From Streptomyces sp. Je 1-369 (GTDB lineage: Bacteria > Actinomycetota > Actinomycetes > Streptomycetales > Streptomycetaceae), in the NCBI RefSeq assembly GCF_026810505.1, contig NZ_CP101750.1, positions 7,428,515-7,492,514 of the forward strand: a stretch of 64,000 nucleotides of DNA, in the 5' to 3' direction. Made by a program: the position numbers and the translations under genes. The notes under the pieces are model-generated. The model searched no databases. It had not been told where the DNA came from and saw only the letters and a program-made list of their open reading frames with translations. This document shows positions 1-64,000 of this stretch, one piece after another (the first letter of the stretch is position 1; the number at the start of each line of letters is the position of its first letter).

Positions 1-958
1 CACCCATCGCCACCGTCTGCGCGGCCAGCTTGCGGGTGTCCTTGAACACCGTCTGCGTCTGCTCGCCCCGGATGATGGACTTCACCGACGCGAGCTCCGC
101 GTCCTGACCGGTGATCACCGGCAGCGGCCTGCTCTTCGAGCCGTACCCCGCGCTCTTCAGCGCCGAGATGATGCCGAGCGAGATCCCGTCGTACGGCGAG
201 AGGACCGCGTCGACCTTCTCCGTGCCGTAGTTCTTGCTGATCAGGTCGTCCATGCGCTTCTGCGCGGTACCGCCGTCCCAGCGCAGAGTGGTCGCCTGGT
301 TCATCTTCGTCTGCTTGCTGCGGACGGTGAGCCTGCCGCTCTCGAAGTACGGCCGCAGCACCTTCATGGCGCCGCCCCAGAAGTACTTGGTGTTGTTGTC
401 GTCCGGCGACCCCGCGAACAGCTCGATGTTGTACGAGTCACCGGACTTGTCCCCCGGCTTCCCCAGCTTCAGCTTGTCGACGATGTACTGCGCCTCCAGG
501 CGGCCGACGCGCTCGTTGTCGAACGACGCGTAATAGTCGACGTTCTCGGTGCCGAGGATCAGCCGGTCGTACGAGATCACCGGGATGCCCGCGTCGTGCG
601 CCCGCCCCAGGACGTCGGTCAGCGCGGAACCGTCGATCGCGGCGACCACCAGGAGACTGCGCCCCTTGGTGATCATGTTCTCCAACTGGGCGACCTGGTT
701 CTCGACCTTGTCGTCGCCGTACTGCAGATCGGTCTCGTAACCGGCCTTCTGGAACTGCTTCGCCATGTTCTCGCCGTCGGCTATCCACCGCTCGGAGGAC
801 TTGGTGGGCATCGCGAGACCGATGGTGGCGCCCTCTCCGGCGTCCGGCTTGTAGCGGCTGCCGCCCTTCGCCTCCTGACCGCACGCGGCGGTCAGCGTGC
901 CGAGCAGAGCGGCGGCGGTCACCGCGGCGGCGAGGCGGGTACCTCTGCGGTTGGTCAC
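1..958 (-). CDS. Sugar ABC transporter substrate-binding lipoprotein (ChvE/XylF-like), C-terminus cut by window edge
   Basis: Periplasmic-binding-protein-type receptor that would bind a monosaccharide outside the membrane and pass it to an ABC permease. It opens with a GTG start behind GGGAG, a basic n-region and a hydrophobic segment ending in the lipobox LTAAC, so it is probably a lipoprotein. The mature part resembles the ChvE/XylF group, with segments such as [21 protein letters not shown] and VISGQD-like VITGQDAEL. About 319 codons are present and the stop lies beyond base 1. The start is only 3 bases after the stop of the upstream gene (962-1930), so the two are co-transcribed. The ABC ATPase and permease are probably outside the window. 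Family assignment is firm; the sugar is not known. Confidence 0.85.
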
Positions 959-961
959 GGG

Positions 962-1930
962 TCAGCTCCCTTCGGGGAAGCGGTTCAGGTCGCCGGGCAG
1001 CCGGGAGCCGAGCGGCGACATGCCGGCACCGGCGCCGTGCCGGGCGAGCAGGTCCAGGGCGAGCCGCCCGCGGCGCACGCGCTCACGGGCGGTGTCGAGG
1101 GTGAGGTCGCGCAGATGGGCGCCGTAGGGATAGATGCCGGGCGCCTTCGCGAGCCCGAACTTCAGGTACAGGGGCGCGCCGCGCCGGATCAGCTCGGCGA
1201 TCTCGTACATGCGGATGTAGCCGCCGAGGTCGTCCGGCGCCTCGACGTACATGTCCATGGGAGCCGCCGACACCCGCCGTATCTCGGTGAGGTGAGCAAG
1301 CGTCAGGTCACTGGGCACGTTCAGCGAGTCCGCGCCGAGCCGCTCGTACACCGCGTACGCCGCGGGGTTGACGGGCCCGATCAGCGCCGACACCTTCAGT
1401 GTCGTGTCGGCCGGGATGATCCCCGCGGCCCTGGCCCGGTGCAGCGTCCACAGCACGCCTTCGTCCGCGACGAGCAGACACGTCACACCCAACTCGGTGG
1501 CGCGCACGGCGTCTTCGACGCATCCGGCGACGGCATCATGGCCCCGGGCGCGCAGTCCGGCACCGTGCGAGTCGGTGCGCACGGAGGCGCCGGTGTCCCA
1601 GGTGCCGCGCGGCCCGGTGAAGAGGCAGAGCTCGATGTCGCGTTCGGCGGCCGTCTCCACCATCTCGGTGATCTCGGCGTCGGACAGCATCCAGACGCCG
1701 CTGCCCTGACTGACGCGGTGGATCGGCACGTCGAGCCGCGCGGACTCCTTGAGCACGACGCCGAGCGCCTCGGGCCCTTCGACGGAGGGAATCTCGACCC
1801 GCCAGGTGCCCCCGTCCGGAAAGGCGTGCGGGGAGGCGTCGGCGGGATCGGGGGAGGGGGCGGCGAGCCCGAGTGCGGTGAGGGCGGGTTCGCCGGGTTG
1901 TCGGGGACGGGACGGGGAGGTGTCGGTCAC
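962..1930 (-). CDS. Conserved protein of unknown function in the sugar operon (possibly U32-peptidase-like or TIM-barrel)
   Basis: A 322-residue soluble protein; I do not recognise a certain family. The start is taken as GTG at 1930 because AAGGA lies 5 bases upstream; a longer reading to 1990 has no such site. The first 50 residues are Pro/Ala-rich and probably disordered. The rest alternates predicted strands and helices, with motifs such as MYVEAPDDLGGYI and YLKFGLAKAPGIYPYG that recall peptidase U32-like TIM-barrel proteins, but the U32 signature cysteines are not visible. It lies directly upstream of the sugar receptor gene (3-base gap), and a candidate IclR operator (1954-1969) sits in front of it. 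A role in handling the imported sugar is inferred from context only. Confidence 0.6.
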   Translation of the reverse strand: MTDTSPSRPRQPGEPALTALGLAAPSPDPADASPHAFPDGGTWRVEIPSVEGPEALGVVLKESARLDVPIHRVSQGSGVWMLSDAEITEMVETAAERDIELCLFTGPRGTWDTGASVRTDSHGAGLRARGHDAVAGCVEDAVRATELGVTCLLVADEGVLWTLHRARAAGIIPADTTLKVSALIGPVNPAAYAVYERLGADSLNVPSDLTLAHLTEIRRVSAAPMDMYVEAPDDLGGYIRMYEIAELIRRGAPLYLKFGLAKAPGIYPYGAHLRDLTLDTARERVRRGRLALDLLARHGAGAGMSPLGSRLPGDLNRFPEGS

Positions 1931-1953
1931 GGTTGTCCTTCTTTGATCATTGC

Positions 1954-1969
1954 GTTCGAGATGTCGAAC
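1954..1969. promoter_or_regulatory. Candidate IclR operator 1 (inverted repeat)
   Basis: GTTCGAGATGTCGAAC is a perfect 6-bp inverted repeat with a 4-base centre. It lies 24 bases upstream of the GTG start of the 962-1930 gene. Related sequences occur at 4231, 4250 and 4370 around the IclR gene, so it is a plausible operator for that regulator. Confidence 0.5.
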
Positions 1970-2035
1970 GGTGTTCGCGTGGATGGGCACGCGTCGGTAT
2001 GGCCACGCATGACGTGGGGCGCCGCGGTGGTGTAC

Positions 2036-3049
2036 TCAGGGCCGTAGCAGCACCTTCCCGGTCTTGGGGTCACCGCCCCCGACAAGGGCGACCGCCTCCC
2101 CGAACCGCTCGAGCGGAAACTCGTGCGTAATGAGAGGCCCCGGATCCAGCAGCCCGAGATCAAACGCCCGCACCGCATCGACCCACGCCGAGGACGACGC
2201 CCCGAAGACAGACCGCACCTCCAACTGGCTCAGGGACAGGTGCACCGGATCGATCCCCACGGCGTCCTCCGTGAACATCCCCGTGAGCACGACCCGCCCG
2301 CCCCTGCGGGCGAGCAGACAGGAAGAGGCGGCGGTGGTCGGCGCACCCGCCGTCTCGACCACGAGATCGAAGGACTCGTTCACGGCCGCCGCCTCGGCCG
2401 GCGACAGCGCACGGGTCGCCCCGAACCCCAGCGCGAGCTCACCACGGGCCTCGCGCGGATCGACGACGGCCAGCTCCGCGGGGCCGCCCGCCGCGAGCCA
2501 CTGCACGGCGAGGAGCCCGAGCGTGCCCGCGCCGACCACGGCGACGCGCTCCCCGGCCCGCGCCCGCCCCACCCGCACGGCCGCCGCGATCACGGCGGAG
2601 GGTTCGAGCAGGGCCGCGGCCCGCAGATCCGCGTCGTCGCGCAGCGGATGCAGCAGCCGCGCGGGCACCACGACGTGGTCGGCGAAGGCGCCGGGTTCGG
2701 TGAACCCGGTCTCCGCGTAGCCGCCCACGCACAGGCTCGTCTCGCCGTACCGGCAGCGCGTGCAGACGCCGCACGCCCGGAACCCCTCGGCGACGGTCTT
2801 GCGGCCGACAAGAGCGGGGTCGGCCCCGGCACCGACGGCCACCACGGTGCCGGACCACTCGTGGCCGGGGATCACCGGGTAGCGGACGAACGCGGCGTCG
2901 CGGTGTCCGTCGTACACCTCGCGGTCGCTCATGCAGATCCCGGCGGCGGCCACCTCGACGAGGACCTCGCCGGGACCCGGCTCGGGGCGCGGGCCCGTGG
3001 TGAGGCGGTGGGTGCCGGGGCGGTCGACGACGATCGCGCGTGACGTCAT
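2036..3049 (-). CDS. Zinc-dependent alcohol/polyol dehydrogenase (MDR superfamily)
   Basis: Medium-chain dehydrogenase, 337 residues, which would oxidise a sugar alcohol or sugar-acid hydroxyl using NAD(P). Catalytic-zinc ligands are visible as Cys39 and the GHE motif (His63-Glu64). The structural-zinc cysteines Cys93, Cys96, Cys99 and Cys107 are all present, and a Rossmann motif GAGTLGLL lies near residue 170. The start MTSRAIVV is chosen because its ATG overlaps the stop of the upstream dehydratase gene (ATGA at 3046-3049), a typical sign of translational coupling. With the dehydratase and lactonase it suggests an oxidative, non-phosphorylating sugar route. The substrate is not deducible. 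Confidence 0.88.
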   Translation of the reverse strand: MTSRAIVVDRPGTHRLTTGPRPEPGPGEVLVEVAAAGICMSDREVYDGHRDAAFVRYPVIPGHEWSGTVVAVGAGADPALVGRKTVAEGFRACGVCTRCRYGETSLCVGGYAETGFTEPGAFADHVVVPARLLHPLRDDADLRAAALLEPSAVIAAAVRVGRARAGERVAVVGAGTLGLLAVQWLAAGGPAELAVVDPREARGELALGFGATRALSPAEAAAVNESFDLVVETAGAPTTAASSCLLARRGGRVVLTGMFTEDAVGIDPVHLSLSQLEVRSVFGASSSAWVDAVRAFDLGLLDPGPLITHEFPLERFGEAVALVGGGDPKTGKVLLRP

Positions 3050-4212
3050 GCCTCGGCCCCGCCGGGCGCCCGCTTCTCCCAGCCCTCGGCCCACAGGTCG
3101 AACCGTGCCTGCTGCTGCGGGAACTCGGCCGCCGCGTCGACGTCGAGTTCGACGCCGAGGCCCGGCTCGTGCGACAGCTCGAAGCAGCCCGTCTCCGGGT
3201 CGACCTGCGGGGCGCCCTTGGCGACCTTCTTGATGTCGGCGTCGGCGAAGTCGTTGAAGTGTTCCAGGACCTTGAAGTTCGGTGCGGTGAAGCCGACTTG
3301 GAGGGAGGCGGCGGTCAGCACCGGGCCGCCGACGTTGTGCGGGGCGACCAGCATGTAGTGCGTCTCGGCCGTGGCGGCGAGCTTGCGGGTCTCCCAGATG
3401 CCGCCGATGTGGCCGACGTCGGGCTGGAGGATGTCCGCGGCCTGGCTCTCGAACAGCTCCCGGAACTCGATCCGGTCGTGGATGCGCTCACCGGTCGCGA
3501 CCGGCATGTCGACCTTCGCGGCGACCTTCTCCAGGGCCTTCAGGTTCTCCGGCGGTACCGGCTCCTCCAGCCACGCGGGCCGGAACGGTGCGAGGTCGCG
3601 GGCGAGCCGGATGGCCGTGGCGGGCGAGAACCGGCCGTGCATCTCCAGCATCAGTTCGGCCTCGGGGCCGATCGCGTCGCGCACGGCCTCGATCAACGAC
3701 ACGGCGTACAGGCTCTGCTCGTGGTCCAGTTCGTAGTGCCCGGTCCCGAACGGGTCGATCTTCAGGGCACGGTAGCCGCGCTCCATCACGCCCTGGGCGG
3801 CCTTGTGGTACGCCTCCGGGGTGCGCTCCGTGGTGTACCAGCCGTTCGCGTACGCCTTGACGCGGTCGGTGACCTTCCCGCCGAGCAACTGCCACACCGG
3901 GACCCCGAGGGCCTTGCCCTTGATGTCCCAGCAGGCCATCTCGATCACGGCGATGCCCGACATCACGATCTCGCCCGCCCGGCCGTAGTCGCCGTACTTC
4001 ATCCGGCGCACGAGGTCCTCGACCGCGAACGGGTCGGACCCCTCGATGTGGTTGGCGGCCGCCTCGCGGAGGTAGCCGACGAGCGCGTCGGTGTGCCCGA
4101 GCATGCGGGTCTCGCCGACACCGGTCAGGCCCTCGTCGGTGTGGACCTGGACGTAGGTGAGGTTCCGCCAGGGTGTTCCGACCACATGCGTGCTGATTCC
4201 CGTAATGCGCAC
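3046..4212 (-). CDS. Enolase-superfamily sugar-acid dehydratase (galactonate dehydratase-like)
   Basis: A 388-residue member of the mandelate racemase/muconate lactonizing enzyme group, expected to remove water from an aldonic acid to give a 2-keto-3-deoxy acid. The barrel metal ligands are visible as LEMHGR (about residue 187), WLEEPV (about 216) and GERIH (about 242), with the general acid/base histidine in APHNVGG (about 290). This arrangement matches the D-galactonate dehydratase branch, but other acid-sugar dehydratases look alike. The GTG start at 4212 follows AAGGGG by 8 bases; the longer ATG reading to 4278 would run through the candidate operators. It is coupled to the dehydrogenase downstream and divergent from the IclR gene. 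Confidence 0.87.
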   Translation of the reverse strand: MRITGISTHVVGTPWRNLTYVQVHTDEGLTGVGETRMLGHTDALVGYLREAAANHIEGSDPFAVEDLVRRMKYGDYGRAGEIVMSGIAVIEMACWDIKGKALGVPVWQLLGGKVTDRVKAYANGWYTTERTPEAYHKAAQGVMERGYRALKIDPFGTGHYELDHEQSLYAVSLIEAVRDAIGPEAELMLEMHGRFSPATAIRLARDLAPFRPAWLEEPVPPENLKALEKVAAKVDMPVATGERIHDRIEFRELFESQAADILQPDVGHIGGIWETRKLAATAETHYMLVAPHNVGGPVLTAASLQVGFTAPNFKVLEHFNDFADADIKKVAKGAPQVDPETGCFELSHEPGLGVELDVDAAAEFPQQQARFDLWAEGWEKRAPGGAEA

Positions 4213-4230
4213 GGCAGTTGCCCCTTGACT

Positions 4231-4265
4231 GTTCGATATTTCGTCACACGTTCGAAATGTTGGCG
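4231..4265. promoter_or_regulatory. Candidate IclR operators 2 and 3 (promoter of the dehydratase operon)
   Basis: Two direct copies of a GTTCGAnATnT motif, at 4231 (GTTCGATATTTCG) and 4250 (GTTCGAAATGTTGG), lie 19 bases apart just upstream of the dehydratase GTG. They match the first half of the perfect palindrome at 1954-1969. The head-to-tail arrangement suggests cooperative binding by the neighbouring IclR protein. Confidence 0.45.
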
Positions 4266-4369
4266 TGACGGTATTCACGGTGGCCTGAAGGTGTCAATGG
4301 GTCGCGCACAACCGCCGGGCCGGTCCGCGGGCGGCCATTGCGCCGCGAACAGCGCCGTGCCTACCCTGT

Positions 4370-4385
4370 GTTCGTCATATCGATC
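4370..4385. promoter_or_regulatory. Candidate IclR operator 4 (regulator promoter)
   Basis: GTTCGTCATATCGATC matches the 1954 palindrome in its outer bases (GTTCG at one end, TCGA near the other) with a few mismatches. It sits 43 bases upstream of the IclR start codon, where an autoregulatory site would be expected. Confidence 0.4.
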
Positions 4386-4427
4386 AGCGACCGAAGTTTC
4401 GGACGCGCAGGGTGGGAGGCCGAACTC

Positions 4428-5198
4428 ATGGGACGACTGGTGCCCGCGGTGACCAGGTCGCTGGACATACTCGAACTGTTCCTGGAGGGCGACGGCACGT
4501 TCTCGGCGCCCGAGGTCACCCGCAGGCTTCAGCTGCCGCGCACCACCGTGCACGAGCTCCTGACCACCCTGGCGGCCCGCTCGTACCTCGTCCAGATCCC
4601 GGACCAGCCCGGACGCTACCGGCTCGGTGTGCGCACCTACCAGCTCGGTAGCCGGTACGCCGAACAGCTCGACCTCGCCGCCGAGGGCAGGCAGGTGGCC
4701 CGGGAGGTCGCCGAGACCTGCGACGAGACCGTCCACGTCGCCATCCTGGAGGACACCGACGTCATCTACATCGCCAAGGTCGACTCCACGCACGCCGTGC
4801 GCATGGTCTCCGCGACGGGCCGCCGCCTGCCCGCGCACTGCACCTCGGTCGGCAAGATGCTGCTCGCGTCGCTGCCGCAGGACGAGCTCGAAACCCGCCT
4901 CCGCGGGCGGGAGTTCACCGCGATGACGCCCGACAGCATCACCGACCCGGACGCGCTCCTCGCCGCCCTCGCCGACGTCCGCGAGCAGGGCGTCGCGGTC
5001 GAGCACCGCGAGTCCAACCCGGACGTCAGCTGCGTGGCCGCGCCGGTGCGCGACAGCGCGGGGCAGGTCGTCGCGGCCCTCTCCATCTCCGTGCCGATGA
5101 TCCGCTGGTCCGAGGAGCGCGAGCGCGAGCTGGCCGACCTGGCCGCCAAGGGCGCGATCGACCTGTCGGCCCGGCTCGGCCACCGGGGCACACGGTGA
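4428..5198 (+). CDS. IclR-family transcriptional regulator
   Basis: A 256-residue regulator with an N-terminal winged helix (residues about 8-60; the recognition region reads LQLPRTTVHELLTTL) and a C-terminal IclR effector domain containing PAHCTSVGKMLLASL and VSCVAAPVRD. ATG at 4428 is chosen for GGGAGG 8 bases upstream and because a longer reading to 4338 would cover operator 4. It is divergent from the dehydratase-dehydrogenase genes and shares a GTGA overlap with the lactonase gene downstream. It is the likely regulator of the whole 1-6046 locus, probably relieved or activated by a pathway intermediate; the effector is unknown. Confidence 0.9.
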   Translation: MGRLVPAVTRSLDILELFLEGDGTFSAPEVTRRLQLPRTTVHELLTTLAARSYLVQIPDQPGRYRLGVRTYQLGSRYAEQLDLAAEGRQVAREVAETCDETVHVAILEDTDVIYIAKVDSTHAVRMVSATGRRLPAHCTSVGKMLLASLPQDELETRLRGREFTAMTPDSITDPDALLAALADVREQGVAVEHRESNPDVSCVAAPVRDSAGQVVAALSISVPMIRWSEERERELADLAAKGAIDLSARLGHRGTR

Positions 5199-6046
5199 GC
5201 CGCGTGTTCGACGTCGCGGTGCGCGCGGAGGCGTCGCTCGGCGAGGGCCCCACCTGGGACGCGGCGACCGGCCGCCTCATCTGGGTCGACATCCTCGGCT
5301 CCCGCGTCCACACGTACGCCCCCGGGGACGGCCGTCGCACGGTCATGGCCACCGAACAGCACGTCGGCGCCGCCAAACCCCGCGCGGGCGGCGGCCTGGT
5401 CGTCAACCTCCGCGACGGCATCGGCCTCTACGGGCCGGGCGGCGCACCCTTCACCTGGCTGGTGCGCGACCCCGTGCCGGGCCGCCGCGGGAACGACGCC
5501 GCCGTCGCGCCCGACGGCGCGCTCTGGGCGGGCACGATGCGCTACGACGAGGCGCCCGGCGGTGGCGGACTCGCCCGCATCGCCCCCGACGGCACCGTCA
5601 CCGGAGCGGTGGACGACGTGGCCGTCAGCAACGGCACGGGCTGGAGCCCCGACGGGCGGCTCATGTACTACGTGGACAGCCCGACGCGCCGTATCGACGT
5701 ATTGGACTGCGACGGCCGACACGTCGGCAACCGCAGGCCGTTCGCGCACATCGAGGAGCGGGCGGGCTTCCCCGACGGGCTCACCGTCGACGCCGAAGGG
5801 TGCGTGTGGGTCGCGCTCTGGGACGGCGCGGCAGTCCGCCGCTACACCCCGGACGGGCGGCTCGACCTCACCGTGGAGCTCCCGGTGCGCCGCCCCACGG
5901 CCTGCGCCTTCGGCGGCCCCGGCCTGCGCGACCTGTACGTCACGACGGCCCGCACCGGCCTCGACCGCCCGCACCCGCTCTCGGGTTCGGTGCTCGTCGT
6001 GCCGGACGCGGGCCGTGGCCTGCCGGGGACCCCCTTCGCGGGCTGA
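5195..6046 (+). CDS. SMP-30/gluconolactonase-type sugar lactonase
   Basis: A 283-residue six-bladed propeller enzyme expected to hydrolyse a sugar lactone made by a dehydrogenase. Metal-binding positions typical of SMP-30 proteins are visible: the early Glu in SLGEGPTW (Glu17), the Asn in SNGTGWSPDG (about 146) and the Asp in GFPDGLTVD (about 195). The GTG start overlaps the IclR stop (GTGA at 5195-5198). Together with the dehydrogenase and dehydratase on the other strand this gives the classic order oxidation, lactone opening, dehydration. It converges on the metallophore lipoprotein gene with only two bases between the stop codons. Confidence 0.9.
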   Translation: MSRVFDVAVRAEASLGEGPTWDAATGRLIWVDILGSRVHTYAPGDGRRTVMATEQHVGAAKPRAGGGLVVNLRDGIGLYGPGGAPFTWLVRDPVPGRRGNDAAVAPDGALWAGTMRYDEAPGGGGLARIAPDGTVTGAVDDVAVSNGTGWSPDGRLMYYVDSPTRRIDVLDCDGRHVGNRRPFAHIEERAGFPDGLTVDAEGCVWVALWDGAAVRRYTPDGRLDLTVELPVRRPTACAFGGPGLRDLYVTTARTGLDRPHPLSGSVLVVPDAGRGLPGTPFAG

Positions 6047-6055
6047 GTTCAGCCC
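6040..6055. terminator. Short bidirectional hairpin spanning two convergent stop codons
   Basis: GGGCTGAGTTCAGCCC is a 7-bp perfect inverted repeat with a two-base centre. One arm holds the lactonase stop and the other holds the stop of the opposing lipoprotein gene. It may act as a terminator for both strands; there is no T-tract, as is common in Streptomyces. Confidence 0.4.
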
Positions 6056-7056
6056 CTGAGTTCCCTGAGGTACTTGCCGAACTTCTCCAGACCGTCGACG
6101 TTGCGCGGCCCGCTGATGCCTTCGTTGTAGTCGAGGACGAAGAAGTTGTTCTTCTTGACGGCGGGCAGCTCCTTCGTGTGCGGGGACTTCTTCAGAAACT
6201 CGATCTTCTTCTTCGCTGGCTGGTCGCCGTAGTCGAAGATGATGACGACCTCGGGCTCGGCCTTGGCCACGGCCTCCCAGTTGACCTGCGTCCAGCGCTC
6301 GTCGAGGCCGTCGAAGACGTTCCTGCCGCCCGCGCTCTTGATGATGTCGTTCGGCGGCACCTGACTGCCGGCCGTGAAGGGCTGGTCGGTGCCGGAGTCG
6401 TAGAGGAAGACGGGGACGCGCTTGCCGTCCTCGGCCTTGGGGGCCTTCGCCTCCACGGCGGCGACGCGCTTCTTCAGGTCGCCGACGACCTGGTCCGCCT
6501 TCTGCTCGACCCGGAAGATCTTCCCGAGTCGCTCCAGGTCGCTGTAGAGCGCCTTGAACGGGGTGACCTTCTGCGGGTGGCCGGGGTAGTTGAAACAGCT
6601 CTCCGTGTGCATGAAGCTCTGAATGCCGAGCTTGTCCAGGATCTTCGGGGTGATGCCGCGCTGGTCGCTGAAGCCGGAGTTCCAGCCCGCGACGACGAAG
6701 TCCGACTTCGCCTCCACGACCAGCTCCTTGTTGAGCAGATCGTCGCTGAGCATCTTGACCTTGGCGTACTCCGACGCCCAGGGAGACTCGCTGACCGGCG
6801 GGTTGGCGGGCGGCATCACATAGCCGTGGACGTGCTCGGTCAGGCCGAGGCTGAACAGTTTGTCGGCGCTGCCGCCCTCGTACGCGACCGCACGCTGGGG
6901 GACCTTGTAGGGGACGGGTTCGCCGCAGCGCTTGACGACCGTCTTCTTCTCGGCTCCCTCGGCGTCGTCGGACGAGTCGAGGTCGGCGCCGCAGCCGCTC
7001 AGGGCCAGTGCGGCCGTGAGCGCGGAGGCCAGGGCGAGGGATCTGGTGTGACGCAT
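6049..7056 (-). CDS. Siderophore/metallophore-type ABC substrate-binding lipoprotein (FepB/BtuF fold)
   Basis: A 335-residue receptor lipoprotein for a metal chelate. Starting at MRHTRSLALA gives a clean signal peptide with the lipobox LSGC (Cys22). The mature part has the class III binding-protein layout, with PQRAVAYEGGSADKLFSLGL early and VVIIFDYGD and GISGPRNVDGLEKFGKYL late. A longer frame to 7107 adds three copies of the pentapeptide ATHHL-type repeat encoded by 15-bp DNA repeats and is less likely to be translated. It is the last gene of the six-gene leftward operon beginning at 12209. Its ligand is inferred to be a Zur-regulated metallophore-metal complex; Fe-siderophore or corrinoid binding remain alternatives. 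Confidence 0.88.
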   Translation of the reverse strand: MRHTRSLALASALTAALALSGCGADLDSSDDAEGAEKKTVVKRCGEPVPYKVPQRAVAYEGGSADKLFSLGLTEHVHGYVMPPANPPVSESPWASEYAKVKMLSDDLLNKELVVEAKSDFVVAGWNSGFSDQRGITPKILDKLGIQSFMHTESCFNYPGHPQKVTPFKALYSDLERLGKIFRVEQKADQVVGDLKKRVAAVEAKAPKAEDGKRVPVFLYDSGTDQPFTAGSQVPPNDIIKSAGGRNVFDGLDERWTQVNWEAVAKAEPEVVIIFDYGDQPAKKKIEFLKKSPHTKELPAVKKNNFFVLDYNEGISGPRNVDGLEKFGKYLRELRG

Positions 7057-7078
7057 GAGGTGGGGATGCCTTTCAAGG

Positions 7079-7123
7079 TGATGCGTTGCCAAGTGATGCG
7101 TTGCCAAGTGATGCGTTGCAAAG
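7079..7123. repeat. Three tandem 15-bp repeats in the leader of the metallophore lipoprotein gene
   Basis: TGATGCGTTGCCAAG occurs at 7079 and 7094 exactly, and with one change at 7109. The array fills most of the 69-base gap between the ATPase and lipoprotein genes. Because 15 is a multiple of three, it keeps an open frame upstream of the lipoprotein start. It could affect mRNA processing or the relative expression of the receptor gene. Confidence 0.7.
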
Positions 7124-7125
7124 GT

Positions 7126-7899
7126 TCAAAGGGAGGGGTGGAGCGCGTACAGGAGCTGGGGGTCGCCCGTCAGCGGATGCGGGACGACCGTGGCCTTCAC
7201 CCCGAACACATCGGCCATCAGGGACTCGGTGAGCACCTCCGTGGGACTCCCCGACGTCACGAGACGTCCCTGGGAGAGCACCCCGATCCGGTCGCAGGCG
7301 GCCGCCGCGAGGTTGAGGTCGTGCAGCACGACGAGGACGGTGGGCCCGGCGCAGCGCAGGTGCGAGAGGACCTCGATCTGATGGCGTACGTCGAGGTGGT
7401 TGGTCGGCTCGTCGAGGACCAGGACGTGCGGTTCCTGGACGAGGGCGCGGGCGAGCAGTACGCGCTGGCGCTCACCGCCCGACAGGGTGAGGACGCCGCG
7501 CTTGGCGAGGTGGGCGACGTCGAGCCGGTCCATCGCCCGGGCGCACAGCTCCCGTTCGCGGGCGGTGAGCGCCTGGTTGCCGCGCTGGTGCGGGGCGCGA
7601 CCGAGGGCGACGACCTCCTCGACCGTGAAGTCCAGGTCGACGGCGCCGTCCTGCGTCATGGCGGCGACGAGCTGCGCGCCGCGCCGCATCGTGAGCCGGG
7701 ACATGTCGTCGCCGCCCACGAGGACGGCGCCGGAGGACGGGCGCAGCGCCCGGTACACGCAGCGCAGCGCCGTCGACTTGCCGCTGCCGTTGGGGCCGAC
7801 CAGGCCGACGACCTCGCCGTCCCCCACGTCGAGGGAGAGGTCGTGGACGAGGCGCTTGCCGTCGATGGCCACGGAGAGCCCGTCGATCCGCAGGTCCAT
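7126..7899 (-). CDS. Metallophore ABC transporter ATP-binding protein (FecE/FepC type)
   Basis: A 257-residue ATPase that would power uptake of the metal chelate. Walker A GPNGSGKST (residues 35-43), the ABC signature LSGGERQRV (about 137), Walker B VLVLDEPTNHLD (about 157-168) and the switch histidine in VLHDLN are all intact. Length and motifs fit the FecE/FepC/BtuD group. Its start is one base after the permease stop, so the two are coupled, and it is followed by the lipoprotein gene. Confidence 0.93.
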   Translation of the reverse strand: MDLRIDGLSVAIDGKRLVHDLSLDVGDGEVVGLVGPNGSGKSTALRCVYRALRPSSGAVLVGGDDMSRLTMRRGAQLVAAMTQDGAVDLDFTVEEVVALGRAPHQRGNQALTARERELCARAMDRLDVAHLAKRGVLTLSGGERQRVLLARALVQEPHVLVLDEPTNHLDVRHQIEVLSHLRCAGPTVLVVLHDLNLAAAACDRIGVLSQGRLVTSGSPTEVLTESLMADVFGVKATVVPHPLTGDPQLLYALHPSL

Positions 7900-7900
7900 C

Positions 7901-9022
7901 TCAACGACCCCCGAACGTATAGCCCTTGCGGCGCATCAGGCCGATGAACACCGGCACCCCGACGAGCGCCGTGATGACACCGAGCGGCAGCTCGCGCGGA
8001 GCGACCACGGTGCGCGACAGCAGATCCACCCAGACCATGAAGACCGCCCCGGCCAGCGGGGCGACGGCGAGCACGCGGGCGTGGGTGGCACCGACCACCA
8101 TCCGCACCAGGTGCGGCATGACGAGTCCCACGAAGCTGATGGCGCCGCTGACGGCCACCATCACGCCGGTGATCAGGGAGACGACGACGAGCAGCGACTT
8201 GCGGTGCCGGTCGGGGCTGACGCCCAGGCTGGACGCCGTCTCGTCGCCCAGCGCGAGGACGTCGAGGGCCCTGCTGCAGCGGTACAGCACGGCGAGGCCG
8301 AGAAGGACGGCCGCCGCGACGACGGGCAGCGCGCCCCAGCTCGCGGCGCCGAAGCTGCCCATCGTCCAGTACAGGACCATCGACGTCGCCTCGCTGTCCG
8401 GCGCGAAGTAGATGATCACGCTCATCACGGCCTGGAACCCGAGGGACATCGCCACACCCGTCAGGACGAGTCGCAGCGGCGAGAGCGCGCCGCCGCTGGA
8501 GGAGGCGACGTACACGAGGAACGAGGCCACGAGCGCGCCGACGAACGCCCCCGCGGACACGGCGTACACGCCGAGCGCGGCGAGTCCCCCGGTGACCGTG
8601 ACGCCGACCGCGCCGACCGACGCGCCCGAGGAGACCCCGAGCACGAAGGGGTCGGCGAGCGCGTTGCGCACCATGGCCTGGATGGCCACGCCGACGGCGC
8701 TCAGACCGGCGCCGACCAGGGCGGCGAGGAGCACGCGGGGGGTGCGGATCTGCCAGATGATCTGGTACGTCGTCGTCTCGTCGGCGTCGACGCGGCCGCC
8801 GGTGAGGGCGGCCCAGATGAGGCGGGCGGTGTCGGCGGGCGTGACGACGGCGGCGCCCAGGCCGATGGCCACGACGACGGAGGCCAGCAGGAGGACGAAC
8901 AGGACGAGGCAGGTGAGGACGAGGACCTTGGGGGAGGCGAGTCGCTCTCGCAGGCCGGTGGGGGAGGGCGTGTCGGTGCGGCCCTCGGTGGGGCTGCCGA
9001 GGTCGGCAGTGCGGGTGCTCAC
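7901..9022 (-). CDS. Metallophore ABC transporter permease (FecCD family)
   Basis: A 373-residue integral membrane protein of the FecCD/BtuC family with about ten hydrophobic segments. Diagnostic segments are visible: RTPRVLLAALVGAGLSAVGVAIQAMVRNALADP, the coupling-helix region around LGDETASSLGV and the conserved FVGLVMPHLVR near the C-terminus. A single permease gene implies a homodimer, as in BtuC. The GTG start overlaps the stop of the MFS gene (GTGA at 9019-9022). It is part of the operon beginning at 12209. Confidence 0.92.
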   Translation of the reverse strand: MSTRTADLGSPTEGRTDTPSPTGLRERLASPKVLVLTCLVLFVLLLASVVVAIGLGAAVVTPADTARLIWAALTGGRVDADETTTYQIIWQIRTPRVLLAALVGAGLSAVGVAIQAMVRNALADPFVLGVSSGASVGAVGVTVTGGLAALGVYAVSAGAFVGALVASFLVYVASSSGGALSPLRLVLTGVAMSLGFQAVMSVIIYFAPDSEATSMVLYWTMGSFGAASWGALPVVAAAVLLGLAVLYRCSRALDVLALGDETASSLGVSPDRHRKSLLVVVSLITGVMVAVSGAISFVGLVMPHLVRMVVGATHARVLAVAPLAGAVFMVWVDLLSRTVVAPRELPLGVITALVGVPVFIGLMRRKGYTFGGR

Positions 9023-10347
9023 GGGGTGCTCTCCTTGTCCTCGGCCGCCCGGTTCTTGCCCTCGTCCACCGGGCCCTGGCCCTCGTCCGCCCGGTTGGCC
9101 CGCACGACGAGCACCGCCGCCCCCAGCGCCGCCACGACCAGCGCGCCGAAGACCGCGGCCGTGCCGGGGTAGCCCGCGAGGCCGAGGCCCGCGCCGCCGA
9201 GCGCCGCGCCGGCGAACACGCCGAGGCTCTGGCCCGCCGCGTTGAGGCTCAGCGCCGAGCCGCGCAGCGTCGTGCCGCACCGCCGCACGATGAGGCTGAC
9301 GACGCACGCCGCGACGACGGCGTGGCTCGCCGCGTGCAGCGCGGTCATGGCGAGGGCGAGCGGCAGCCAGTGCGTGAAGTAGAAGCCCACGACCGAGACG
9401 AGCGCGGCGACCAGCCCGGCGGCGAGCACGCGTGCCGTGCCGACGCGCGGTGCGGCGGAGTTGGTGAGCCGCCCGGTGAGGAGGTTGCTGACGAAGAACG
9501 CCGCGCCGCTCAGCGTCCACACGAACGCGAAGAGCCCGGCGTCGAGGTCGAACCGCTCCTCGTAGAAGGCCGCGAGGTACGACAGGTAGCCCATGAACAC
9601 CGCGGTGCGCAGGAAGCCGATCAGCAGCAGCGGCACCACACCGCGCACGGCGGCCAGCGCCCTGAACGAGGCGAGGTAGCCGAGGCGCGGCCCGTCCGGG
9701 ACGGCTCCGTCGCCCTGGTCCGCGTGCCGCCCGCGCCGTGCCACGAAGACAGCGGCGAGCAGCAGCGCCACCACGGTCACCCCGAGCAGGTCGCCCTGCC
9801 AGCCCCAGAACAGCGCGGGCAGCGCGATGACCGGGGCGGCGAGCATGGCGGTCATGGAGGTGGTGGCCGTGACGAGGGTCGCGGCGCGCCCGGCGGCCTT
9901 GCCGGTGCCGAAGCGGTCGGCGGCCGCGGCGGTGAGCGCCGGGTTCAGTACGGCCGTACTGGCGCCGACGAGCAGGCAGAACACGGCGAGCAGGAGGAAG
10001 TCCCCACTGGCGCCGAGCGCGGCGGAGGCACCGAGTGCGACGAGCGCTCCCGCGGCCGCCCACTCCCTGGGCACCCGGTCGATGACCGGGGCGAGCGCGG
10101 TGCCGACCAGCAGGGCGGCGAGCCCGCCGAGCCCGCGCAGGCCGCCCATCGCCGCGACGCTGCTGCCCGCCTCGTCGGCGATGGGCACGAGGTACGTGCT
10201 GAAGACGGTGAACGGCAGGAGGCCGACCGCCGAGGCGAGCAGGACGGGCCAGAGCGTGCGCGCCATGCGCAGATCGCCCGGCAGCGCGTCCTCCTCGCTC
10301 GGGTCGGCGCTGCCCTTCGTACCGTCCTTGGTGGCGTCGACGCTCAC
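9019..10347 (-). CDS. MFS transporter, candidate metallophore exporter
   Basis: A 442-residue major facilitator protein with about twelve hydrophobic segments. A loop after helix 6 contains RRGRHADQGDGAVPDGPRL, typical of the central cytoplasmic loop. The GTG start overlaps the stop of the DUF364 gene and its own stop overlaps the permease start, so it is locked into the same translation unit as the importer. MFS proteins encoded with metallophore biosynthesis genes are usually exporters of the free ligand, and I infer that here. Export of excess metal or precursor is an alternative. The last 25 residues are charged and probably disordered. Confidence 0.88.
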   Translation of the reverse strand: MSVDATKDGTKGSADPSEEDALPGDLRMARTLWPVLLASAVGLLPFTVFSTYLVPIADEAGSSVAAMGGLRGLGGLAALLVGTALAPVIDRVPREWAAAGALVALGASAALGASGDFLLLAVFCLLVGASTAVLNPALTAAAADRFGTGKAAGRAATLVTATTSMTAMLAAPVIALPALFWGWQGDLLGVTVVALLLAAVFVARRGRHADQGDGAVPDGPRLGYLASFRALAAVRGVVPLLLIGFLRTAVFMGYLSYLAAFYEERFDLDAGLFAFVWTLSGAAFFVSNLLTGRLTNSAAPRVGTARVLAAGLVAALVSVVGFYFTHWLPLALAMTALHAASHAVVAACVVSLIVRRCGTTLRGSALSLNAAGQSLGVFAGAALGGAGLGLAGYPGTAAVFGALVVAALGAAVLVVRANRADEGQGPVDEGKNRAAEDKESTP

Positions 10348-11183
10348 GCTGCCGCTCCGTCCGACGCGAGGGCGGCGCGGTAGCGGTACATGGGCGTGGC
10401 GTCCGCGCTGAACTGGGAGAACGTGAACGGCTCCGCGTTCAGGGCGGTGACGCCCGCGCCGAGGAAGGCGCGGGCGACGGCGCTGCCGCTCTGCGCGTAG
10501 ACGACGAGCGGCACGCCGTGTTCGACGCAGTGCCGCAGGATCAGGTCGAACGTGCCGTTGCTGAGCGTCATGCCGGTGGCGACCACGGTGTCGGCCTGCG
10601 CGAGCACCTCGGTCATGTCGTCGGAGACGGGCTCGCCCCACGCCGTGGTGCGCAGGTTCAGGTCGCAGGGCAGGCAGATGCCGCCCCGCTCGCGTATCGC
10701 CGCGACGAGCGGGTTGACCACGCCGATCAGGGCGACGCGCGCGCCGGGTTCGATGTCGAGGAGCCCGGCGACGGCGGCGTCGCGGGCCTCGGCGCGCTCC
10801 TCGGGCGTGCCGGTCGGGAGCATGACGCGCTCGGCGTCGTCGGCGTCGCGGTGCGGGCGTACCCGCGCGAAGTAGGCGTCGAGCGCGGCGGTCCGCACGG
10901 GCGCCGCTTCGTCGCGCAGCAGCTTGTCCAGGGAGTGGCCCGAGGCGTTCTCGCAGAAGCCCGGGGCGAGTTCGCCCGCCTCGAAGGAGCAGGCGCCGAA
11001 GGAGTCGCCGACGCGGAGCAGCAGGTAGTGGTTGTGGTACGTGACGTCGCCGCCGGCGAGCCGCGTGGTGTTGTAGAGCCAGAACGCGCTGGTGACGGTG
11101 AGGTCGGCCGGGTCGGGGCCGTGGGCGCCCGCGAGGACGGCGTCGGTGAGCTCGGCGACGGTCTGGGGTGGGGTGTGCGGCAT
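10344..11183 (-). CDS. DUF364 (putative heavy-metal chelation) protein
   Basis: A 279-residue protein whose C-terminal half matches the DUF364 Rossmann-like domain: GARVALIGVVNPLV, the strongly conserved-type ADTVVATGMTLSNGTFDLIL and VYAQSGSAVARAFLGAGV. The N-terminal half fits the DUF4213-type cap that accompanies it. Structural work on the founding member of this family proposed a metal-chelation or small-molecule role, but no reaction is established to my knowledge. Here the gene sits between a PLP ligase-like enzyme and an MFS exporter behind a Zur box, which fits a step in metallophore assembly. The start ATG at 11183 follows AGGGAA by about 6 bases. Confidence 0.8.
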   Translation of the reverse strand: MPHTPPQTVAELTDAVLAGAHGPDPADLTVTSAFWLYNTTRLAGGDVTYHNHYLLLRVGDSFGACSFEAGELAPGFCENASGHSLDKLLRDEAAPVRTAALDAYFARVRPHRDADDAERVMLPTGTPEERAEARDAAVAGLLDIEPGARVALIGVVNPLVAAIRERGGICLPCDLNLRTTAWGEPVSDDMTEVLAQADTVVATGMTLSNGTFDLILRHCVEHGVPLVVYAQSGSAVARAFLGAGVTALNAEPFTFSQFSADATPMYRYRAALASDGAAA

Positions 11184-11213
11184 GTGTGTTCCCTAGGGGG
11201 CTTCAGTGGGGGT

Positions 11214-12209
11214 TCAGGAGGGGGTGGCGGCGGGCCAGGCCGTCGTGGACCAGGGGTGTTTGAGCTGGTCCAGGGAGGTGATCTCGTGCGGCTTCAACGT
11301 GTCGATGTCCAGGGCCTGTTCGTGCTGTGCGTAGGCGCTCTCGACGTAGCGGTGGCCGGTGTCGGCGGCGATGAAGACGTACGTGCGCGTGTCGTCCCTG
11401 CGCCGCTCCCACAGGGCGGTGAGGTAGGCGGCGCCCGCCGAGAGCCCGGCGAAGATGCCGCTGGTGCGCAGCAGGGAGACGGCGCCCGACACGGCGCTCT
11501 CGAAGTTCACCCAGTGCACGCGGTCGTACAGCTCGTGCCGTACGTTGCGGAACTCGATGGCGCTGCCGATCCCCGCGATGATCATGTCGGGGTCCGCGAC
11601 GTGCTCCGAGCCGAAGGTGACGCTGCCGAAGGGCTGCACGCCGACGAGTGACACGTCGCGCCCGGCCTCGCGCAGATAGGTGGCGAGGGCGCCGGTGGAG
11701 GCGCCCGAGCCCACGCCGCCGACCAGCGCGAGCGGCCCGGTCGGCAGGTCCTTGTCCAGCTCCGCGGCGACGTCCTGGTAGCCGAGGTAGTGGATGTCGT
11801 CGTGGTACTGCCGCATCCAGTGGTACGAGGGGTTCTCCGCCAGGATCTCGGCGATGCGCCGCACCCTCAACTCCTGGTCCAGGCGCAGGTTCTGGGAGGG
11901 CGCGACCTGCTCCAGCGTGGCGCCGAGTATCTCCAGCTGCACGCGGGTCGAGCGGTCGACGGTGGTGGAGCCGACGATGTGGCACTTCATGCCGTACCGG
12001 TGGCAGGCGAGCGCGAGGGCCTGGGCGTAGATGCCGCTGGAGCTGTCGATGAGGGTGTCGCCGGGGCGGACGGCGCCGGAGTCGAGCAGGTGCCGGACGG
12101 CGCCGAGGGCCGAGTAGATCTTCATGGTCTCGAAGCGGAGACAGGCCAGATCCGGTGCGAGGGATATGAGATCGGGTTTCTTCACCGCTTCGGCGATGTG
12201 TGCGTGCAT
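11214..12209 (-). CDS. Cysteine-synthase-fold PLP enzyme (SbnA-like), candidate metallophore biosynthesis
   Basis: A 331-residue fold-type II PLP enzyme. Family landmarks are visible: a lysine in FETMKIYSALG at the Schiff-base position, the phosphate-binding loop GSGASTG and GLSAGAA near the C-terminus. The substrate-carboxylate loop, TSGNTG in cysteine synthases, reads SSSGIY here, so the substrate probably differs from O-acetylserine. SbnA of the staphyloferrin B pathway is a known relative that uses O-phosphoserine for beta-replacement. The neighbouring divergent kinase could supply such a phosphorylated amino acid. ATG at 12209 lies behind a G-rich ribosome binding site; the Zur box is 97 bases upstream. 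First gene of the leftward operon. Confidence 0.85.
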   Translation of the reverse strand: MHAHIAEAVKKPDLISLAPDLACLRFETMKIYSALGAVRHLLDSGAVRPGDTLIDSSSGIYAQALALACHRYGMKCHIVGSTTVDRSTRVQLEILGATLEQVAPSQNLRLDQELRVRRIAEILAENPSYHWMRQYHDDIHYLGYQDVAAELDKDLPTGPLALVGGVGSGASTGALATYLREAGRDVSLVGVQPFGSVTFGSEHVADPDMIIAGIGSAIEFRNVRHELYDRVHWVNFESAVSGAVSLLRTSGIFAGLSAGAAYLTALWERRRDDTRTYVFIAADTGHRYVESAYAQHEQALDIDTLKPHEITSLDQLKHPWSTTAWPAATPS

Positions 12210-12305
12210 GACAGAAATCCCCCCGTAGGGACGTAGGGACGTAGGGCGAGAAGGCCGGGAGGGGTGACGGAGCGGACTCCGGAACGCCGAGAGCATCACA
12301 CTAGA

Positions 12306-12320
12306 TGAAAATGATTGTCA
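12306..12320. promoter_or_regulatory. Zur box between the divergent metallophore operons
   Basis: TGAAAATGATTGTCA is a 7-1-7 palindrome with one mismatch. It agrees with the Streptomyces Zur consensus TGAAAATGATTTTCA at 14 of 15 positions, as I recall that consensus. It lies midway between the PLP-enzyme start (12209) and the kinase start (12395), so one repressor dimer pair could silence both operons when zinc is plentiful. It is the only such site I could find in the window. Confidence 0.82.
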
Positions 12321-12394
12321 AGACCGGGTAAGGTCGGCACACTGGTCCGCGCGGAGCGCCGTGCCGTGTGCGCCGCGATGTCGAGAGGAGTTGC

Positions 12395-13408
12395 GTGAAG
12401 CTGATCCAGGAGGCCGGAACCCGGCCTCGCCCGCCGCACCGAGGTACGCCCGCGACCGGGGTCGGCACCGCCTTCGGTACCTTCGGCGAGCTGCTCCAGG
12501 GGGTGCTGCCGGAAGAGGGCGGCGACTTCCTCGTGACGCTCCCCGTCGCCCGCTGGACGATGGCCACGTTCCGGCAGGGGTCCGCGTCGGGCGAGCTCGA
12601 AGTCCGGCCCGCGCACAAGACGAAGGCGCTGCGACTCGCGCGCATGATCGCCGAACCGGCGCACGCGAGGCGGCCCGGGCGCCCGCCCGGCGGCGTGCTC
12701 ACCGTCAGCAGCGTCATCCCGGAGGGCAAGGGCCTCGCCAGCTCCTCCGCCGACCTCGTCGCCACCGCGCGGGCGGTCGGCCGGGCCCTCGGCGTCCCGA
12801 TGCCGCCCGCCAGGATCGAACGGCTGCTGGCCCGCATCGAACCCACCGACGGCGTGCTCTACCCCGCGATCGTCGCCTACCACCACCGCAGCGTCCGGCT
12901 CCGCGCCGTCCTCGGCTCACTGCCCGCCATGGCGGTCGTCGGCATCGATGAGGGCGGCTCGGTGGACACGGTGGACTTCAACCGCATCCCCAAACCGTTC
13001 ACGACCGCCGACCGGCACGCCTACGCCGATCTGCTCGAACGGCTCACCGTCGCGGTGCGCGGCCACGACCTGGCGGAGGTGGGGCGGATCGCCACACGCA
13101 GCGCCCTGATGAACCAGACCCTGCGCCACAAGGCGTCGTTGGAGCCCATGCGCGAGATCTGCCGAGAGGTCGGCGGCCTCGGCGTCGCGGTCGGGCACAG
13201 CGGTACGACGTCGGGGATCCTGCTCGACGCCACGGACCCCGCGTACACGCGCCGCGTGACGGCGGCGGCGCAGGCGTGCGAGGAGCTGACGAGCAGGGGG
13301 GCGGGCGGGGGATCGGGCGGCGTGTCGGTCTACCGGACGCTGAGCTTCGGCTCCGTACCCACGCGGCCTTCTCTCCCCGCGCTGTCCGCCCTCGGGGAGG
13401 TCCCGTGA
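12395..13408 (+). CDS. GHMP-superfamily kinase, PduX-like (L-threonine or related amino-acid kinase)
   Basis: A 337-residue kinase with the GHMP ATP-binding motif PEGKGLASSSADL (residues 109-121) and an N-terminal GTFGELLQG that corresponds to the GTCGELVQG-type motif of PduX threonine kinases. A C-terminal VGHSGTTSGILLD matches the third GHMP motif. PduX makes L-threonine O-3-phosphate in cobalamin assembly, but no other cobalamin gene is nearby. Divergence from an SbnA-like enzyme across a Zur box suggests that the phosphorylated amino acid feeds metallophore synthesis. GTG at 12395 has GAGGAG 5 bases upstream. The stop overlaps the start of the Fur-family gene. Confidence 0.8.
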   Translation: MKLIQEAGTRPRPPHRGTPATGVGTAFGTFGELLQGVLPEEGGDFLVTLPVARWTMATFRQGSASGELEVRPAHKTKALRLARMIAEPAHARRPGRPPGGVLTVSSVIPEGKGLASSSADLVATARAVGRALGVPMPPARIERLLARIEPTDGVLYPAIVAYHHRSVRLRAVLGSLPAMAVVGIDEGGSVDTVDFNRIPKPFTTADRHAYADLLERLTVAVRGHDLAEVGRIATRSALMNQTLRHKASLEPMREICREVGGLGVAVGHSGTTSGILLDATDPAYTRRVTAAAQACEELTSRGAGGGSGGVSVYRTLSFGSVPTRPSLPALSALGEVP

Positions 13409-13893
13409 CCGGCGTGGCGGAGGGGATGCGCAGGACCCGCCGGCGTGCCGCCGTCCTCGAAACCCTCGGCAGCCGCGCCGAGTTCGTCTCCGCGCAGGAG
13501 CTGCACGCCCTGCTCGCGGTCTCCGGCCGGGCGGTCGGCCTCACCACCGTCTACCGCGCGCTGCGCGAACTGGACCGTGCCGGTCTCGTCGACGTCGTAC
13601 GCGACGAGACCGGCGAACGGCTCTACCTGCGGCGCCCCACCGACGAACATCGTCACTACCTCATCTGCCGCGACTGCGGCCGCAGCCGTCCGGTGGACGC
13701 GGGCGCCGTCGAGGTGTGGGCGGACGGCCTGGCGGAGGCGACGGGCTTCGCCGAACTCGAGCACACGCTCGAACTCAGCTTGTTCTTTATGGTCAGCGGG
13801 GTCTGCGGCTCGTGCCGCTCCGCTCAACTGTGCACGCCGAGGCCGGACAGGCCCGGCGCGAGCTCGGGGCGCAGTACGAGGTCCTCGTCGTAG
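13405..13893 (+). CDS. zur: Fur-family metalloregulator, Zur-like
   Basis: A 162-residue Fur-superfamily repressor with a winged helix (residues about 10-75; SGRAVGLTTVYRALREL) and metal sites: His82, His84 and the two CxxC pairs Cys88/Cys91 and Cys134/Cys137 expected to hold structural zinc. The pattern HYLICRDCG followed by VEVWADGLAEATGF resembles actinobacterial Zur more than Fur or Nur. It is translationally coupled to the kinase gene (GTGA at 13405-13408) and lies downstream of the Zur box, so it may be autoregulated. It is probably a local paralogue. The last 70 bases overlap the opposing oxidoreductase gene, giving an unusual 25-residue basic/serine tail after the final cysteine pair. 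Confidence 0.78.
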   Translation: MTGVAEGMRRTRRRAAVLETLGSRAEFVSAQELHALLAVSGRAVGLTTVYRALRELDRAGLVDVVRDETGERLYLRRPTDEHRHYLICRDCGRSRPVDAGAVEVWADGLAEATGFAELEHTLELSLFFMVSGVCGSCRSAQLCTPRPDRPGASSGRSTRSSS

Positions 13894-14600
13894 GCGCCGC
13901 CGTTCTCCTCGTGGAAGGGCAGCGGGTCGGTGCCGGGGAGGGCGCGCAGGCGCTGGCGCAGCCGTCCGGCGCTGTGCGCGTACCCGGCGTCCGTGAGCCG
14001 GTCGGCGCCGTACACGACGAAGGGTGGGAGCGCGGCCATCCCCGTGTACCAGAACGTGCCGTGCAGCAGCGGGAACAGCACCTGGTCCAGCTGGCCGTGG
14101 ATCCCGCGCGGCCCGAAGCCGGACTCGCGGGCGCCGACCGACGTGACGACGAGGGCGCGCTTGCCCGCGAGGCCCCCGTCGCCGTACCGCAGGGTCCGGC
14201 CTTCGGGCCCCTTGACGCCGAAGCCGAAGCCCTGGACGAGCACGCGGTCGAACCAGCCCTTGAGGATCGCGGGCGGCCCGAACCACCAGAGCGGGAACTG
14301 GAAGACGAGCGTGTCCGCCCAGTCGATCTTCTCCTGCTCGCGGCGCACGTCCTCGCTCAACTTCCGCTCCCTGTACGCGCGTTCCTGCTCGGAACCCACG
14401 AAGAGCCGCCGGTCGCGCGGCGGCCCCCCGAAGTCGTCGGTGAAGTCGTCGGCGTCCACCACGGCCTTCCACCCCATGCCGTACAGATCGGACGTGCGGT
14501 GCTCGTGCCCGAGCGACTCCAGCGTGCGCAGTCCCTCCGTCATGAGGGAGCCGCCCAGCGAGCGCCGGTCGGGGTGTGCGAATACCCAGAGAATCTTCAT
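13824..14600 (-). CDS. NAD(P)H oxidoreductase, flavodoxin-like fold (quinone reductase type)
   Basis: A 258-residue flavoprotein of the NQO1/KefF-like group, expected to reduce quinones or similar acceptors. The N-terminus KILWVFAHPDRRSLGGSL is the typical first strand and FMN/FAD phosphate loop; VFQFPLWWFGPPAILKGWFDRVL is the conserved flavin-binding region, followed by VVTSVGA. MKIL at 14600 is chosen since it starts the first strand, with AGGAT upstream. It converges on and overlaps the Zur-like gene by 70 bases. A 9-bp inverted repeat (14638-14672) lies just upstream and may be its operator. Confidence 0.85.
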   Translation of the reverse strand: MKILWVFAHPDRRSLGGSLMTEGLRTLESLGHEHRTSDLYGMGWKAVVDADDFTDDFGGPPRDRRLFVGSEQERAYRERKLSEDVRREQEKIDWADTLVFQFPLWWFGPPAILKGWFDRVLVQGFGFGVKGPEGRTLRYGDGGLAGKRALVVTSVGARESGFGPRGIHGQLDQVLFPLLHGTFWYTGMAALPPFVVYGADRLTDAGYAHSAGRLRQRLRALPGTDPLPFHEENGGAYDEDLVLRPELAPGLSGLGVHS

Positions 14601-14637
14601 GCGTCGATCCTGTGCCGCGGTTCCCGGCCGCATCGAG

Positions 14638-14672
14638 TGGCCAGATGGTCACGGCTCGCAAGGATCTGGCCA
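14638..14672. promoter_or_regulatory. Inverted repeat upstream of the flavodoxin-fold oxidoreductase
   Basis: TGGCCAGAT (14638-14646) and ATCTGGCCA (14664-14672) form a perfect 9-bp inverted repeat separated by 17 bases. A further GATCTGACC follows directly. It lies 38 bases upstream of the oxidoreductase start and could be an operator for a TetR- or MarR-type regulator not encoded in the window. Confidence 0.4.
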
Positions 14673-14779
14673 AGATCTGACCGAATGGCGGCCACGCGGG
14701 AACTCGCCCGGCATCGCATCCGACTCCTGGAGCGGTGCGGACCGGCCGGTCCGCGACCTCGCACGACCCGGGAGCGGTG

Positions 14780-15028
14780 ATGGCTGAGGACAGACGGCGG
14801 AGATTCGTGCCGCCGCCCGCACTCTGCGGCTTTCTGTTGCTGTTGGTGCTGGTCTTCGCCGCGTCGTACGCCGTGGGCAGGGCGGCGGGGCCGGTCGCGC
14901 CGGGCATGCACGACTCGAAGACGGGATCGGGGTCCGACACGCGGCCCGGCGGCGACGGCAGCAGTGGTGACGGCAGCAGTGGCGACGGCACCGGCGACAT
15001 GGGCGGCATGCACGGCGGAGGCCACTGA
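14780..15028 (+). CDS. Small membrane protein with Gly/Ser linker and Met/His-rich tail, copper operon
   Basis: An 82-residue protein with one strong membrane helix (about residues 14-38, ALCGFLLLLVLVFAASYAVG). It is followed by a Gly/Ser/Asp linker with GDGSSGDGSSGDG-type repeats and a C-terminal DMGGMHGGGH that could bind copper. The ATG at 14780 follows GGGAGCGGT. The stop overlaps the ATG of the copper ATPase gene (TGATG), so it is the first gene of a coupled three-gene operon. I know no named family; a copper donor or sensor role next to the pump is inferred from composition and context. Confidence 0.65.
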   Translation: MAEDRRRRFVPPPALCGFLLLLVLVFAASYAVGRAAGPVAPGMHDSKTGSGSDTRPGGDGSSGDGSSGDGTGDMGGMHGGGH

Positions 15029-17349
15029 TGGGCGTCGAAGCGGCGGACGCCGTCGTCACCACCGATCTGGCCGTCGGCGGCATGACCTGCGCGGCCTGCG
15101 TGAAACGGGTCGAGAAGCGCCTCGCCGGACTCGACGGGGTCACCGCGACGGTCAACCTCGCGACCGGCCGCGCCCGCGTGAGCCACCCGCCGACCGTCAC
15201 CCCCGCCGACCTCGTCACCACCGTCGAGCAGGCCGGATACACGGCGGAACTGCCGGAACCCCCACGGCCGCAGGAACGTGATCCACAACCGCACCCGCGG
15301 GACCAACGAGCACAGCGAGAACAGCAACAGCAGCACCAGCAGCGGCAGCAGCTCCTGATCACCGCCCTGCTCTCCCTCCCCGTGCTCGTCCTCTCCATGG
15401 CCCCCGCCCTCCAGTTCCGCAACTGGCAGTGGCTGTGCTTCGCGCTCGCCGCGCCCGTCGCCACCTGGGGCGCGTGGCCGTTCCACCTGCGCGCGCTGCG
15501 CGGGCTGCGGCACGCGGCGGCGACCATGGACACGCTGGTCTCGCTGGGTGTCGCCGCGTCCTTCGGCTGGTCGGCGTACGCGCTCTTCCTCGGCGGTGCG
15601 GGCGACCCCGGCATGACGATGCCGTTCACCCTGCTGCCCTCCGCCGACGACGGCGTCGCGCACGTCTATCTGGAGGCGGCCGTCGGTGTCCCGCTGTTCG
15701 TCCTCGCCGGGCGGTTCCTGGAGGCGCGGGCCCGGCACGGCACCGGGCGGGCGCTGCGGTCCCTCGCGGGGCTCGCGGCCAAGGACGTCGCCGTACGGGA
15801 GGAGTCCGGCGCCGAACGCGTCGTACCCATCGGGCAGTTGGACGTGGGCCAGATCTTCGTCGTACGGCCCGGTGAGCGGGTCGCGACCGACGGAGACGTG
15901 GTCGAGGGCAGCTCCGCCGTGGACCTGTCGCTGGTCACCGGGGAGAGCGAACCCGTCGAGGTCGGGCCCGGGTCCGCAGTGACCGGCGGCGCGGTCAACG
16001 CGGGCGGGCTGCTCCTCGTCCGTGCCACGGCTGTCGGCGCCGACACCCAACTGGCCAGGATCACCCGCATGGTGACCGACGCCCAGGCGGGCAAGGCGAA
16101 CGCGCAGCGGCTCGCGGACGAGGTCGCGGGCGTGTTCGTGCCGGTCGTGCTCTCGCTCGCCGCCACGGTGCTCGGCTTCTGGCTCGGCGCCGGAGCCGAC
16201 CCGCAGGCCGCCGTCACCGCGTGCGTGGCCGTGCTCGTCGTCGCCTGCCCGTGCGCTCTGGGCCTGGCCACGCCCACCGCCCTGATGGCCGCGACCGGCC
16301 GGGGCGCCCAGCTCGGTGTCCTGGTCACCGGGCCGCAGGCCCTCGAAGCGCTGAAGCACGTCGACACCGTCGTCCTCGACAAGACCGGCACCCTGACCTC
16401 CGGGCACATGAGCGTCACCGCGTGCACGGCGGCGCCCGACGGCATCGGCAAGGAGGCCGCGCTGCGGCTCGCCGGAGCCGTGGAGCAGGGCTCGGAACAC
16501 CCGCTGGGCCGCGCGATCACCGCGTACGCGAGGAAGGCCGCCCCACAGGAACAGCTGCCGCCGGTCCGAGAGTTCGCCGCCCAGGCGGGACGGGGCGTCC
16601 GGGGCGTGGTCGACGGCCACGTCGTCGAAGTCCGGGCCCCCGGCGACGAGTTGGAGGGGCCGCTCGCCCGCGCACTGGCGGAGGCCGAGGGCGCCGCGCA
16701 CACCCCCGTCCTGATCCTGGTGGACGGCGGGCCCGAGGCGCTCGTCGCCGTCGGAGACCTGGTGCGGCCCGGCAGCTACCGTGCCGTGGACCAACTGCGG
16801 CGCCTCGGAGTACGCCCCGTCCTGGCCACCGGCGACCGCGAGGCCACCGCCCGCGCCGTCGCCGAAGACCTCGGCATCGACGAAGTGCACGCCCGCTGCA
16901 CACCCGCGGGAAAGGCGGCCCTCGTGCGGGAGTTGAGGGAAGGCGGCCGCCGCGTCGCGGTCATCGGTGACGGCGTGAACGACGCCGCGGCGCTCGCGGG
17001 CGCCGACCTCGGCATCGCCATGGGCGGCGGCACCGACGTGGCGATCGGCGCCGCCGACGTGACGCTCGTCCGCGGCGACATCGAGGCCGTCGCGGACGCG
17101 GTCCGCCTCGCCCGCCGCACCCTGCGCACCATCCGCGTCAACCTCCTGTGGGCCTTCGGCTACAACGCCGTCACGGTGCCGCTCGCCGCGGTGGGCCTGC
17201 TGAACCCCATGGTCGCCGCCGCGGCGATGTCGGCGAGTTCCCTGCTGGTGGTCGGCAACAGCCTGCGCCTGCGCACCTGGCGCCCGGCCCGCGGCCCGGC
17301 GCCGCGCCCGCACCGCGACCGTCGCCAGAACCGTGGAGGCCACCGATGA
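15028..17349 (+). CDS. copA: Copper-translocating P1B-type ATPase (CopA-like)
   Basis: A 773-residue heavy-metal pump expected to export Cu(I). Domains in order: an N-terminal HMA metal-binding domain with GMTCAAC (Cys21, Cys24), a Gln/Arg-rich linker (about residues 95-115), membrane helices, the actuator TGE in VTGESEP, the transmembrane CPC motif (407-409), the phosphorylation site DKTGT (Asp451), the EHPLG histidine-proline motif and the hinge GDGVND (about 647). CPC and the HMA sequence favour copper or silver over zinc. It is overlapped at both ends by neighbouring genes, forming a copper-handling operon. No CsoR gene or clear CsoR site is visible nearby. Confidence 0.93.
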   Translation: MGVEAADAVVTTDLAVGGMTCAACVKRVEKRLAGLDGVTATVNLATGRARVSHPPTVTPADLVTTVEQAGYTAELPEPPRPQERDPQPHPRDQRAQREQQQQHQQRQQLLITALLSLPVLVLSMAPALQFRNWQWLCFALAAPVATWGAWPFHLRALRGLRHAAATMDTLVSLGVAASFGWSAYALFLGGAGDPGMTMPFTLLPSADDGVAHVYLEAAVGVPLFVLAGRFLEARARHGTGRALRSLAGLAAKDVAVREESGAERVVPIGQLDVGQIFVVRPGERVATDGDVVEGSSAVDLSLVTGESEPVEVGPGSAVTGGAVNAGGLLLVRATAVGADTQLARITRMVTDAQAGKANAQRLADEVAGVFVPVVLSLAATVLGFWLGAGADPQAAVTACVAVLVVACPCALGLATPTALMAATGRGAQLGVLVTGPQALEALKHVDTVVLDKTGTLTSGHMSVTACTAAPDGIGKEAALRLAGAVEQGSEHPLGRAITAYARKAAPQEQLPPVREFAAQAGRGVRGVVDGHVVEVRAPGDELEGPLARALAEAEGAAHTPVLILVDGGPEALVAVGDLVRPGSYRAVDQLRRLGVRPVLATGDREATARAVAEDLGIDEVHARCTPAGKAALVRELREGGRRVAVIGDGVNDAAALAGADLGIAMGGGTDVAIGAADVTLVRGDIEAVADAVRLARRTLRTIRVNLLWAFGYNAVTVPLAAVGLLNPMVAAAAMSASSLLVVGNSLRLRTWRPARGPAPRPHRDRRQNRGGHR

Positions 17350-17876
17350 GCGACACGTACTCCTGGCGGCCCTCCCGCCGCAGGATCCGCGAAGGACTCG
17401 GCGGCGCGCTCGAACCCGTCGCCGCCTGCGCCGTCGCCCTGGGGCTGCTCACCGTGTGGACCGGCTCCGGTGGCGCGGGCAGTCCCGCCCGGGTCGAGGT
17501 CGCCGACGGGACGGTCTTCCTGCCGTACGGCAACACGCGCGAGAGCGCGGCGTTCTTCCGGATAACCAACTCCGGCGGCTCCGGCGACCGGTTGACCTCC
17601 GTGGCGTCACCCGTGCTCGACGACGTGATGCTCGCCCGGTACGCGCCCACGGGCAGCGGCGCCGCCGGTATGCGCATGGTGGACTCCGCCGCCGTCCCGG
17701 CAGGCGAGGGCCTCACCATGTCGCCGTACGGCCTGGACGTCATGGTGCGTCTGCGCGAGCCGCTGCGCCTCGGCGAACGCATCCCCTTCGTCCTCACCTT
17801 CCGTGAGGGCAGGACCGTCAGGACGGAAGCGGTCGTGATCCGCCCGTCCTACGGGAGCGAGGAACGGCCCCACTAA
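17346..17876 (+). CDS. PCu(A)C-like copper chaperone-type membrane/exported protein
   Basis: A 176-residue protein with an N-terminal hydrophobic segment (about residues 22-42) acting as signal or anchor, followed by a single domain that resembles PCu(A)C copper chaperones. Corresponding features are DGTVFLPYGNTRESAAFFRITNSG, the region around MLARY, MRMVDSAAVPAGEGLTMSPYGLDVMV and a final FVLTFREG. Methionines are frequent where the copper ligands lie, but the exact HxnMx(21)HxM pattern is incomplete. The ATG overlaps the ATPase stop. It would take copper outside the membrane, complementing the pump. Confidence 0.72.
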   Translation: MSDTYSWRPSRRRIREGLGGALEPVAACAVALGLLTVWTGSGGAGSPARVEVADGTVFLPYGNTRESAAFFRITNSGGSGDRLTSVASPVLDDVMLARYAPTGSGAAGMRMVDSAAVPAGEGLTMSPYGLDVMVRLREPLRLGERIPFVLTFREGRTVRTEAVVIRPSYGSEERPH

Positions 17877-17925
17877 GGGCGGGATGGTCACTCCTCCCGA
17901 CCATCACACTGTCTACTCTGTGCGG

Positions 17926-18609
17926 ATGTCCGAGCGAAACGATCAAGTCGTCCGGGTCACCGCCGCATGGCAGCGGCTGACCGACTGGCTGAAGGCACAC
18001 GCCCCCACGTCGTACGCCTCCCTGCTCCCGCCCGCCGCCGAGGACGAGATCCGCGCGGCCGATGCCCGGTTGACGGACGCCCTCGGGTACGGGCTGCCCG
18101 CGGAACTCGTCGCCGTGTGGCGGCTGTGCGGCGGCGTGGAGCACCAGTACATCGAGGCGAACGAGGACGAGGGCGAGGTCGGCTCCGGGGCGTTCCTGCC
18201 GGACGGCGTGCTGCTCGGGCCCGCGGACGCGCTGCGCCCGCGCCTGCCGGGCACCGGCCGACGGGACTACTGGGACGGGGCGCGGGTCGTCCCGTGGCTC
18301 ACGGGCGACGAGGCCGGGCCCGAGTACGGCCAGTACGTGTCCGAGGACGGCGTCGGCCGGTGGTCGACGATGTCGGGGCCCGACGTGTCCGCGCCGGACC
18401 ATCCGTCCGCGGCCGCCTACCTCGAAGCCGTCCACCGCACGCTGGTCGAGGGACCCGGCGACCGGCTCGGCGTGGATGTCCCCGGCATCGTGTGGGGCTG
18501 CCTCGTGTGGGACGACCCACGGGACCCGCGCCTGGACGACGCCCTGCCGCACTGGACACCCCTTCACGGCGATGCCCGGCGTGGTTGCGAAACTGGTGGC
18601 GGCAACTGA
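17926..18609 (+). CDS. SMI1/KNR4-family protein
   Basis: A 227-residue soluble protein with an N-terminal WQRLTDWLKAH helix and a central SMI1/KNR4-like core (GYGLPAELVAVWRLCGG, PWLTGDEAG, AAAYLEAVHRTL). These domains occur as toxin-immunity proteins and in general regulatory roles; no toxin gene is adjacent here. ATG at 17926 is preferred although it lacks a ribosome binding site: TACTCT lies a few bases upstream like a -10 element, so the mRNA may be leaderless. A start at 17884 is possible. Confidence 0.75.
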   Translation: MSERNDQVVRVTAAWQRLTDWLKAHAPTSYASLLPPAAEDEIRAADARLTDALGYGLPAELVAVWRLCGGVEHQYIEANEDEGEVGSGAFLPDGVLLGPADALRPRLPGTGRRDYWDGARVVPWLTGDEAGPEYGQYVSEDGVGRWSTMSGPDVSAPDHPSAAAYLEAVHRTLVEGPGDRLGVDVPGIVWGCLVWDDPRDPRLDDALPHWTPLHGDARRGCETGGGN

Positions 18610-18660
18610 TGTGAGTGTGAGCTGTCCGGTCATCCGACCCCGGGGGAGTGGGAGAAGCTT

Positions 18661-19494
18661 GTGAAGATCCTGATCAGCGCCGACATGGAGGGCGCCACCG
18701 GCGTGACCTGGCCGGCCGACGTGCTGCCCGGCACCCCGCAGTGGGAGCGGTGCCGGGCGATGTTCACCTCGGACGTCAACGCCGCCGTGCTCGGGTTCTT
18801 CGACGGCGGCGCCGACGACGTGCTCATCAACGAGGCGCACTGGACCATGCGCAACCTGCTACTGGAGAACCTGGACGACCGGGTGGAAATGCTCACCGGA
18901 CGCCACAAGTCGCTCTCCATGGTGGAGGGCGTGCAGCACGACGACGTCGACGGCATCGCGTTCATCGGCTACCACGCGGGCGCCGGCATGGAGGGCGTCC
19001 TCGCGCACACCTACCTCGCCAACCAGATCACCGGCGTGTGGGTCAACGGCGTCCGGGCCAGCGAGGGGCTGCTCAACTCCCACGTCGTCGCCGAGTACGG
19101 CGTCCCCGTCGTGCTCGTCACCGGCGACGACCTGGCCTGCGAGGACGCCCTCGGCTACGCGCCCGGCGCGCTCAAGGTCGCCGTCAAGGACCACGTCTCG
19201 CGGTACGCCGCGGTCTGCCGCACCCCGGCCCGCACCGCCGCGGACATCCGCGCCGCGGCCAAGGAAGCCGCCGCGCTGGCCGTGCGCCACGAACCGGTGC
19301 ACGACGGGCCGTTCACCATCGAGGTCGAGTTCGACGCCGAGCACCTCTCCATGGCGTCGACCGTCGTGCCGGGTGTGCGCCGTACGGGGGAGCGCAAGGT
19401 CGCTTACGACAGCGAGACGATGTACGAGGGGATCCGTACCTTCAAGGCGGTTACGACGATCGCCTCTGCCGCCGTGGAGGAGCAGTATGGCTGA
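18661..19494 (+). CDS. M55-family D-aminopeptidase (DppA-like)
   Basis: A 277-residue zinc peptidase of the DppA family, which removes N-terminal D-amino acids from short peptides. The signature SADMEG gives the zinc ligands Asp8 and Glu10; further ligand or catalytic positions are visible in NEAHW and GYHAGAGMEG. GTG at 18661 follows GGGAG by a suitable distance. It is the first gene of a run of four overlapping peptidase genes (18661-23822), which suggests stepwise degradation of D-amino-acid-containing peptides such as murein fragments. Confidence 0.88.
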   Translation: MKILISADMEGATGVTWPADVLPGTPQWERCRAMFTSDVNAAVLGFFDGGADDVLINEAHWTMRNLLLENLDDRVEMLTGRHKSLSMVEGVQHDDVDGIAFIGYHAGAGMEGVLAHTYLANQITGVWVNGVRASEGLLNSHVVAEYGVPVVLVTGDDLACEDALGYAPGALKVAVKDHVSRYAAVCRTPARTAADIRAAAKEAAALAVRHEPVHDGPFTIEVEFDAEHLSMASTVVPGVRRTGERKVAYDSETMYEGIRTFKAVTTIASAAVEEQYG

Positions 19495-20848
19495 CCAGCA
19501 AGTGCAGGACGTGGAGCAGAAGCCCGGCGAACACGTGGACGCGCGGGCGCTCGACGAGGTCGTGACGTTCACCTCCGAGCTCATCCGCATCGACACCACC
19601 AACCGAGGCGGCGGCGACTGCCGCGAGCGGCCCGCCGCCGAGTACGCGGCCGAGCGCCTCGCCGAAGCGGGCCTCGAACCCCTGCTCCTGGAGCGCACCC
19701 CGGGCCGCACCAACGTCGTCGCCCGTATCGAGGGCACGGACCCGGGCGCCGACGCCTTGCTCGTCCACGGGCACCTCGACGTCGTGCCCGCGGAGGCCGC
19801 CGACTGGAGCGTCGACCCGTTCTCCGGCGAGATCCGCGACGACGTCGTCTGGGGGCGCGGCGCCATCGACATGAAGAACATGGACGCGATGATCCTGTCC
19901 GTCGTCCGGCAGTGGGCCCGCGCGGGGGTGCGGCCCCGGCGCGACCTCGTGATCGCGTTCACCGCCGACGAGGAGGCCAGCGCCGCCGACGGTTCGGGCT
20001 TCCTCACCGACCGTCACGCCGCGCTCTTCGAGGGCTGCACGGAAGGCATCAGCGAGTCGGGGGCCTTCACCTTCCACGACGGCCGCGGCAACCAGATCTA
20101 CCCCATCGCGGCGGGAGAGCGTGGTACCGGCTGGCTCAAGCTCACCGCGCGCGGCAAGGCGGGCCACGGCTCGAAGGTCAATCACGCCAACGCGGTCAGC
20201 AGGCTGGCCGGCGCCATCGCCCGCATCGGCGAGCACCGCTGGCCGGTCCGGCTCACCCCGACCGTGCACGCCTCGCTCGTCGAACTGGCCGCGCTGTACG
20301 GCCTGGAGACCGACCCCGACGCGCCGGGCTACGACGTGGACGCCTTCCTGGAGAAGCTCGGTCCGACCGCCGACCTCGTCGCGCCGACCGTCCGCAACAG
20401 CGCCAATCCGACGATGCTGCAGTCGGGTTACAAGGTCAATGTGATCCCTGGGGAGGCAGTGGCGTACGTGGACGGCCGCTTTCTGCCCGGCGGCGAGGAA
20501 GAGTTCCAACGAACGCTTGACCGACTCACGGGGCCTGACGTCGACTGGGAGTTCCACCACCGCGAGGTGGCGCTGCAGGCGCCGGTCGACTCGCCGACGT
20601 ACGCGCGCATGAGGGCGGCCGTCGGGGAGTTCGCGCCGGAGGGCCACGTCGTGCCGTACTGCATGTCGGGCGGCACGGACGCCAAGCAGTTCTCGCGGCT
20701 CGGCATCACCGGCTACGGCTTCTCGCCGCTGAGGACACCGGAGGGCTTCGACTACCAGGCGCTCTTCCACGGAGTCGACGAGTGCGTCCCGGTCGACGCG
20801 CTGCACTTCGGCGTCCGAGTCCTCGACCGCTTTCTGCGTACGGCCTAG
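19487..20848 (+). CDS. M20-family metallopeptidase
   Basis: A 453-residue two-domain zinc exopeptidase. The catalytic-domain motifs are HGHLDVVP (about residue 93), the bridging Asp in GRGAIDMKNM, the Glu pair in FTADEEAS and a late SGGTDAKQF; the inserted dimerisation domain spans roughly 210-330. ATG at 19487 overlaps the M55 stop by 8 bases and the stop abuts the S9 gene. Family members cleave dipeptides or deacylate amino acids; the exact substrate here is unknown, but the operon points to short peptides. Confidence 0.9.
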   Translation: MADQQVQDVEQKPGEHVDARALDEVVTFTSELIRIDTTNRGGGDCRERPAAEYAAERLAEAGLEPLLLERTPGRTNVVARIEGTDPGADALLVHGHLDVVPAEAADWSVDPFSGEIRDDVVWGRGAIDMKNMDAMILSVVRQWARAGVRPRRDLVIAFTADEEASAADGSGFLTDRHAALFEGCTEGISESGAFTFHDGRGNQIYPIAAGERGTGWLKLTARGKAGHGSKVNHANAVSRLAGAIARIGEHRWPVRLTPTVHASLVELAALYGLETDPDAPGYDVDAFLEKLGPTADLVAPTVRNSANPTMLQSGYKVNVIPGEAVAYVDGRFLPGGEEEFQRTLDRLTGPDVDWEFHHREVALQAPVDSPTYARMRAAVGEFAPEGHVVPYCMSGGTDAKQFSRLGITGYGFSPLRTPEGFDYQALFHGVDECVPVDALHFGVRVLDRFLRTA

Positions 20849-20871
20849 TGAAAATGGGGGAAGAGAAGGAC

Positions 20872-22881
20872 ATGATGCAGACCCTGGCGTACGGATCATG
20901 GCCGTCGCCGATCGATGCCGAGCTCGCCGCGACCCACGACGGCGCTCCGGGGTTCGTGGGCTTCGTCGGCGCCGAGACCTGGTGGACGGCGCCGCGCCCC
21001 ACCGAGGGGGGCCGGCGCGCGCTGGTGCGGCGGCTGCCCGACGGCGAGGAGCGGACGGTGCTGCCCGCGCCGTGGAACGTACGCAGCCGCGTCGTCGAGT
21101 ACGGCGGCCGTCCCTGGGCCGGGGCCGAGCGCCCCGAGGGCCCGCTCGTGGTCTTCGTCGACTTCGCCGACCAGCGCCTGTACGCGTACGAGCCGGACGC
21201 CCCCGGCGCCGAACCGAGACCCCTGACCCCGGTCTCCGGCATCGGCGGCGGGCTGCGCTGGGTCGACCCCGTGCTGCGCCTTGACCGGGGCGAAGTCTGG
21301 TGCGTCCTGGAGGAGTTCACCGGCGAGGCACCGACCGACGTACGCCGCGTCATCGCCGCGGTGCCGCTCGACGGAACGGCGGCAGCGGACCGCGACGCCG
21401 TGCGCGAACTGTCCGACGGCAGGCACCGGTTCGTCACCGGGCCACGCCTGTCGCCCGACGGCGCCCACGCCGCCTGGCTCGGCTGGGACCACCCGCGCAT
21501 GCCGTGGGACGGCACAGAGCTGACGCTCGCCGCGGTGCGCGAGGACGGCACGTTCGGTCCGGCCCGTACGTTCGCGGGCGGCCCCGAGGAGTCGGTCGCG
21601 CAGGTCGAATGGGCCCACGACGGGCGGCTGCTGTTCTCCAGCGACCGCACGGGCTGGTGGAACCTGTACCGGGCGGACCCGCGTGACACCGGCGACACCG
21701 GCGGCGACTCCGTCTACGTACAGCCGCTCTGTCCGCGCGAGGAGGAGTTCGCGGGACCGCTGTGGCAGGTCGGCTGGAACTGGTTCGCCCCGCTGGAGAG
21801 CGGACTGATCGCCGTCGTGCACGGCACGGGCGCCACCGCCCTCGGCATACTCGACCCCGAGACGGGCGAGGTCGTCGACGCCGCGGGACCCTGGACGGAG
21901 TGGGCCTCGACGGTCGCCGCGCACGGCTCGCGCGTCACCGGCGTCGCCGCGAGCCCCCGCAGCGCGTACGAAGTCGTGGAGCTGGACACCTGCACCGGCC
22001 GCGCCCGCGTCGTCGGCGCCGCCCACGACGACCCGGTGGACCCCGCGTACTACCCGGAACCACACATCCGCACCTTCTACGGCCCCGCCGGACGCGAGAT
22101 CCACGCGCACCTCTACCCGCCCCACCACCCCGGCCACGTCGCGCCCGACGACGAACTGCCGCCCTACGTGGTGTGGGCGCACGGCGGCCCCACCGGCCGC
22201 GCGCCCCTCGTGCTCGACCTGGCCATCGCCTACTTCACCTCGCGCGGCATCGGCGTCGCCGAGGTCAACTACAGCGGCTCCACCGGGTACGGCCGCGCCT
22301 ACCGCAACCGGCTGCGCGAACAGTGGGGCATCGCCGACGTCGACGACTGCGCCGCCGTCGCCCTCGCCCTCGCCGACGAGGGGACCGCCGACCGCGCCCG
22401 CCTCGCAGTCCGCGGCGGCAGCGCGGGCGGCTGGACCGCCGCCGCCTCCCTGACCTGCACGGACGTCTACGCCTGCGGCACGATCAGCTACCCCGTCCTC
22501 GACCTCACCGCGTTCGCGTCGGGGGAGACCCACGACCTGGAATCAAAGTACCTGGAGTCCCTCGTGGGCCCGCTCGACACCGAGCCGGGGCGGTACGAGG
22601 AACGCTCACCGGCCCGCCACGCCGAACTCATCACCGCGCCGTTCCTGCTCCTCCAGGGCCTCGACGACGTCATCTGCCCGCCCGCCCAGTCCGAGCGGTT
22701 CCTCGCCAGGATGGAGGGGCGCGGCGTCCCGCACGCCTACATCGCCTTCGAGGGCGAGGGGCACGGATTCCGCCGCGCCGACACCATGGTCCGCGCGCTG
22801 GAGGCCGAACTCTCCCTGTACGCGCAGGTGTTCAGGATCGACGTCGCGGGACGCGTCCCCACCCTGGAGCTCGCCAAGTGA
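20872..22881 (+). CDS. S9-family prolyl oligopeptidase-type serine peptidase
   Basis: A 669-residue protein with an N-terminal beta-propeller (about 1-400) and a C-terminal alpha/beta hydrolase domain. The catalytic triad is visible: Ser in GGSAGGW (about 515), Asp in LDDVICP (about 598) and His in GEGHGF (about 629). Such enzymes trim or cleave short peptides, often after proline or as acylaminoacyl peptidases. AAGGAC immediately before two adjacent ATGs at 20872 and 20875 makes either possible; the GTG at 20848 overlapping the M20 stop is another option. Its stop overlaps the next start. Confidence 0.9.
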   Translation: MMQTLAYGSWPSPIDAELAATHDGAPGFVGFVGAETWWTAPRPTEGGRRALVRRLPDGEERTVLPAPWNVRSRVVEYGGRPWAGAERPEGPLVVFVDFADQRLYAYEPDAPGAEPRPLTPVSGIGGGLRWVDPVLRLDRGEVWCVLEEFTGEAPTDVRRVIAAVPLDGTAAADRDAVRELSDGRHRFVTGPRLSPDGAHAAWLGWDHPRMPWDGTELTLAAVREDGTFGPARTFAGGPEESVAQVEWAHDGRLLFSSDRTGWWNLYRADPRDTGDTGGDSVYVQPLCPREEEFAGPLWQVGWNWFAPLESGLIAVVHGTGATALGILDPETGEVVDAAGPWTEWASTVAAHGSRVTGVAASPRSAYEVVELDTCTGRARVVGAAHDDPVDPAYYPEPHIRTFYGPAGREIHAHLYPPHHPGHVAPDDELPPYVVWAHGGPTGRAPLVLDLAIAYFTSRGIGVAEVNYSGSTGYGRAYRNRLREQWGIADVDDCAAVALALADEGTADRARLAVRGGSAGGWTAAASLTCTDVYACGTISYPVLDLTAFASGETHDLESKYLESLVGPLDTEPGRYEERSPARHAELITAPFLLLQGLDDVICPPAQSERFLARMEGRGVPHAYIAFEGEGHGFRRADTMVRALEAELSLYAQVFRIDVAGRVPTLELAK

Positions 22882-23822
22882 TACCCCTCGTACGGCCTCC
22901 GCGCCTCACGCCCGGCGCGCGGGTGGCCGTCGTCGCACCGAGCGGACCTGTCCCCGACGACCGCCTCGACGCGGGCCTGGACATCCTGCGCGGCTGGGAC
23001 CTGGAACCCGTCGTCGCACCCCATGTCCGCGACCGCCACCCCGAGTTCGGCTATCTCGCGGGGACGGACGCCGACCGCGCCCGCGACCTGGAACAGGCGT
23101 GGTGCGACCCGTCCGTGGCCGCCGTGTTCTGCGCCCGCGGCGGATACGGCGCCCAGCGCATGGTGGACCTCGTCGACTGGCAGGCGATGCGGCGCGCGAC
23201 CGGCGTCGCCGGGCCCAAGGTGTTCCTCGGCTACAGCGACATCACCGCCCTGCACGAGGCCTTCGCCACCCGCCTCGGCGTCGCCACCCTGCAGGGCCCG
23301 ATGACCGCCACGGTCGGCTTCCTCAAGAACGCCCGCGCCCAGGACCACCTGCGCACCACGCTCTTCGCGCCCGAGGAGGCCCGCGTCATCCGGGCCGACT
23401 CCCCGCACGCGAGGGCCCTCGTCGGCGGCCGGGCCAGGGGTGTCACGTTCGGCGGCTGTGTGTCGCTGCTCGCCGCCGACCTCGGCACGCCCACGGCCAG
23501 GACATCCGCCCGCGGGGGCCTGCTCTGTATCGAGGACATCGGCGAGGAGGCGTACCGCATGGACCGGATCCTCACCCAACTCCTGCGCGCCCGCTTGCTC
23601 GACGGGGTGGCCGGGGTCGCGCTCGGGTCGTGGGAGGAGTGCGGGGACCGCGACGAGCTGCGGGCGCTCTTCGCGGACCGGCTCGGCGGGCTCGGCGTGC
23701 CGGTGGCGGAGGAGCTCGGGTTCGGGCACTGCGACGGGGCGCTGACCGTGCCGTTCGGGGTGGCGGCCGAACTCGACGCGGACGCCGGGACGTTGACACT
23801 GGACGAGCCCGCGCTCGTCTGA
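22878..23822 (+). CDS. S66-family LD-carboxypeptidase
   Basis: A 314-residue serine peptidase of the murein LD-carboxypeptidase/MccF family, which cleaves between an L- and a D-amino acid. The nucleophile serine is in LGYSDIT (about residue 119), and a Glu in CIEDIGEEAYRMDRIL and a His in GFGHCDG fit the other two catalytic positions. The GTG start overlaps the S9 stop (GTGA). As the last gene of the peptidase operon it strengthens the case that the cluster handles muropeptides. MccF-like peptide-antibiotic inactivation is the alternative. Confidence 0.9.
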   Translation: MIPLVRPPRLTPGARVAVVAPSGPVPDDRLDAGLDILRGWDLEPVVAPHVRDRHPEFGYLAGTDADRARDLEQAWCDPSVAAVFCARGGYGAQRMVDLVDWQAMRRATGVAGPKVFLGYSDITALHEAFATRLGVATLQGPMTATVGFLKNARAQDHLRTTLFAPEEARVIRADSPHARALVGGRARGVTFGGCVSLLAADLGTPTARTSARGGLLCIEDIGEEAYRMDRILTQLLRARLLDGVAGVALGSWEECGDRDELRALFADRLGGLGVPVAEELGFGHCDGALTVPFGVAAELDADAGTLTLDEPALV

Positions 23823-23913
23823 CCGCCCCACTCTTCCAAGGGCTCTCCGCCCCTTCACGGAATCTCCGTGGTTCTCCCCGCAGAAACCGCTGTCACAGCC
23901 GTTGACCTCGACA

Positions 23914-23925
23914 TGACACGTGTCA
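23914..23925. promoter_or_regulatory. Perfect 12-bp palindrome upstream of the secreted hydrolase
   Basis: TGACACGTGTCA is fully palindromic and lies shortly after a TTGACC element (23902), in the position of an operator overlapping a promoter. The downstream gene starts at 23997. No dedicated regulator gene is adjacent. Confidence 0.4.
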
Positions 23926-23996
23926 CACCATGTCTCCGCCGGTACTTACCGGCCAGTAGTCGCCGGTCGTCGGCCGTCCTCAGCGTGGAGGTCCCC

Positions 23997-25763
23997 TTGT
24001 CCCGTCGCCGTGCCCTGACCCTCGCCACCGCGGCGGCACTCGCCGCGCCGCTCGCCCTCGCCGCACCCGCCCCAGCGAGCGCGACGGGCCAGTACACCGT
24101 CACCGCCCTGAAGTTCACCGTCCAGGCGGGCGGTCGCAGCTGCACCATCGACGCGGACCTGTACCGGCCCGCCGGAGTGGACGCCGCGCACCCCGCGCCG
24201 GCCGTCGTCACCACGAACGGGTTCGGCGGCAGCAAGTCCGACGGGACCGCGGCGACCGGCAAGGCGTTCGCCGAGCGCGGCTACGTCTCGCTCGTCTACT
24301 CCGGCCTCGGCTTCGGCAAGTCGGGCTGTCTGATCTCCCTCGACGACCCGGAGACCGACGGCAGGGCGGCCTCCGGGCTCATCGACTTCCTCGGCGGCAA
24401 GCGGGCCGCCGACGACGGGACCAAGGCCGACTACGTCACCGCCGACGCCGAAGGAGACCCGCGCGTCGGCATGATCGGCGGATCGTACGGCGGCGCCGTA
24501 CAGCTGGCGACGGCCGCCGTGGACCACCGCGTCGACGCCCTCGTCCCGATGATCACCTGGAACGACCTGGCGTACTCCCTCGACCCGAACAACGCGGCGG
24601 ACCGCGGCGTCCCGGGCGCCGCCAAGTGGCAGTGGATGAACGGGTTCTACCTCATCGGCGAGGGCCAGCCCCTGCTCGTCCCCAGCCTGGACCCGTCCCG
24701 CATCAACCGCCTGGGCTGCCTGCACTTCGTCACCAAGGCCTGCGACACGATCCGCACGCTCAACTCCGGGCGCTACCCGGCCGACAAGACCGAGGCGCTC
24801 CAGAAGTTCGCGCGCGGCGTCTCCCCGGTCTCCTACCTCGGCAAGGTGAAGACGCCGACGCTGCTCGTCCAGGGGCAGGCCGACAGCCTCTTCAACCTCA
24901 ACGAGGCCGAGGCGACGTACAAGACGCTGAAGAAGCAGGGCACCACCGCCAAGATGATCTGGCAGTCCTGGGGGCACAGCGGCGGCAGGACCGACCCGGC
25001 GTCCGGCGAGCTCAACCTCGGCGCGGGCAACCTGGAGACCTCCTACGTCGGCAAGCGCGTCCTCGCCTGGTTCGACCGCTACCTCCACCAGAAGAAGGGC
25101 GTCGACACCGGCCCCGCCTTCTCCTACTACCGCGACTGGATCGGCGACCCGAACGAAACCTACGCCACCGCGTCCGACGTCCCCGCGCGCAACCGCACGC
25201 TCTACCTGTCCGGCGACGGCAAGCTCGTCGACCACCGCGAGAAGGTGACCCGCGGCAGCCGCGAGTACCGGAACTGGCTCATCCCCACCAGCCACTCCGA
25301 GTCCTCGCTCGCCGGGATGATCGGCCTGCCCGACCCGGCACCGCACGACACCAGGGGCACCTACCTCGACTGGACGACCGAACCCCTCACCGACGCCGTG
25401 GACGTCGTGGGCGCGCCCGAGGCGACCCTCAAGGTGATCTCGCCGAGGACGGAGCGCGTGCAGCACTCCGGAGACGCCGCCGACAAACTCGTCCTCTTCG
25501 CGAAGCTGTACGACGTCGCGCCCGACGGCAAGAAGACCCTCGTCCACCGCCTCGTATCGCCGGTGCGGGTGCCGGACGTCACCGAGCCGTTCAAGGTGAC
25601 GCTGCCCGGCATCGTGCACCGCTACGAGAAGGGCCACCGGTTGCAGTTCGTCGTGGCGGCGAGCGACGGGGCGTACGGCGGCAACCGGGGCGTCAAGCCC
25701 GTCACCGTGACCAGCGCGCCCGAGGACACCGGGGTCCTGAAGCTGCCGGTGGTGCGCCACTGA
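23997..25763 (+). CDS. Secreted CocE/NonD-family alpha/beta hydrolase (X-Pro dipeptidyl-peptidase-like)
   Basis: A 588-residue exported hydrolase. The start is read as TTG at 23997 because GGAGG lies 5 bases upstream and translation then begins with the signal peptide (SRRRALTLATAAALAAPLALAAPAPASA). The catalytic domain has the nucleophile GGSYGG (about residue 163), an Asp in LLVQGQADSLF and a His in SWGHSGG; the C-terminal third is a PepX_C-type jelly roll. Family members cleave X-Pro dipeptides or esters and amides. A longer reading to 23868 lacks a good start. It lies downstream of the peptidase operon but has its own promoter region. Confidence 0.87.
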   Translation: MSRRRALTLATAAALAAPLALAAPAPASATGQYTVTALKFTVQAGGRSCTIDADLYRPAGVDAAHPAPAVVTTNGFGGSKSDGTAATGKAFAERGYVSLVYSGLGFGKSGCLISLDDPETDGRAASGLIDFLGGKRAADDGTKADYVTADAEGDPRVGMIGGSYGGAVQLATAAVDHRVDALVPMITWNDLAYSLDPNNAADRGVPGAAKWQWMNGFYLIGEGQPLLVPSLDPSRINRLGCLHFVTKACDTIRTLNSGRYPADKTEALQKFARGVSPVSYLGKVKTPTLLVQGQADSLFNLNEAEATYKTLKKQGTTAKMIWQSWGHSGGRTDPASGELNLGAGNLETSYVGKRVLAWFDRYLHQKKGVDTGPAFSYYRDWIGDPNETYATASDVPARNRTLYLSGDGKLVDHREKVTRGSREYRNWLIPTSHSESSLAGMIGLPDPAPHDTRGTYLDWTTEPLTDAVDVVGAPEATLKVISPRTERVQHSGDAADKLVLFAKLYDVAPDGKKTLVHRLVSPVRVPDVTEPFKVTLPGIVHRYEKGHRLQFVVAASDGAYGGNRGVKPVTVTSAPEDTGVLKLPVVRH

Positions 25764-25826
25764 TCCGCCGCGGGCGTCACCCGTACGGCCCACCGACCCA
25801 CCCCGGAGGCACCTCCACCGCGCGCT

Positions 25827-25857
25827 CCGCTCCCCGGCTGCCCATGCTGGGGAGCGG
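25827..25857. terminator. Hairpin between hydrolase and LapA-like genes
   Basis: CCGCTCCCC and GGGGAGCGG form a perfect 9-bp stem around a 13-base loop. It lies 64 bases after the hydrolase stop and 38 before the next start, so it is a likely terminator for the hydrolase gene. Similar stem-loops are common between Streptomyces genes. Confidence 0.5.
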
Positions 25858-25894
25858 GGGAGGCCGGCGTACCTCCGACGGAAGGGTCCACAGC

Positions 25895-26137
25895 ATGAGC
25901 CCCAACACCTCCACGGGCGGCTCCCAGGGCGGCGGCTCCGGCGGGCTGATGACGCCCGGCAGGGTGGCCGTCGCCGCGGTCGTCGTCCTCACCCTCGTCT
26001 TCATCTTCGAGAACACCCGCAGCACCAAGATCCGCCTGCTCATTCCAGAAGTGACCGTCCCGCTGTGGATGGCCCTGCTCGGGACGGGTCTGATCGGTGC
26101 CCTGTGCGGGGCCTACTTCATGCGGAGGCGACGGTGA
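25895..26137 (+). CDS. Small LapA-like (DUF1049) membrane protein
   Basis: An 80-residue protein with a Gly/Ser-rich start and two membrane helices (about 22-40 and 55-75) separated by FENTRSTKIRLLIPEVTVPLW, the characteristic loop of LapA-domain proteins. It ends in the basic tail MRRRR. ATG at 25895 follows GAAGGG by 8 bases. In other bacteria LapA proteins help organise envelope or lipopolysaccharide assembly; in actinomycetes the role is unknown. Confidence 0.8.
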   Translation: MSPNTSTGGSQGGGSGGLMTPGRVAVAAVVVLTLVFIFENTRSTKIRLLIPEVTVPLWMALLGTGLIGALCGAYFMRRRR

Positions 26138-26183
26138 GCGCCTGAAGGCCGGCGTGCCCCGCCCCTGCGGATAGCGTGGCCGG

Positions 26184-26765
26184 ATGTCCGAACCTCGACC
26201 CTTTCTCGCCGAAGGCCCCAGCGTGGGCATACGTCCCCTCACCCTCGCGGACGGTGCCGAGTTCACCGCCCGCGCCAACCAGAGCCGGGAGCTGCACCGG
26301 CCCTGGCTCTTCCCGCCGCGCACCGACGACACCTTCCGCGCCTACGCCGAGTCGGTGATCGAGGATCCCGCCAAAGCGGGGCTCGTCGTCTGTGAACGGG
26401 ACGGTGGCGGCGTCGCCGGTTTCATCAACATCAACAACATCGTCCGCGGCGGCTTCCACTGCGGGGCCCTCGGCTACGGCGCCTTCGCGCACGCCGCGGG
26501 GCGCGGCCTCATGAGCGAGGGGCTCGGGCTCGTCCTCACGTACGCCTTCGAGGCACTCGGCCTGCACCGACTCGAGGCCAACATCCAGCCGGGCAACGCG
26601 GCTTCGATCGCGCTGGTCCGCCGCGCCGGCTTCCGTCTGGAGGGTTTCTCGCCGGACTTCCTCTTCATCGACGGGGCCTGGCGAGACCACGAACGCTGGG
26701 CCATCACCGCCGACATGCAGCCATCCGCGCACCGCTCTCCCGTTCGACGACACCGGGAGTGTTGA
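26184..26765 (+). CDS. GNAT acetyltransferase (RimJ/RimL type)
   Basis: A 193-residue acetyltransferase with the order of strands and helices of RimJ/RimL enzymes: IRPLTLADGAEF, GFININNIVRGGFHCGALGYG, the acetyl-CoA loop region HAAGRGLMSEGL and LEANIQPGNAASIALVRRAGFRLEG. It would acetylate an N-terminal or side-chain amine on a protein or small molecule. It starts at 26184 with no strong ribosome binding site; the 5' end may be leaderless. It precedes the arginase-like gene by 33 bases. Confidence 0.88.
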   Translation: MSEPRPFLAEGPSVGIRPLTLADGAEFTARANQSRELHRPWLFPPRTDDTFRAYAESVIEDPAKAGLVVCERDGGGVAGFININNIVRGGFHCGALGYGAFAHAAGRGLMSEGLGLVLTYAFEALGLHRLEANIQPGNAASIALVRRAGFRLEGFSPDFLFIDGAWRDHERWAITADMQPSAHRSPVRRHREC

Positions 26766-26798
26766 AAGGGCCGACGTGCGTCGCCCAGGATGGGCGGC

Positions 26799-27695
26799 AT
26801 GCGGAATATCGTACTCGTCGACGCGCCCTCCAACCTGGGCCTGCGCCCGCCCGCCCCCGGCACCGTGCCCGGCTGCTACAAGCTGGCGGGAGCCCTGCGG
26901 GAGCGGGGCATCCTGCGGCGCCTCGGCGCCTTCGAGGGCGGCGTGGTCGTGCCGCCGCGCTACGACCGCGGCGACTGGCGGGAAGGCGACGGCGTCTTCA
27001 ACGCGGCCGCCATCGCCTCCTACACCCGTAAGCTCGCCGACCGCATCGAACATTACGTGCGCGGCGAGGACTTCGTCGTCGTCCTCGGCGGCGACTGCTC
27101 CATCCAGCTGGGTGCCGCGCTCGCCCTGCGCCGCATCGGGCGCTACGGAATCGCGTCCATCGACGGCTCCGCCGACTTCCGGCACCCGGGCAACTCCGAC
27201 CGCGTCGGCGCCGCGGGCGGCGAGGAGCTCGCCCTCGCCACGGGCCGCGGCCAGCAGGACCTCACCGACCTCGAAGGGCTGCGGCCCTACGTCCGCGACG
27301 ACGACGTCTGCATCTTCGGCCTCAGGGACGGGGACGAGGACCGCGCGGAGTTCACGGACCTGAAGATCACCAACGTCACCGTCGGCGAGCTGCGCAAGTG
27401 GGGCGAGGAGAACATCGCCCGAGCCGTCGCCCAGACACTGGAGGAGCCCGAACTCGACGGTTTCTGGGTGCACTTGGATGCCGACGTCCTCGACCCTTCC
27501 GTGATGCCCGCCGTCGACAGCCCCGACCCCGGCGGCCTCTTCGCCGAGGAACTCCTGGCGCTGCTGCGGCCGTTCGTCCGCTCCCCGCGCTGCGTCGGCC
27601 TCAACGTCACCATCTACGACCCCGACCTCGACCCGGACGGCAAGGCGGGCGATCTGCTCACCGACGTGATCGTGGAGGCCTTTGCCCAATCCTGA
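26799..27695 (+). CDS. Arginase/agmatinase-family protein with altered metal site
   Basis: A 298-residue protein with the ureohydrolase fold. Canonical metal-binding motifs are changed: GGDHS reads GGDCS, and DAHxD reads DGSAD (in ASIDGSADFRHP), while the third motif HLDADVLDP keeps its two aspartates. Two histidine ligands are therefore missing, so a normal Mn2-dependent urea-releasing reaction is doubtful. It may be a pseudo-enzyme or use a different metal or substrate. ATG at 26799 follows AGGA; an in-frame ATG at 26790 is possible. It probably forms a unit with the GNAT gene. Confidence 0.8.
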   Translation: MRNIVLVDAPSNLGLRPPAPGTVPGCYKLAGALRERGILRRLGAFEGGVVVPPRYDRGDWREGDGVFNAAAIASYTRKLADRIEHYVRGEDFVVVLGGDCSIQLGAALALRRIGRYGIASIDGSADFRHPGNSDRVGAAGGEELALATGRGQQDLTDLEGLRPYVRDDDVCIFGLRDGDEDRAEFTDLKITNVTVGELRKWGEENIARAVAQTLEEPELDGFWVHLDADVLDPSVMPAVDSPDPGGLFAEELLALLRPFVRSPRCVGLNVTIYDPDLDPDGKAGDLLTDVIVEAFAQS

Positions 27696-27735
27696 CCTGG
27701 GCGGCCCCTGGCCGACACCTCGCCGACCGTGTTCC

Positions 27736-29709
27736 ATGGTGATCGTGAAGACGACCGTGCGACGCGACGTACTGACCCTGCCCGCAGCCGCGCCGGGACC
27801 CGAGAACCCGCTGCCGCCGCTGCTGCCCCTGCGGAACGTGCACACCCTCGACGAGCGCGCCAAGGAAGGGCTGCCGCGCGACATGGCGCGGCAGCTCGGG
27901 TACGCACCGCTCAGCTCCCCGCTGCCCGCCCGGGTCCGCGACGCGTACGGCCGCGAACGCACCGACACGGAGCTCGACGTGATCGTCGTCGAGAACGCCC
28001 GGTTGCGCGCCACCGTCCTGCCCGGCTACGGCGGCCGCGTCCACTCCCTCCTGCACAAGCCGACGGGGCGCGAACTGCTGTACCGCAACCCCGTGTCGCA
28101 GCCCGCCGCCTTCGCCCTCAACGGCGCCTGGACCTCCGGCGGCATCGAGTGGAACATCGGCGCCACCGGCCACACCACCCTGTCCTGCGCCCCCGTGCAC
28201 GCGGCCCGAGTGCGGGCACCCGACGGCGGCGAGATGCTCCGCCTGTGGGAGTGGGAGCGGCTGCGCGACCTGCCCTTCCAGGTCGACCTGTGGCTGCCCG
28301 AGGACTCCGACTTCCTGCACGTCGGCGTCCGGATCCGCAACCCGCACGAGAAGCCCGCCCCCGTCTACTGGTGGTCGAACATCGCAGTGCCCGACGAGCG
28401 CAGGGTGCTCGCCCCCGCCGACGAGGCCTGGCACTTCGCGTACACGGGCACGCTGCGCAAGGTGCCGGTCCCGGAGTTCGAGGGCGCCGACCGTACGTAC
28501 CCGCGCAACAGCGAGTACCCCGCCGACTACTTCTACGACGTGCCGGACGGCACACGCCGCTGGATGGCCGCACTCGACGACGCCGGGCACGGCGTCGTCC
28601 AGACCTCCACCGACCTGCCGCGCGGCCGCAAGCTCTTCGTCTGGGGGACCGGCACAGGCGGGCGGCGCTGGCAGGAGTGGCTCACCGCACCCGGCACGGG
28701 CGGCTACGCGGAGATCCAGTCGGGTCTCGCACGCACCCAGTTGGAGCACGTACGCCTGGACCCCGAGACCGATTTCAGCTGGCTGGAGTCGTACGGGCCG
28801 CTCTCCGCGTCCGCCGACCGCGTGCACGGCGCGTGGGCGGGCGCGCGGGACGAGGTCGCGGCGCGCCTCGCCGACGCGCTGCCCCGCGAGACGGTCGACG
28901 CGGCCTACGAGTCCTGGCTGACCTCGGCCGACGCCGAACCCGGCGAGGTGCTCGCCACCGGGTCGGGCTGGGGCGCCCTCGAAGTGCTGCGCACCGGATA
29001 CAAGTTGCCGGGTACGCCCTTCGCCGAGTCGACGCTCGGCCCCGACCAGGCGCCGTGGCTGGAACTGCTGCACTCGGGCGCCGTGCCCGAGCCGCGCAAG
29101 GTGGCGCCGCCCGGACCGACGCTCGTCGCGCCGCACTGGCGGGACATGCTGGAGACGGCGCCCGCACGCCCGCTCGCCGAGTACCACCTGGGGGTCGCCC
29201 AGTGGCACGCGGGCGACCGGGCACAGGCCGTCCGCAGCTGGGAGCGCGGCCTCGAACTGGCGCCGTCCCGCTGGCCGTTGCTGCGCTGCCTCGCCGTCGC
29301 CGACCACGCCGAGGGCAACACCGAGCGGGCCGCCGACCGGTACGCGGAAGCCTTCGACGACCTCTGCCAGGAACGCCGCGACGACGGCCCCGTGTGGACC
29401 GTCACCACCGCCGCGCTCGGCCGCGAAGCCATCACCGGACTGCTCGCCGCGCACCGCACGGAAGCGGCCCGCGCGGTCTGGGACCGCCTGCACGAAGCGA
29501 CCCGCGCCGAGGGCCGCTTCCGCCTCCTGGAGGCCCAACTCCTCCACGCCGAGGGAGACATGGACGGCGTCCGCGCCGTCTTCGACTCCGGCTTCGAGCC
29601 GTCGGACCTCCGCGAGGGCGCGGAGACGCTGGGCGAGCTGTGGACGGCGGCGACGGGGGAGGCGGTACCGGAGCGGTACGACTTCCGGATGCGCCCGGCG
29701 GCGGACTAG
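27736..29709 (+). CDS. DUF5107-domain protein (mutarotase-like fold plus TPR-like tail)
   Basis: A 657-residue protein. The N-terminal half carries the DUF5107 signature (NARLRATVLPGYGGRVHSLLHKPTGRELLYRNP, GGIEWNIGATGHT), a beta-sandwich related to galactose mutarotase. The C-terminal part (about 470-620) has TPR-like helix pairs such as YHLGVAQWHAGDRAQAVRSWERGLELAP. Such proteins are suspected to act on carbohydrates, but no reaction is established to my knowledge. The start is taken at ATG 27736 (MVIVKTTVRR); an upstream ATG at 27682 would overlap the arginase-like gene. Confidence 0.82.
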   Translation: MVIVKTTVRRDVLTLPAAAPGPENPLPPLLPLRNVHTLDERAKEGLPRDMARQLGYAPLSSPLPARVRDAYGRERTDTELDVIVVENARLRATVLPGYGGRVHSLLHKPTGRELLYRNPVSQPAAFALNGAWTSGGIEWNIGATGHTTLSCAPVHAARVRAPDGGEMLRLWEWERLRDLPFQVDLWLPEDSDFLHVGVRIRNPHEKPAPVYWWSNIAVPDERRVLAPADEAWHFAYTGTLRKVPVPEFEGADRTYPRNSEYPADYFYDVPDGTRRWMAALDDAGHGVVQTSTDLPRGRKLFVWGTGTGGRRWQEWLTAPGTGGYAEIQSGLARTQLEHVRLDPETDFSWLESYGPLSASADRVHGAWAGARDEVAARLADALPRETVDAAYESWLTSADAEPGEVLATGSGWGALEVLRTGYKLPGTPFAESTLGPDQAPWLELLHSGAVPEPRKVAPPGPTLVAPHWRDMLETAPARPLAEYHLGVAQWHAGDRAQAVRSWERGLELAPSRWPLLRCLAVADHAEGNTERAADRYAEAFDDLCQERRDDGPVWTVTTAALGREAITGLLAAHRTEAARAVWDRLHEATRAEGRFRLLEAQLLHAEGDMDGVRAVFDSGFEPSDLREGAETLGELWTAATGEAVPERYDFRMRPAAD

Positions 29710-29718
29710 GGAGGAGGA

Positions 29719-30840
29719 CTAGTCGCCGTGGTCGTTCTCCAGCGCACGACGGCGTTCCTGTTCGCGCTTGGAATAGGCGGCCGCACGGATCGCCTCATCA
29801 CTCTCCAGGCCCGACCCCAACGCACCGCCCACAGTGGCGACCGAAGCGACGAACCAGGCCAGCGTCACGTAATCCGCCGCGTCCAACGGGGATCGGGTGA
29901 GAGACGCGAACACGCGGTCGTTGAGGACGAACAGCGCCCACACGAAGTTGACGACCATCAAGCCGACGTAGCAGGCGAGTACTCCGATTCCGACGGTCAC
30001 GATCGTCGAGGTGTTGTAGAGCCTCGCCCGCTGTCTCGCCTCCGGTGTGCTCTTCGACGGGCGATGCCACAGCTGGGCGTCCACGATCAGCCACCCGATC
30101 ATGGTCGTGAGAGATCCGATCGTGGCGATCACAAGACGGGGCGTGCTCAGGGCTTCGGCCAGACTCCAGACGGTCGAGTTCACGGTGGCGATGGCCCCGG
30201 TCGCCAGCGCGGCCGCCAGCGCTTTCGACAGGCCGGGCACCAGGCGCCAGGGCCGGTTGGCGCGGACCATCCCCGCAAGCAGCCGTAGGCGGCCCCGTCT
30301 GCCGCTGACGACGTAGCGCAGATCAGCCGCGTCCTCGCCGCTGACCGGGTCCGGGGCGACAGGCGTGACGTGTCCGGCGAACGGTGCCGTCAGCGGTTGA
30401 CGTGCTGGGCTCCCCTCACCTTTGTCGACCCGCGGGTTGACGAGGCCGAGCACGGCTTCTTCCACGGCCTGCCGGGCTCTCCTCTGCAGCCGCAAGCCGC
30501 CCAGCGAGGGCAGGGACAACAGCGCCAGCCCGTGCCCGTACTGCACATCCACCACCAGCGTGTGCCCGTCGGCGCGCAGGGGAAGGTCGGTGAGAGCCAC
30601 GACGACGTCCCAGCTCTCCGGACCTGCGCGGTCCCTGATTCGGCGCATCAACGTCGGCGGGTCCTCGCTGCCCGAGGTGAACGGCTCACTCACCACCTCG
30701 ATCTCGAACCGTCGCCCCGGGCCGGATCTGTCGGCGAGCCGAGCCGGCAAATCGCGGGCCATGCGCCGCGCGACGTCCGTCGGCGCGTCCGGATCCGCCA
30801 GCAGAGCGACGACGGTAACCCTTGAAGACGACACCCGCAT
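29719..30840 (-). CDS. Integral membrane protein of unknown function with N-terminal soluble domain
   Basis: A 373-residue protein that I do not recognise. Residues 1-150 form an alpha/beta-looking soluble domain ([48 protein letters not shown]). The C-terminal half has four hydrophobic helices, including [18 protein letters not shown] and [24 protein letters not shown], and ends in a charged tail. ATG at 30840 begins the soluble domain; a longer reading to 30981 is Arg/Gly-rich and unlikely. It is divergent from the Clp ATPase gene. Confidence 0.6.
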
Positions 30841-31178
30841 GAACCGACCCCTGATGGCTGCTGCTGGAGCACATGTGCCGCCAGGATGCCCCACCGGTGA
30901 CCGCGCTCCGCGGTGCCACGCTTCCCCACCTATCCGTGTCGGCGTCACCGGCCGACAGCGCCCATGCCGAGGCAGCGTCACCCGCGTGGCCGAAGGGCAC
31001 GGCGGCTGACATGCGGAGGCACGGATCGGCTTCCAAGGTGGGGAAAGGCCCGCACACCGGCAATGCCTGACGCCGCCGAACGGCAGAGTCCTTGTCCGCG
31101 GGCCGCCGCCTTCTCGACAACGACCGCGGTATCCGGCACGTCAGGCGCGTCGGATGCCGCCAGGATCGGACGACCGCC
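30841..31178. other. 338-base intergenic region between divergent membrane-protein and Clp genes
   Basis: No convincing gene, RNA or strong hairpin is visible. I searched for a HAIR-type (HspR) site and for a SigB-type promoter in front of the Clp ATPase gene and found neither. Short open frames here lack ribosome binding sites and look random. It presumably holds two divergent promoters. Confidence 0.5.
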
Positions 31179-33608
<2,430 letters not shown>

Positions 33609-33624
33609 CAGTCAGGAGATCGCC

Positions 33625-34014
33625 ATGTCATTGCAGATGAGCGCCGTCATGCTCGGCGTCGAGGACCTGGACCGCGCCAAGCGGTTCTACGTCAACGGGC
33701 TTGGCTGCGAGGTCGACCAGGACTATCCGGGCTTCGTCCGGTGCCGCATGGGGTCCGGGTCGACGATGCTGGCGCTGTACGAGTGGGAGGCGGCCGCGCA
33801 GGACGCGGGGGTTCCCCCGGAGGGGGCCGGGTTCCGCGGAGTCTCGCTCCACCACCTCACCGACTCGCGGAACGACGTGGACGAGACGATGCAGGCGGCG
33901 GAGTCCGCGGGCGGCACCGTGGTGAAGGAACCGGCCGCCACGGAGTGGGGCGGTTACTTCGGCTACTTCAGCGACCCGGACGGCCATCTGTGGAAGGTCG
34001 CCACCGCGGTGTGA
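33625..34014 (+). CDS. VOC-family (glyoxalase/bleomycin-resistance fold) protein
   Basis: A 129-residue single-domain VOC protein. It has the paired beta-alpha-beta-beta-beta layout: MLGVEDLDRAKRFYVNGLGCEV, then AAESAGGTVVKEPAATEWGGYFGYFSDPDGHLWKVA, the latter matching the conserved C-terminal strand motif DPDGHLWEV. AGGAG lies 6 bases before the ATG. It follows the Clp gene by 17 bases and may be co-transcribed. The substrate is unknown. Confidence 0.85.
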   Translation: MSLQMSAVMLGVEDLDRAKRFYVNGLGCEVDQDYPGFVRCRMGSGSTMLALYEWEAAAQDAGVPPEGAGFRGVSLHHLTDSRNDVDETMQAAESAGGTVVKEPAATEWGGYFGYFSDPDGHLWKVATAV

Positions 34015-34049
34015 CGGGGACGCGTTCGAAGGCAGGGCAGGGCAGCCGC

Positions 34050-34406
34050 TCAGGTCTCGGTGACGCGGCGGTCCACGTACTCGAAGACGGAGCCGTCCGG
34101 GTGCATCGCGATGAGGTTGCGGCCCGCGGGGGTCGGGACGGGGCCCGCGATGACGCGCGCGCCGGACGCGTTCAGGACCGTGCACGCCTCGTCGACGTCC
34201 TTGACCGCGATGGTCGCGGAGACCTTGCGGAGCACTTCCAGCTCGTGCTCCGGACCGCTCATCAGCAAGAAGCACCCGATCGCCGCGACGGAGACGCCGC
34301 CGCGCTCGAAGCGCATCGCCTTGCCGCCCGCGAGCCGTTCGTAGAACGCGACCGAGGACTCCAGGTCCTCGACGCAGATCCGCAGCGTGGTTCCCAGGAT
34401 CTCCAT
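34050..34406 (-). CDS. VOC-family protein
   Basis: A 118-residue VOC protein (TTLRICVEDLESSVAFYERL at the N-terminus; VLNASGARVIAGPVPTPAGRNLIAMHPDGSVFEYVD at the C-terminus). The start is taken at MEILGTTL (34406), where the domain begins; a longer reading to 34475 would enter the terminator hairpin. It is convergent with the other VOC gene but the two are not close copies. Function is unknown. Confidence 0.75.
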   Translation of the reverse strand: MEILGTTLRICVEDLESSVAFYERLAGGKAMRFERGGVSVAAIGCFLLMSGPEHELEVLRKVSATIAVKDVDEACTVLNASGARVIAGPVPTPAGRNLIAMHPDGSVFEYVDRRVTET

Positions 34407-34462
34407 GGTCGGAACGATTTCATGATTGACCGCCCGCTCGCCACCGTCTCCGGCGAGAACGT

Positions 34463-34494
34463 CGGAGGGCGGCACCGTTCGGTGCCGCCCTCCG
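34463..34494. terminator. Strong hairpin downstream of the bL37 gene
   Basis: CGGAGGGCGGCACCG and CGGTGCCGCCCTCCG form a perfect 15-bp stem with a TT turn. It starts 20 bases past the bL37 stop on the minus strand, so it most likely terminates that short, highly expressed transcript. Confidence 0.75.
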
Positions 34495-34514
34495 TTCGCC
34501 GTGCCGTCCCGGGT

Positions 34515-34592
34515 TCAGGACTGGGGACGGCTGCCGTGGTTCGCGCCGTTCTTGCGGCGGGCCTTCTTCTTGCGACGTCGCTTCGAGGACAT
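34515..34592 (-). CDS. 50S ribosomal protein bL37 (25 residues)
   Basis: A very small basic protein, starting MSSKRRRKKKARRKNGANH and ending GSRPQS. The Lys/Arg block followed by NGANHG and a final RP-S is the pattern of the actinobacterial ribosomal protein bL37. A perfect GGAGG lies 5 bases before the ATG, and a strong terminator hairpin follows at 34463-34494, so the gene is a complete short transcription unit. It is too short for usual gene finders. The expected site of action is the 50S subunit near the peptidyl-transferase region. Confidence 0.85.
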   Translation of the reverse strand: MSSKRRRKKKARRKNGANHGSRPQS

Positions 34593-34727
34593 GGATACCT
34601 CCGTGGTTCCGATGGTGCTTCCCGGGTGCGAATCCGGACGATCACGCGTCGCCTACCCTAGGGGACAACCGGGCATGGTGTGGCCTGCGTCACCCTGTGG
34701 GGTCAGGGTCGCACGCGGGGCGTTCCC

Positions 34728-34752
34728 GTTAAGCCGCCGGTCGGGCGGGTAC
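34728..34752 (+). promoter_or_regulatory. Candidate SigB-type promoter for the holin-like gene
   Basis: GTTA, 15 bases, then GGGTAC; the -10 is perfect and the -35 differs at one position from GNNT. It ends 10 bases before the ATG at 34762, so the transcript would be nearly leaderless. Confidence 0.4.
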
Positions 34753-34761
34753 CCGGGCGCC

Positions 34762-35328
34762 ATGACTGGTCCAGAGAATCCCCTGTCCGGCCTCGACAAG
34801 GGCCTGACCGACGAACTGGTGCGGACGATCCGCACCGAACTGCGCGAAGAGTTCCGTGAGCAGACCAGGAAGCAGCGCCGCAAGGCGACGCTGTACGCGG
34901 CGTCCGGCGCCGCCGCCCTCTACGCGGGAGCCGCGGCCGCCCTGGCCCTCGGCCTCGTCATCGAGCTCGGCCTGCCCGGCTGGGCCGCCGCGCTCATCGT
35001 GGCCGCGGTGCTCGGCGCGGCGGCGTTCCTGCTGCGCAACGCGGCACGGTCGGGTCCCGGCCACGACGCCAGGACGTCCGCCGCGGGCACCCGCGCGGCC
35101 GAGGCACTTCCCGAGCCGGGCGGCACCGGCCTGACGGCCCCCGCCATGCCGTCCGCCCCTGCTGCCTCGGCCACCCCTGCCACCCCCGAGGCCGCCCCCG
35201 CGCCCCCGACCGTCCCGCCGGGCGGACCCGACGCCCCCGAGGTGCCGCCGATGCCGCCCACCGCGCCCCCGACGGGCCGTGCGGGCGTCCGGCCGTGGGG
35301 CCGCGCCGCCGACGGGTCCGGGTCATGA
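34762..35328 (+). CDS. Holin-X-like (phage holin superfamily III/DUF1469) membrane protein
   Basis: A 188-residue protein. Residues about 15-42 are a charged amphipathic helix (LTDELVRTIRTELREEFREQ). Two membrane helices follow (about 47-68 and 72-92), then a long Pro/Ala-rich disordered tail with PAPPTVPPGGPDAPEVPPMPP. This layout fits the actinobacterial holin-X family proteins, which are chromosomal and not part of a prophage. No phage genes are nearby. A SigB-type promoter match directly upstream suggests stress control. Confidence 0.68.
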   Translation: MTGPENPLSGLDKGLTDELVRTIRTELREEFREQTRKQRRKATLYAASGAAALYAGAAAALALGLVIELGLPGWAAALIVAAVLGAAAFLLRNAARSGPGHDARTSAAGTRAAEALPEPGGTGLTAPAMPSAPAASATPATPEAAPAPPTVPPGGPDAPEVPPMPPTAPPTGRAGVRPWGRAADGSGS

Positions 35329-35335
35329 TGGCCGT

Positions 35336-35641
35336 ATGGCGGCAGACGAGGTCGAACACACGGAGGACGGCCACTTCATCGTCGTCGAAGGGCGACGGTG
35401 GCGGGCCACCGACCCGGACCTGGCCGAGGACGTACGCAAGCGGCTGGTCCACCACCTGATGGCGGCCCGCCGGGCGGTCGCGGCCGCCCGTGACGACGAG
35501 GCGGCGCGCAAGGCGGCCCGGGCCCGCGTGCAGCTGGCGAAGACGGGGCTCGGGGAACGCGGCACGGCCTGGTGGGAACTGACGTCGGCCGAACGGAACG
35601 ACCGAGCGGACGACAGCCTGCGCCGCCTCGAGGAGCAGTGA
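35336..35641 (+). CDS. Small conserved actinomycete protein of unknown function
   Basis: A 101-residue charged protein: HFIVVEGRRWRATDPDLAEDVRKRLVHHLMAARRAVAAARDD at the start, then an Ala/Arg helix and GTAWWELTSAERNDRADDSLRRL. Similar Streptomyces proteins are sometimes annotated as Tol-type transport proteins, without support that I can see. The ATG at 35336 has no ribosome binding site, suggesting a leaderless or coupled start 7 bases after the holin-like gene. Confidence 0.7.
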   Translation: MAADEVEHTEDGHFIVVEGRRWRATDPDLAEDVRKRLVHHLMAARRAVAAARDDEAARKAARARVQLAKTGLGERGTAWWELTSAERNDRADDSLRRLEEQ

Positions 35642-35683
35642 GCGTGTCGTAGAGCATCCGCGGCCGAGCAGCACTGCCGCGGT

Positions 35684-35718
35684 GCGGTGCAGCGCCCCCG
35701 ACCGCGGTGCAGCGCCCC
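35684..35718. repeat. Direct 15-bp repeat between convergent genes
   Basis: GCGGTGCAGCGCCCC occurs at 35684-35698 and again at 35704-35718, in the gap between the convergent small-protein and enolase-superfamily genes. It may reflect a small duplication or a weak transcription end. Confidence 0.6.
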
Positions 35719-35729
35719 GACCCGCCCCG

Positions 35730-36827
35730 TCACGCCACCCGGAACCTCTCGACGTCCCCCGTGCGCAGCTCGAGACCGTGTCCGACGCCGCCGTCCGGGC
35801 GGACGACGCCGCCGGTCGGGTCGAGCGCGCCGTCGAAGAACATCGACTCGATCCGTACGTGGTCGTGGAACCACTCGATGTGCCGCAGGTTCGCCACGCA
35901 CGCGGCGGCCGCGGCGTGCGCGTGCGGCGCGCCGTGCGCGGAGACCTCCAGGCCGTGCGCCTGCGCGAGGGCCGCCGCGCGCAGCCACTCCGTGAGGCCG
36001 CCGCAGCGCGTCGCATCCACCTGGACGCAGTCCACGGAGGGGATCAAGCGGGCGAAGTACGGAAGGTCGTAGCCGTACTCGCCCGCCGTCACGTCGCACA
36101 CCAGGGCGTCCCTGACCAGTGCGAGCCCCCGCAGGTCGTCCGACGACACCGGCTCCTCGAACCAGCCGACGCCGTGCTCGGCGAGCACCCGGCCCACCCG
36201 GACCGCCTGCTTTCGCGTGTAGCCGCCGTTCGCGTCGACGTACAGCTCGGCCTGCGGGCCGATGACGTCTCGCGCGGTGCGGACCCGGGACACGTCGCGG
36301 GCGGCCGCCCTGCCCCAGCCCTCACCGATCTTGATCTTGACGCGCGGAATGCGCTGGCCGTGCACCCAGCCGTTCAGCTGCGCCGCCAGATGCGTGTCGT
36401 GGTACGTCGTGAAGCCGCCGCTCCCGTACACGGGCACCTCGTCGCGGGCCGCCCCGAAGAGGCGTACGAGAGGCAGCTCCAGAAGGCGTGCCTTCAGGTC
36501 CCACAGGGCGATGTCGAGGGCCGAGATCGCGCATCCGGCGGCGCCCGCGCGGCCCGTGTTGCGGACGGCCTTCGTCATCGCGTCGTGCGCGGCGGGGATG
36601 TCGAGGGCGTCGAGGCCCTGGACGACGGGGACGAGTACCTCGTCCATCAGGGCGGCCACGGACGCGGGGGCGTAGGTCCACCCGGTCCCCGTCGCGTCGC
36701 CGGCCGTGACCTCGGCGACGACGATGGTCGTGGTCTCCCAGGCGAGGGTGCCGTCGGCTTCGGGCGCGTCCGCGGGCACCGTGTACGCGGAGACGGCGGG
36801 TCGTTCGATGGGGACTTCGTGCTTCAT
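35730..36827 (-). CDS. Mandelate-racemase-type enolase-superfamily enzyme
   Basis: A 365-residue enzyme that abstracts a proton next to a carboxylate. The KxK catalytic motif is visible in PRVKIKIGEG, metal ligands in YVDANGGY, WFEEPV and TAGEYGYD, and a possible His base in SAHGAPHAH. This set fits the MR subgroup (racemases, epimerases and acid-sugar dehydratases); the substrate cannot be told. ATG at 36827 has AGGAAC 7 bases upstream. It lies 31 bases after the LLM oxidoreductase gene on the same strand, so the two may form an operon. Confidence 0.87.
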   Translation of the reverse strand: MKHEVPIERPAVSAYTVPADAPEADGTLAWETTTIVVAEVTAGDATGTGWTYAPASVAALMDEVLVPVVQGLDALDIPAAHDAMTKAVRNTGRAGAAGCAISALDIALWDLKARLLELPLVRLFGAARDEVPVYGSGGFTTYHDTHLAAQLNGWVHGQRIPRVKIKIGEGWGRAAARDVSRVRTARDVIGPQAELYVDANGGYTRKQAVRVGRVLAEHGVGWFEEPVSSDDLRGLALVRDALVCDVTAGEYGYDLPYFARLIPSVDCVQVDATRCGGLTEWLRAAALAQAHGLEVSAHGAPHAHAAAAACVANLRHIEWFHDHVRIESMFFDGALDPTGGVVRPDGGVGHGLELRTGDVERFRVA

Positions 36828-36858
36828 CTGACCGTTCCTAAGTCGTACCCGTAGGGCG

Positions 36859-37851
36859 TCATCGGCGTGCGCCGTCACCCGGTGTGGCAGGCGGTGCGCC
36901 CTGGACCTGCGGCAGCACCTTCGTGCGGTAGAAGTCGAAGAAGCCCCGCTGGTCCGGGCCGATCTGGCCCACGTACACCCGGTCGAAGCCGGCGTCGGCG
37001 TACGCGGTGAGCGCCCCGACGTGCTCGTCGACGTCGTCGCCGCAGGTGAAGGAGGCGGCGGCCGTCTCCTCGGTGACCAACGGCTCCAGCTGCTCGAAGT
37101 GGCGGGGGGACGGCAGGATCTGACCCATCTCGCCGGGCAGGAGCTGACTGGCCCACAGGTCGCGTGCCCGGCGCACCGCTTCCTCGCGGTCCGGGCCGTA
37201 ACAGACCTTGAGGCCGCCGCTGACCGGTTTTCCGCCGCCCCCGCCCTTGCGGTAGTGCGAGACCAGCGTCTCGTCGGGGGTCATCGTGACGAAGCCGTCG
37301 CCGACGCGGGCAGCGAGCGCCGTCGCCTTGGGGCCGAAGCCCGAGATGTCGATGGGCACGGGCTCGTCCGGCACGGTGTACAGGCGGGCGTTCTCGACGG
37401 TGTAGTGCGTGCCCCGGTGGTTGACCTCCTCGCCGGTGAAGAGGTTCCGCATCACCTGGACCGCCTCCTCCAGCATCTCGAGGCGGACGTGGACCGGCGG
37501 CCAGGGGCCACCCGTGATGTGCTCGTTGAGCGCCTCGCCCGTGCCGACGCCGAGCCGGAACCGGCCGCCCGTCATGACGGCGCTCGTCGCCGCCGCCTGC
37601 GCCACGACCGCCGGGTGCAGACGGACGGTCGGACAGGTCACCGCGGTCTGCACGGGCAGCGACACCGCCTCCGCGAGCGCGCCGATCACCGACCAGACGA
37701 ACGGGCTCTGACCCTGCGACGCGTTCCACGGGTGGAAGTGGTCGGAGATCCACAGCGACTCGAACCCGGCCTGCTCGGCCATGCGCGCCTGCTCGACCAG
37801 CTCTGCGGGGCCGAACTCCTCGGTCGCCAGGAAGTATCCGTACTCGGGCAT
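36859..37851 (-). CDS. LLM-class F420-dependent oxidoreductase (FGD-like)
   Basis: A 330-residue luciferase-like TIM-barrel oxidoreductase. WISDHFHPWNASQGQSPFVWSVIGAL and GTGEALNEHITGG closely fit the F420-dependent glucose-6-phosphate dehydrogenase-like group. The protein would use deazaflavin F420 rather than FMN; the true substrate may not be glucose-6-phosphate. ATG at 37851 is preceded by GGAGG at 9 bases; the frame stays open upstream to 38241 but that part is Arg/Pro-rich and non-coding in character. It is divergent from transketolase. Confidence 0.87.
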   Translation of the reverse strand: MPEYGYFLATEEFGPAELVEQARMAEQAGFESLWISDHFHPWNASQGQSPFVWSVIGALAEAVSLPVQTAVTCPTVRLHPAVVAQAAATSAVMTGGRFRLGVGTGEALNEHITGGPWPPVHVRLEMLEEAVQVMRNLFTGEEVNHRGTHYTVENARLYTVPDEPVPIDISGFGPKATALAARVGDGFVTMTPDETLVSHYRKGGGGGKPVSGGLKVCYGPDREEAVRRARDLWASQLLPGEMGQILPSPRHFEQLEPLVTEETAAASFTCGDDVDEHVGALTAYADAGFDRVYVGQIGPDQRGFFDFYRTKVLPQVQGAPPATPGDGARR

Positions 37852-38107
37852 GAGGGTGCACCTCCGGTGCGGCGGGCGGAGCGGGGTGGACGGATACGGC
37901 TGCGAGTAACCCCGCGGCGCGGGCGCAAACGGCGCTCGCGCGGCGTCCCTCAGGGGTGTCGCCCGGTGCGGCGCTCTCCGCGTCGCCCCGTGCGTCGCCG
38001 TGTTTGGCGGTCGCCGCGCAGGGGCACGCGTGGGGGCTCCCGACCCCGCCGGATTCGACCCCTTTCGACCCGCCGCAGGGAGCACCCGCCACCCAAGGAG
38101 GAACCTG

Positions 38108-39961
38108 ATGCCCAGCAGCAGTGAACAACTCGTCGCCCTCTCACGGCAGTTGCGCGTCGACTCCGTCCGCGCCGCGGCCGCCGCCGGATCCGGCCACCCC
38201 ACCTCCTCGATGTCCGCCGCCGACCTGATGGCGGTCCTCATCGGACGCCATCTGCACTACGACTTCGACCGGCCCGACCATCCCGGCAACGACCGGTTCA
38301 TCCTCTCCAAGGGCCACGCCTCGCCGCTCCTCTACGCCGCGTACAAGGCGGCGGGCGCGCTCACCGACGACGAGCTGCTCACCTTCCGCGAGCAGGGCAG
38401 CCGCCTCCAGGGTCACCCCACGCCCCGCGCCCTGCCGTGGGTCGAGGTCGCCACCGGCTCGCTCGGGCAGGGGCTGCCCGTCGGCGTCGGCATGGCCCTG
38501 TCCGGCAAGCGGCTCGACCGGATCCCGTTCCGCGTCTGGGTGCTCTGCGGCGACAGCGAACTCGCGGAGGGCTCCGTGTGGGAGGCCGCCGAGCACGCCG
38601 GGTACGAGCACCTCGACAACCTCACCGCCGTCGTCGACGTCAACCGCCTCGGCCAGCGCGGCCCCACCCGCCACGAATGGCAACTCAGCGCCTACGCCGA
38701 CCGGTTCAGGGCCTTCGGCTGGCACGTCGTCGAGGTCGACGGACACGACGTCGACGCCGTCGACCGCGCCTGCGACGAAGCGGCCTCCACCGTCGGACAG
38801 CCCACCGTCATCCTCGCCCGCACCGTCAAGGGCAAGGGCGTCGCCTCCGTGGAGAACCGCGAGGGCCTGCACGGCAAGCCGCTGCCGGACGCCGACGCGG
38901 CCGTCGAGGAACTGGGCGGCGTACACGACGTACGCGTGGAGGTGCGCAGGCCCGCCGCCGCCCGCGCCATGCACGCCGTGCGCAGCGGACACCTCGAACT
39001 GCCGCGCCACGCCCTGGGCGACGCCGTCGCCACCCGCACCGCGTACGGCCAGGCGCTCGCCGCGCTCGGCACCGCACGCGGCGACGTGGTCGCCCTGGAC
39101 GGCGAGGTCGGCGACTCGACCAGGACGGAGTACTTCGCCAAGGAGCACCCCGACCGGTTCTTCGAGTGCTACATCGCCGAACAGCAACTCGTCGCCGCGG
39201 CCGTCGGGTTGGCGGCGCGCGGCTGGGTGCCGTACGCCTCGACGTTCGCCGCGTTCCTCACCCGCGCCCACGATTTCGTCCGGATGGCGGCGGTGAGCGG
39301 CGCCGACATCAACCTCGTCGGATCGCACGCGGGCGTCGCGATCGGCGAGGACGGCCCGTCGCAGATGGGCCTGGAGGACCTGGCGCTGTTCCGCGCGATC
39401 CACGGCTCCACGGTCCTGTACCCGTGCGACGCCCACCAGACGGGTCAGCTCGTCGCGTCCATGGCCGGACTCGACGGAATCAGCTACCTGCGTACGTCAC
39501 GCGGCGATTCGCCCGTCATCTACGGACCCGACGAGGAGTTCCCCGTCGGCGGCTCCAAGGTACTGCGTTCCAGTGACGCCGACCGGCTCACCGTCGTCGC
39601 CGCGGGCGTCACCGTCCACGAGGCGCTGGCCGCCGCGGAGGCGCTGGACCGCGAGGGCATCGCGGTACGCGTCGTCGACCTGTACTCCGTCAAGCCCGTC
39701 GACCACCGCACTCTGCGCGAGGCCGCCGAACGCACCGGCTGCCTCATGACCGTCGAGGACCACAGGGAGCAGGGCGGCCTCGGCGACGCGGTCCTCGACG
39801 CGTTCACCGACGGCAGGCCGGTACCGCGCCTGGTGCGCCTCGCCGTGCGGACGATGCCGGGCTCGGCGTCGCCCGGGGAACAGCTGCGCGCCGCGGGCAT
39901 CGACGCGGAGTCCATCGCGGCCGCGGCCCGCCTCCTGGTGGAGGAGGGAGTCGTCCGCTGA
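38108..39961 (+). CDS. Transketolase
   Basis: A 617-residue thiamine-diphosphate enzyme of the pentose phosphate pathway, with both halves in one chain. N-terminal ThDP-binding features: GSGHPTSSMSAADLM, ILSKGHASPLLYAA and CGDSELAEGSVWEA. C-terminal half: RFFECYIAEQQLV with the catalytic Glu, and a transketolase C domain from about 490. At 617 residues it is shorter than the usual 660-700-residue enzyme and nearer to the compact type seen in some archaea and mammals. A perfect AAGGAGG lies upstream of the ATG. No tal, zwf or other pathway gene is next to it, apart from the divergent F420/sugar oxidoreductase. Confidence 0.9.
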   Translation: MPSSSEQLVALSRQLRVDSVRAAAAAGSGHPTSSMSAADLMAVLIGRHLHYDFDRPDHPGNDRFILSKGHASPLLYAAYKAAGALTDDELLTFREQGSRLQGHPTPRALPWVEVATGSLGQGLPVGVGMALSGKRLDRIPFRVWVLCGDSELAEGSVWEAAEHAGYEHLDNLTAVVDVNRLGQRGPTRHEWQLSAYADRFRAFGWHVVEVDGHDVDAVDRACDEAASTVGQPTVILARTVKGKGVASVENREGLHGKPLPDADAAVEELGGVHDVRVEVRRPAAARAMHAVRSGHLELPRHALGDAVATRTAYGQALAALGTARGDVVALDGEVGDSTRTEYFAKEHPDRFFECYIAEQQLVAAAVGLAARGWVPYASTFAAFLTRAHDFVRMAAVSGADINLVGSHAGVAIGEDGPSQMGLEDLALFRAIHGSTVLYPCDAHQTGQLVASMAGLDGISYLRTSRGDSPVIYGPDEEFPVGGSKVLRSSDADRLTVVAAGVTVHEALAAAEALDREGIAVRVVDLYSVKPVDHRTLREAAERTGCLMTVEDHREQGGLGDAVLDAFTDGRPVPRLVRLAVRTMPGSASPGEQLRAAGIDAESIAAAARLLVEEGVVR

Positions 39962-39983
39962 CCCCGGGGGCGGCCGTCAGCGG
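39955..39983. terminator. Hairpin spanning two convergent stop codons
   Basis: CCGCTGAC and GTCAGCGG form an 8-bp stem around a 13-base GC-rich loop. The left arm contains the transketolase stop and the right arm the stop of the opposing membrane-protein gene, so it can act on both transcripts. Confidence 0.5.
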
Positions 39984-40546
39984 TGGTGCACCGCCCTGAA
40001 CCAGGCGTTGGCCGCCGGGCGGAACATCAGGACCGTCGCCGTGAGCGCCGCGGCGAGATGCAGCACACAGCCGCCGCCCGCCAGGACGTCGGCGAAGTCC
40101 GGTGGCCACCCCGCGCCGCGGCCTCCCGCCCACGCGGTGAGCGACAGCGTGCCGGTCGCCCCGAGCCCGCAGGCCAGCACCCAGCGGGCCCACCGGGCGC
40201 CCCCGCGCATCCGCACCGCCACCAGGACGGCGGCCGCGAACACCGCCAGGTGCAGCGGCAGGAACGGCAGCAGGGGCAGGCCGTCGGCGGCCGTCATGAA
40301 GACGCCCGCGGCGGCCGCGGTGAGCCAGAGCGCGAAGGCCGCCCTGACCGCGCCGGGAGCCGGTGGCTCGTCGGCGCCGCCCGGCAGCATGCGGGCCAGC
40401 GCCGGGGCCAAGAGCCGCTGCTCGTGCGAGCGGGGGCGTGGGCGTGGGCGAGGGCGAGGGGAGCGTGGCAGCTCGGTGCCGGGCGGCAGTGGCTCGGGGC
40501 CGGGCGCCGTCGGCGAGGGGTTCGACACGTCGGGGTGGTGCGGCAT
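39977..40546 (-). CDS. Membrane protein of unknown function
   Basis: A 189-residue protein with a Pro/Arg-rich N-terminal third (residues 10-45, PRPRPRPRPRSHEQR) and four predicted membrane helices after about residue 65. I do not recognise the family. ATG at 40546 has a GAGAGG-type ribosome binding site; the frame stays open further upstream but lacks one. It is divergent from the LigD-polymerase gene. Confidence 0.65.
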   Translation of the reverse strand: MPHHPDVSNPSPTAPGPEPLPPGTELPRSPRPRPRPRPRSHEQRLLAPALARMLPGGADEPPAPGAVRAAFALWLTAAAAGVFMTAADGLPLLPFLPLHLAVFAAAVLVAVRMRGGARWARWVLACGLGATGTLSLTAWAGGRGAGWPPDFADVLAGGGCVLHLAAALTATVLMFRPAANAWFRAVHHR

Positions 40547-40694
40547 GGGGCGCCTCTCAGGTGGGGCCGGATCCGGTCCTCCGATCCTTCCGGCCCCGCG
40601 GCACCGGGGCACGCCCGTCCGCCCCCGACTTCCCGGTGGTGCCAGCCACCCTCCCGGCCAGGGTGAACGCCACCGTGTCGGAACCGCCCCGCAC

Positions 40695-40719
40695 GACTGC
40701 GGGACCTGACGCTGGGTAC
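40695..40719 (+). promoter_or_regulatory. Candidate SigB-type promoter for the LigD-polymerase gene
   Basis: GACT, 15 bases, then GGGTAC matches the Streptomyces SigB consensus GNNT-N14-16-GGGTAY exactly. It lies 47 bases upstream of the ATG at 40767. Confidence 0.55.
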
Positions 40720-40766
40720 CCGCCGAGGCACGTCGCATCCGGCACACCGAGCCGAAGGGAACCCCC

Positions 40767-41714
40767 ATGAACGACGTACGGACGGTACGGGCCGGCCGCC
40801 GCACCGTAGAGCTGCACCGGCCGCAGAAGGTCCTCTTCCCGGTCGCCGGTGCCAAGGGGAGGAGTAAGAGCAAGGGCAGCGGCTCGGGCCTCACCAAAGC
40901 GGACCTCTTCGACTACTACCGGTCCGTCGCGCCGTTCATGCTGCCCCACCTCCGCGACCGCCCCCTCATGCTGGAGCGGCACCCGGACGGCGTCGAGGGC
41001 CCCCGCTTCATGCAGAAGGACACCCCGGACCACTACCCGGACTGGATCACCCGCGCCGAGGTGGCCAAGCAGGACGGCACCGTCACCCACACCGTGTGCG
41101 ACGACACGGCGACGCTCCTCTTCCTGGCCGACCAGGCCTGCGTCACCCTGCACCGCTGGCTCTCCCGCACCGGCCGGATCGACCGCCCGGACCGGCTCGT
41201 CTTCGACCTGGACCCGGCCGAGGACGACTTCGACGCGGTGCGCGACGCGGCCCGCCTGCTCGGCGAACTCCTCGACCAGATGAACCTGCCGTCCGCCCTC
41301 ATGACGACGGGCTCCCGCGGGCTGCACGTCATCGTGCCCCTCAACGGGAACCACGACTTCGACGACGCCCGCGCCTTCGCCAAGGACGTCGCCGACACCC
41401 TCGCCGAGGCCCACCCCGACCGGCTCACCACGGCCGCGCGCAAGAAGGACCGCGGCGGACGGCTCTACCTCGACGTGCAGCGCAACGGGTACGCGCAGAC
41501 CGCCGTCGCCCCGTTCTCCGTGCGGGCCACGCCCGGGGCGCCGGTCGCCGTCCCCATCGCCTGGGAGCAGCTCGACGACCCCGCGGTGCACGCCCGCAGC
41601 TGGACGATCGACACCGCCGTGGAGCAGGCCCGCACCGAGCCGTGGGCCGGTGTCCCGCGCTCGGGACGCGCTCTGGGGCCCGCCCGCCGGAAGCTGCGGG
41701 CGCTACGCGGCTGA
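40767..41714 (+). CDS. Stand-alone LigD polymerase/primase domain protein (NHEJ-type)
   Basis: A 315-residue archaeo-eukaryotic primase-like domain as in the polymerase part of bacterial LigD. Features: VELHRPQKVLFP at the start, the catalytic acidic motif VFDLDPAEDDF, TGSRGLHVIVPL and a late RLYLDVQRNGYAQTAVAPFSVRATPGAPVAVPI. There is no fused ligase or nuclease and no Ku gene adjacent. It would fill in or extend DNA ends during non-homologous end joining. GGGAA precedes the ATG and an exact SigB-type promoter lies upstream, consistent with stress-induced repair. Confidence 0.88.
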   Translation: MNDVRTVRAGRRTVELHRPQKVLFPVAGAKGRSKSKGSGSGLTKADLFDYYRSVAPFMLPHLRDRPLMLERHPDGVEGPRFMQKDTPDHYPDWITRAEVAKQDGTVTHTVCDDTATLLFLADQACVTLHRWLSRTGRIDRPDRLVFDLDPAEDDFDAVRDAARLLGELLDQMNLPSALMTTGSRGLHVIVPLNGNHDFDDARAFAKDVADTLAEAHPDRLTTAARKKDRGGRLYLDVQRNGYAQTAVAPFSVRATPGAPVAVPIAWEQLDDPAVHARSWTIDTAVEQARTEPWAGVPRSGRALGPARRKLRALRG

Positions 41715-41718
41715 GGAC

Positions 41719-41742
41719 GTTTGGCCAAGGCTCAACGGGTAA
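41719..41742 (+). promoter_or_regulatory. Candidate SigB-type promoter of the gas vesicle operon
   Basis: GTTT, 14 bases, then GGGTAA, one base off GNNT-N14-16-GGGTAY. It begins 4 bases after the LigD-polymerase stop and ends 20 bases before gvpO, the first gene of the gas vesicle operon. Confidence 0.5.
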
Positions 41743-41761
41743 CCCGGTGGAGGAGGTGAAC

Positions 41762-42106
41762 ATGGCCAATACACCCCGTAAGACCACAGACAGCAAGACA
41801 ACGGATGAAAAGGCCGCCAGCAGCGAGAAGGAATCGCTGCCGGGCCCCATGGCAGTCCTCCGCAACGCCCGCGAGCAGCTCGCCGAGCTGACCGGTATGA
41901 CGCCCGAATCGGTGTCGTCCTTCGAACGCACCGATGACGGCTGGCTGTTGGAGATCGAGGTTCTGGAACTCTCCCGTGTGCCCGACACGATGAGCCTCCT
42001 CGCGAGCTACGAGGTGCAGCTCGACCCGCAGGGCGAGCTCACCGGCTACAAGCGGCTGCGCCGATACGAGCGCGGACGCTCGGAGCCCCGCGGAGCGGGC
42101 GGCTAG
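41762..42106 (+). CDS. gvpO: Gas vesicle protein GvpO
   Basis: A 114-residue protein with a Lys/Thr/Ser-rich disordered start and the GvpO core from about residue 30 ([41 protein letters not shown], then [23 protein letters not shown]). GvpO is present in archaeal and actinobacterial clusters and is needed for vesicle formation or its regulation. The start has GGAGGAGGTGAAC before the ATG. After the TAG stop, an in-frame array of 18-bp repeats follows (42106-42177), which would encode EPEARP units if read through. Confidence 0.9.
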
Positions 42107-42177
42107 AAACCAGAAGCACGACCGGAACCAGAAGCACGACCGGAACCAGAAGCACGACCGGAACCGAAAGCACGACC
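42106..42177. repeat. Four tandem 18-bp repeats between gvpO and gvpA
   Basis: Units of GGAACCAGAAGCACGACC at 42124 and 42142, with variants at 42106 and 42160, and a degenerate fifth after 42178. The array starts at the last base of the gvpO stop codon and is in frame with gvpO. It ends 53 bases before gvpA. It may be a tail lost from GvpO or an mRNA spacer that sets the gvpA level. Confidence 0.8.
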
Positions 42178-42230
42178 GGACAAGACACGACCCGAAAGAG
42201 CAGGACAAGACTCAAGGAGGCACCGTCGGC

Positions 42231-42659
42231 ATGACCGTAGTCCCGGCACAACAGTCCGGCGGCGGAGGCGGCACGAGTGGCCTGTACGACGTCGTGGAGC
42301 TCATCCTCGACCGAGGACTCGTCATCGACGCCTTCGTACGCGTTTCGCTCGTCGGCATCGAGATCCTCAAGATCGATGTCCGTGTCGTCGTCGCGAGCGT
42401 CGACACCTATCTCCGGTTCGCCGAGGCGTGCAACCGCCTCGACCTGGAGACCGGCCAGAAGAAGGACCCGGGCCTGCCCGGACTCGTGGGCGAGATCACG
42501 GAGTCCGGCGCCAAGGGCAAGTCGAAGGGCGCGCTCTCCGGAGCCGCCGAGACCATATCGGACGCTTTCAAGCAGTCCCGCGATGAAGGCGAGCGGCAGA
42601 GCGAGGAGCGCCCGCGGGCCCGGCGCTCGACGTCCCGCCGGAAGGAGGAGCAGGAGTGA
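42231..42659 (+). CDS. gvpA: Gas vesicle structural protein GvpA (extended C-terminus)
   Basis: A 142-residue GvpA-family shell protein. The conserved core (about residues 17-67: [26 protein letters not shown], then [17 protein letters not shown]) forms the ribbed wall. Unlike the roughly 70-residue protein of cyanobacteria, it has about 75 extra residues, Lys/Ser/Arg-rich at the end, which is typical of Streptomyces copies. AAGGAGG lies 10 bases before the ATG. Its stop overlaps the gvpF start. Confidence 0.92.
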
Positions 42660-43396
42660 CCACGTACGTCTACGGCATCGCGAGCAGCTCCCACCCGGCG
42701 CTGCCCGACGGCATGGAGGGCATCGGCCGGCCGGCCTGCCCCGTGCGCGTCCTGAAGAACGGCGACCTCGCGGCCATCGTGAGCGACGCCCCGGAGGACC
42801 TCAAGCCCAAGCGGCGCGACCTGCTCGCGCACCAGAACGTCCTGTCGGAGGCCGGTGCGGCAGGTTCCGTGCTCCCGATGCGCTTCGGCAGCCTCGCCCC
42901 GGACGATGAGACGGTCGTCTCCGTACTGGGGGAGCGGGCCGGTCACTACGAGGAGCGGCTGCGCACCCTCGACGGCAAGGTCGAGTACAACGTGAAGGCC
43001 ACCCATCACGAGGAGGCCGTGCTGCACCAGGTGCTCGCCGAGAACCCGGAGCTGCGCGCCATGGTCGAGGCCAACCAGCGCGCGGGCGGCGGCTCCCACG
43101 AGCAGAAGCTCCAGCTCGGCGAGGCGATCACCAACGGTGTGCGGGCCCGCGAGGCGAGTGACGCCGTCGAGGTGCGGCGCGCGCTCGAGCCGACGGCCGA
43201 GGCGGTCGGTGACGGTCCCGAGGGCACCGGCTGGCTGGCGAACATCTCGTTCCTCGTGGACCGCAAGACGTCCGAGGGCTTCCTCTCGGCCGTCGAGGAA
43301 CTCCGGGCCACGCAGCCGCACTTGGACCTGCGGGTGCACGGTCCGCTGCCCCCCTACAGCTTCGTCGACCCGGGGCCTTCCGAGCCCGCGGAGTGA
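42656..43396 (+). CDS. gvpF: Gas vesicle protein GvpF (GvpF/L family)
   Basis: A 246-residue minor vesicle protein of the GvpF/GvpL family, thought to contact GvpA during early assembly. Landmarks: [15 protein letters not shown], the conserved [30 protein letters not shown] and a C-terminal [27 protein letters not shown] followed by [18 protein letters not shown] start overlaps the gvpA stop (GTGA) behind GGAGGAGCAGGA. A second family member, gvpL, lies at 45894. Confidence 0.92.
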
Positions 43397-43403
43397 TGAC
43401 GCC

Positions 43404-43643
43404 ATGGGGCTCATAGGGGAACTGCTCATGCTGCCTCTGGCCCCTGCCCGCGGCTCCCTCTGGGTGCTCAGGCAGGTGGTCGACGAGGCGGAGCGGCAGT
43501 ACTACGACCCCTCGGCGATCCGTCGTGAACTCTCCCGCCTCGAGGAACTCCTGGAGGCGGGGGAGATCGACGAAGCCGAGTTCGAGCGGTGCGAGGACCA
43601 GCTCCTCGACCGACTGCAGCAGAGCACAGGACAGGACTTCTGA
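43404..43643 (+). CDS. gvpG: Gas vesicle protein GvpG
   Basis: A 79-residue protein, mostly helical, with the GvpG pattern LLMLPLAPARGSLWVLRQVVDEAERQ followed by an acidic coiled-coil-like end (RRELSRLEELLEAGEIDEAEFERCEDQLLDRL). It has a minor structural or assembly role. It lies 7 bases after gvpF. Confidence 0.92.
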   Translation: MGLIGELLMLPLAPARGSLWVLRQVVDEAERQYYDPSAIRRELSRLEELLEAGEIDEAEFERCEDQLLDRLQQSTGQDF

Positions 43644-43645
43644 TA

Positions 43646-44338
43646 ATGAACCGACTTGCAGTAGGCCTGGCCGTGGGCGCGGGATACGTTCTCGGGCGCA
43701 CGAAGAAGGCGAAGTTCGCGTTCGCCGTCGGCAGCATGGTGGCGGGCAAGCGGCTCAATCTGAGCCCCAAGGCGCTGGGTCAGATGGTGACCCAGCAGCT
43801 GGAGAACAATCCGCAGTTCAAGGAGATCGGCGACCAGCTGCGCCAGGACCTGCGGGGCGTGGGCAAGGCCGCCACCGGATCCCTCCTCAACCGGCAGCTC
43901 GAAGGCATCGCCGACCGTCTGCACGACCGCACCCTCGGCGTCCAGGACCGCATATCCGGTGTCGTGCCGGACGAGGTCAAGGGCGGCGAAGGCAAGGACG
44001 ACCGCGAGGCGGACGACGACGCCTACGACGACGAAGAGCCCGAGAAGGAACGGGACTCGGACGCCGACTCGGACGCCGACGCGGAATCCGATGACGAGGC
44101 CCCGTCCGGACAGCGCAAGAAGGCACCGGCCAAGAGGAGCGCGCCGAAGGCGGGCGCGAAGACCGCGTCGAAGACGGCCGCGAAGAAGGCCCCGGCCAAG
44201 AAGACCGCGCAGAAGACGGCCGCCCGCAAGACCACGCAGAAGAAGACGGCCGCCGCGTCCCGCGGGACCGCCCGCAGGGCCACCTCGTCGGCCCGCTCGG
44301 GCGGCGGCAGGACGAAGGGAGGCAGTGACCATGGCTGA
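43646..44338 (+). CDS. gvpY: Gas vesicle cluster protein GvpY with acidic then histone-like basic tail
   Basis: A 230-residue protein whose place between gvpG and gvpZ fits GvpY of Streptomyces clusters. Residues 1-110 form the folded part, with a hydrophobic glycine-rich start (VGLAVGAGYVLGR) and helices. Residues 117-151 are almost all Asp/Glu, and residues 157-222 are Lys/Ala/Thr-rich, like histone H1. The two opposed charge blocks are striking. The molecular role is unknown; the basic tail could bind the acidic tail of GvpZ or nucleic acid. It overlaps gvpZ by 8 bases. Confidence 0.8.
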   Translation: MNRLAVGLAVGAGYVLGRTKKAKFAFAVGSMVAGKRLNLSPKALGQMVTQQLENNPQFKEIGDQLRQDLRGVGKAATGSLLNRQLEGIADRLHDRTLGVQDRISGVVPDEVKGGEGKDDREADDDAYDDEEPEKERDSDADSDADAESDDEAPSGQRKKAPAKRSAPKAGAKTASKTAAKKAPAKKTAQKTAARKTTQKKTAAASRGTARRATSSARSGGGRTKGGSDHG

Positions 44339-45509
44339 ATCACCCCTGAGCAACATCACGCGCAGCCCCGCTGCCGACCGTCTGAAGGAGGAGGCGCAGG
44401 CCTACCTCATGGCGCAGGCCGAGCGCATGCTCGTCGGCGTCGGACACCGGCTCGGTGACGCCACCGTCAAGCTGAACGACATCGCGGATGGCAAGAGCCC
44501 CGGCTTCGGCAAGCTCGCCGCGAAGGCGGGCAAGAAGGTCGCCGACGGCAAGGGCCCGGTGCGCAGCGCGCTGGAACTCGGCGGCAGCCACCTGAAGGAC
44601 AAGGTCACCGACGCCTTCAAGGGCATCGGCGGCGGCAAGCGCAAGAAGGGCGGCGCGGGCCAGAAGCCGACGGTCATCCTGGAGTACATCGACGTCGGCG
44701 TGCCGCTGCGCGAGGCGTACGACCAGTGGACCCAGTACCAGGAGTTCTCCACCTTCGCCAAGGGCGTCAAGGGCGCCACGGTGGCGAGCGACACGGACTC
44801 CGACTGGCAGCTCAAGGTCTTCTGGTCCAGCCGCAGCTGGAAGGCGCACACCACCGAGCAGGTGCCCGACCAGCGCATCACCTGGACCTCCGAGGGCGGC
44901 AAGGGGACGACGAAGGGTGTCGTCACCTTCCACTCGCTCGCCGAGAACCTCACCCGGGTGCTGCTGATCATCGAGTACTACCCCAAGGGCCTCTTCGAGA
45001 AGACCGGCAACATCTGGCGCGCCCAGGGCCGCCGGGCCCGCCTCGACCTCAAGCACTTCGCCCGGCACATCACGATGCGCGGCGAGGCGAGCGACGGCTG
45101 GCGCGGCGAGATCCGCGACGGCGAGGTCGTCCGCAGCCACGAGGACGCGGTGGCCGAGGAGGAGCAGGAGCAGGACGAGAGCGCGCAGAACGAGCACGAG
45201 GACGCGTACGAGGACGACCGGGACGAGCAGGAGACCGAGTCCGACGACGAGCCCGAGTCCGAGTACGACGAGGGTGAGGAAGAAGAGGGCGAGGAAGAAG
45301 AGGGCGAGCCCGCCGAGGAGTACGAGGACGAGGAGGACGTCCCCGAGGAGGAGCTCGAGGACGAGCCCGAGGCCGAGTACGAGGACGAGGAAGAGCCGGA
45401 GGCCGAGGACGAGCCCGAGGCCGAGTACGAAGAGGACGAGCCCGAGGCCGACGACGAGAAGCAGCGTGAGTACGCCGGGTCGGCCGGCGGCGGGCGGGAC
45501 CGTCGATGA
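44331..45509 (+). CDS. gvpZ: Gas vesicle cluster protein GvpZ: SRPBCC domain with long polyacidic tail
   Basis: A 392-residue protein. After a helical N-terminal region (1-110) comes an SRPBCC/polyketide-cyclase-like domain (about 112-255; ILEYIDVGVPLREAYDQWTQYQEFSTFAKG, then WTSEGGKGTTKGVVTFHSL). From about residue 270 to 380 the chain is nearly all Glu/Asp with Pro and Tyr, one of the most acidic segments in the window. The SRPBCC fold normally binds hydrophobic ligands; its purpose in gas vesicle formation is not known. It is coupled to gvpY and gvpJ by overlaps. Confidence 0.82.
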   Translation: MAESPLSNITRSPAADRLKEEAQAYLMAQAERMLVGVGHRLGDATVKLNDIADGKSPGFGKLAAKAGKKVADGKGPVRSALELGGSHLKDKVTDAFKGIGGGKRKKGGAGQKPTVILEYIDVGVPLREAYDQWTQYQEFSTFAKGVKGATVASDTDSDWQLKVFWSSRSWKAHTTEQVPDQRITWTSEGGKGTTKGVVTFHSLAENLTRVLLIIEYYPKGLFEKTGNIWRAQGRRARLDLKHFARHITMRGEASDGWRGEIRDGEVVRSHEDAVAEEEQEQDESAQNEHEDAYEDDRDEQETESDDEPESEYDEGEEEEGEEEEGEPAEEYEDEEDVPEEELEDEPEAEYEDEEEPEAEDEPEAEYEEDEPEADDEKQREYAGSAGGGRDRR

Positions 45510-45913
45510 CGGCGTCCCCCGGCGGCGGCGGGCTCCCCGGCCCGTACGGCAGCGGCGGTGGCGGGGCCAACCTCGCCGACATCCTCGAACGCGTCCTGGA
45601 CAAGGGCATCGTCATCGCCGGTGACATCAAGATCAACCTGCTCGACATCGAACTGCTCACCATCAAGCTCCGTCTGATCGTGGCCTCGATCGACAAGGCC
45701 AAGGAGATGGGCATCGACTGGTGGGAGGACGACCCGGCGCTCTCCACCGGGGCGCGTCGCGCCGAACTCGCGCGGGAGAACGCCGAGTTGCGGCAGCGGT
45801 TGGCGGACATCGAGGAGCGGGAAGCCCTTGAACCGGCCGAGGCCGAGGCCGAAACCAAGGTCAAGGCCGGGACCAGGGCCAAGGAGGAGACACGTGAACG
45901 CCGCGAACGATGA
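45506..45913 (+). CDS. gvpJ: Gas vesicle protein GvpJ (GvpA family)
   Basis: A 135-residue GvpA-related minor shell protein. The core NLADILERVLDKGIVIAGDIKINLLDIELLTIKLRLIVASIDKAKEMGIDWW is diagnostic of GvpJ. A coiled-coil-like charged tail follows (LARENAELRQRLADIEERE). It may form the tips or nucleate the conical ends. ATGA overlap with the gvpZ stop; its end overlaps gvpL by 20 bases. Confidence 0.92.
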   Translation: MTASPGGGGLPGPYGSGGGGANLADILERVLDKGIVIAGDIKINLLDIELLTIKLRLIVASIDKAKEMGIDWWEDDPALSTGARRAELARENAELRQRLADIEEREALEPAEAEAETKVKAGTRAKEETRERRER

Positions 45914-46739
45914 CCCGCACGGCGGCGGACCGCACCACGACGACCTGCGGTACGTCTACGCGGTCTGCCGCCCCCTTGCCGCGCCGCTCGCCGCCGACCT
46001 CACCGGGGTCGGCGGCGTGCCGCCCCGGCAGCTCGTCCACGGAGACCTGGTGGCCCTGGTCGGTCCGGTACCGGAGCGCGACTTCGCGGAGAAGCCCCTG
46101 CGCGCGCACCTCGAAGACCTGGACTGGCTCTCCGGGACGGCCCGCGCGCACCAGCGCGTGATCGACGCGCTCACCACCGTGACCTGCCCGCTGCCGCTGC
46201 GCCTGGCGACCGTCTTCCGGGACGACAGCGGCGTACGCGCGATGCTGGAGGACGGGGCGGAGCGCTTCCACCGCGTCCTCGAACGCATCGACGGGCGCGT
46301 GGAGTGGGGCGTGAAGGTATACATGGAGAACGCCGAGAACGCCGAGAACGCCGAGGACGCCAAGGACACCGCGCCCGAGGCGCCCCGCTCCGGGCGCGAC
46401 TACCTGCGCCGCCGGCGCAGTCAGCGCACGGCGCAGGAGGAGAACTGGCAGCGGGCCGAGGGCTTCGCGCGGGAGCTGCACGAGCGGCTCTCGGAGTGGG
46501 CCGACGATTCCCGGCTGCACGCCCCGCAGAACTCGGAGCTGTCCCGCACGCCGGGGCGCAACGTGCTCAACGCGGCCTATCTGGTGTCCCGCACGCACTC
46601 CGAGGAGTTCGTCGAGCTCGTGGACCGCACCAAGGGTGACGGGTCCGGGACGAGCGGGCTCCGGGTGGAGCTGACGGGGCCGTGGGCGGCGTACTCCTTC
46701 ACGGGGGACGCGGACGACGAGGAGGGCACGACCGCATGA
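45894..46739 (+). CDS. gvpL: Gas vesicle protein GvpL (GvpF/L family)
   Basis: A 281-residue member of the GvpF/L family (DDLRYVYAVCRPLAAPLA, then ALTTVTCPLPLRLATVFRDDSGVRAML and NVLNAAYLVSRTHSEEFVELVDR). It carries a low-complexity insert near residue 145-160 encoded by four 9-bp repeats (46326-46361). GTG at 45894 follows AAGGAGGAGACAC. It overlaps both neighbours and is thought to be a minor component that bridges assembly proteins. Confidence 0.9.
   Translation: MNAANDDPHGGGPHHDDLRYVYAVCRPLAAPLAADLTGVGGVPPRQLVHGDLVALVGPVPERDFAEKPLRAHLEDLDWLSGTARAHQRVIDALTTVTCPLPLRLATVFRDDSGVRAMLEDGAERFHRVLERIDGRVEWGVKVYMENAENAENAEDAKDTAPEAPRSGRDYLRRRRSQRTAQEENWQRAEGFARELHERLSEWADDSRLHAPQNSELSRTPGRNVLNAAYLVSRTHSEEFVELVDRTKGDGSGTSGLRVELTGPWAAYSFTGDADDEEGTTA
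46326..46361. repeat. Four 9-bp tandem repeats inside gvpL
   Basis: GAGAACGCC three times, then GAGGACGCC, encoding Glu-Asn-Ala x3 and Glu-Asp-Ala. Being a multiple of three, copy-number change would lengthen or shorten the insert without a frameshift. Confidence 0.8.
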
Positions 46740-46924
46740 CCGTCGTCGAACGCAGGGAAGTCGCCCTGGTCGATCTGCTCGACCGGCTCCTCGCGGGCGG
46801 CGTGGTCATCGCGGGTGACATCACCCTGCGGATCGCGGACGTCGACCTCGTGCGCATCGACCTGAACGCCCTGATCAGCTCGGTCAACGAGCAGGTGCCC
46901 TCGCCGTGGCCGGAGTTGGAGTGA
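46736..46924 (+). CDS. gvpS: Gas vesicle protein GvpS (GvpA family)
   Basis: A 62-residue minor GvpA-family protein: VALVDLLDRLLAGGVVIAGDITLRIADVDLVRIDLNALISSV. It is the shortest of the three GvpA-like proteins here (A, J, S). Its ATG overlaps the gvpL stop (ATGA) and its stop is 4 bases before gvpK. Confidence 0.9.
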   Translation: MTVVERREVALVDLLDRLLAGGVVIAGDITLRIADVDLVRIDLNALISSVNEQVPSPWPELE

Positions 46925-46928
46925 CCGC

Positions 46929-47264
46929 ATGAGCGCAGAAGCAGAGACGAACACGAGCACGAACACGAACACCGAAGCGAGCACCGACCGCCGCAAGCGC
47001 ATGGACCTCGACCCCGACACCGTCGAGCGGGACCTGGTGAAACTGGTCCTGACCATCGTCGAACTGCTCCGTCAGCTGATGGAGCGGCAGGCCGTGCGCC
47101 GCTTCGACACCGGCGAGCTGACCGAGGACCAGGAGGAGCGGATCGGTCTCACGCTGATGCTCCTGGAGGACCGGATGGCCGAGCTCCGCGGCCGGTACGG
47201 GCTGCGGCCCGAGGACCTGAACCTGGACCTCGGACCGCTGGGCCCGCTGCTCCCCAGGGAGTGA
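46929..47264 (+). CDS. gvpK: Gas vesicle protein GvpK
   Basis: A 111-residue protein with an Asn/Thr/Glu-rich start and the GvpK core RMDLDPDTVERDLVKLVLTIVELLRQLMERQAVRRFDTGELTEDQEERIGLTLMLLEDRM. GvpK is required for proper vesicle formation. It closes the ten-gene cluster. A hairpin at 47293-47328 follows. Confidence 0.92.
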   Translation: MSAEAETNTSTNTNTEASTDRRKRMDLDPDTVERDLVKLVLTIVELLRQLMERQAVRRFDTGELTEDQEERIGLTLMLLEDRMAELRGRYGLRPEDLNLDLGPLGPLLPRE

Positions 47265-47292
47265 AGACCGAGGGAGCGAAGGCCGAGGGGGT

Positions 47293-47328
47293 GTGACGCG
47301 CAACGAGGCCGGGGGACGGACGCGTCAC
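47293..47328. terminator. Hairpin after the gas vesicle operon
   Basis: GTGACGCG and CGCGTCAC form an 8-bp stem with a 20-base loop between gvpK and the convergent methyltransferase gene; the right arm includes the methyltransferase stop. Probably a shared terminator. Confidence 0.4.
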
Positions 47329-48134
47329 TTCCGGCAGAGCACCTCCCCGTGCAGCACCGCGAACCACGCGTCCTCCCGCGCGCCCCACTCCCGCCACGCC
47401 CCGGCGATCGCCCGCAGCCGCTCCGCGTCCGTGTGGCCGCCCGCCACCGCGCGCTCGGCATAGGCGGACTCGACCGTACGGTCCGCCCACAGCCCGCTCC
47501 ACCAGGCGCGCTCGTCCTCGGAGCTGTAGCACCACGTGTCCGCCGTCGCGGTGACGTCCGTGAAGCCGGCCTCCAGGGCCCAGGACTTGAGACGGCGTCC
47601 CGCGTCGGGCTCGCCGCCGTTGGCGCGGGCCACCTGACGGTAGAGGTCCAGCCACTCGTCCATGACGGGCGTCCGCGGGTGCCAGGTCATCGCCTCGTAA
47701 TCCGCGTCGCGCACCGCGACGATGCCGCCGGGCTTGCAGACCCGCCGCATCTCGCGCAGCGCCCGCACCGGATCGCCGACGTGCTGGAGCACCTGATGGG
47801 CGTGGACGACGCAGAAGGAGTCGTCGGGGTAGTCGAGGTCGTGCACGTCGGCGACCGCGAACTCGACGTTGTCCACGCCGCGTTCGGCCGCGGTGGCGCG
47901 CGCCCGGTCCAGGATGGCGGGGGCGCGGTCCACGCCGGTGACGCGGCCGTCGGGGACCAGCGCGGCCAGATCGGCGGTGATGGTGCCGGGCCCGCAGCCG
48001 ATGTCGAGGACCGTCATGTGCGGTTTGAGTGAACCGGCCAGATAGGCGGCCGAGTTGGCGACGGTGCGCCAGGTGTGGGAACGCAGCACGGACTCGTGGT
48101 GTCCGTGCGTGTAGACGGCGGTCTCCTTCGGCAT
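47325..48134 (-). CDS. SAM-dependent methyltransferase (UbiE/Methyltransf_11 type)
   Basis: A 269-residue class I methyltransferase. Motif I is VLDIGCGPGTI (residues 43-53), the acidic loop is VTGVDRAPA, and later VHDLDYPDDSFCVVHAHQVLQHVGDPVRALREMRRVCKPGG fits motifs II and III. The substrate is unknown. MPKETAVY at 48134 is preferred because AAGGAG lies 6 bases upstream. It is not obviously linked to the neighbouring gas vesicle genes. Confidence 0.9.
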   Translation of the reverse strand: MPKETAVYTHGHHESVLRSHTWRTVANSAAYLAGSLKPHMTVLDIGCGPGTITADLAALVPDGRVTGVDRAPAILDRARATAAERGVDNVEFAVADVHDLDYPDDSFCVVHAHQVLQHVGDPVRALREMRRVCKPGGIVAVRDADYEAMTWHPRTPVMDEWLDLYRQVARANGGEPDAGRRLKSWALEAGFTDVTATADTWCYSSEDERAWWSGLWADRTVESAYAERAVAGGHTDAERLRAIAGAWREWGAREDAWFAVLHGEVLCRK

Positions 48135-48234
48135 GGCGGAGCTCCTTCGTGTGCGAGTACGGAGACCGTACGCCGCCATGCCGAATAGTGAGACCTGCGT
48201 ATCAGTATGTGGTCAGCCGGGGGTGCCGGGAACG

Positions 48235-49767
48235 TCAGCGGACGCCGCTCAGCGGACGGTAGACCGTCAGCGCCTCCGGCAGCTTGTCGATCAGCAACGA
48301 GCCCTGCACGTGCGTCACTTCACCGTCGAACGCGACGGCGGTGCCCGCGCCGAGCCCGTCCACCCGCAGCCTGGGCAGCCGCGCCGCCGCCTGTGCGGGG
48401 GAGCGCACCTCGGGCCCGGTCAGCGCCGCCGCCAGGAGCCGGGCGCCCGGCCTGCGACCGCCGTGCACGATGCGCACGTCGAGCAGACCGTCCGCCAGAT
48501 CGAGCCTGCGGCCCGGGGTGAAGCCAGGACGGTGGTACGTGCAGTTGCCGGCGAACAGCATCCACAGCGCCCGGTCCTTGCCGCGGAACTGAGCGGTCAG
48601 CGGATGTTCGTCGGAGCGCAGGATCTTGAGCGCCGCGAGCACCGACGCCGGCTTGCCGCCGATCCGGGGCGACCAGTGCTCGCGCTGCCGCACCAGCTCC
48701 GGATACACGCCCAGGCTGAACGTGTTCAGGAAGTACCCCGACTTGGGCTCTCCGGATTCCGACTCCTCCGCGGTGAAACGGCCGACGTCGACGGCGACCG
48801 CGTCACCCGCCTCCACCGCACCCGCGAGGTCCCGGGCGTCCTCGACCCCGAGGTCGTACGCGAAGTGGTTCAGGGTGCCGCCGGGCAGCACCGCGAGCGG
48901 CAGACCGTGGTGGAGCGCGACGCGGGCCGCGGCGTTGACCGTGCCGTCGCCACCGCACACCCCGAGGACCTGCGCCCGGGCCGCCGCCTTCTCCAGCTCG
49001 GCGCCCACGTCAGCGGGCTCGGCCACCACGACCTCCGCCTCGGGCAGCGCGTCCCGCAGCGCCTTCACGCGCTGCGGGGTACCCGCCCCCGTGTTGGTCA
49101 CCAGGACCAGACCGGCACCGTCCGGCAGCGCGGGCGCCGTCACCCGGGGCCGTCCCGGCGGGGCCAGCTGCGACCGCGTCGGCACCAGACCGCGCACCGC
49201 GAACGCCGCGCCCGCACCGAGCGCGCCGCCCACCAGGACGTCGCTCGGGAAGTGCGCCCCGGTGTAGACGCGGGAGACCGCGACGGCGGCCGCGAGCGGC
49301 GCGACGGCCGCGCCCCAGGCCCGCGACTCCAGCGCGACGCCCGTGGCGAACGCGGCGGCCGACGCTGCGTGCCCCGAGGGGAAGGACGTGGTGATGGGCT
49401 GTCTTTTCAGCTGGCGTATCAGCGGTACCGAGTCGAGCAGCGGCCGGGCGCGGCGCACCGAGCGCTTGCCCAGCGTGTTGATCGTCGCGGAGGCCAGCGC
49501 CAGGGAGGCCACGCCGCGCACGGCGGCGCGCCGGGCCCGCGGGGTCCGGGTCGCGGTGATCGCCGCGGCCGTCGCGAACCACAGCACGCCGTGATTGGCG
49601 CTCTGGCTGAGCCCGGGAAGGACCCGGTCGGCGCCCGGCCAGTGCCGCGTGGCGACCGCTTCGAAGAGCCTGCTGTCGAAGGAGACCAGGCGGGCCTTGA
49701 CCGGGCGGTGCCCGGCGGCGGGACGGGACAGGTCGAGACCGGAGACGTCCGGGGAGTCAGCGCACAT
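48235..49767 (-). CDS. Fused PAP2 phosphatase and diacylglycerol kinase-like protein
   Basis: A 510-residue two-domain lipid enzyme. The N-terminal PAP2 domain has the three phosphatase motifs KRSVRRARP, PSGHA (about 129) and SRVYTGAHFPSDV, between hydrophobic segments. The C-terminal half is a diacylglycerol/sphingosine kinase-like catalytic domain with GGDGTVN (about 270) and PGGTLNHFAYDLG. One chain could therefore both remove and add phosphate on lipids. The SigB-type -10 lies only 9 bases upstream of this ATG, so the transcript is probably leaderless; a GTG at 49776 is the alternative start. It is divergent from the ABC-F gene. Confidence 0.88.
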   Translation of the reverse strand: MCADSPDVSGLDLSRPAAGHRPVKARLVSFDSRLFEAVATRHWPGADRVLPGLSQSANHGVLWFATAAAITATRTPRARRAAVRGVASLALASATINTLGKRSVRRARPLLDSVPLIRQLKRQPITTSFPSGHAASAAAFATGVALESRAWGAAVAPLAAAVAVSRVYTGAHFPSDVLVGGALGAGAAFAVRGLVPTRSQLAPPGRPRVTAPALPDGAGLVLVTNTGAGTPQRVKALRDALPEAEVVVAEPADVGAELEKAAARAQVLGVCGGDGTVNAAARVALHHGLPLAVLPGGTLNHFAYDLGVEDARDLAGAVEAGDAVAVDVGRFTAEESESGEPKSGYFLNTFSLGVYPELVRQREHWSPRIGGKPASVLAALKILRSDEHPLTAQFRGKDRALWMLFAGNCTYHRPGFTPGRRLDLADGLLDVRIVHGGRRPGARLLAAALTGPEVRSPAQAAARLPRLRVDGLGAGTAVAFDGEVTHVQGSLLIDKLPEALTVYRPLSGVR

Positions 49768-49776
49768 GGCGCTCAC

Positions 49777-49801
49777 GTACCCCCGCGTGTGCCGTTCAGG
49801 C
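49777..49801 (-). promoter_or_regulatory. Candidate SigB-type promoter of the PAP2-kinase gene
   Basis: Read on the minus strand: GCCT, 15 bases, then GGGTAC, an exact match to GNNT-N14-16-GGGTAY. It is placed so that transcription would begin at or near the ATG at 49767. Confidence 0.5.
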
Positions 49802-49858
49802 CGCCCCGGCGGGGAAACGGTTTGCCCGGGCACCCGTCGGCCACGGAGAATCCCGCTC

Positions 49859-51487
49859 ATGGGACATCTGGAAGCCGCACACCTCGAGTACTACTTGCCG
49901 GACGGGCGGGCGCTGCTCGGTGATGTCTCCTTCCGGGTCGGCGAGGGCGCGGTCGTCGCCCTGGTCGGGGCGAACGGCGCGGGCAAGACCACCCTGCTCC
50001 GGCTGATCTCCGGCGAGCTCCAGCCGCATGGCGGCAGCGTCACCGTGAGCGGCGGCCTCGGCGTGATGCCGCAGTTCGTCGGCTCGGTGCGCGACGAGAG
50101 CACCGTGCGCGACCTGCTCGTCTCCGTCGCCCAGCCGCGGATCCGGGCGGCCGCGAAGGCCGTCGACGCCGCCGAGCACGCCATCATGACGGTCGACGAC
50201 GAGGCCGCCCAGATGAAGTACGCCCAGGCGCTCTCGGACTGGGCGGAGGTCCAGGGGTACGAGGCCGAGACGCTGTGGGACATCTGCACCATGGCCGCGC
50301 TCGGCGTCCCGTACGACAAGGCCCAGTTCCGCGAGGTCCGCACCCTCTCCGGCGGCGAGCAGAAGCGCCTCGTCCTCGAGTCCCTGCTGCGCGGCACCGA
50401 CGAGGTGCTGCTCCTCGACGAGCCGGACAACTACCTCGACGTCCCCGGCAAGCGCTGGCTCGAAGGGCAGCTGAAGGAGACCCGCAAGACCGTCCTGTTC
50501 GTCTCCCACGACCGGGAGCTGCTCGCCCGCGCCGCCGAGAAGATCGTCAGCGTCGAGCAGAGTCCCGGGGGAGCCGACGCATGGGTGCACGGCGGCGGCT
50601 TCGGGACGTTCCACGAGGCCCGCAAGGAACGGTTCGCGCGCTTCGAGGAGCTGCGCCGCCGCTGGGACGAGAAGCACGAACAGCTGAAGAAACTGGTCCG
50701 CACCCTGCGTCAGGCCGCCGACGTCAGCCACGAAATGGCGTCGCGCTACCACGCCGCCCAGACCAGGCTCCGCAAGTTCGAGGAGGCGGGACCGCCGCCC
50801 GAGCCGCCGCGCGAGCAGGACATCACCATGCGGCTGCACGGCGGACGCACCGGTGTACGGGCCGTGACCTGCGAGAACCTCGAACTGACCGGCCTGATGA
50901 AACCCTTCGACCTGGAGGTCTTCTTCGGCGAGCGGGTCGCCGTCCTCGGCTCGAACGGCTCGGGCAAGTCGCACTTCCTGCGGCTGCTCGCGGGCGACTC
51001 CGAGAATCCCGTCGCCCACACCGGTCTGTGGAAGCTCGGCGCGCGCGTCGTGCCGGGACACTTCGCGCAGACCCACTCCCACCCCGAGCTGATGGGCCGC
51101 CCGCTCCTTGACATCCTGTGGCGCGAGCACGCGCAGGACCGCGGCGCCGCGATGTCCCGGCTGCGGCGGTACGAGCTGACGCAGCAGGCCGAGCAGAACT
51201 TCGAGCGGCTCTCCGGCGGCCAGCAGGCCCGCTTCCAGATCCTGCTGCTCGAACTGCAGGGCTGCACGGCGCTGCTCCTCGACGAGCCCACGGACAACCT
51301 GGACCTGGAGTCCGCCGAGGCGCTGCAGGAAGGCCTCGAGGCCTTCGAGGGCACGGTCCTCGCCGTGACCCACGACCGCTGGTTCGCCCGCTCCTTCGAC
51401 CGCTATCTGGTCTTCGGCAGCGACGGCCGGGTCCGCGAGACGCCGGAGCCGGTGTGGGACGAGCGGCGGGTCGACCGCGTGCGGTAG
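49859..51487 (+). CDS. ABC-F subfamily ATPase
   Basis: A 542-residue soluble protein with two ABC domains and no membrane part. Domain 1: Walker A GANGAGKT (38-45), signature LSGGEQKR and Walker B LLLDEPDNYLD. A charged linker rich in Glu/Lys/Arg (about 260-310) separates the domains. Domain 2: GSNGSGKS, LSGGQQAR and LLLDEPTDNLD. ABC-F proteins act on the ribosome as translation factors or antibiotic-protection proteins; which applies is unclear, and no antibiotic cluster is adjacent. ATG at 49859 has GGAGAA 9 bases upstream. Confidence 0.9.
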   Translation: MGHLEAAHLEYYLPDGRALLGDVSFRVGEGAVVALVGANGAGKTTLLRLISGELQPHGGSVTVSGGLGVMPQFVGSVRDESTVRDLLVSVAQPRIRAAAKAVDAAEHAIMTVDDEAAQMKYAQALSDWAEVQGYEAETLWDICTMAALGVPYDKAQFREVRTLSGGEQKRLVLESLLRGTDEVLLLDEPDNYLDVPGKRWLEGQLKETRKTVLFVSHDRELLARAAEKIVSVEQSPGGADAWVHGGGFGTFHEARKERFARFEELRRRWDEKHEQLKKLVRTLRQAADVSHEMASRYHAAQTRLRKFEEAGPPPEPPREQDITMRLHGGRTGVRAVTCENLELTGLMKPFDLEVFFGERVAVLGSNGSGKSHFLRLLAGDSENPVAHTGLWKLGARVVPGHFAQTHSHPELMGRPLLDILWREHAQDRGAAMSRLRRYELTQQAEQNFERLSGGQQARFQILLLELQGCTALLLDEPTDNLDLESAEALQEGLEAFEGTVLAVTHDRWFARSFDRYLVFGSDGRVRETPEPVWDERRVDRVR

Positions 51488-51502
51488 ACCCGCCGCCCGG
51501 CG

Positions 51503-53053
51503 TCAGTCGAAGGCCGGGGAGGCCGGGACGACCGGCTGCGCGGGCCTGACGCCCGGCGTCGCCCGGCACGTCACGTCCTTCGACGGCAGCCTGCCGGTGA
51601 CCAGATAGGACGTGGCGGTGTCCTCGGCGCACCGGTTGGCCGGGCCCGCGGACATGCCGTACACGACGCCGTGCCCCTCGCCCTCGTCGACGGTCAGCAG
51701 CCGGGAGCCCTTGAGGGCGCGGTGCATGCCGCGCGCGGTCGACAGCGGGGTCTGCGAGTCCCACTCGTTCTGCACGATCAGCGAGCGGACGTGGTTGTCG
51801 ACCTCGGTGCGGGGCTCCACCGGCCGGTCCCAGAAGGCGCACGGGTTGATGGTGGAGGCGAAGTCGCCGAACAGCGGGTAGCGGGCGGCGTCGCGGACCG
51901 AGTCGCGGTGGTACGTCTTCGGGTCGCGCGGCATGGGCGCGTCACCGCACACCACGGTCCAGAGCGCCGACACCAGGTTGTCCGTGCTCTCCGGCTCGGT
52001 CGGGAAGTCGGGGACCGGCTTGCCCGCGGCGGCGTCCTTCAGCATGCCGACGAGCTCCGCGGCGTTGCGCACGGTGAAGAACTCGCGGCGCAGGAGGCCG
52101 CGGATGTCGGTGCCGGTGAGCTTGGCCGTGCCCACGTCGATCGGGTCGCGGTCGGCCCGCTCCACCAAGTCCCAGAAGGTGCGGGAGACTTCGGCGGGCG
52201 TCTTCCCCAGGTCGTACGTCGCCGAGTGCTCGGCGGTCCACCGCGTCCAGCGCGCGAACGCGGGCTCGACCTCCGGCGCCCACACCTGGAACATCTCCCG
52301 CCACATCTTCTTCGGGTCGACGGCGCTGTCCAGGACGAACCGGTCGGCGCGCCGGGGGAACAGCTGCGTGTACACGGACCCGAGGGCCGTCCCGTACGAG
52401 ACGCCGTAGTACGAGATCTTCTTCTCGCCGAGGACGGCCCGCAGGACGTCCATGTCGCGCGCGGTGTTGCGCGTCGTCATGTGCGACAGCGCCGCGCCCG
52501 TCTCCTCGCGGCACTTGTCCGCCACGGTTTTCGCCCAGGCGACGTTCTCGTCGAACGGACGGTAGGAGCGCGGGAACCGCTTCTCGTCGTCGGTGAGACC
52601 GCACTCGACGGGTGTGCTCGCGCCGATGCCGCGGGGGTCGAACCCGATGAGGTCGTAGCGGTCGGTGACGGACTTGGGCATGGTCTTCGTGAAGTACAGC
52701 GGCAGATCGAGGCCGGGGCCGCCCGGTCCGCCCGGGTTGGAGAGCAGGACGCCGCGGCGCTTGCCGGGGTCGCCCGCCTCGATCCGGGATATCGCGACGT
52801 CGATGGCGGTGCCGCCGGGGTCGCGGTAGTCGAGCGGCACCTTCAGGGTGGCGCACTGGTAGGCGGCGGGCGTGTCGGCGCCGCACCGCTTCCAGTCCGG
52901 CTTCTGATCGGTGAACCGGCTCAGCGAGCGGCTCTCGGTGTCCTGCCGGGGTGCGGCCGAGGCCGGGAGGGCGGCGAGGCCGGGGGCCAGTACGGCGGTG
53001 AGGCCGAGGGCGACGAGAGGTAAGCGGCGGCGTCTCGGTACGGAGTGGGGCAC
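51503..53053 (-). CDS. Secreted alpha/beta hydrolase with TAP-like C-terminus (tripeptidyl-peptidase type)
   Basis: A 516-residue exported serine hydrolase. A twin-arginine-like RRRR start and hydrophobic h-region end in LPASAAP. The fold contains GVLLSNPGGPGGPGL (oxyanion region), the nucleophile GVSYGTALG (about 219), an Asp in EWDSQTPL and a His in EGEGHGVV, the latter two in the TAP-like C-terminal domain. Streptomyces secrete several such tripeptidyl aminopeptidases and related esterases. GTG at 53053 follows AAGGA by 8 bases. Confidence 0.9.
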   Translation of the reverse strand: MPHSVPRRRRLPLVALGLTAVLAPGLAALPASAAPRQDTESRSLSRFTDQKPDWKRCGADTPAAYQCATLKVPLDYRDPGGTAIDVAISRIEAGDPGKRRGVLLSNPGGPGGPGLDLPLYFTKTMPKSVTDRYDLIGFDPRGIGASTPVECGLTDDEKRFPRSYRPFDENVAWAKTVADKCREETGAALSHMTTRNTARDMDVLRAVLGEKKISYYGVSYGTALGSVYTQLFPRRADRFVLDSAVDPKKMWREMFQVWAPEVEPAFARWTRWTAEHSATYDLGKTPAEVSRTFWDLVERADRDPIDVGTAKLTGTDIRGLLRREFFTVRNAAELVGMLKDAAAGKPVPDFPTEPESTDNLVSALWTVVCGDAPMPRDPKTYHRDSVRDAARYPLFGDFASTINPCAFWDRPVEPRTEVDNHVRSLIVQNEWDSQTPLSTARGMHRALKGSRLLTVDEGEGHGVVYGMSAGPANRCAEDTATSYLVTGRLPSKDVTCRATPGVRPAQPVVPASPAFD

Positions 53054-53217
53054 GTGGGCGGTCCTTCCCGTGGTGAATGGTTCTGCCGCTCGGGTGGACG
53101 CGGAAACAGAGCCTTCTGCCTCCCCGGCAGGCGCCGCCGTTTCAGGACATTCACGGGGTTCCTGTACGCGCCGGTTCGCCCGTGCGGTGCGCGCGCGGCC
53201 CGTGCGCGGTGCATCCT

Positions 53218-53241
53218 GGGTAGGACGGGCCCAGCGGGTAC
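53218..53241 (+). promoter_or_regulatory. Candidate SigB-type promoter of the DUF6158 gene
   Basis: GGGT, 14 bases, then GGGTAC, an exact match to GNNT-N14-16-GGGTAY, about 80 bases upstream of the ATG at 53322. Confidence 0.5.
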
Positions 53242-53267
53242 CCGGAAAGCAGGGAGCGCCGCGACAG

Positions 53268-53320
53268 AGCGATCGGACAGCGATCGGACAGCGGTCGCAC
53301 GCAGAGCGATCGGAGCGATC
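53268..53320. repeat. Tandem AGCGATCGGAC repeats in the DUF6158 leader
   Basis: The 11-base unit occurs exactly at 53268 and 53279, degenerate at 53290, with partial copies at 53305 and 53314. The array fills the leader between the SigB-type promoter and the start codon; its last unit supplies the GGAG ribosome binding site. Confidence 0.65.
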
Positions 53321-53321
53321 C

Positions 53322-53555
53322 ATGAACGGAGTCGATCCGGGCAGGCTGGACGACCAGCAGCTCATCAAGGAGCTGGAGACGATCCACCGCACCCGCCACA
53401 GCACCCTGCTGCACGGCTCGAACGACGCCCTGCGGGCCCACAACGACCGCATGGCGCAACTCGAAGGTGAATACTTGCGCCGCCATCCGCGCAGGTCGGT
53501 GGCCGGGGGACGGACCCGCGCGGGCGCGCGGGAGAGGGGAACCACAAGCACATGA
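53322..53555 (+). CDS. Small DUF6158-type protein
   Basis: A 77-residue charged helical protein: PGRLDDQQLIKELETIHRTRHSTLLHGSNDALRAHNDRMAQLEGEYLRRHPRR, then a basic disordered tail. The LDDQQLIKELETIHRTRH...LEGEYLRRHP pattern fits the small DUF6158 family of actinomycetes, whose function is unknown. It is overlapped by the next start (ATGA at 53552-53555). Confidence 0.75.
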   Translation: MNGVDPGRLDDQQLIKELETIHRTRHSTLLHGSNDALRAHNDRMAQLEGEYLRRHPRRSVAGGRTRAGARERGTTST

Positions 53556-54130
53556 CGGACAACCCGACCCTCCTTGAGCGGCACGGCGAGGCACTCGACC
53601 TGTTCACCGACCGCGTGCACGCCGTCCGCGCCGACCAGTGGGACGCCCCGACGCCCTGCACGGACTGGACGGTGCACGACCTGGTCAACCACCTCGCGTC
53701 CGAGCAGCTGTGGGTGCCGCCGCTGCTCCGCGACGGCGCCACCCCCGAGTCTGTCGGCGACGCCTTCGACGGCGACATGCTCGGCCCCGACCCGGTCGCC
53801 TCCTGGGACACCGCGTCCGCCGCCTCACGCGCCGCGTTCCGCGAGCGGGGCGCCCTTGACCGCACCGTCCACCTGTCGTTCGGAGAGGCCTCGGCACCGT
53901 TCTACGCCGGGCAGATGATCACCGACCTCGTCGTGCACGCCTGGGACCTGTCCCGCGCGATCGGCGCCGACGAGACACTGCCCGAGGCCCTCGTCGCCTT
54001 CGCGCTGGGCGAAGTGGAGCCCCACGCGGCCGAGTTGGAGAAGAGCGGCCTCTTCGCCCCGGCCGTGGAGCCGTCGGCCGACGCCGACGAGCAGACGAAA
54101 CTCCTGAATCTCCTGGGCCGCGAGGTCTGA
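53552..54130 (+). CDS. TIGR03086-family metal-binding protein (DinB/mycothiol-dependent type fold)
   Basis: A 192-residue four-helix protein of the mycothiol-dependent maleylpyruvate isomerase/DinB-like superfamily. Typical segments are WDAPTPCTDWTVHDLVNHL, with a possible metal-binding His, and ITDLVVHAWDLSRAIG with a second His. Such proteins may use mycothiol as cofactor; the substrate is unknown. It is coupled to the DUF6158 gene and so shares its SigB-type promoter. Confidence 0.85.
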   Translation: MTDNPTLLERHGEALDLFTDRVHAVRADQWDAPTPCTDWTVHDLVNHLASEQLWVPPLLRDGATPESVGDAFDGDMLGPDPVASWDTASAASRAAFRERGALDRTVHLSFGEASAPFYAGQMITDLVVHAWDLSRAIGADETLPEALVAFALGEVEPHAAELEKSGLFAPAVEPSADADEQTKLLNLLGREV

Positions 54131-54175
54131 GATCGCTCAACCATCGTCTTTCGGCTCGCGAACAGAGGGAACCTG

Positions 54176-55189
54176 ATGTTCATGAGAGTCGGAGTGGTGG
54201 ATGTGGGTTCGAACACGGTGCGGCTCGTCGTCGCGGACGCCGACGGACAGGTGCCGTTGCCGGTCCACACGGTGAAGAGACGCCTGCGGCTGGGCGAGCA
54301 CCTGGACGACGAGGGCCGCCTCGGCGAGGAGCCGGTCCGCGAACTGGTCACGGCGGTGCGTGACGTACAGGAAGAGGCACAGCGGTGGGGGGTGTACGAA
54401 CCCTTCGCCTTCGTCACCTCGATCGTGCGGGACGCCCCGAACCGGGCGGAGGTGCTCGAAGCGGTGGAGGCCGGCACCGGGATCCGGCTGCGCACCCTGT
54501 CCGGCGAGGCGGAGGCCGAGCTGACGTTCCTCGCCGCCCGCAGGTGGATGGGGTGGCGCGCGGGGCCGCTGGTGCTCTTCGACATCGGCGGCGGCTCCCT
54601 CGAAGTGGCCTTCGGCCGCAGCCGCCTGCCCGACTACGCGGCGTCGCTGCCGCTCGGGGCGAGGCGGCTGACGCGGGAGCTCTTCGACGGCCAGGACCCG
54701 CCCCGCGCCGAGGACCTCAAGGCGGTGCGCCGCCAGGTGCGTCACCAGCTGCGGGACGTGGCCGCCCGGATCCGCTGGGAGATGCCGCACACGGCCGTCG
54801 CCACGTCGCGCACGTTCCAGCAGCTGGCCAGATTGTGCGGTGCGGCGCCCGGCCGCTACGGCCCGTTCGTGGAGCGGCAGTTGGGTCGCGTCGAGCTCGG
54901 CAGGGCGCTCAAGGAGCTGGCGTCGCTGCCCGCCGAGCGACGCGCCCAGCTGCCCGGCATCTCGGCGGCGCGCGCCGGTCAGTGCGTGGCCGGCGCGGTG
55001 GTCGCCCACACGGCGATGAAGCTGACCGGCATCGAGGAGGTCACCGTCTGCCCCTGGGCGCTGCGCGAGGGCATCCTGCTCCGCTACATCGAGGACGGTG
55101 ACGCGGACTGGTGGGCCGGTGAGCACGTGCACATGGGTGACACGAGCCGCACCGCCCAGATGCTGATGCCGCTGCCCGCCGCGACCTGA
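54176..55189 (+). CDS. Ppx/GppA-family phosphatase
   Basis: A 337-residue protein of the exopolyphosphatase/guanosine pentaphosphatase family (ASKHA fold). It starts with VGVVDVGSNTVRLVVAD, the first phosphate loop, and has LVLFDIGGGSLEVAFG as the second; the catalytic Glu is expected in the VTSIVRDAPNR...SGEAEAELTF region. It could hydrolyse polyphosphate or pppGpp, linking it to stress signalling. GAGGGAA precedes the ATG at 54176; an in-frame ATG at 54182 is possible. Confidence 0.9.
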   Translation: MFMRVGVVDVGSNTVRLVVADADGQVPLPVHTVKRRLRLGEHLDDEGRLGEEPVRELVTAVRDVQEEAQRWGVYEPFAFVTSIVRDAPNRAEVLEAVEAGTGIRLRTLSGEAEAELTFLAARRWMGWRAGPLVLFDIGGGSLEVAFGRSRLPDYAASLPLGARRLTRELFDGQDPPRAEDLKAVRRQVRHQLRDVAARIRWEMPHTAVATSRTFQQLARLCGAAPGRYGPFVERQLGRVELGRALKELASLPAERRAQLPGISAARAGQCVAGAVVAHTAMKLTGIEEVTVCPWALREGILLRYIEDGDADWWAGEHVHMGDTSRTAQMLMPLPAAT

Positions 55190-55195
55190 AGGACG

Positions 55196-55756
55196 TCAGC
55201 CCGACTGCGGCTTCGCTCCCTTGGCGAACTCCGCGAGGAACGCCTCGCAGAACGCCTTGAGGTCGTCCGGCTTGCGGCTGGTGATGAGCGTGTTGGGGCC
55301 GCCCGTGCAGACCTTGACCTGCTCGTCGACCCAGGTGCCGCCCGCGTTGCGGATGTCGGTCTTGAGGCTCGGCCAGGAGGTCAGGGTGCGGCCGCCCAGC
55401 ACGTCCGCCTCGACGAGCGTCCAGGGGGCGTGGCAGATGGCCGCGACCGGGAGGCCGTGGTCGAAGAAGTCCTTCACGAAGGCCACGGCCTTGGCGTCCG
55501 TGCGCAGGTAGTCCGGGTTGGCGACGCCGCCGGGCAGCACGAGTCCGTCGAACGTGTCGGCCCGGACGTCGGCCACGACCTCCTGGACGGGGAAGGTGTC
55601 CGCCTTGTCGAGGTGGTTGAACCCCTGGATCTCGCCGGGGTCCGTGGACACCAGGACGGCCTCGCCGCCCGCGTCCCGGACGGCCTGCATGGGGTCCGTG
55701 AGTTCGATCTGCTCGACGCCCTCGGGCGCTACGAGGAACGCGATGCGCTGCGGCAT
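55196..55756 (-). CDS. DJ-1/PfpI-family protein
   Basis: A 186-residue protein of the DJ-1/PfpI superfamily with the nucleophile elbow AICHAPW (Cys about 110) and upstream Glu in FLVAPEGVEQIEL. The close match to the PfpI/YhbO subgroup suggests a stress-related glyoxalase, deglycase-type or protease-like role, which is debated in the literature. AAAGGA lies 9 bases before the ATG. It is convergent with the Ppx/GppA gene. Confidence 0.9.
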   Translation of the reverse strand: MPQRIAFLVAPEGVEQIELTDPMQAVRDAGGEAVLVSTDPGEIQGFNHLDKADTFPVQEVVADVRADTFDGLVLPGGVANPDYLRTDAKAVAFVKDFFDHGLPVAAICHAPWTLVEADVLGGRTLTSWPSLKTDIRNAGGTWVDEQVKVCTGGPNTLITSRKPDDLKAFCEAFLAEFAKGAKPQSG

Positions 55757-55874
55757 GGCGGAGTCGTCCTTTCTTCTGGCTTATTCGTGCTGGTCCTGCT
55801 GATCCTGCTGATTCATGCGGAGGTGCCCGCAGGCGACGCTCCGTACAAGATCTGATTGTCCGTATGGGGATTGT

Positions 55875-56312
55875 TTAAACCCATTCGTCCGGACCCCCGT
55901 CAGGTGCCGCGCGGCTGATGTCCGCGAGCGCCGACGTCGGGTCCTCCGACAGCGCGAGGTCACCGAGGCTCACCATCCCCACCGGGTGGCCGTCCTCGAC
56001 GACGGGCAGCCGCCGCACCGCGTGGTCGCGCATCAGCCCGATGGCCTCCGAGACCGCGTCGCCAGGGGCCACCACCACGGGGTTGGGCGTGCAGACGGCC
56101 TGGGCGCTGACCGTCAGCGGATCCGCGCCGTCCGCCACGGCGCGCAACGCGATGTCCCGGTCCGTGAGCACGCCCAGCACCCGCCCGTCCGCCGCGACCA
56201 GGACGTCCCCGATGTCCTGGGCCCGCATCAACTGTGCCGCTTCGACGAGAGAGGCGTCGGGGCGTACGGCCACGACACCCGGCGTCATGACGTCCCTTAC
56301 GTAATCAGCCAT
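55875..56312 (-). CDS. CBS-domain pair protein
   Basis: A 145-residue protein made of two CBS domains (VRDVMTPGVVAVRPDASLVEAAQLMRAQDIGDVLV and VSEAIGLMRDHAVRRLPVVEDG). Such stand-alone pairs bind adenine nucleotides and sense energy state. AGGAAGG precedes the ATG, and an exact SigB-type promoter lies at 56369-56393. Confidence 0.9.
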   Translation of the reverse strand: MADYVRDVMTPGVVAVRPDASLVEAAQLMRAQDIGDVLVAADGRVLGVLTDRDIALRAVADGADPLTVSAQAVCTPNPVVVAPGDAVSEAIGLMRDHAVRRLPVVEDGHPVGMVSLGDLALSEDPTSALADISRAAPDGGPDEWV

Positions 56313-56368
56313 GGCTGAGCCCTTCCTGCATGCGTCCGTCGTACGTTCCGCGTGCTGACTCCGCCGCA

Positions 56369-56393
56369 GTACCCCTGAGCCCCGGAGCCATGC
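56369..56393 (-). promoter_or_regulatory. Candidate SigB-type promoter of the CBS gene
   Basis: Read on the minus strand: GCAT, 15 bases, then GGGTAC, an exact match to GNNT-N14-16-GGGTAY, 56 bases upstream of the ATG at 56312. Confidence 0.55.
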
Positions 56394-56417
56394 CTCCCGA
56401 GGACGCCCCGGGACCTT

Positions 56418-58238
56418 CTAGGACCGCTCCCCGCGGTCCTTGCGTCCCGCCCCCGGCAGGAACTCCTGCACCTTCGCCTTGAGGCCCTGCTTGATCACGG
56501 ACGCCCGGTCCGCGTCACCCTTGAGGATCGATGACGCGGTGGCCTCCATCTGGTCCCACGTCGCGTGCGGCGGAATCGGCGGGACCGCCGGGTCGGTGCG
56601 GAAGTCGATCACCACGGGGCCGCTCGCGTCGAGCGCGGCGCGCCATGCCGGTTCCACCTCCTCGGGGCGCTCCACGCGGATTCCGGTCAGACCGATCGAG
56701 CGGGCGAACTCCGCGTACCGCACATCCGGCAACGACTGGGACGGCAGGAAGGACGGGGCGCCCTCCATCGCCCGCATCTCCCACGTCACCTGGTTCAGGT
56801 CCTGGTTGTTCCACACGGCGACGATCAGCCGCGGGTCGTCCCAGCGGTGCCGGTACTTGGCGGCGGTGATCAGCTCCGCCATGCCGTTCATCTGCATCGC
56901 GCCGTCACCCACCAGAGCGATGGCGGGACGGTCCGGGTGCGCGAACTTCGCGCCGATCGCGTAGGGCACACCGCACCCCATCGTCGCCAGGGTGCCCGAC
57001 AGGGAGGCGCGCATGTCGCCGCGGAAGGTGAGATGGCGGGCGAACCAGTTCGCCACCGAGCCCGAGTCGGAGGTGACGATCGCGTTGTCGGGGAGCAGCG
57101 GATCCAGGGCGCGCGCCACGTACTCCGGATTGATCGGGTCGGCGGAGACCGCGGCCCTGCGCTCCATCACCCCGTGCCAGCGCGTGACGTTCGCACAGAC
57201 CTCGTCGTACCACTCGCGGCACACCTCGCGGCGGTCCTTGTCGATGAGCGGGATCAGCTCGCGCAGCGTCGCCCGCGCGTCGCCGATGAGGTTCACCTCG
57301 TACGGATAGCGCATCCCGATCATGTGCGGGTCGATGTCGATCTGCACGCCACGAGCCGAGCCGAACTCCGGCAGGAACTGCGAGTACGGGAAGCTGGACC
57401 CGATCGTCAGGAGCGTGTCGCAGTCGCGCATCAGCTCGTAGCTGGGGCGGGTGCCGAGCAGACCGATCGAGCCGGTGACGTACGGGAGTTCGTCGCTCAG
57501 AGCGTCCTTGCCGAGCAGTGCCTTCGCCACGCCCGCGCCGAGCAGCTCCGCGATCTCCTCGACCTCCGCACGTGCTCCCGCCGCGCCCTGGCCGACCAGG
57601 ATCGCCGCCTTCTCGCCGGAGTTCAGGACCTCGGCGGCGCGCTCCAGAGCGGTCGGCGAGGGCATCGCGGTCCAGCTGCTGCGGTCGAGGCTGGAGGGGA
57701 CCATCTTGAAGGCGTGCGGGGGCGGGGAGTACTCCAGCTCCTGCACGTCGCCGGGGACGATCACGGCGGTCGGGCAGCGGCGCGCGTACGCGGTGCGGAT
57801 CGCCCGGTCCAGGACGTTGGGCAGCTGCTCGGGGACCGTCACCGTCTCCACGAAGTCGCCCGCCACGTCCTTGAAGAGCGTGTGCAGGTCGACCTCCTGC
57901 TGGTACGAGCCGCCCATCGCGCTGCGGTGGGTCTGCCCGACGATGGCGAGGACCGGCACGTGGTCGAGCTTCGCGTCGTACAACCCGTTCAGCAGATGTA
58001 CCGCACCCGGGCCCGACGTCGCCACGCACACCCCGAGCCGCCTGCCGAACTTGGCGTACCCGACGGCCTCGAACGCCGACATCTCCTCGTGCCGCGACTG
58101 CACGAAACGCGGCCGGTCCTCGGCCCTGCCCCACGCGGCGAGCAGGCCGTTGATGCCGTCACCCGGATAGCCGAAGACCTGCTCGACGCCCCAGGCGCGC
58201 AGCCTCTCCAGAATGTGGTCGGCGACCTTGACGCTCAT
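56418..58238 (-). CDS. Thiamine-diphosphate-dependent enzyme, pyruvate oxidase/dehydrogenase-like
   Basis: A 606-residue three-domain ThDP enzyme resembling pyruvate oxidase or quinone-dependent pyruvate dehydrogenase (PoxB). The catalytic Glu is in SRHEEMSAFEAVGYAKF (about residue 51), the FAD/central domain spans about 200-330, and the ThDP motif is VGDGAMQMNGMAEL followed by VWNNQDLNQVTWE. An acetolactate synthase role is unlikely without the small subunit. GGAGGG lies 6 bases before the ATG. It is divergent from the sigma factor gene, which suggests shared stress control. Confidence 0.88.
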   Translation of the reverse strand: MSVKVADHILERLRAWGVEQVFGYPGDGINGLLAAWGRAEDRPRFVQSRHEEMSAFEAVGYAKFGRRLGVCVATSGPGAVHLLNGLYDAKLDHVPVLAIVGQTHRSAMGGSYQQEVDLHTLFKDVAGDFVETVTVPEQLPNVLDRAIRTAYARRCPTAVIVPGDVQELEYSPPPHAFKMVPSSLDRSSWTAMPSPTALERAAEVLNSGEKAAILVGQGAAGARAEVEEIAELLGAGVAKALLGKDALSDELPYVTGSIGLLGTRPSYELMRDCDTLLTIGSSFPYSQFLPEFGSARGVQIDIDPHMIGMRYPYEVNLIGDARATLRELIPLIDKDRREVCREWYDEVCANVTRWHGVMERRAAVSADPINPEYVARALDPLLPDNAIVTSDSGSVANWFARHLTFRGDMRASLSGTLATMGCGVPYAIGAKFAHPDRPAIALVGDGAMQMNGMAELITAAKYRHRWDDPRLIVAVWNNQDLNQVTWEMRAMEGAPSFLPSQSLPDVRYAEFARSIGLTGIRVERPEEVEPAWRAALDASGPVVIDFRTDPAVPPIPPHATWDQMEATASSILKGDADRASVIKQGLKAKVQEFLPGAGRKDRGERS

Positions 58239-58488
58239 GCGGAACCCTCCGGTCGGAACGGAAAACGGCAGTGCCGTCCGGGTGTCCTGCCCTATCGGCG
58301 GGAAACCTGACGGGTGTTTGCTGCCGGAAGCGCGGGGCAGGCGGAAGAGAGTGCTTCGGACCGGAGGCACGTCCGTGGGAGCGTCCCTGACGCTCGCCCC
58401 CCGGGTGTGCCCCGTGGCGGTCCGACGTGCACACACTCCCACGGTGACCGTCCATCCCAAGGCACCCACGAGGGAGTTGCGACGCACC

Positions 58489-59301
58489 ATGCGATCCCAC
58501 ACCACCACTGCAGTAGCCGCGAGGCCCAGGCGGCATCCGCACGACGACGCCCCCGACACCGCGGAAGCCTTCGCCCGCCTCGTCGAACTGGCACCGGGAC
58601 CCGAGAGGGACACCCTCCGCCAGGAGATCGTCCAGGCCTGGCTCCCCATGGCGGAACGGCTCGCCGGCCGGTTCCGGAACCGCGGCGAGTCCCTCGACGA
58701 CCTGCGGCAGGTCGCGGCCCTCGGCCTGGTCAAGGCCGTCGACCGCTACGACCCGCGGCGCGGCACCGCGTTCGAGAGCTACGCGGTCCCCACCGTCACC
58801 GGTGAGATCAAGCGGCACTTCCGCGACCACATGTGGACCCTGCACGTGCCGCGACGCGTCCAGGACCTGCGCAACCGCGTACGGTTCGCCCGCCAGGACC
58901 TCTCGCAGACGGTCTCCGGGCGCGCCCCCACCACCGCCGAGATCGCCACTCACGCGCAGATGAGCGAGGAGGACGCGAAGGCCGGCCTGGAGGCGCTCGA
59001 CAGCTTCACCGCGCTCTCCCTCGACGCCGAACTCCCCGGCAGCGAGGACGGCTACTCGCTGAGCGACGCCCTGGGCGGCCCCGACCCGGCGCTCGACGTC
59101 GTCGTCGACCGCGAGGCCGTCAAGCCGCGCATCGCGCAGCTGCCCGAGCGCGAACGGACCATCCTCTACATGCGGTTCTTCGGCGACATGACGCAGAGCA
59201 GCATCGCCGACGAGATGGGCATCTCCCAGATGCACGTCTCACGCCTCATCAGCCGCTGCTGCGACCGGCTGCGCGACCAGGTCATGAAGGACGCGGCCTG
59301 A
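58489..59301 (+). CDS. SigB/SigF/SigG-family alternative sigma factor
   Basis: A 270-residue group 3 sigma factor. Region 2 reads VQAWLPMAERLAGRFRNRGESLDDLRQVAALGLVKAVDRYDP, with RGTAFESYAVPTVTGEIKRHFRD; region 3 covers about 120-180; region 4 ends with IADEMGISQMHVSRLISR. In Streptomyces this family (SigB, SigF and others) reads GNNT-N14-16-GGGTAY promoters and governs osmotic, oxidative or sporulation stress. No anti-sigma or anti-anti-sigma gene is adjacent. GGGAG lies 12 bases before the ATG, rather far. It overlaps the convergent PAS-GAF gene by 20 bases. Confidence 0.92.
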   Translation: MRSHTTTAVAARPRRHPHDDAPDTAEAFARLVELAPGPERDTLRQEIVQAWLPMAERLAGRFRNRGESLDDLRQVAALGLVKAVDRYDPRRGTAFESYAVPTVTGEIKRHFRDHMWTLHVPRRVQDLRNRVRFARQDLSQTVSGRAPTTAEIATHAQMSEEDAKAGLEALDSFTALSLDAELPGSEDGYSLSDALGGPDPALDVVVDREAVKPRIAQLPERERTILYMRFFGDMTQSSIADEMGISQMHVSRLISRCCDRLRDQVMKDAA

Positions 59302-60418
59302 CCCCCCGCCGCATGGCGAGCGCCATGTGCCGCGACATCACGTCGACCGCCCGTGCCTCGGCCAGCGAGAACGCGAGCCGCGCGCCGCTCCGGAAGAGCG
59401 TGAGGACGCCCTCCACCGGGCCGTGCGTACGGGCGGTCAGCGGCACGCACAGCAGGGACGTCACCTCGGCGCGGACGAGCACGTGCGCGCCGGAGGCGTC
59501 CCTGCCGAACGCGTCCGGATCCTCCGGGCGCACCTGAAGCGAGGCCGCCCCGCCGCGTGCCGCCTCCACGACGAGGGGGCACGCGGCGGGGTCCTGCGCG
59601 AGGACGTCGGCGGCCGGGGCGCCCGGCGGCCCGAGGACCGTCGTGCGCCGCATCCTGGCGGCGCCGTCGTCGGCGATCACCCAGTCCGCGAACCGCCCGT
59701 GCAGCACCCCTGCGGCCGCCTCCAGGACGGCCGCGCCGTCCCCAGCGGGCGCGGCGAGCAGCGCCGACGTCATGGCGTCCATCAGGTCGAGCTGCGCCGC
59801 GTGCCGGGTCGCCTCGCCGAGGTCGGGGGCGGGGCCCTGGACGCTCGGCCGCTGCTGTGCGTGGTCGTTCGTGGGCTGCAGCACGACGAGGACGGCGGTG
59901 CGCGGCTCGGCGCCGGGGCGCAGCGCGGTGAGGGTCGCGCGGACCGGGGTGCCGGGACTCTGCTGGAGGTGCACGTTCAGGCTCCGGTCGCCCTCGCCGC
60001 GGGCGACCGCCGCGGTCTGCGTACGGAACGCGACCCGGTCCGCGTGCATCAGGAACCCGGTCAGCGGCCGGCCCGTCGCATAGCCCGCGCGGACACCGGT
60101 CAGACCCGTCGCGGCGAAGTTCATGCGCCGCACGACGGTCTCCCTGTCGACCAGCGCGACCGGCAGCGGCATCCGCTGGAACAGGGACCGCAGCAGCCGC
60201 TGCTCGTCACGGTCGGACGTGGCGTCGTCCCACTGGCCGTTGACGGCGAGCCGCTCGTACGTGGGCCACAACTGGGCCGCCACATGGTCCAGTTCGAAGA
60301 GCGCCGCGTCCAGGACGGTGCTGAGGTCACCGGCCGGTACGGAGCGAGCCGACTTCAACTCGGCGACGCGGCGCAGAAAGTCCGCGAGCTCTTCACCGAA
60401 CTCCTCCATCTGGGACAT
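59282..60418 (-). CDS. PAS-GAF sensory protein without an output domain
   Basis: A 378-residue protein. After a helical N-terminus (EEFGEELADFLRRVAELKSA) comes a PAS-like domain (about 80-185; FQRMPLPVALVDRETVVRRMNFAATGLTG) and a GAF-like domain (about 205-370; LCVPLTARTHGPVEGVLTLFRSG). There is no kinase, phosphatase, GGDEF or DNA-binding domain, so it must act through partners. It lies between the sigma factor and a GAF-ANTAR gene, and could sense a signal for either. Confidence 0.78.
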   Translation of the reverse strand: MSQMEEFGEELADFLRRVAELKSARSVPAGDLSTVLDAALFELDHVAAQLWPTYERLAVNGQWDDATSDRDEQRLLRSLFQRMPLPVALVDRETVVRRMNFAATGLTGVRAGYATGRPLTGFLMHADRVAFRTQTAAVARGEGDRSLNVHLQQSPGTPVRATLTALRPGAEPRTAVLVVLQPTNDHAQQRPSVQGPAPDLGEATRHAAQLDLMDAMTSALLAAPAGDGAAVLEAAAGVLHGRFADWVIADDGAARMRRTTVLGPPGAPAADVLAQDPAACPLVVEAARGGAASLQVRPEDPDAFGRDASGAHVLVRAEVTSLLCVPLTARTHGPVEGVLTLFRSGARLAFSLAEARAVDVMSRHMALAMRRGVRPRPS

Positions 60419-60491
60419 GCGTCGAACCTATCCCCTGCGGCTGTTTTCCGTGGGCCTTGCAGGGAAGCCGAGGGAGAGAGGAGGAACAGTC

Positions 60492-61199
60492 ATGGCGCCC
60501 ATGCCCGACCCGGACCTGCTCCGGCCGACCTCATCCCTGCCCGGCCGCAGGCTGTCCGAACTCGCCGAGCAGGCCGTGCGCTGCACGCCCGCCTGCTGCG
60601 GCGCGAGCACGACGGTATCCGACGGCGGCGACGAACAGCCCATAGCCGTCACCCACCCCGACCTCGCCGGGCTCGTCTCGGTACAGCTGCGCTCCGGCGA
60701 CGGCCCCATCCCCGCCGCCGAGGAGTGGGGCACGCCCGTCGACGCGGAGGACCTGCTGCGGGACGAGCGGTGGCCCGCGTACCGGGCGATGGCCCTGGAC
60801 GCGGGCGTACGGTCCTGCGTCACGCTGCCCTTCCAGCGCGGCGGGCTCACCGTCACCCTGACCCTGTTCAGCTTCCGCCCCGGCGCGCTCGACGCCCCCG
60901 GACGCGGACCCGCCCAGGCGCTCGGTGACCTCGCCACGACGAGCTTCGTGCGCGACCGGCACTACCGGGCCGCGCTGACCGAGCTGGACCAGCTCGGCAC
61001 GGCCCTGCGGACCCGCCCCGTCGTGGACCAGGCGTCCGGGATCGTCATGCACGTCCTGGGCTGCGACGCGGACACCGCCTTCGGAGTGCTGCGACGGATC
61101 TCCCAGACCACCAACCGCAAGCTGGCGGACGTCGCGGCCGCCCTGGTCGAGACGAAGGGCCGCGGCCTGGAACGCGAACTGGTGTCGCTGGCCCGCTGA
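60492..61199 (+). CDS. GAF-ANTAR RNA-binding antiterminator-type regulator
   Basis: A 235-residue protein with a GAF domain (about 20-165) and a C-terminal ANTAR domain (about 170-225; LRTRPVVDQASGIVMHVLGCDADTAFGVLRRISQTTNRKLADVAAALVE). ANTAR domains bind paired RNA hairpins and prevent termination. The GAF domain would sense a ligand or redox state, and the CCGAS pair of cysteines near residue 36 could be redox-active. GAGGAGGAACAG precedes the ATG. It is divergent from the PAS-GAF gene. Confidence 0.87.
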   Translation: MAPMPDPDLLRPTSSLPGRRLSELAEQAVRCTPACCGASTTVSDGGDEQPIAVTHPDLAGLVSVQLRSGDGPIPAAEEWGTPVDAEDLLRDERWPAYRAMALDAGVRSCVTLPFQRGGLTVTLTLFSFRPGALDAPGRGPAQALGDLATTSFVRDRHYRAALTELDQLGTALRTRPVVDQASGIVMHVLGCDADTAFGVLRRISQTTNRKLADVAAALVETKGRGLERELVSLAR

Positions 61200-61230
61200 G
61201 GGTGGAAGTGGCGGCGCCGGGCTGTCGGGG

Positions 61231-61260
61231 ATACGTATGGATATGTAGGCATACGTCCCG
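61231..61260. promoter_or_regulatory. AT-rich decamer repeats upstream of the aminotransferase-like gene
   Basis: Three 10-base steps begin ATACGTATGG, ATATGTAGGC and ATACGTCCCG. They contain a 7-bp inverted repeat, ACGTATG (61233-61239) and CATACGT (61250-61256). The block is markedly AT-richer than its surroundings and lies 40-70 bases before the start at 61300, as an operator or promoter would. Confidence 0.45.
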
Positions 61261-61299
61261 CGGACCGGCGCGGTGGATCAGTACGGCACGGAGGCAGGG

Positions 61300-62550
61300 A
61301 TGCGGCGTACCGAGGCGGAGGGCCGTGGGCCCGTGCGGTACGGGCCGCCTCAGCCGGAGTCTGGGCTTCCGGTCCTGCCCGAGCTGGCGGCGGCCGCCGC
61401 GGCGGCCGCGGGCCGCTGTCCGGCCGAAGCCGCCGGTGGCGGCCCCGCGCTCCTCGATGCCGCGAGCGGCTACTGGGCCCGGCGCGGCCTGCCCGTGGAG
61501 CGTGACCAGGTCGTCGCCGCCCCCGGCGCCCCGCCCCTCCTGCTCGCCCTCACCGCGGCCCTCGGCGGTGACGTCCTGCTGCCCCGCCCCTGCGCGGCCT
61601 GGTGGGCGCCCCAGGCGCGGCTGCTGGGGCGCGGCGTCTACCACGTGCCGACACCCGCCGAGTGCGGCGGCGTCCCCGACCCGTACGCCCTCCTGGAGAC
61701 CGTCCGCCGGATCCGCGCCGAGGGCGGCAGACCCCGCCTCCTCGTGCTCTCCGTGGCCGACGACCCGACCGCCACCGTGCCGCCGCCCGAAGTGCTCCAC
61801 GAGGCGGTGGAGGCCGCCGCCGACGAAGGCCTGCACGTCGTCAGCGACGAGACGTGGCGTGACACCCTGCACCACCCCCGCGACACCGTCCTGATCGGGC
61901 CCGCCGAGATGGACCACGAGCGGGTGACCGTCCTCTGCGACCTCGCAGGGCCCTTCCTGCCCCCGGCGCTGCCCGCCGCCGTCGCCCGCTTCCCCGCCAC
62001 CGCGGCGGGCGCCGCCCTGCGCGCCCGCACCCTCGACGTCCTCACCGCGCTCGGCGCGACCCTCGCCGCACCCGCCGCCGCGGCGGCGTCGTACGCACTC
62101 GGCGAACCGGACGCCGTCGTCGAACGGCTCGCCGTCGCCGTCCGGCTGCACGCGCGCGTGGCCGACGCCGCGCAGCACGCCCTGCTCGCCGCGGGCGCCC
62201 TCGTCAGGCCCCCGCAGGCGGGCCGCCACCTCTACGCCGACCTGGGCCCCCTGCGCTCCGCACTCGCCGCACGGGACGTCGGCGACGCGCAGGACCTGGA
62301 GGACTACCTCGGCACCCGCCTGGGAATGCCCGCACCGGGCGGACACCGCTTCGGCGACGACTTCGACGCCCTGCGCGTACGACTGTCCACGGGCCCCCTC
62401 CTCGGCTCGACCCACGCGGAACGTCAGATGTCGCTCACCGCGCCGGACCCGCTGGAACTGCCGCACGTGAAGCGGGCGTTGACGGCGTTCGGCGCGGCCT
62501 TCGACGACCTGCGCACGGCCGCCGCGCAGCGGACGGAACCGCCTCACTGA
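61300..62550 (+). CDS. Aminotransferase class I/II-like protein lacking the PLP lysine
   Basis: A 416-residue protein with the fold-type I aminotransferase layout: PLLLALTAALGGDVLLPRPCAAWW, then LHVVSDETWRDT, where the Asp that pairs with the PLP ring nitrogen is kept. At the next conserved place, where the Schiff-base lysine should follow (SLSK-type motif), it reads CDLAGPFLP. The only lysine in the whole protein is near the C-terminus (PHVKRAL). Normal transamination is thus improbable; a regulatory or binding role is more likely. ATG at 61300 is chosen for GGAGG 5-7 bases upstream. It converges on the prenyl-synthase gene with a 7-base overlap. Confidence 0.8.
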   Translation: MRRTEAEGRGPVRYGPPQPESGLPVLPELAAAAAAAAGRCPAEAAGGGPALLDAASGYWARRGLPVERDQVVAAPGAPPLLLALTAALGGDVLLPRPCAAWWAPQARLLGRGVYHVPTPAECGGVPDPYALLETVRRIRAEGGRPRLLVLSVADDPTATVPPPEVLHEAVEAAADEGLHVVSDETWRDTLHHPRDTVLIGPAEMDHERVTVLCDLAGPFLPPALPAAVARFPATAAGAALRARTLDVLTALGATLAAPAAAAASYALGEPDAVVERLAVAVRLHARVADAAQHALLAAGALVRPPQAGRHLYADLGPLRSALAARDVGDAQDLEDYLGTRLGMPAPGGHRFGDDFDALRVRLSTGPLLGSTHAERQMSLTAPDPLELPHVKRALTAFGAAFDDLRTAAAQRTEPPH

Positions 62551-63449
62551 CCCCGCTTGCGGTACTCCCGTACCAACAGGCGCACGGCCGTGGGGATGGT
62601 GGGCCGCGCCGAGGAGGTGAGGAGCCCGGCCCCCTTGGCCCGGGCGGTGTCCGCCGTCGCCTCCTCCATGCCGATCAGTGCCCGGCCGAAGGCACGGTGA
62701 CCGGCGGGAAGGTGCCCGGCCAACGCGTGGGCGGCGCCCAGGGACGTACGGGCGGCGTCGAGCTGCCGCGCGATCAGCTCGCGGACACCGGGGGTCTCGC
62801 GCCTCGCCGTCAGGTCCTCACGCGTCACGCCGTGACGGTCCAGCACGTCCCGGGGGATCGTGAGGCGGCCGGCCCGCAGATCGTCGGCCAGGTCGTTGAC
62901 GAAGTCCAGACGCTGGCTGCCGTCGATGAACGCACGGCAGGCGTCGCGGTAACCGGCCGGCTCGGACTCCGGCGCGAGGACGCAGGCCAGGAGCATGAAC
63001 GCGGGCAGGGAGTAGACGTCGACGTAGCGCTGGTAGTCCGCCTCCGTGCCGAACCCGGCGAAGTCCAGCTCGACGGCAGCGCCGTGGAGGAACGCCTCGA
63101 CGTGCCGGGCCAGACGCGGACGGGCCGCGCAGGCGTGCAGCAGTGGACGCAGCACGTCGTGGTCGCTGTGGCTCGTGGCCAGCGCCTCGCGGGTCTGTCC
63201 GGCCCACCGCTCGTACGCGGCCGAGCGTTCCCGCAGCGACCCGTCGCCGTCGAGAAGGTTGTCCGTGTGGTGCATGAACGCCGTCGCGGCCAGCAGGTGC
63301 GGGACGGCGGGCCGGGGCAGGAGCAGCCGGACGGCCGCGTACTGCGGGAACCGGTACCGCGCCACCACGCGGCGCTGCCGCGTGAAGTCGGCGCGCAGCC
63401 GCTCGCCCCGTATGCCCGCCGCGTCCAGCGCGGCATCCCACGAACCCAT
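62544..63449 (-). CDS. Squalene/phytoene synthase-like protein
   Basis: A 301-residue all-helical prenyl-transfer enzyme. The two Asp-rich Mg-diphosphate motifs are visible: HHTDNLLDGD (about residue 70-78) and DFVNDLADD (about 187-195). Length fits the squalene/phytoene synthase family. No carotenoid or hopanoid partner genes lie in the window, so whether it makes phytoene, presqualene diphosphate or another product is unknown. ATG at 63449 begins the conserved region; the frame is open further upstream but GC-rich and unlike coding sequence. Confidence 0.82.
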   Translation of the reverse strand: MGSWDAALDAAGIRGERLRADFTRQRRVVARYRFPQYAAVRLLLPRPAVPHLLAATAFMHHTDNLLDGDGSLRERSAAYERWAGQTREALATSHSDHDVLRPLLHACAARPRLARHVEAFLHGAAVELDFAGFGTEADYQRYVDVYSLPAFMLLACVLAPESEPAGYRDACRAFIDGSQRLDFVNDLADDLRAGRLTIPRDVLDRHGVTREDLTARRETPGVRELIARQLDAARTSLGAAHALAGHLPAGHRAFGRALIGMEEATADTARAKGAGLLTSSARPTIPTAVRLLVREYRKRGQ

Positions 63450-63490
63450 CCCCGCGCCCCGCCCCTGTGTCCGGTCCGGCCGTCCTGCTT

Positions 63491-64000
63491 CTAGGCCAGG
63501 GCGTGCCTGACCTTGCGCCACAGCGCGGGCGCCACACTGATCACCACGGTCAGCGCGACCGCCACCGCCACGCCCTCCCACGGCTCCTTGAAGAGCGACC
63601 CGCCGAGGATACCGATCAGCTGATACGTCACCGCCCACGCGAGACACGCGGGCACGTCCCCACGGGCGAACCGGCGCAACGGCATCTTCGCCATCAGGCA
63701 CGCCAGCATCACCGGGATCCGGCCCGCGGGCACCAGCCGCGAAAGGACCAGGACCATCACCCCGTGGTCCGCCAGCTTCGCCTGCGCCTGCGCGAGACGC
63801 TCCTCCGGCGCCCGGTCACGGATCGCCGCCAGCCAGCGCGACCCGTTCTTCGACTTCATGCCGCGCCGCCCCAGCCAGTACAGGGAGACGTCCCCGAGGA
63901 ACGCGGCGAACGCCGCCACACCGAAGACGATGAGCAGCGAGAACGGCGCCGTCTGGTGGAAGGCCACCACCGCCGCCGAACTCACCAGCGCGCCCGTCGG
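63491..64000 (-). CDS. DedA-family membrane protein (N-terminus cut by window edge)
   Basis: Partial membrane protein of the DedA/SNARE-associated family, thought to act in lipid flipping and membrane homeostasis. Visible segments include FAAFLGDVSLYWLGRRG, the conserved-type VLVLSRLVPAGRIPVMLACLMAKM and a C-terminal helix ending in ALWRKVRHALA. At least four hydrophobic segments are present. The frame stays open past base 64000 without a convincing start, so the first residues are missing. Confidence 0.82.
   Translation of the reverse strand, partial: PTGALVSSAAVVAFHQTAPFSLLIVFGVAAFAAFLGDVSLYWLGRRGMKSKNGSRWLAAIRDRAPEERLAQAQAKLADHGVMVLVLSRLVPAGRIPVMLACLMAKMPLRRFARGDVPACLAWAVTYQLIGILGGSLFKEPWEGVAVAVALTVVISVAPALWRKVRHALA

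What the first reader, a model, noticed from the sequence alone, without database searches (positions are those of the whole stretch)
6049..13893. A compact Zur-controlled metallophore system without NRPS, NIS or nicotianamine-type synthase
Seen: eight genes in two divergent, tightly coupled operons around a Zur box encode every step a metallophore needs: an amino-acid kinase, a PLP beta-replacement-type enzyme, a DUF364 metal-chelation protein, an MFS exporter, a full FecBCD-type importer and a Zur-like repressor. Established: Zur represses zincophore genes in actinomycetes (coelibactin in Streptomyces; [S,S]-EDDS in Amycolatopsis japonicum), and SbnA-type enzymes make diaminopropionate from O-phosphoserine. 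Inferred: this locus makes a small aminocarboxylate-type zincophore by a route using a PduX-like kinase and a DUF364 enzyme. I know of no described pathway with this gene set.
Basis: partly seen in the sequence, partly recalled or inferred. Interest (0 to 1): 0.88.

Follow-up and report, generated by a model that had tools for sequence, protein, structure and literature searches.

The report
Zur-controlled zinc-scavenger gene cluster
This compact soil-bacterium gene cluster very probably makes, exports and re-imports a small zinc-grabbing molecule with an enzyme set that I found in no paper, and the same set recurs in many related bacteria.

Summary
In detail: eight genes in two divergent, overlapping operons around a near-perfect Zur box, the best such site in the 8.8-Mb genome. 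Comparative data make a zinc-metallophore role likely: DUF364, an SbnA-like PLP enzyme, an MFS exporter and a chelate importer recur together in Streptomyces, Nocardiopsis, Amycolatopsis and others. Of 192 distinct PLP loci, 112 of 135 with DUF364 have a Zur box, against 2 of 57 without; this link is not independent of descent. PLP residue 169 is Ser where the GHMP kinase is present and Thr where it is absent (152 of 152; held-out 36 of 37). This suggests that the kinase makes the PLP enzyme's own bulkier phospho-substrate, probably O-phospho-L-threonine. Some DUF364-less relatives carry an argininosuccinate-lyase-type enzyme (15 of 57, against 0 of 135), so I infer that the PLP product is an N-substituted aspartate, kept here as an aminopolycarboxylate chelator. 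Compound, zinc response and DUF364 chemistry are not shown; the EDDS/EDHA genes could not be compared. I file it as a new variant of a known kind.

The parts
6049..7056 (-). FecB/BtuF-type substrate-binding lipoprotein of the importer
   Evidence: PF01497, 87.7 bits; closest curated model is a putative F420-0 transporter SBP, below its cut-off
7126..7899 (-). ABC importer ATPase (FecE/BtuD type)
   Evidence: PF00005
7901..9022 (-). FecCD-type permease
   Evidence: PF01032, 295.4 bits
9019..10347 (-). MFS transporter, proposed exporter of the metallophore
   Evidence: PF07690; MFS in 76 of 80 named relatives
10344..11183 (-). DUF364 protein, core of the system; role inferred (biosynthesis or metal handling)
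   Evidence: PF04016, 44.3 bits against 23; AlphaFold2 model pLDDT 90.4; top five Foldseek rows are the solved DUF364 proteins 3l5o and 3npg
11214..12212 (-). CysK/SbnA-fold PLP beta-replacement enzyme; Lys31 catalytic, Arg116/Tyr136 = SbnA Arg132/Tyr152, Ser169 = SbnA Thr186
   Evidence: PF00291; SbnA is the top PDB relative by profile; invariants; residue 169
12306..12320 (.). Zur box between the two divergent operons
12395..13408 (+). GHMP kinase, proposed to make the phospho-amino-acid substrate of the PLP enzyme
   Evidence: PF00288 and PF08544; link with PLP residue 169
13405..13893 (+). Zur paralogue that keeps the structural Cys4 and D-site ligands and has Arg and Tyr at M-site Cys79 and His87
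   Evidence: PF01475; closest PDB chain is S. coelicolor Zur; ligand comparison

Best explanation
The locus is a zinc-metallophore (zincophore) system repressed by Zur. When zinc is short, both operons are derepressed. The GHMP kinase phosphorylates the side-chain hydroxyl of an amino acid, most likely L-threonine. The PLP enzyme then replaces the phosphate, through an aminoacrylate-type intermediate, with the amino group of a second amino acid, most likely L-aspartate. This gives an N-(2-amino-2-carboxy-1-methylethyl)-aspartate type aminopolycarboxylate. DUF364 completes the chelator, or handles its metal complex inside the cell. The MFS protein exports it and the FecBCD-type ABC transporter re-imports the zinc complex. 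Shown by sequence: gene set, coupling, Zur box, conservation, catalytic residues, kinase/residue-169 link. Inferred: zinc as the metal (about 0.85), phospho-amino acid as substrate (about 0.75), threonine rather than serine (about 0.6), aspartate as nucleophile (about 0.5), any role of DUF364.
For: (1) The Zur box is the best site in the genome. (2) In 192 distinct PLP loci, a Zur box (up to 3 mismatches) lies within 7.5 kb in 112 of 135 with DUF364 and 2 of 57 without; reversed motif 0 of 192. In the later-fetched, non-duplicate loci it is 9 of 9 and 0 of 28 (whole stretch scanned). (3) Of 80 named DUF364 loci, 78 have the PLP enzyme, 76 an MFS protein, 71 the kinase, 69 FecB and 69 FecCD. 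(4) Iron boxes (up to 4 mismatches) in 4 of the same 80 loci, against Zur boxes (up to 3) in 65. (5) An Opp/Nik-type importer takes the place of FecBCD in related Zur-box loci while PLP enzyme plus DUF364 stay. (6) Lys31, Arg116 and Tyr136 invariant in 32 of 32 PLP sequences and matched with the Lys, Arg132 and Tyr152 of SbnA. (7) Ser169 with kinase in 111 and Thr169 without in 41 of 152 loci (104 and 39 of 143 distinct ones), no exception; 7 of 7 independent pairs agree, sign test p 0.016; held-out 36 of 37. (8) Argininosuccinate-lyase-type partner in 15 of 57 DUF364-less loci and 0 of 135 with DUF364 (family).
Against: No compound, expression or binding data. The DUF364-Zur link is not independent of descent: DUF364 changes only 3 times on the PLP tree and the pair test gives median p 0.5. 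23 of 135 DUF364 loci have no box in reach. The nucleophile is inferred from lyases in other clusters. Residue 169 could track something other than a beta-methyl group, and one held-out locus (L315) breaks the rule. In one search one of 40 loci (L311) reads Arg at the Lys31 column; its match begins at residue 104, so that reading is unsure. 28 of 135 distinct DUF364 loci show no kinase (some may be cut contigs), so the kinase is not needed in every variant. The importer's nearest curated models are a putative F420-0 transporter, not a zincophore one. 'Heavy-metal chelation' for DUF364 is itself only a proposal (PMC2954201, abstract and passages).
Confidence: 0.68

Rival explanations
1. It is an [S,S]-EDDS or EDHA-like aminopolycarboxylate pathway in the strict sense, that is, orthologues of the aes genes with a different neighbourhood.
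For: EDDS is a Zur-controlled aminopolycarboxylate of actinomycetes (recalled from Spohn 2016; not read). EDHA clusters occur in Streptomyces (PMC8914351 and PMC10702961, passages). The PLP enzyme is SbnA-like.
Against: No SbnB-type dehydrogenase above cut-off in the genome (best 99.1 against 326.9 bits); whether aes clusters need one is recalled only. EDHA is described as iron-responsive (PMC10702961 passage), whereas these loci carry Zur boxes and few iron boxes.
Confidence: 0.15
2. A Zur-controlled metallophore for another metal (cobalt, nickel, copper), or a broad-spectrum one, in the way of staphylopine.
For: The aminopolycarboxylate aspergillomarasmine A binds Zn, Ni and Co (PMC11091072, start of abstract in the listing). 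The local Zur paralogue lacks M-site ligands, so it may sense something other than zinc.
Against: The box matches the S. coelicolor Zur motif (PMC5472717 passage), and the next best site in this genome is at a ZnuA-like gene.
Confidence: 0.2
3. The PLP enzyme and kinase make only a diamino acid building block (2,3-diaminobutyrate or 2,3-diaminopropionate) and DUF364 cleaves or joins it; the aspartate adduct is not the final chelator.
For: Relatives beside NRPS-like genes (by eye) carry a lyase (L303, L309), as expected for diaminobutyrate made from Thr. DabABC is reported to make it from L-Thr (PMC4052310 passage).
Against: No ligase, NRPS or lyase among the eight proteins and no lyase in any of 135 distinct DUF364 loci, so a free diamino acid would have no assembly step unless DUF364 provides it.
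Confidence: 0.25
4. Residue 169 tracks a change of leaving group or nucleophile, and the kinase makes O-phosphoserine; no threonine is involved.
For: A serine kinase supplying SbnA exists in S. aureus (SbnI, recalled).
Against: The solved relatives printed (seven alignments) all have Thr at this site, among them SbnA (O-phosphoserine) and CysK (O-acetylserine; substrates recalled), so a phosphate leaving group alone does not call for Ser.
Confidence: 0.3

Closest known systems
[S,S]-EDDS (Amycolatopsis japonicum, aes genes) and EDHA aminopolycarboxylate metallophores
   Same: Actinomycete, no NRPS; EDDS is Zur-controlled (recalled); SbnA-like chemistry likely
   Different: GHMP kinase, DUF364 and MFS/FecBCD set here; EDHA described as iron-responsive. 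Direct gene comparison was not possible
SbnA/SbnB L-2,3-diaminopropionate synthesis (staphyloferrin B)
   Same: SbnA is the top PDB relative of the PLP profile; Arg132/Tyr152 equivalents kept
   Different: Below the SbnA cut-off; Gly at the SbnA Ser185 site; no SbnB above cut-off in the genome
Aspergillomarasmine / toxin A (fungal aminopolycarboxylate)
   Same: Proposed product type; toxin A is the precursor of aspergillomarasmine (PMC10792612, abstract and passages), which sequesters Zn (PMC8319579, title and start of abstract)
   Different: Fungal enzyme, no kinase, no DUF364 (recalled); here an extra methyl is predicted
Opine zincophores (staphylopine, pseudopaline)
   Same: Zinc-responsive synthesis, export and ABC import
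   Different: No nicotianamine-type synthase or opine dehydrogenase domain among the eight proteins
Coelibactin (Streptomyces coelicolor)
   Same: Zur-repressed Streptomyces zincophore cluster (PMC5472717 passage)
   Different: Non-ribosomal peptide (PMC3430247, start of abstract); no NRPS here
DabABC 2,3-diaminobutyrate synthesis from L-Thr
   Same: CysK-like PLP enzyme acting on Thr (PMC4052310 passage); kinase + PLP + lyase loci belong to the same PLP family
   Different: Here no lyase and no NRPS; DUF364 instead. That review likens DabB to the deaminase VioK, not to a lyase

Membership tests
Aminopolycarboxylate zincophore (EDDS/EDHA type) | Zur control | tested here: met
   Zur box, (sequence only; binding not tested)
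Aminopolycarboxylate zincophore (EDDS/EDHA type) | aesA-D orthologues | not testable with these tools
   aes sequences not identified; Spohn papers not read; a search of 19 genomes of one Amycolatopsis-type genus for the SbnA family was not followed further
Aminopolycarboxylate zincophore (EDDS/EDHA type) | the compound itself | not testable with these tools
   needs LC-MS
SbnA/SbnB diaminopropionate pathway | SbnA equivalog score (TIGR03945, 349.95 bits) | tested here: not met
   133.7 bits
SbnA/SbnB diaminopropionate pathway | SbnB equivalog in the genome (TIGR03944, 326.9 bits) | tested here: not met
   best 99.1 bits
SbnA/SbnB diaminopropionate pathway | O-phosphoserine residues Arg132, Tyr152, Ser185 | tested here: inconclusive
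   first two kept (Arg116, Tyr136), third is Gly168. The role of these residues is recalled; a PDB title names the Y152F/S185G variant
DUF364 (PF04016) | Pfam gathering score | tested here: met
   44.3 against 23 bits
DUF364 (PF04016) | enolase-N-like plus Rossmann-like two-domain fold | tested here: met
   model pLDDT 90.4; 3l5o E 1e-9 over 248 columns, TM 0.56/0.63
Zur (Fur family) | FUR domain and ScZur as nearest solved relative | tested here: met
Zur (Fur family) | M-site zinc ligands Cys79 and His87 | tested here: not met
   Arg and Tyr at the aligned columns in 7 of 7 cluster-encoded homologues aligned
Zur (Fur family) | structural Cys4 site and D-site ligands | tested here: met
   invariants, numbered
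PduX L-threonine kinase | GHMP kinase domains | tested here: met
PduX L-threonine kinase | phosphorylates L-threonine | not testable with these tools
   no curated PduX hit; best solved relatives are mevalonate kinases, then other GHMP kinases such as homoserine kinase
Opine, NRPS or NIS metallophore | nicotianamine-type synthase/opine dehydrogenase, NRPS or IucA/IucC domain | tested here: not met
   none among the eight proteins
Diaminobutyrate synthesis with lyase | argininosuccinate-lyase-type partner | tested here: not met
   0 of 135 distinct DUF364 loci

The most novel reading that the evidence does not exclude
DUF364 plus an SbnA-like PLP enzyme define a large, undescribed class of Zur-controlled metallophores in actinomycetes, with interchangeable kinase, methyltransferase, oxygenase, ATP-grasp and importer parts. 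One residue of the PLP loop (Ser or Thr 169) tells whether a dedicated kinase supplies O-phospho-L-threonine, giving a C-methylated aspergillomarasmine-like aminopolycarboxylate, or the enzyme draws O-phospho-L-serine from primary metabolism. DUF364 would then be a new metallophore enzyme.
Probability: 0.4. Interest if true: 0.88.

Novelty: new variant of a known kind. Interest (0 to 1): 0.77.

Why it matters
It would give DUF364, a family still without a shown function in the papers I saw, a testable role. It also offers a one-residue rule that may predict substrates in SbnA-like biosynthesis, and a source of Zn chelators of the aspergillomarasmine type (a metallo-beta-lactamase inhibitor, PMC8319579, title and start of abstract) from cultured Streptomyces.

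Tried and rejected
Calls that failed on coordinates, names or formats: 4, 5, 40, 50, 76, 111 (stop codon in a given frame; redone, with proteins dropped, as 10, 11, 41, 55, 79, 115), 30 (search term; asked differently in 45), 95 (library absent; left), 108 (friulimicin paper not held; a review already open was read instead, 109), 114 (a locus given where a genome handle was needed; 116 and 117 followed). (19 genomes, SbnA family) was meant to reach the EDDS genes; it did not identify them and was dropped. The iron-box idea was tested and such boxes found rare. A phylogeny-aware test of the DUF364-Zur link was not significant, so the Fisher values are descriptive. My first ORF caller often took the wrong frame; its clusters served to choose proteins for Pfam and to name ATP-grasp and methyltransferase genes in loci such as L061. 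I recalled DabB as a lyase; the review likens it to the deaminase VioK, so the aspartate idea rests on my own lyase counts. Kinase substrate from PDB relatives: undecided. No model coordinates were at hand, so distances from residue 169 to the substrate could not be measured.

Dropped rows: A4 uses the window plus 35 of the 80 named DUF364 loci (L223 and L229 dropped for a stop; the rest not chosen). A5 uses the window plus 38 of 73 readable PLP proteins. The tree has 100 rows, that has 152. In one search, 3 of 40 loci were left out as duplicates, 13 duplicates.
Full report
OBSERVATION. The window lies in an 8.82-Mb one-contig genome. Its genus is taken as Streptomyces, because same-genus contigs share lengths with named Streptomyces records. 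The eight genes sit as described. On the minus strand run PLP enzyme, DUF364, MFS, FecCD permease, ATPase and substrate-binding protein; on the plus strand run GHMP kinase and a FUR-family regulator. The Zur box TGAAAATGATTGTCA at 12306-12320 lies about 93 bases from the PLP start and 74 from the kinase start. Shuffled windows gave no match at up to 3 mismatches. In the whole genome it is the only site with at most one mismatch; 21 strand-matches occur at up to 3, against 8 for the reversed motif. The next best site lies at the start of a ZnuA-like gene (named by eye) close to the main zur. The box fits the experimental S. coelicolor motif tGaNNatSatNNtCa (PMC5472717, passages).

CONSERVED SET. 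The PLP enzyme has relatives (E up to 1e-40) in 102 of 295 same-genus genomes. I fetched 66 PLP-centred regions (6 annotated plasmid stretches; 60 genome stretches). tblastn with the eight proteins shows several architectures. Type I, as in the window: FecBCD, MFS, DUF364, PLP, then kinase with or without FUR. Type II: MFS, FecBCD, DUF364, kinase, PLP, often with a small methyltransferase. Type III: an Opp/Nik-type importer, methyltransferase (Pfam score below its cut-off), PLP, a PhyH-type oxygenase, DUF364, MFS, no kinase (families of L072). A fourth, more distant type (nine loci fetched) has ATP-grasp, DUF364 (41-44% identical) and PLP (30-34%), an Opp/Nik-type importer in 8 of 9 and a Zur-like box in 7 of 9. 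Other PLP relatives have no DUF364 and sit, for example in L093, with an ATP-grasp ligase, an MFS protein and a methyltransferase; the genome's own second copy at C1:8299161-8300138 has no DUF364, kinase or box either. Class-wide, the DUF364 subfamily (distant type included) is in 30 of 394 genomes and 8 of 137 genera and the PLP enzyme in 30 of 394. Of those 80, 78 have the PLP enzyme, 76 MFS, 71 kinase, 69 FecB, 69 FecCD, 45 the methyltransferase and 65 a Zur box at up to 3 mismatches (94 sites against 0 for the reversed motif). Some misses are contig ends.

ZINC CONTROL GOES WITH DUF364. In the first set of 67 loci (window included), a box lay within 7.5 kb of the PLP gene in 30 of 37 with DUF364 and 2 of 30 without. 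Over 192 distinct loci the numbers are 112 of 135 and 2 of 57, with 0 of 192 for the reversed motif. The two DUF364-less loci with a box are L065, a window-type cluster cut by a contig end, and L109. In the later-fetched non-duplicate loci it is 9 of 9 and 0 of 28. This is strong as description but not as an independent test: DUF364 changes only three times on the PLP tree and the paired test gives median p 0.5. Iron boxes are rare (4 of 80 named loci at up to 4 mismatches, 1 of 86 other loci; none in the window at up to 3).

THE ENZYMES. SbnA, the enzyme of staphyloferrin B synthesis, is the nearest solved relative by profile (E 1e-51), then CmnB. Lys31, Arg116 and Tyr136 are invariant in 32 of 32 diverse PLP sequences and line up with the catalytic Lys, Arg132 and Tyr152 of SbnA; Ser185 of SbnA is Gly168 here. 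In one search one of 40 further loci (L311, whose match starts at residue 104) reads Arg at the Lys31 column. PDB titles name Y152F/S185G as a made variant of SbnA; that these residues serve O-phosphoserine is recalled. The protein is not an SbnA equivalog (133.7 against 349.95 bits) and the genome has no SbnB above cut-off. The kinase has GHMP domains, but no model tells its substrate. DUF364 gave a confident model (pLDDT 90.4) whose top matches are the two solved DUF364 proteins. The family paper proposed an active site at the domain interface and a link to metal chelation (PMC2954201, abstract and passages). In 36 sequences many polar residues are invariant, among them Arg41, Arg57, Cys65, Cys173, Asp174, Trp182 and Asp213, which suggests an enzyme. 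The PLP model is weaker (pLDDT 84.1).

A ONE-RESIDUE LINK BETWEEN KINASE AND PLP ENZYME. Comparing DUF364 loci with kinase (47) and without (18), one position separates them fully: residue 169, Ser with kinase, Thr without. Extended to 152 PLP loci of all types (these 65 among them), 111 have Ser and a kinase and 41 have Thr and none, with no exception (104 and 39 of the 143 distinct ones). Both traits change 8 times on a tree built without that column, and 7 of 7 independent pairs agree (sign test p 0.016). In 40 loci fetched afterwards, 3 were duplicates and 36 of 37 obeyed; the exception (L315) has Ser and no kinase in reach, in a genome whose other locus (L314) has one. The residue sits in the loop that is V-S185-T186-T187 in SbnA; the solved relatives printed have Thr there. 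My reading: Thr to Ser frees the space of one methyl group, so kinase-linked enzymes take O-phospho-L-threonine, which primary metabolism does not supply, while Thr169 enzymes take O-phospho-L-serine, which it does. This is inference.

THE NUCLEOPHILE. Rhizobial plasmid relatives, and relatives beside NRPS-like genes (by eye), place kinase and PLP enzyme with an argininosuccinate-lyase-type enzyme. Argininosuccinate lyase releases fumarate from N-substituted aspartate (textbook). Such lyases occur in 15 of 57 DUF364-less loci and 0 of 135 with DUF364. L-2,3-diaminobutyrate from L-Thr by three enzymes DabABC is reported (PMC4052310, passage), which fits kinase, PLP enzyme and lyase, though that review likens DabB to a deaminase. 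If the shared PLP step joins phospho-Thr (or phospho-Ser) to aspartate, the DUF364 clusters, lacking the lyase, keep the adduct: an aminopolycarboxylate of the toxin A kind, the precursor of aspergillomarasmine (PMC10792612, abstract and passages). DUF364 and the optional methyltransferase would then finish it.

THE LOCAL ZUR. The regulator at 13405-13893 is closest to S. coelicolor Zur among solved chains. Mutants C79S/H87A (M-site) and H84A/E105A (D-site) of that protein are named in PMC11077047 (passages); the remaining ligands are recalled. The seven cluster-encoded homologues aligned (window and six fetched) keep the Cys4 residues and His84, His86, Glu105 and His122, and have Arg and Tyr at Cys79 and His87. 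The six fetched ones are in same-genus loci of types I and III, and 5 of these 6 loci show a Zur box. It may be a second, differently tuned zinc switch; untested.

KNOWN OR NEW. Zur-controlled zincophores of actinomycetes are a known kind (coelibactin; EDDS, recalled), and antiSMASH 7 has an aminopolycarboxylic-acid class (PMC10320115, passage). The EDHA cluster of S. scabiei spans 11 kb (PMC8914351, passage), and EDHA is described as iron-responsive (PMC10702961, passage). I could not compare genes with EDDS or EDHA. Ten paper searches listed no pathway with kinase, PLP enzyme and DUF364; of the seven papers that hold 'DUF364', none is on such a pathway by title and start of abstract, and passages of two were read. 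I file it as a new variant of a known kind.

Noticed in passing
window 13405-13893; L063, L064, L065, L072, L074, L076: Cluster-encoded Zur paralogues have Arg and Tyr at the M-site zinc ligands Cys79 and His87 but keep the structural and D-site ones (7 of 7 aligned).
   Followed up: partly
G000:C1:8299161-8300138 (L061): The genome has a second, 60% identical PLP enzyme with FecBCD, ATP-grasp and methyltransferase genes but no Zur box, kinase or DUF364.
   Followed up: partly
L059, L060 (Mesorhizobium and Rhizobium plasmids): GHMP kinase, PLP enzyme and an ATP-grasp/argininosuccinate-lyase protein (fused, Pfam shown for L059) sit side by side; product unknown.
   Followed up: no
L302-L309, L118-L120: Loci with kinase, PLP enzyme, ATP-grasp and argininosuccinate-lyase-type enzyme, some beside NRPS-like genes by eye (L303, L309); perhaps diaminobutyrate-containing peptides.
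   Followed up: partly
L179-L187: Distant DUF364-PLP class with an ATP-grasp ligase, an Opp/Nik importer in 8 of 9 and a CGATAATCATTTTCA-like box in 7 of 9.
   Followed up: partly
window 13824-14633 -, 15028-17349 +: Next to the cluster lie a flavodoxin-fold NAD(P)H oxidoreductase-like gene, overlapping the regulator's 3' end, and a copper-type P-type ATPase-like gene (by eye).
   Followed up: no
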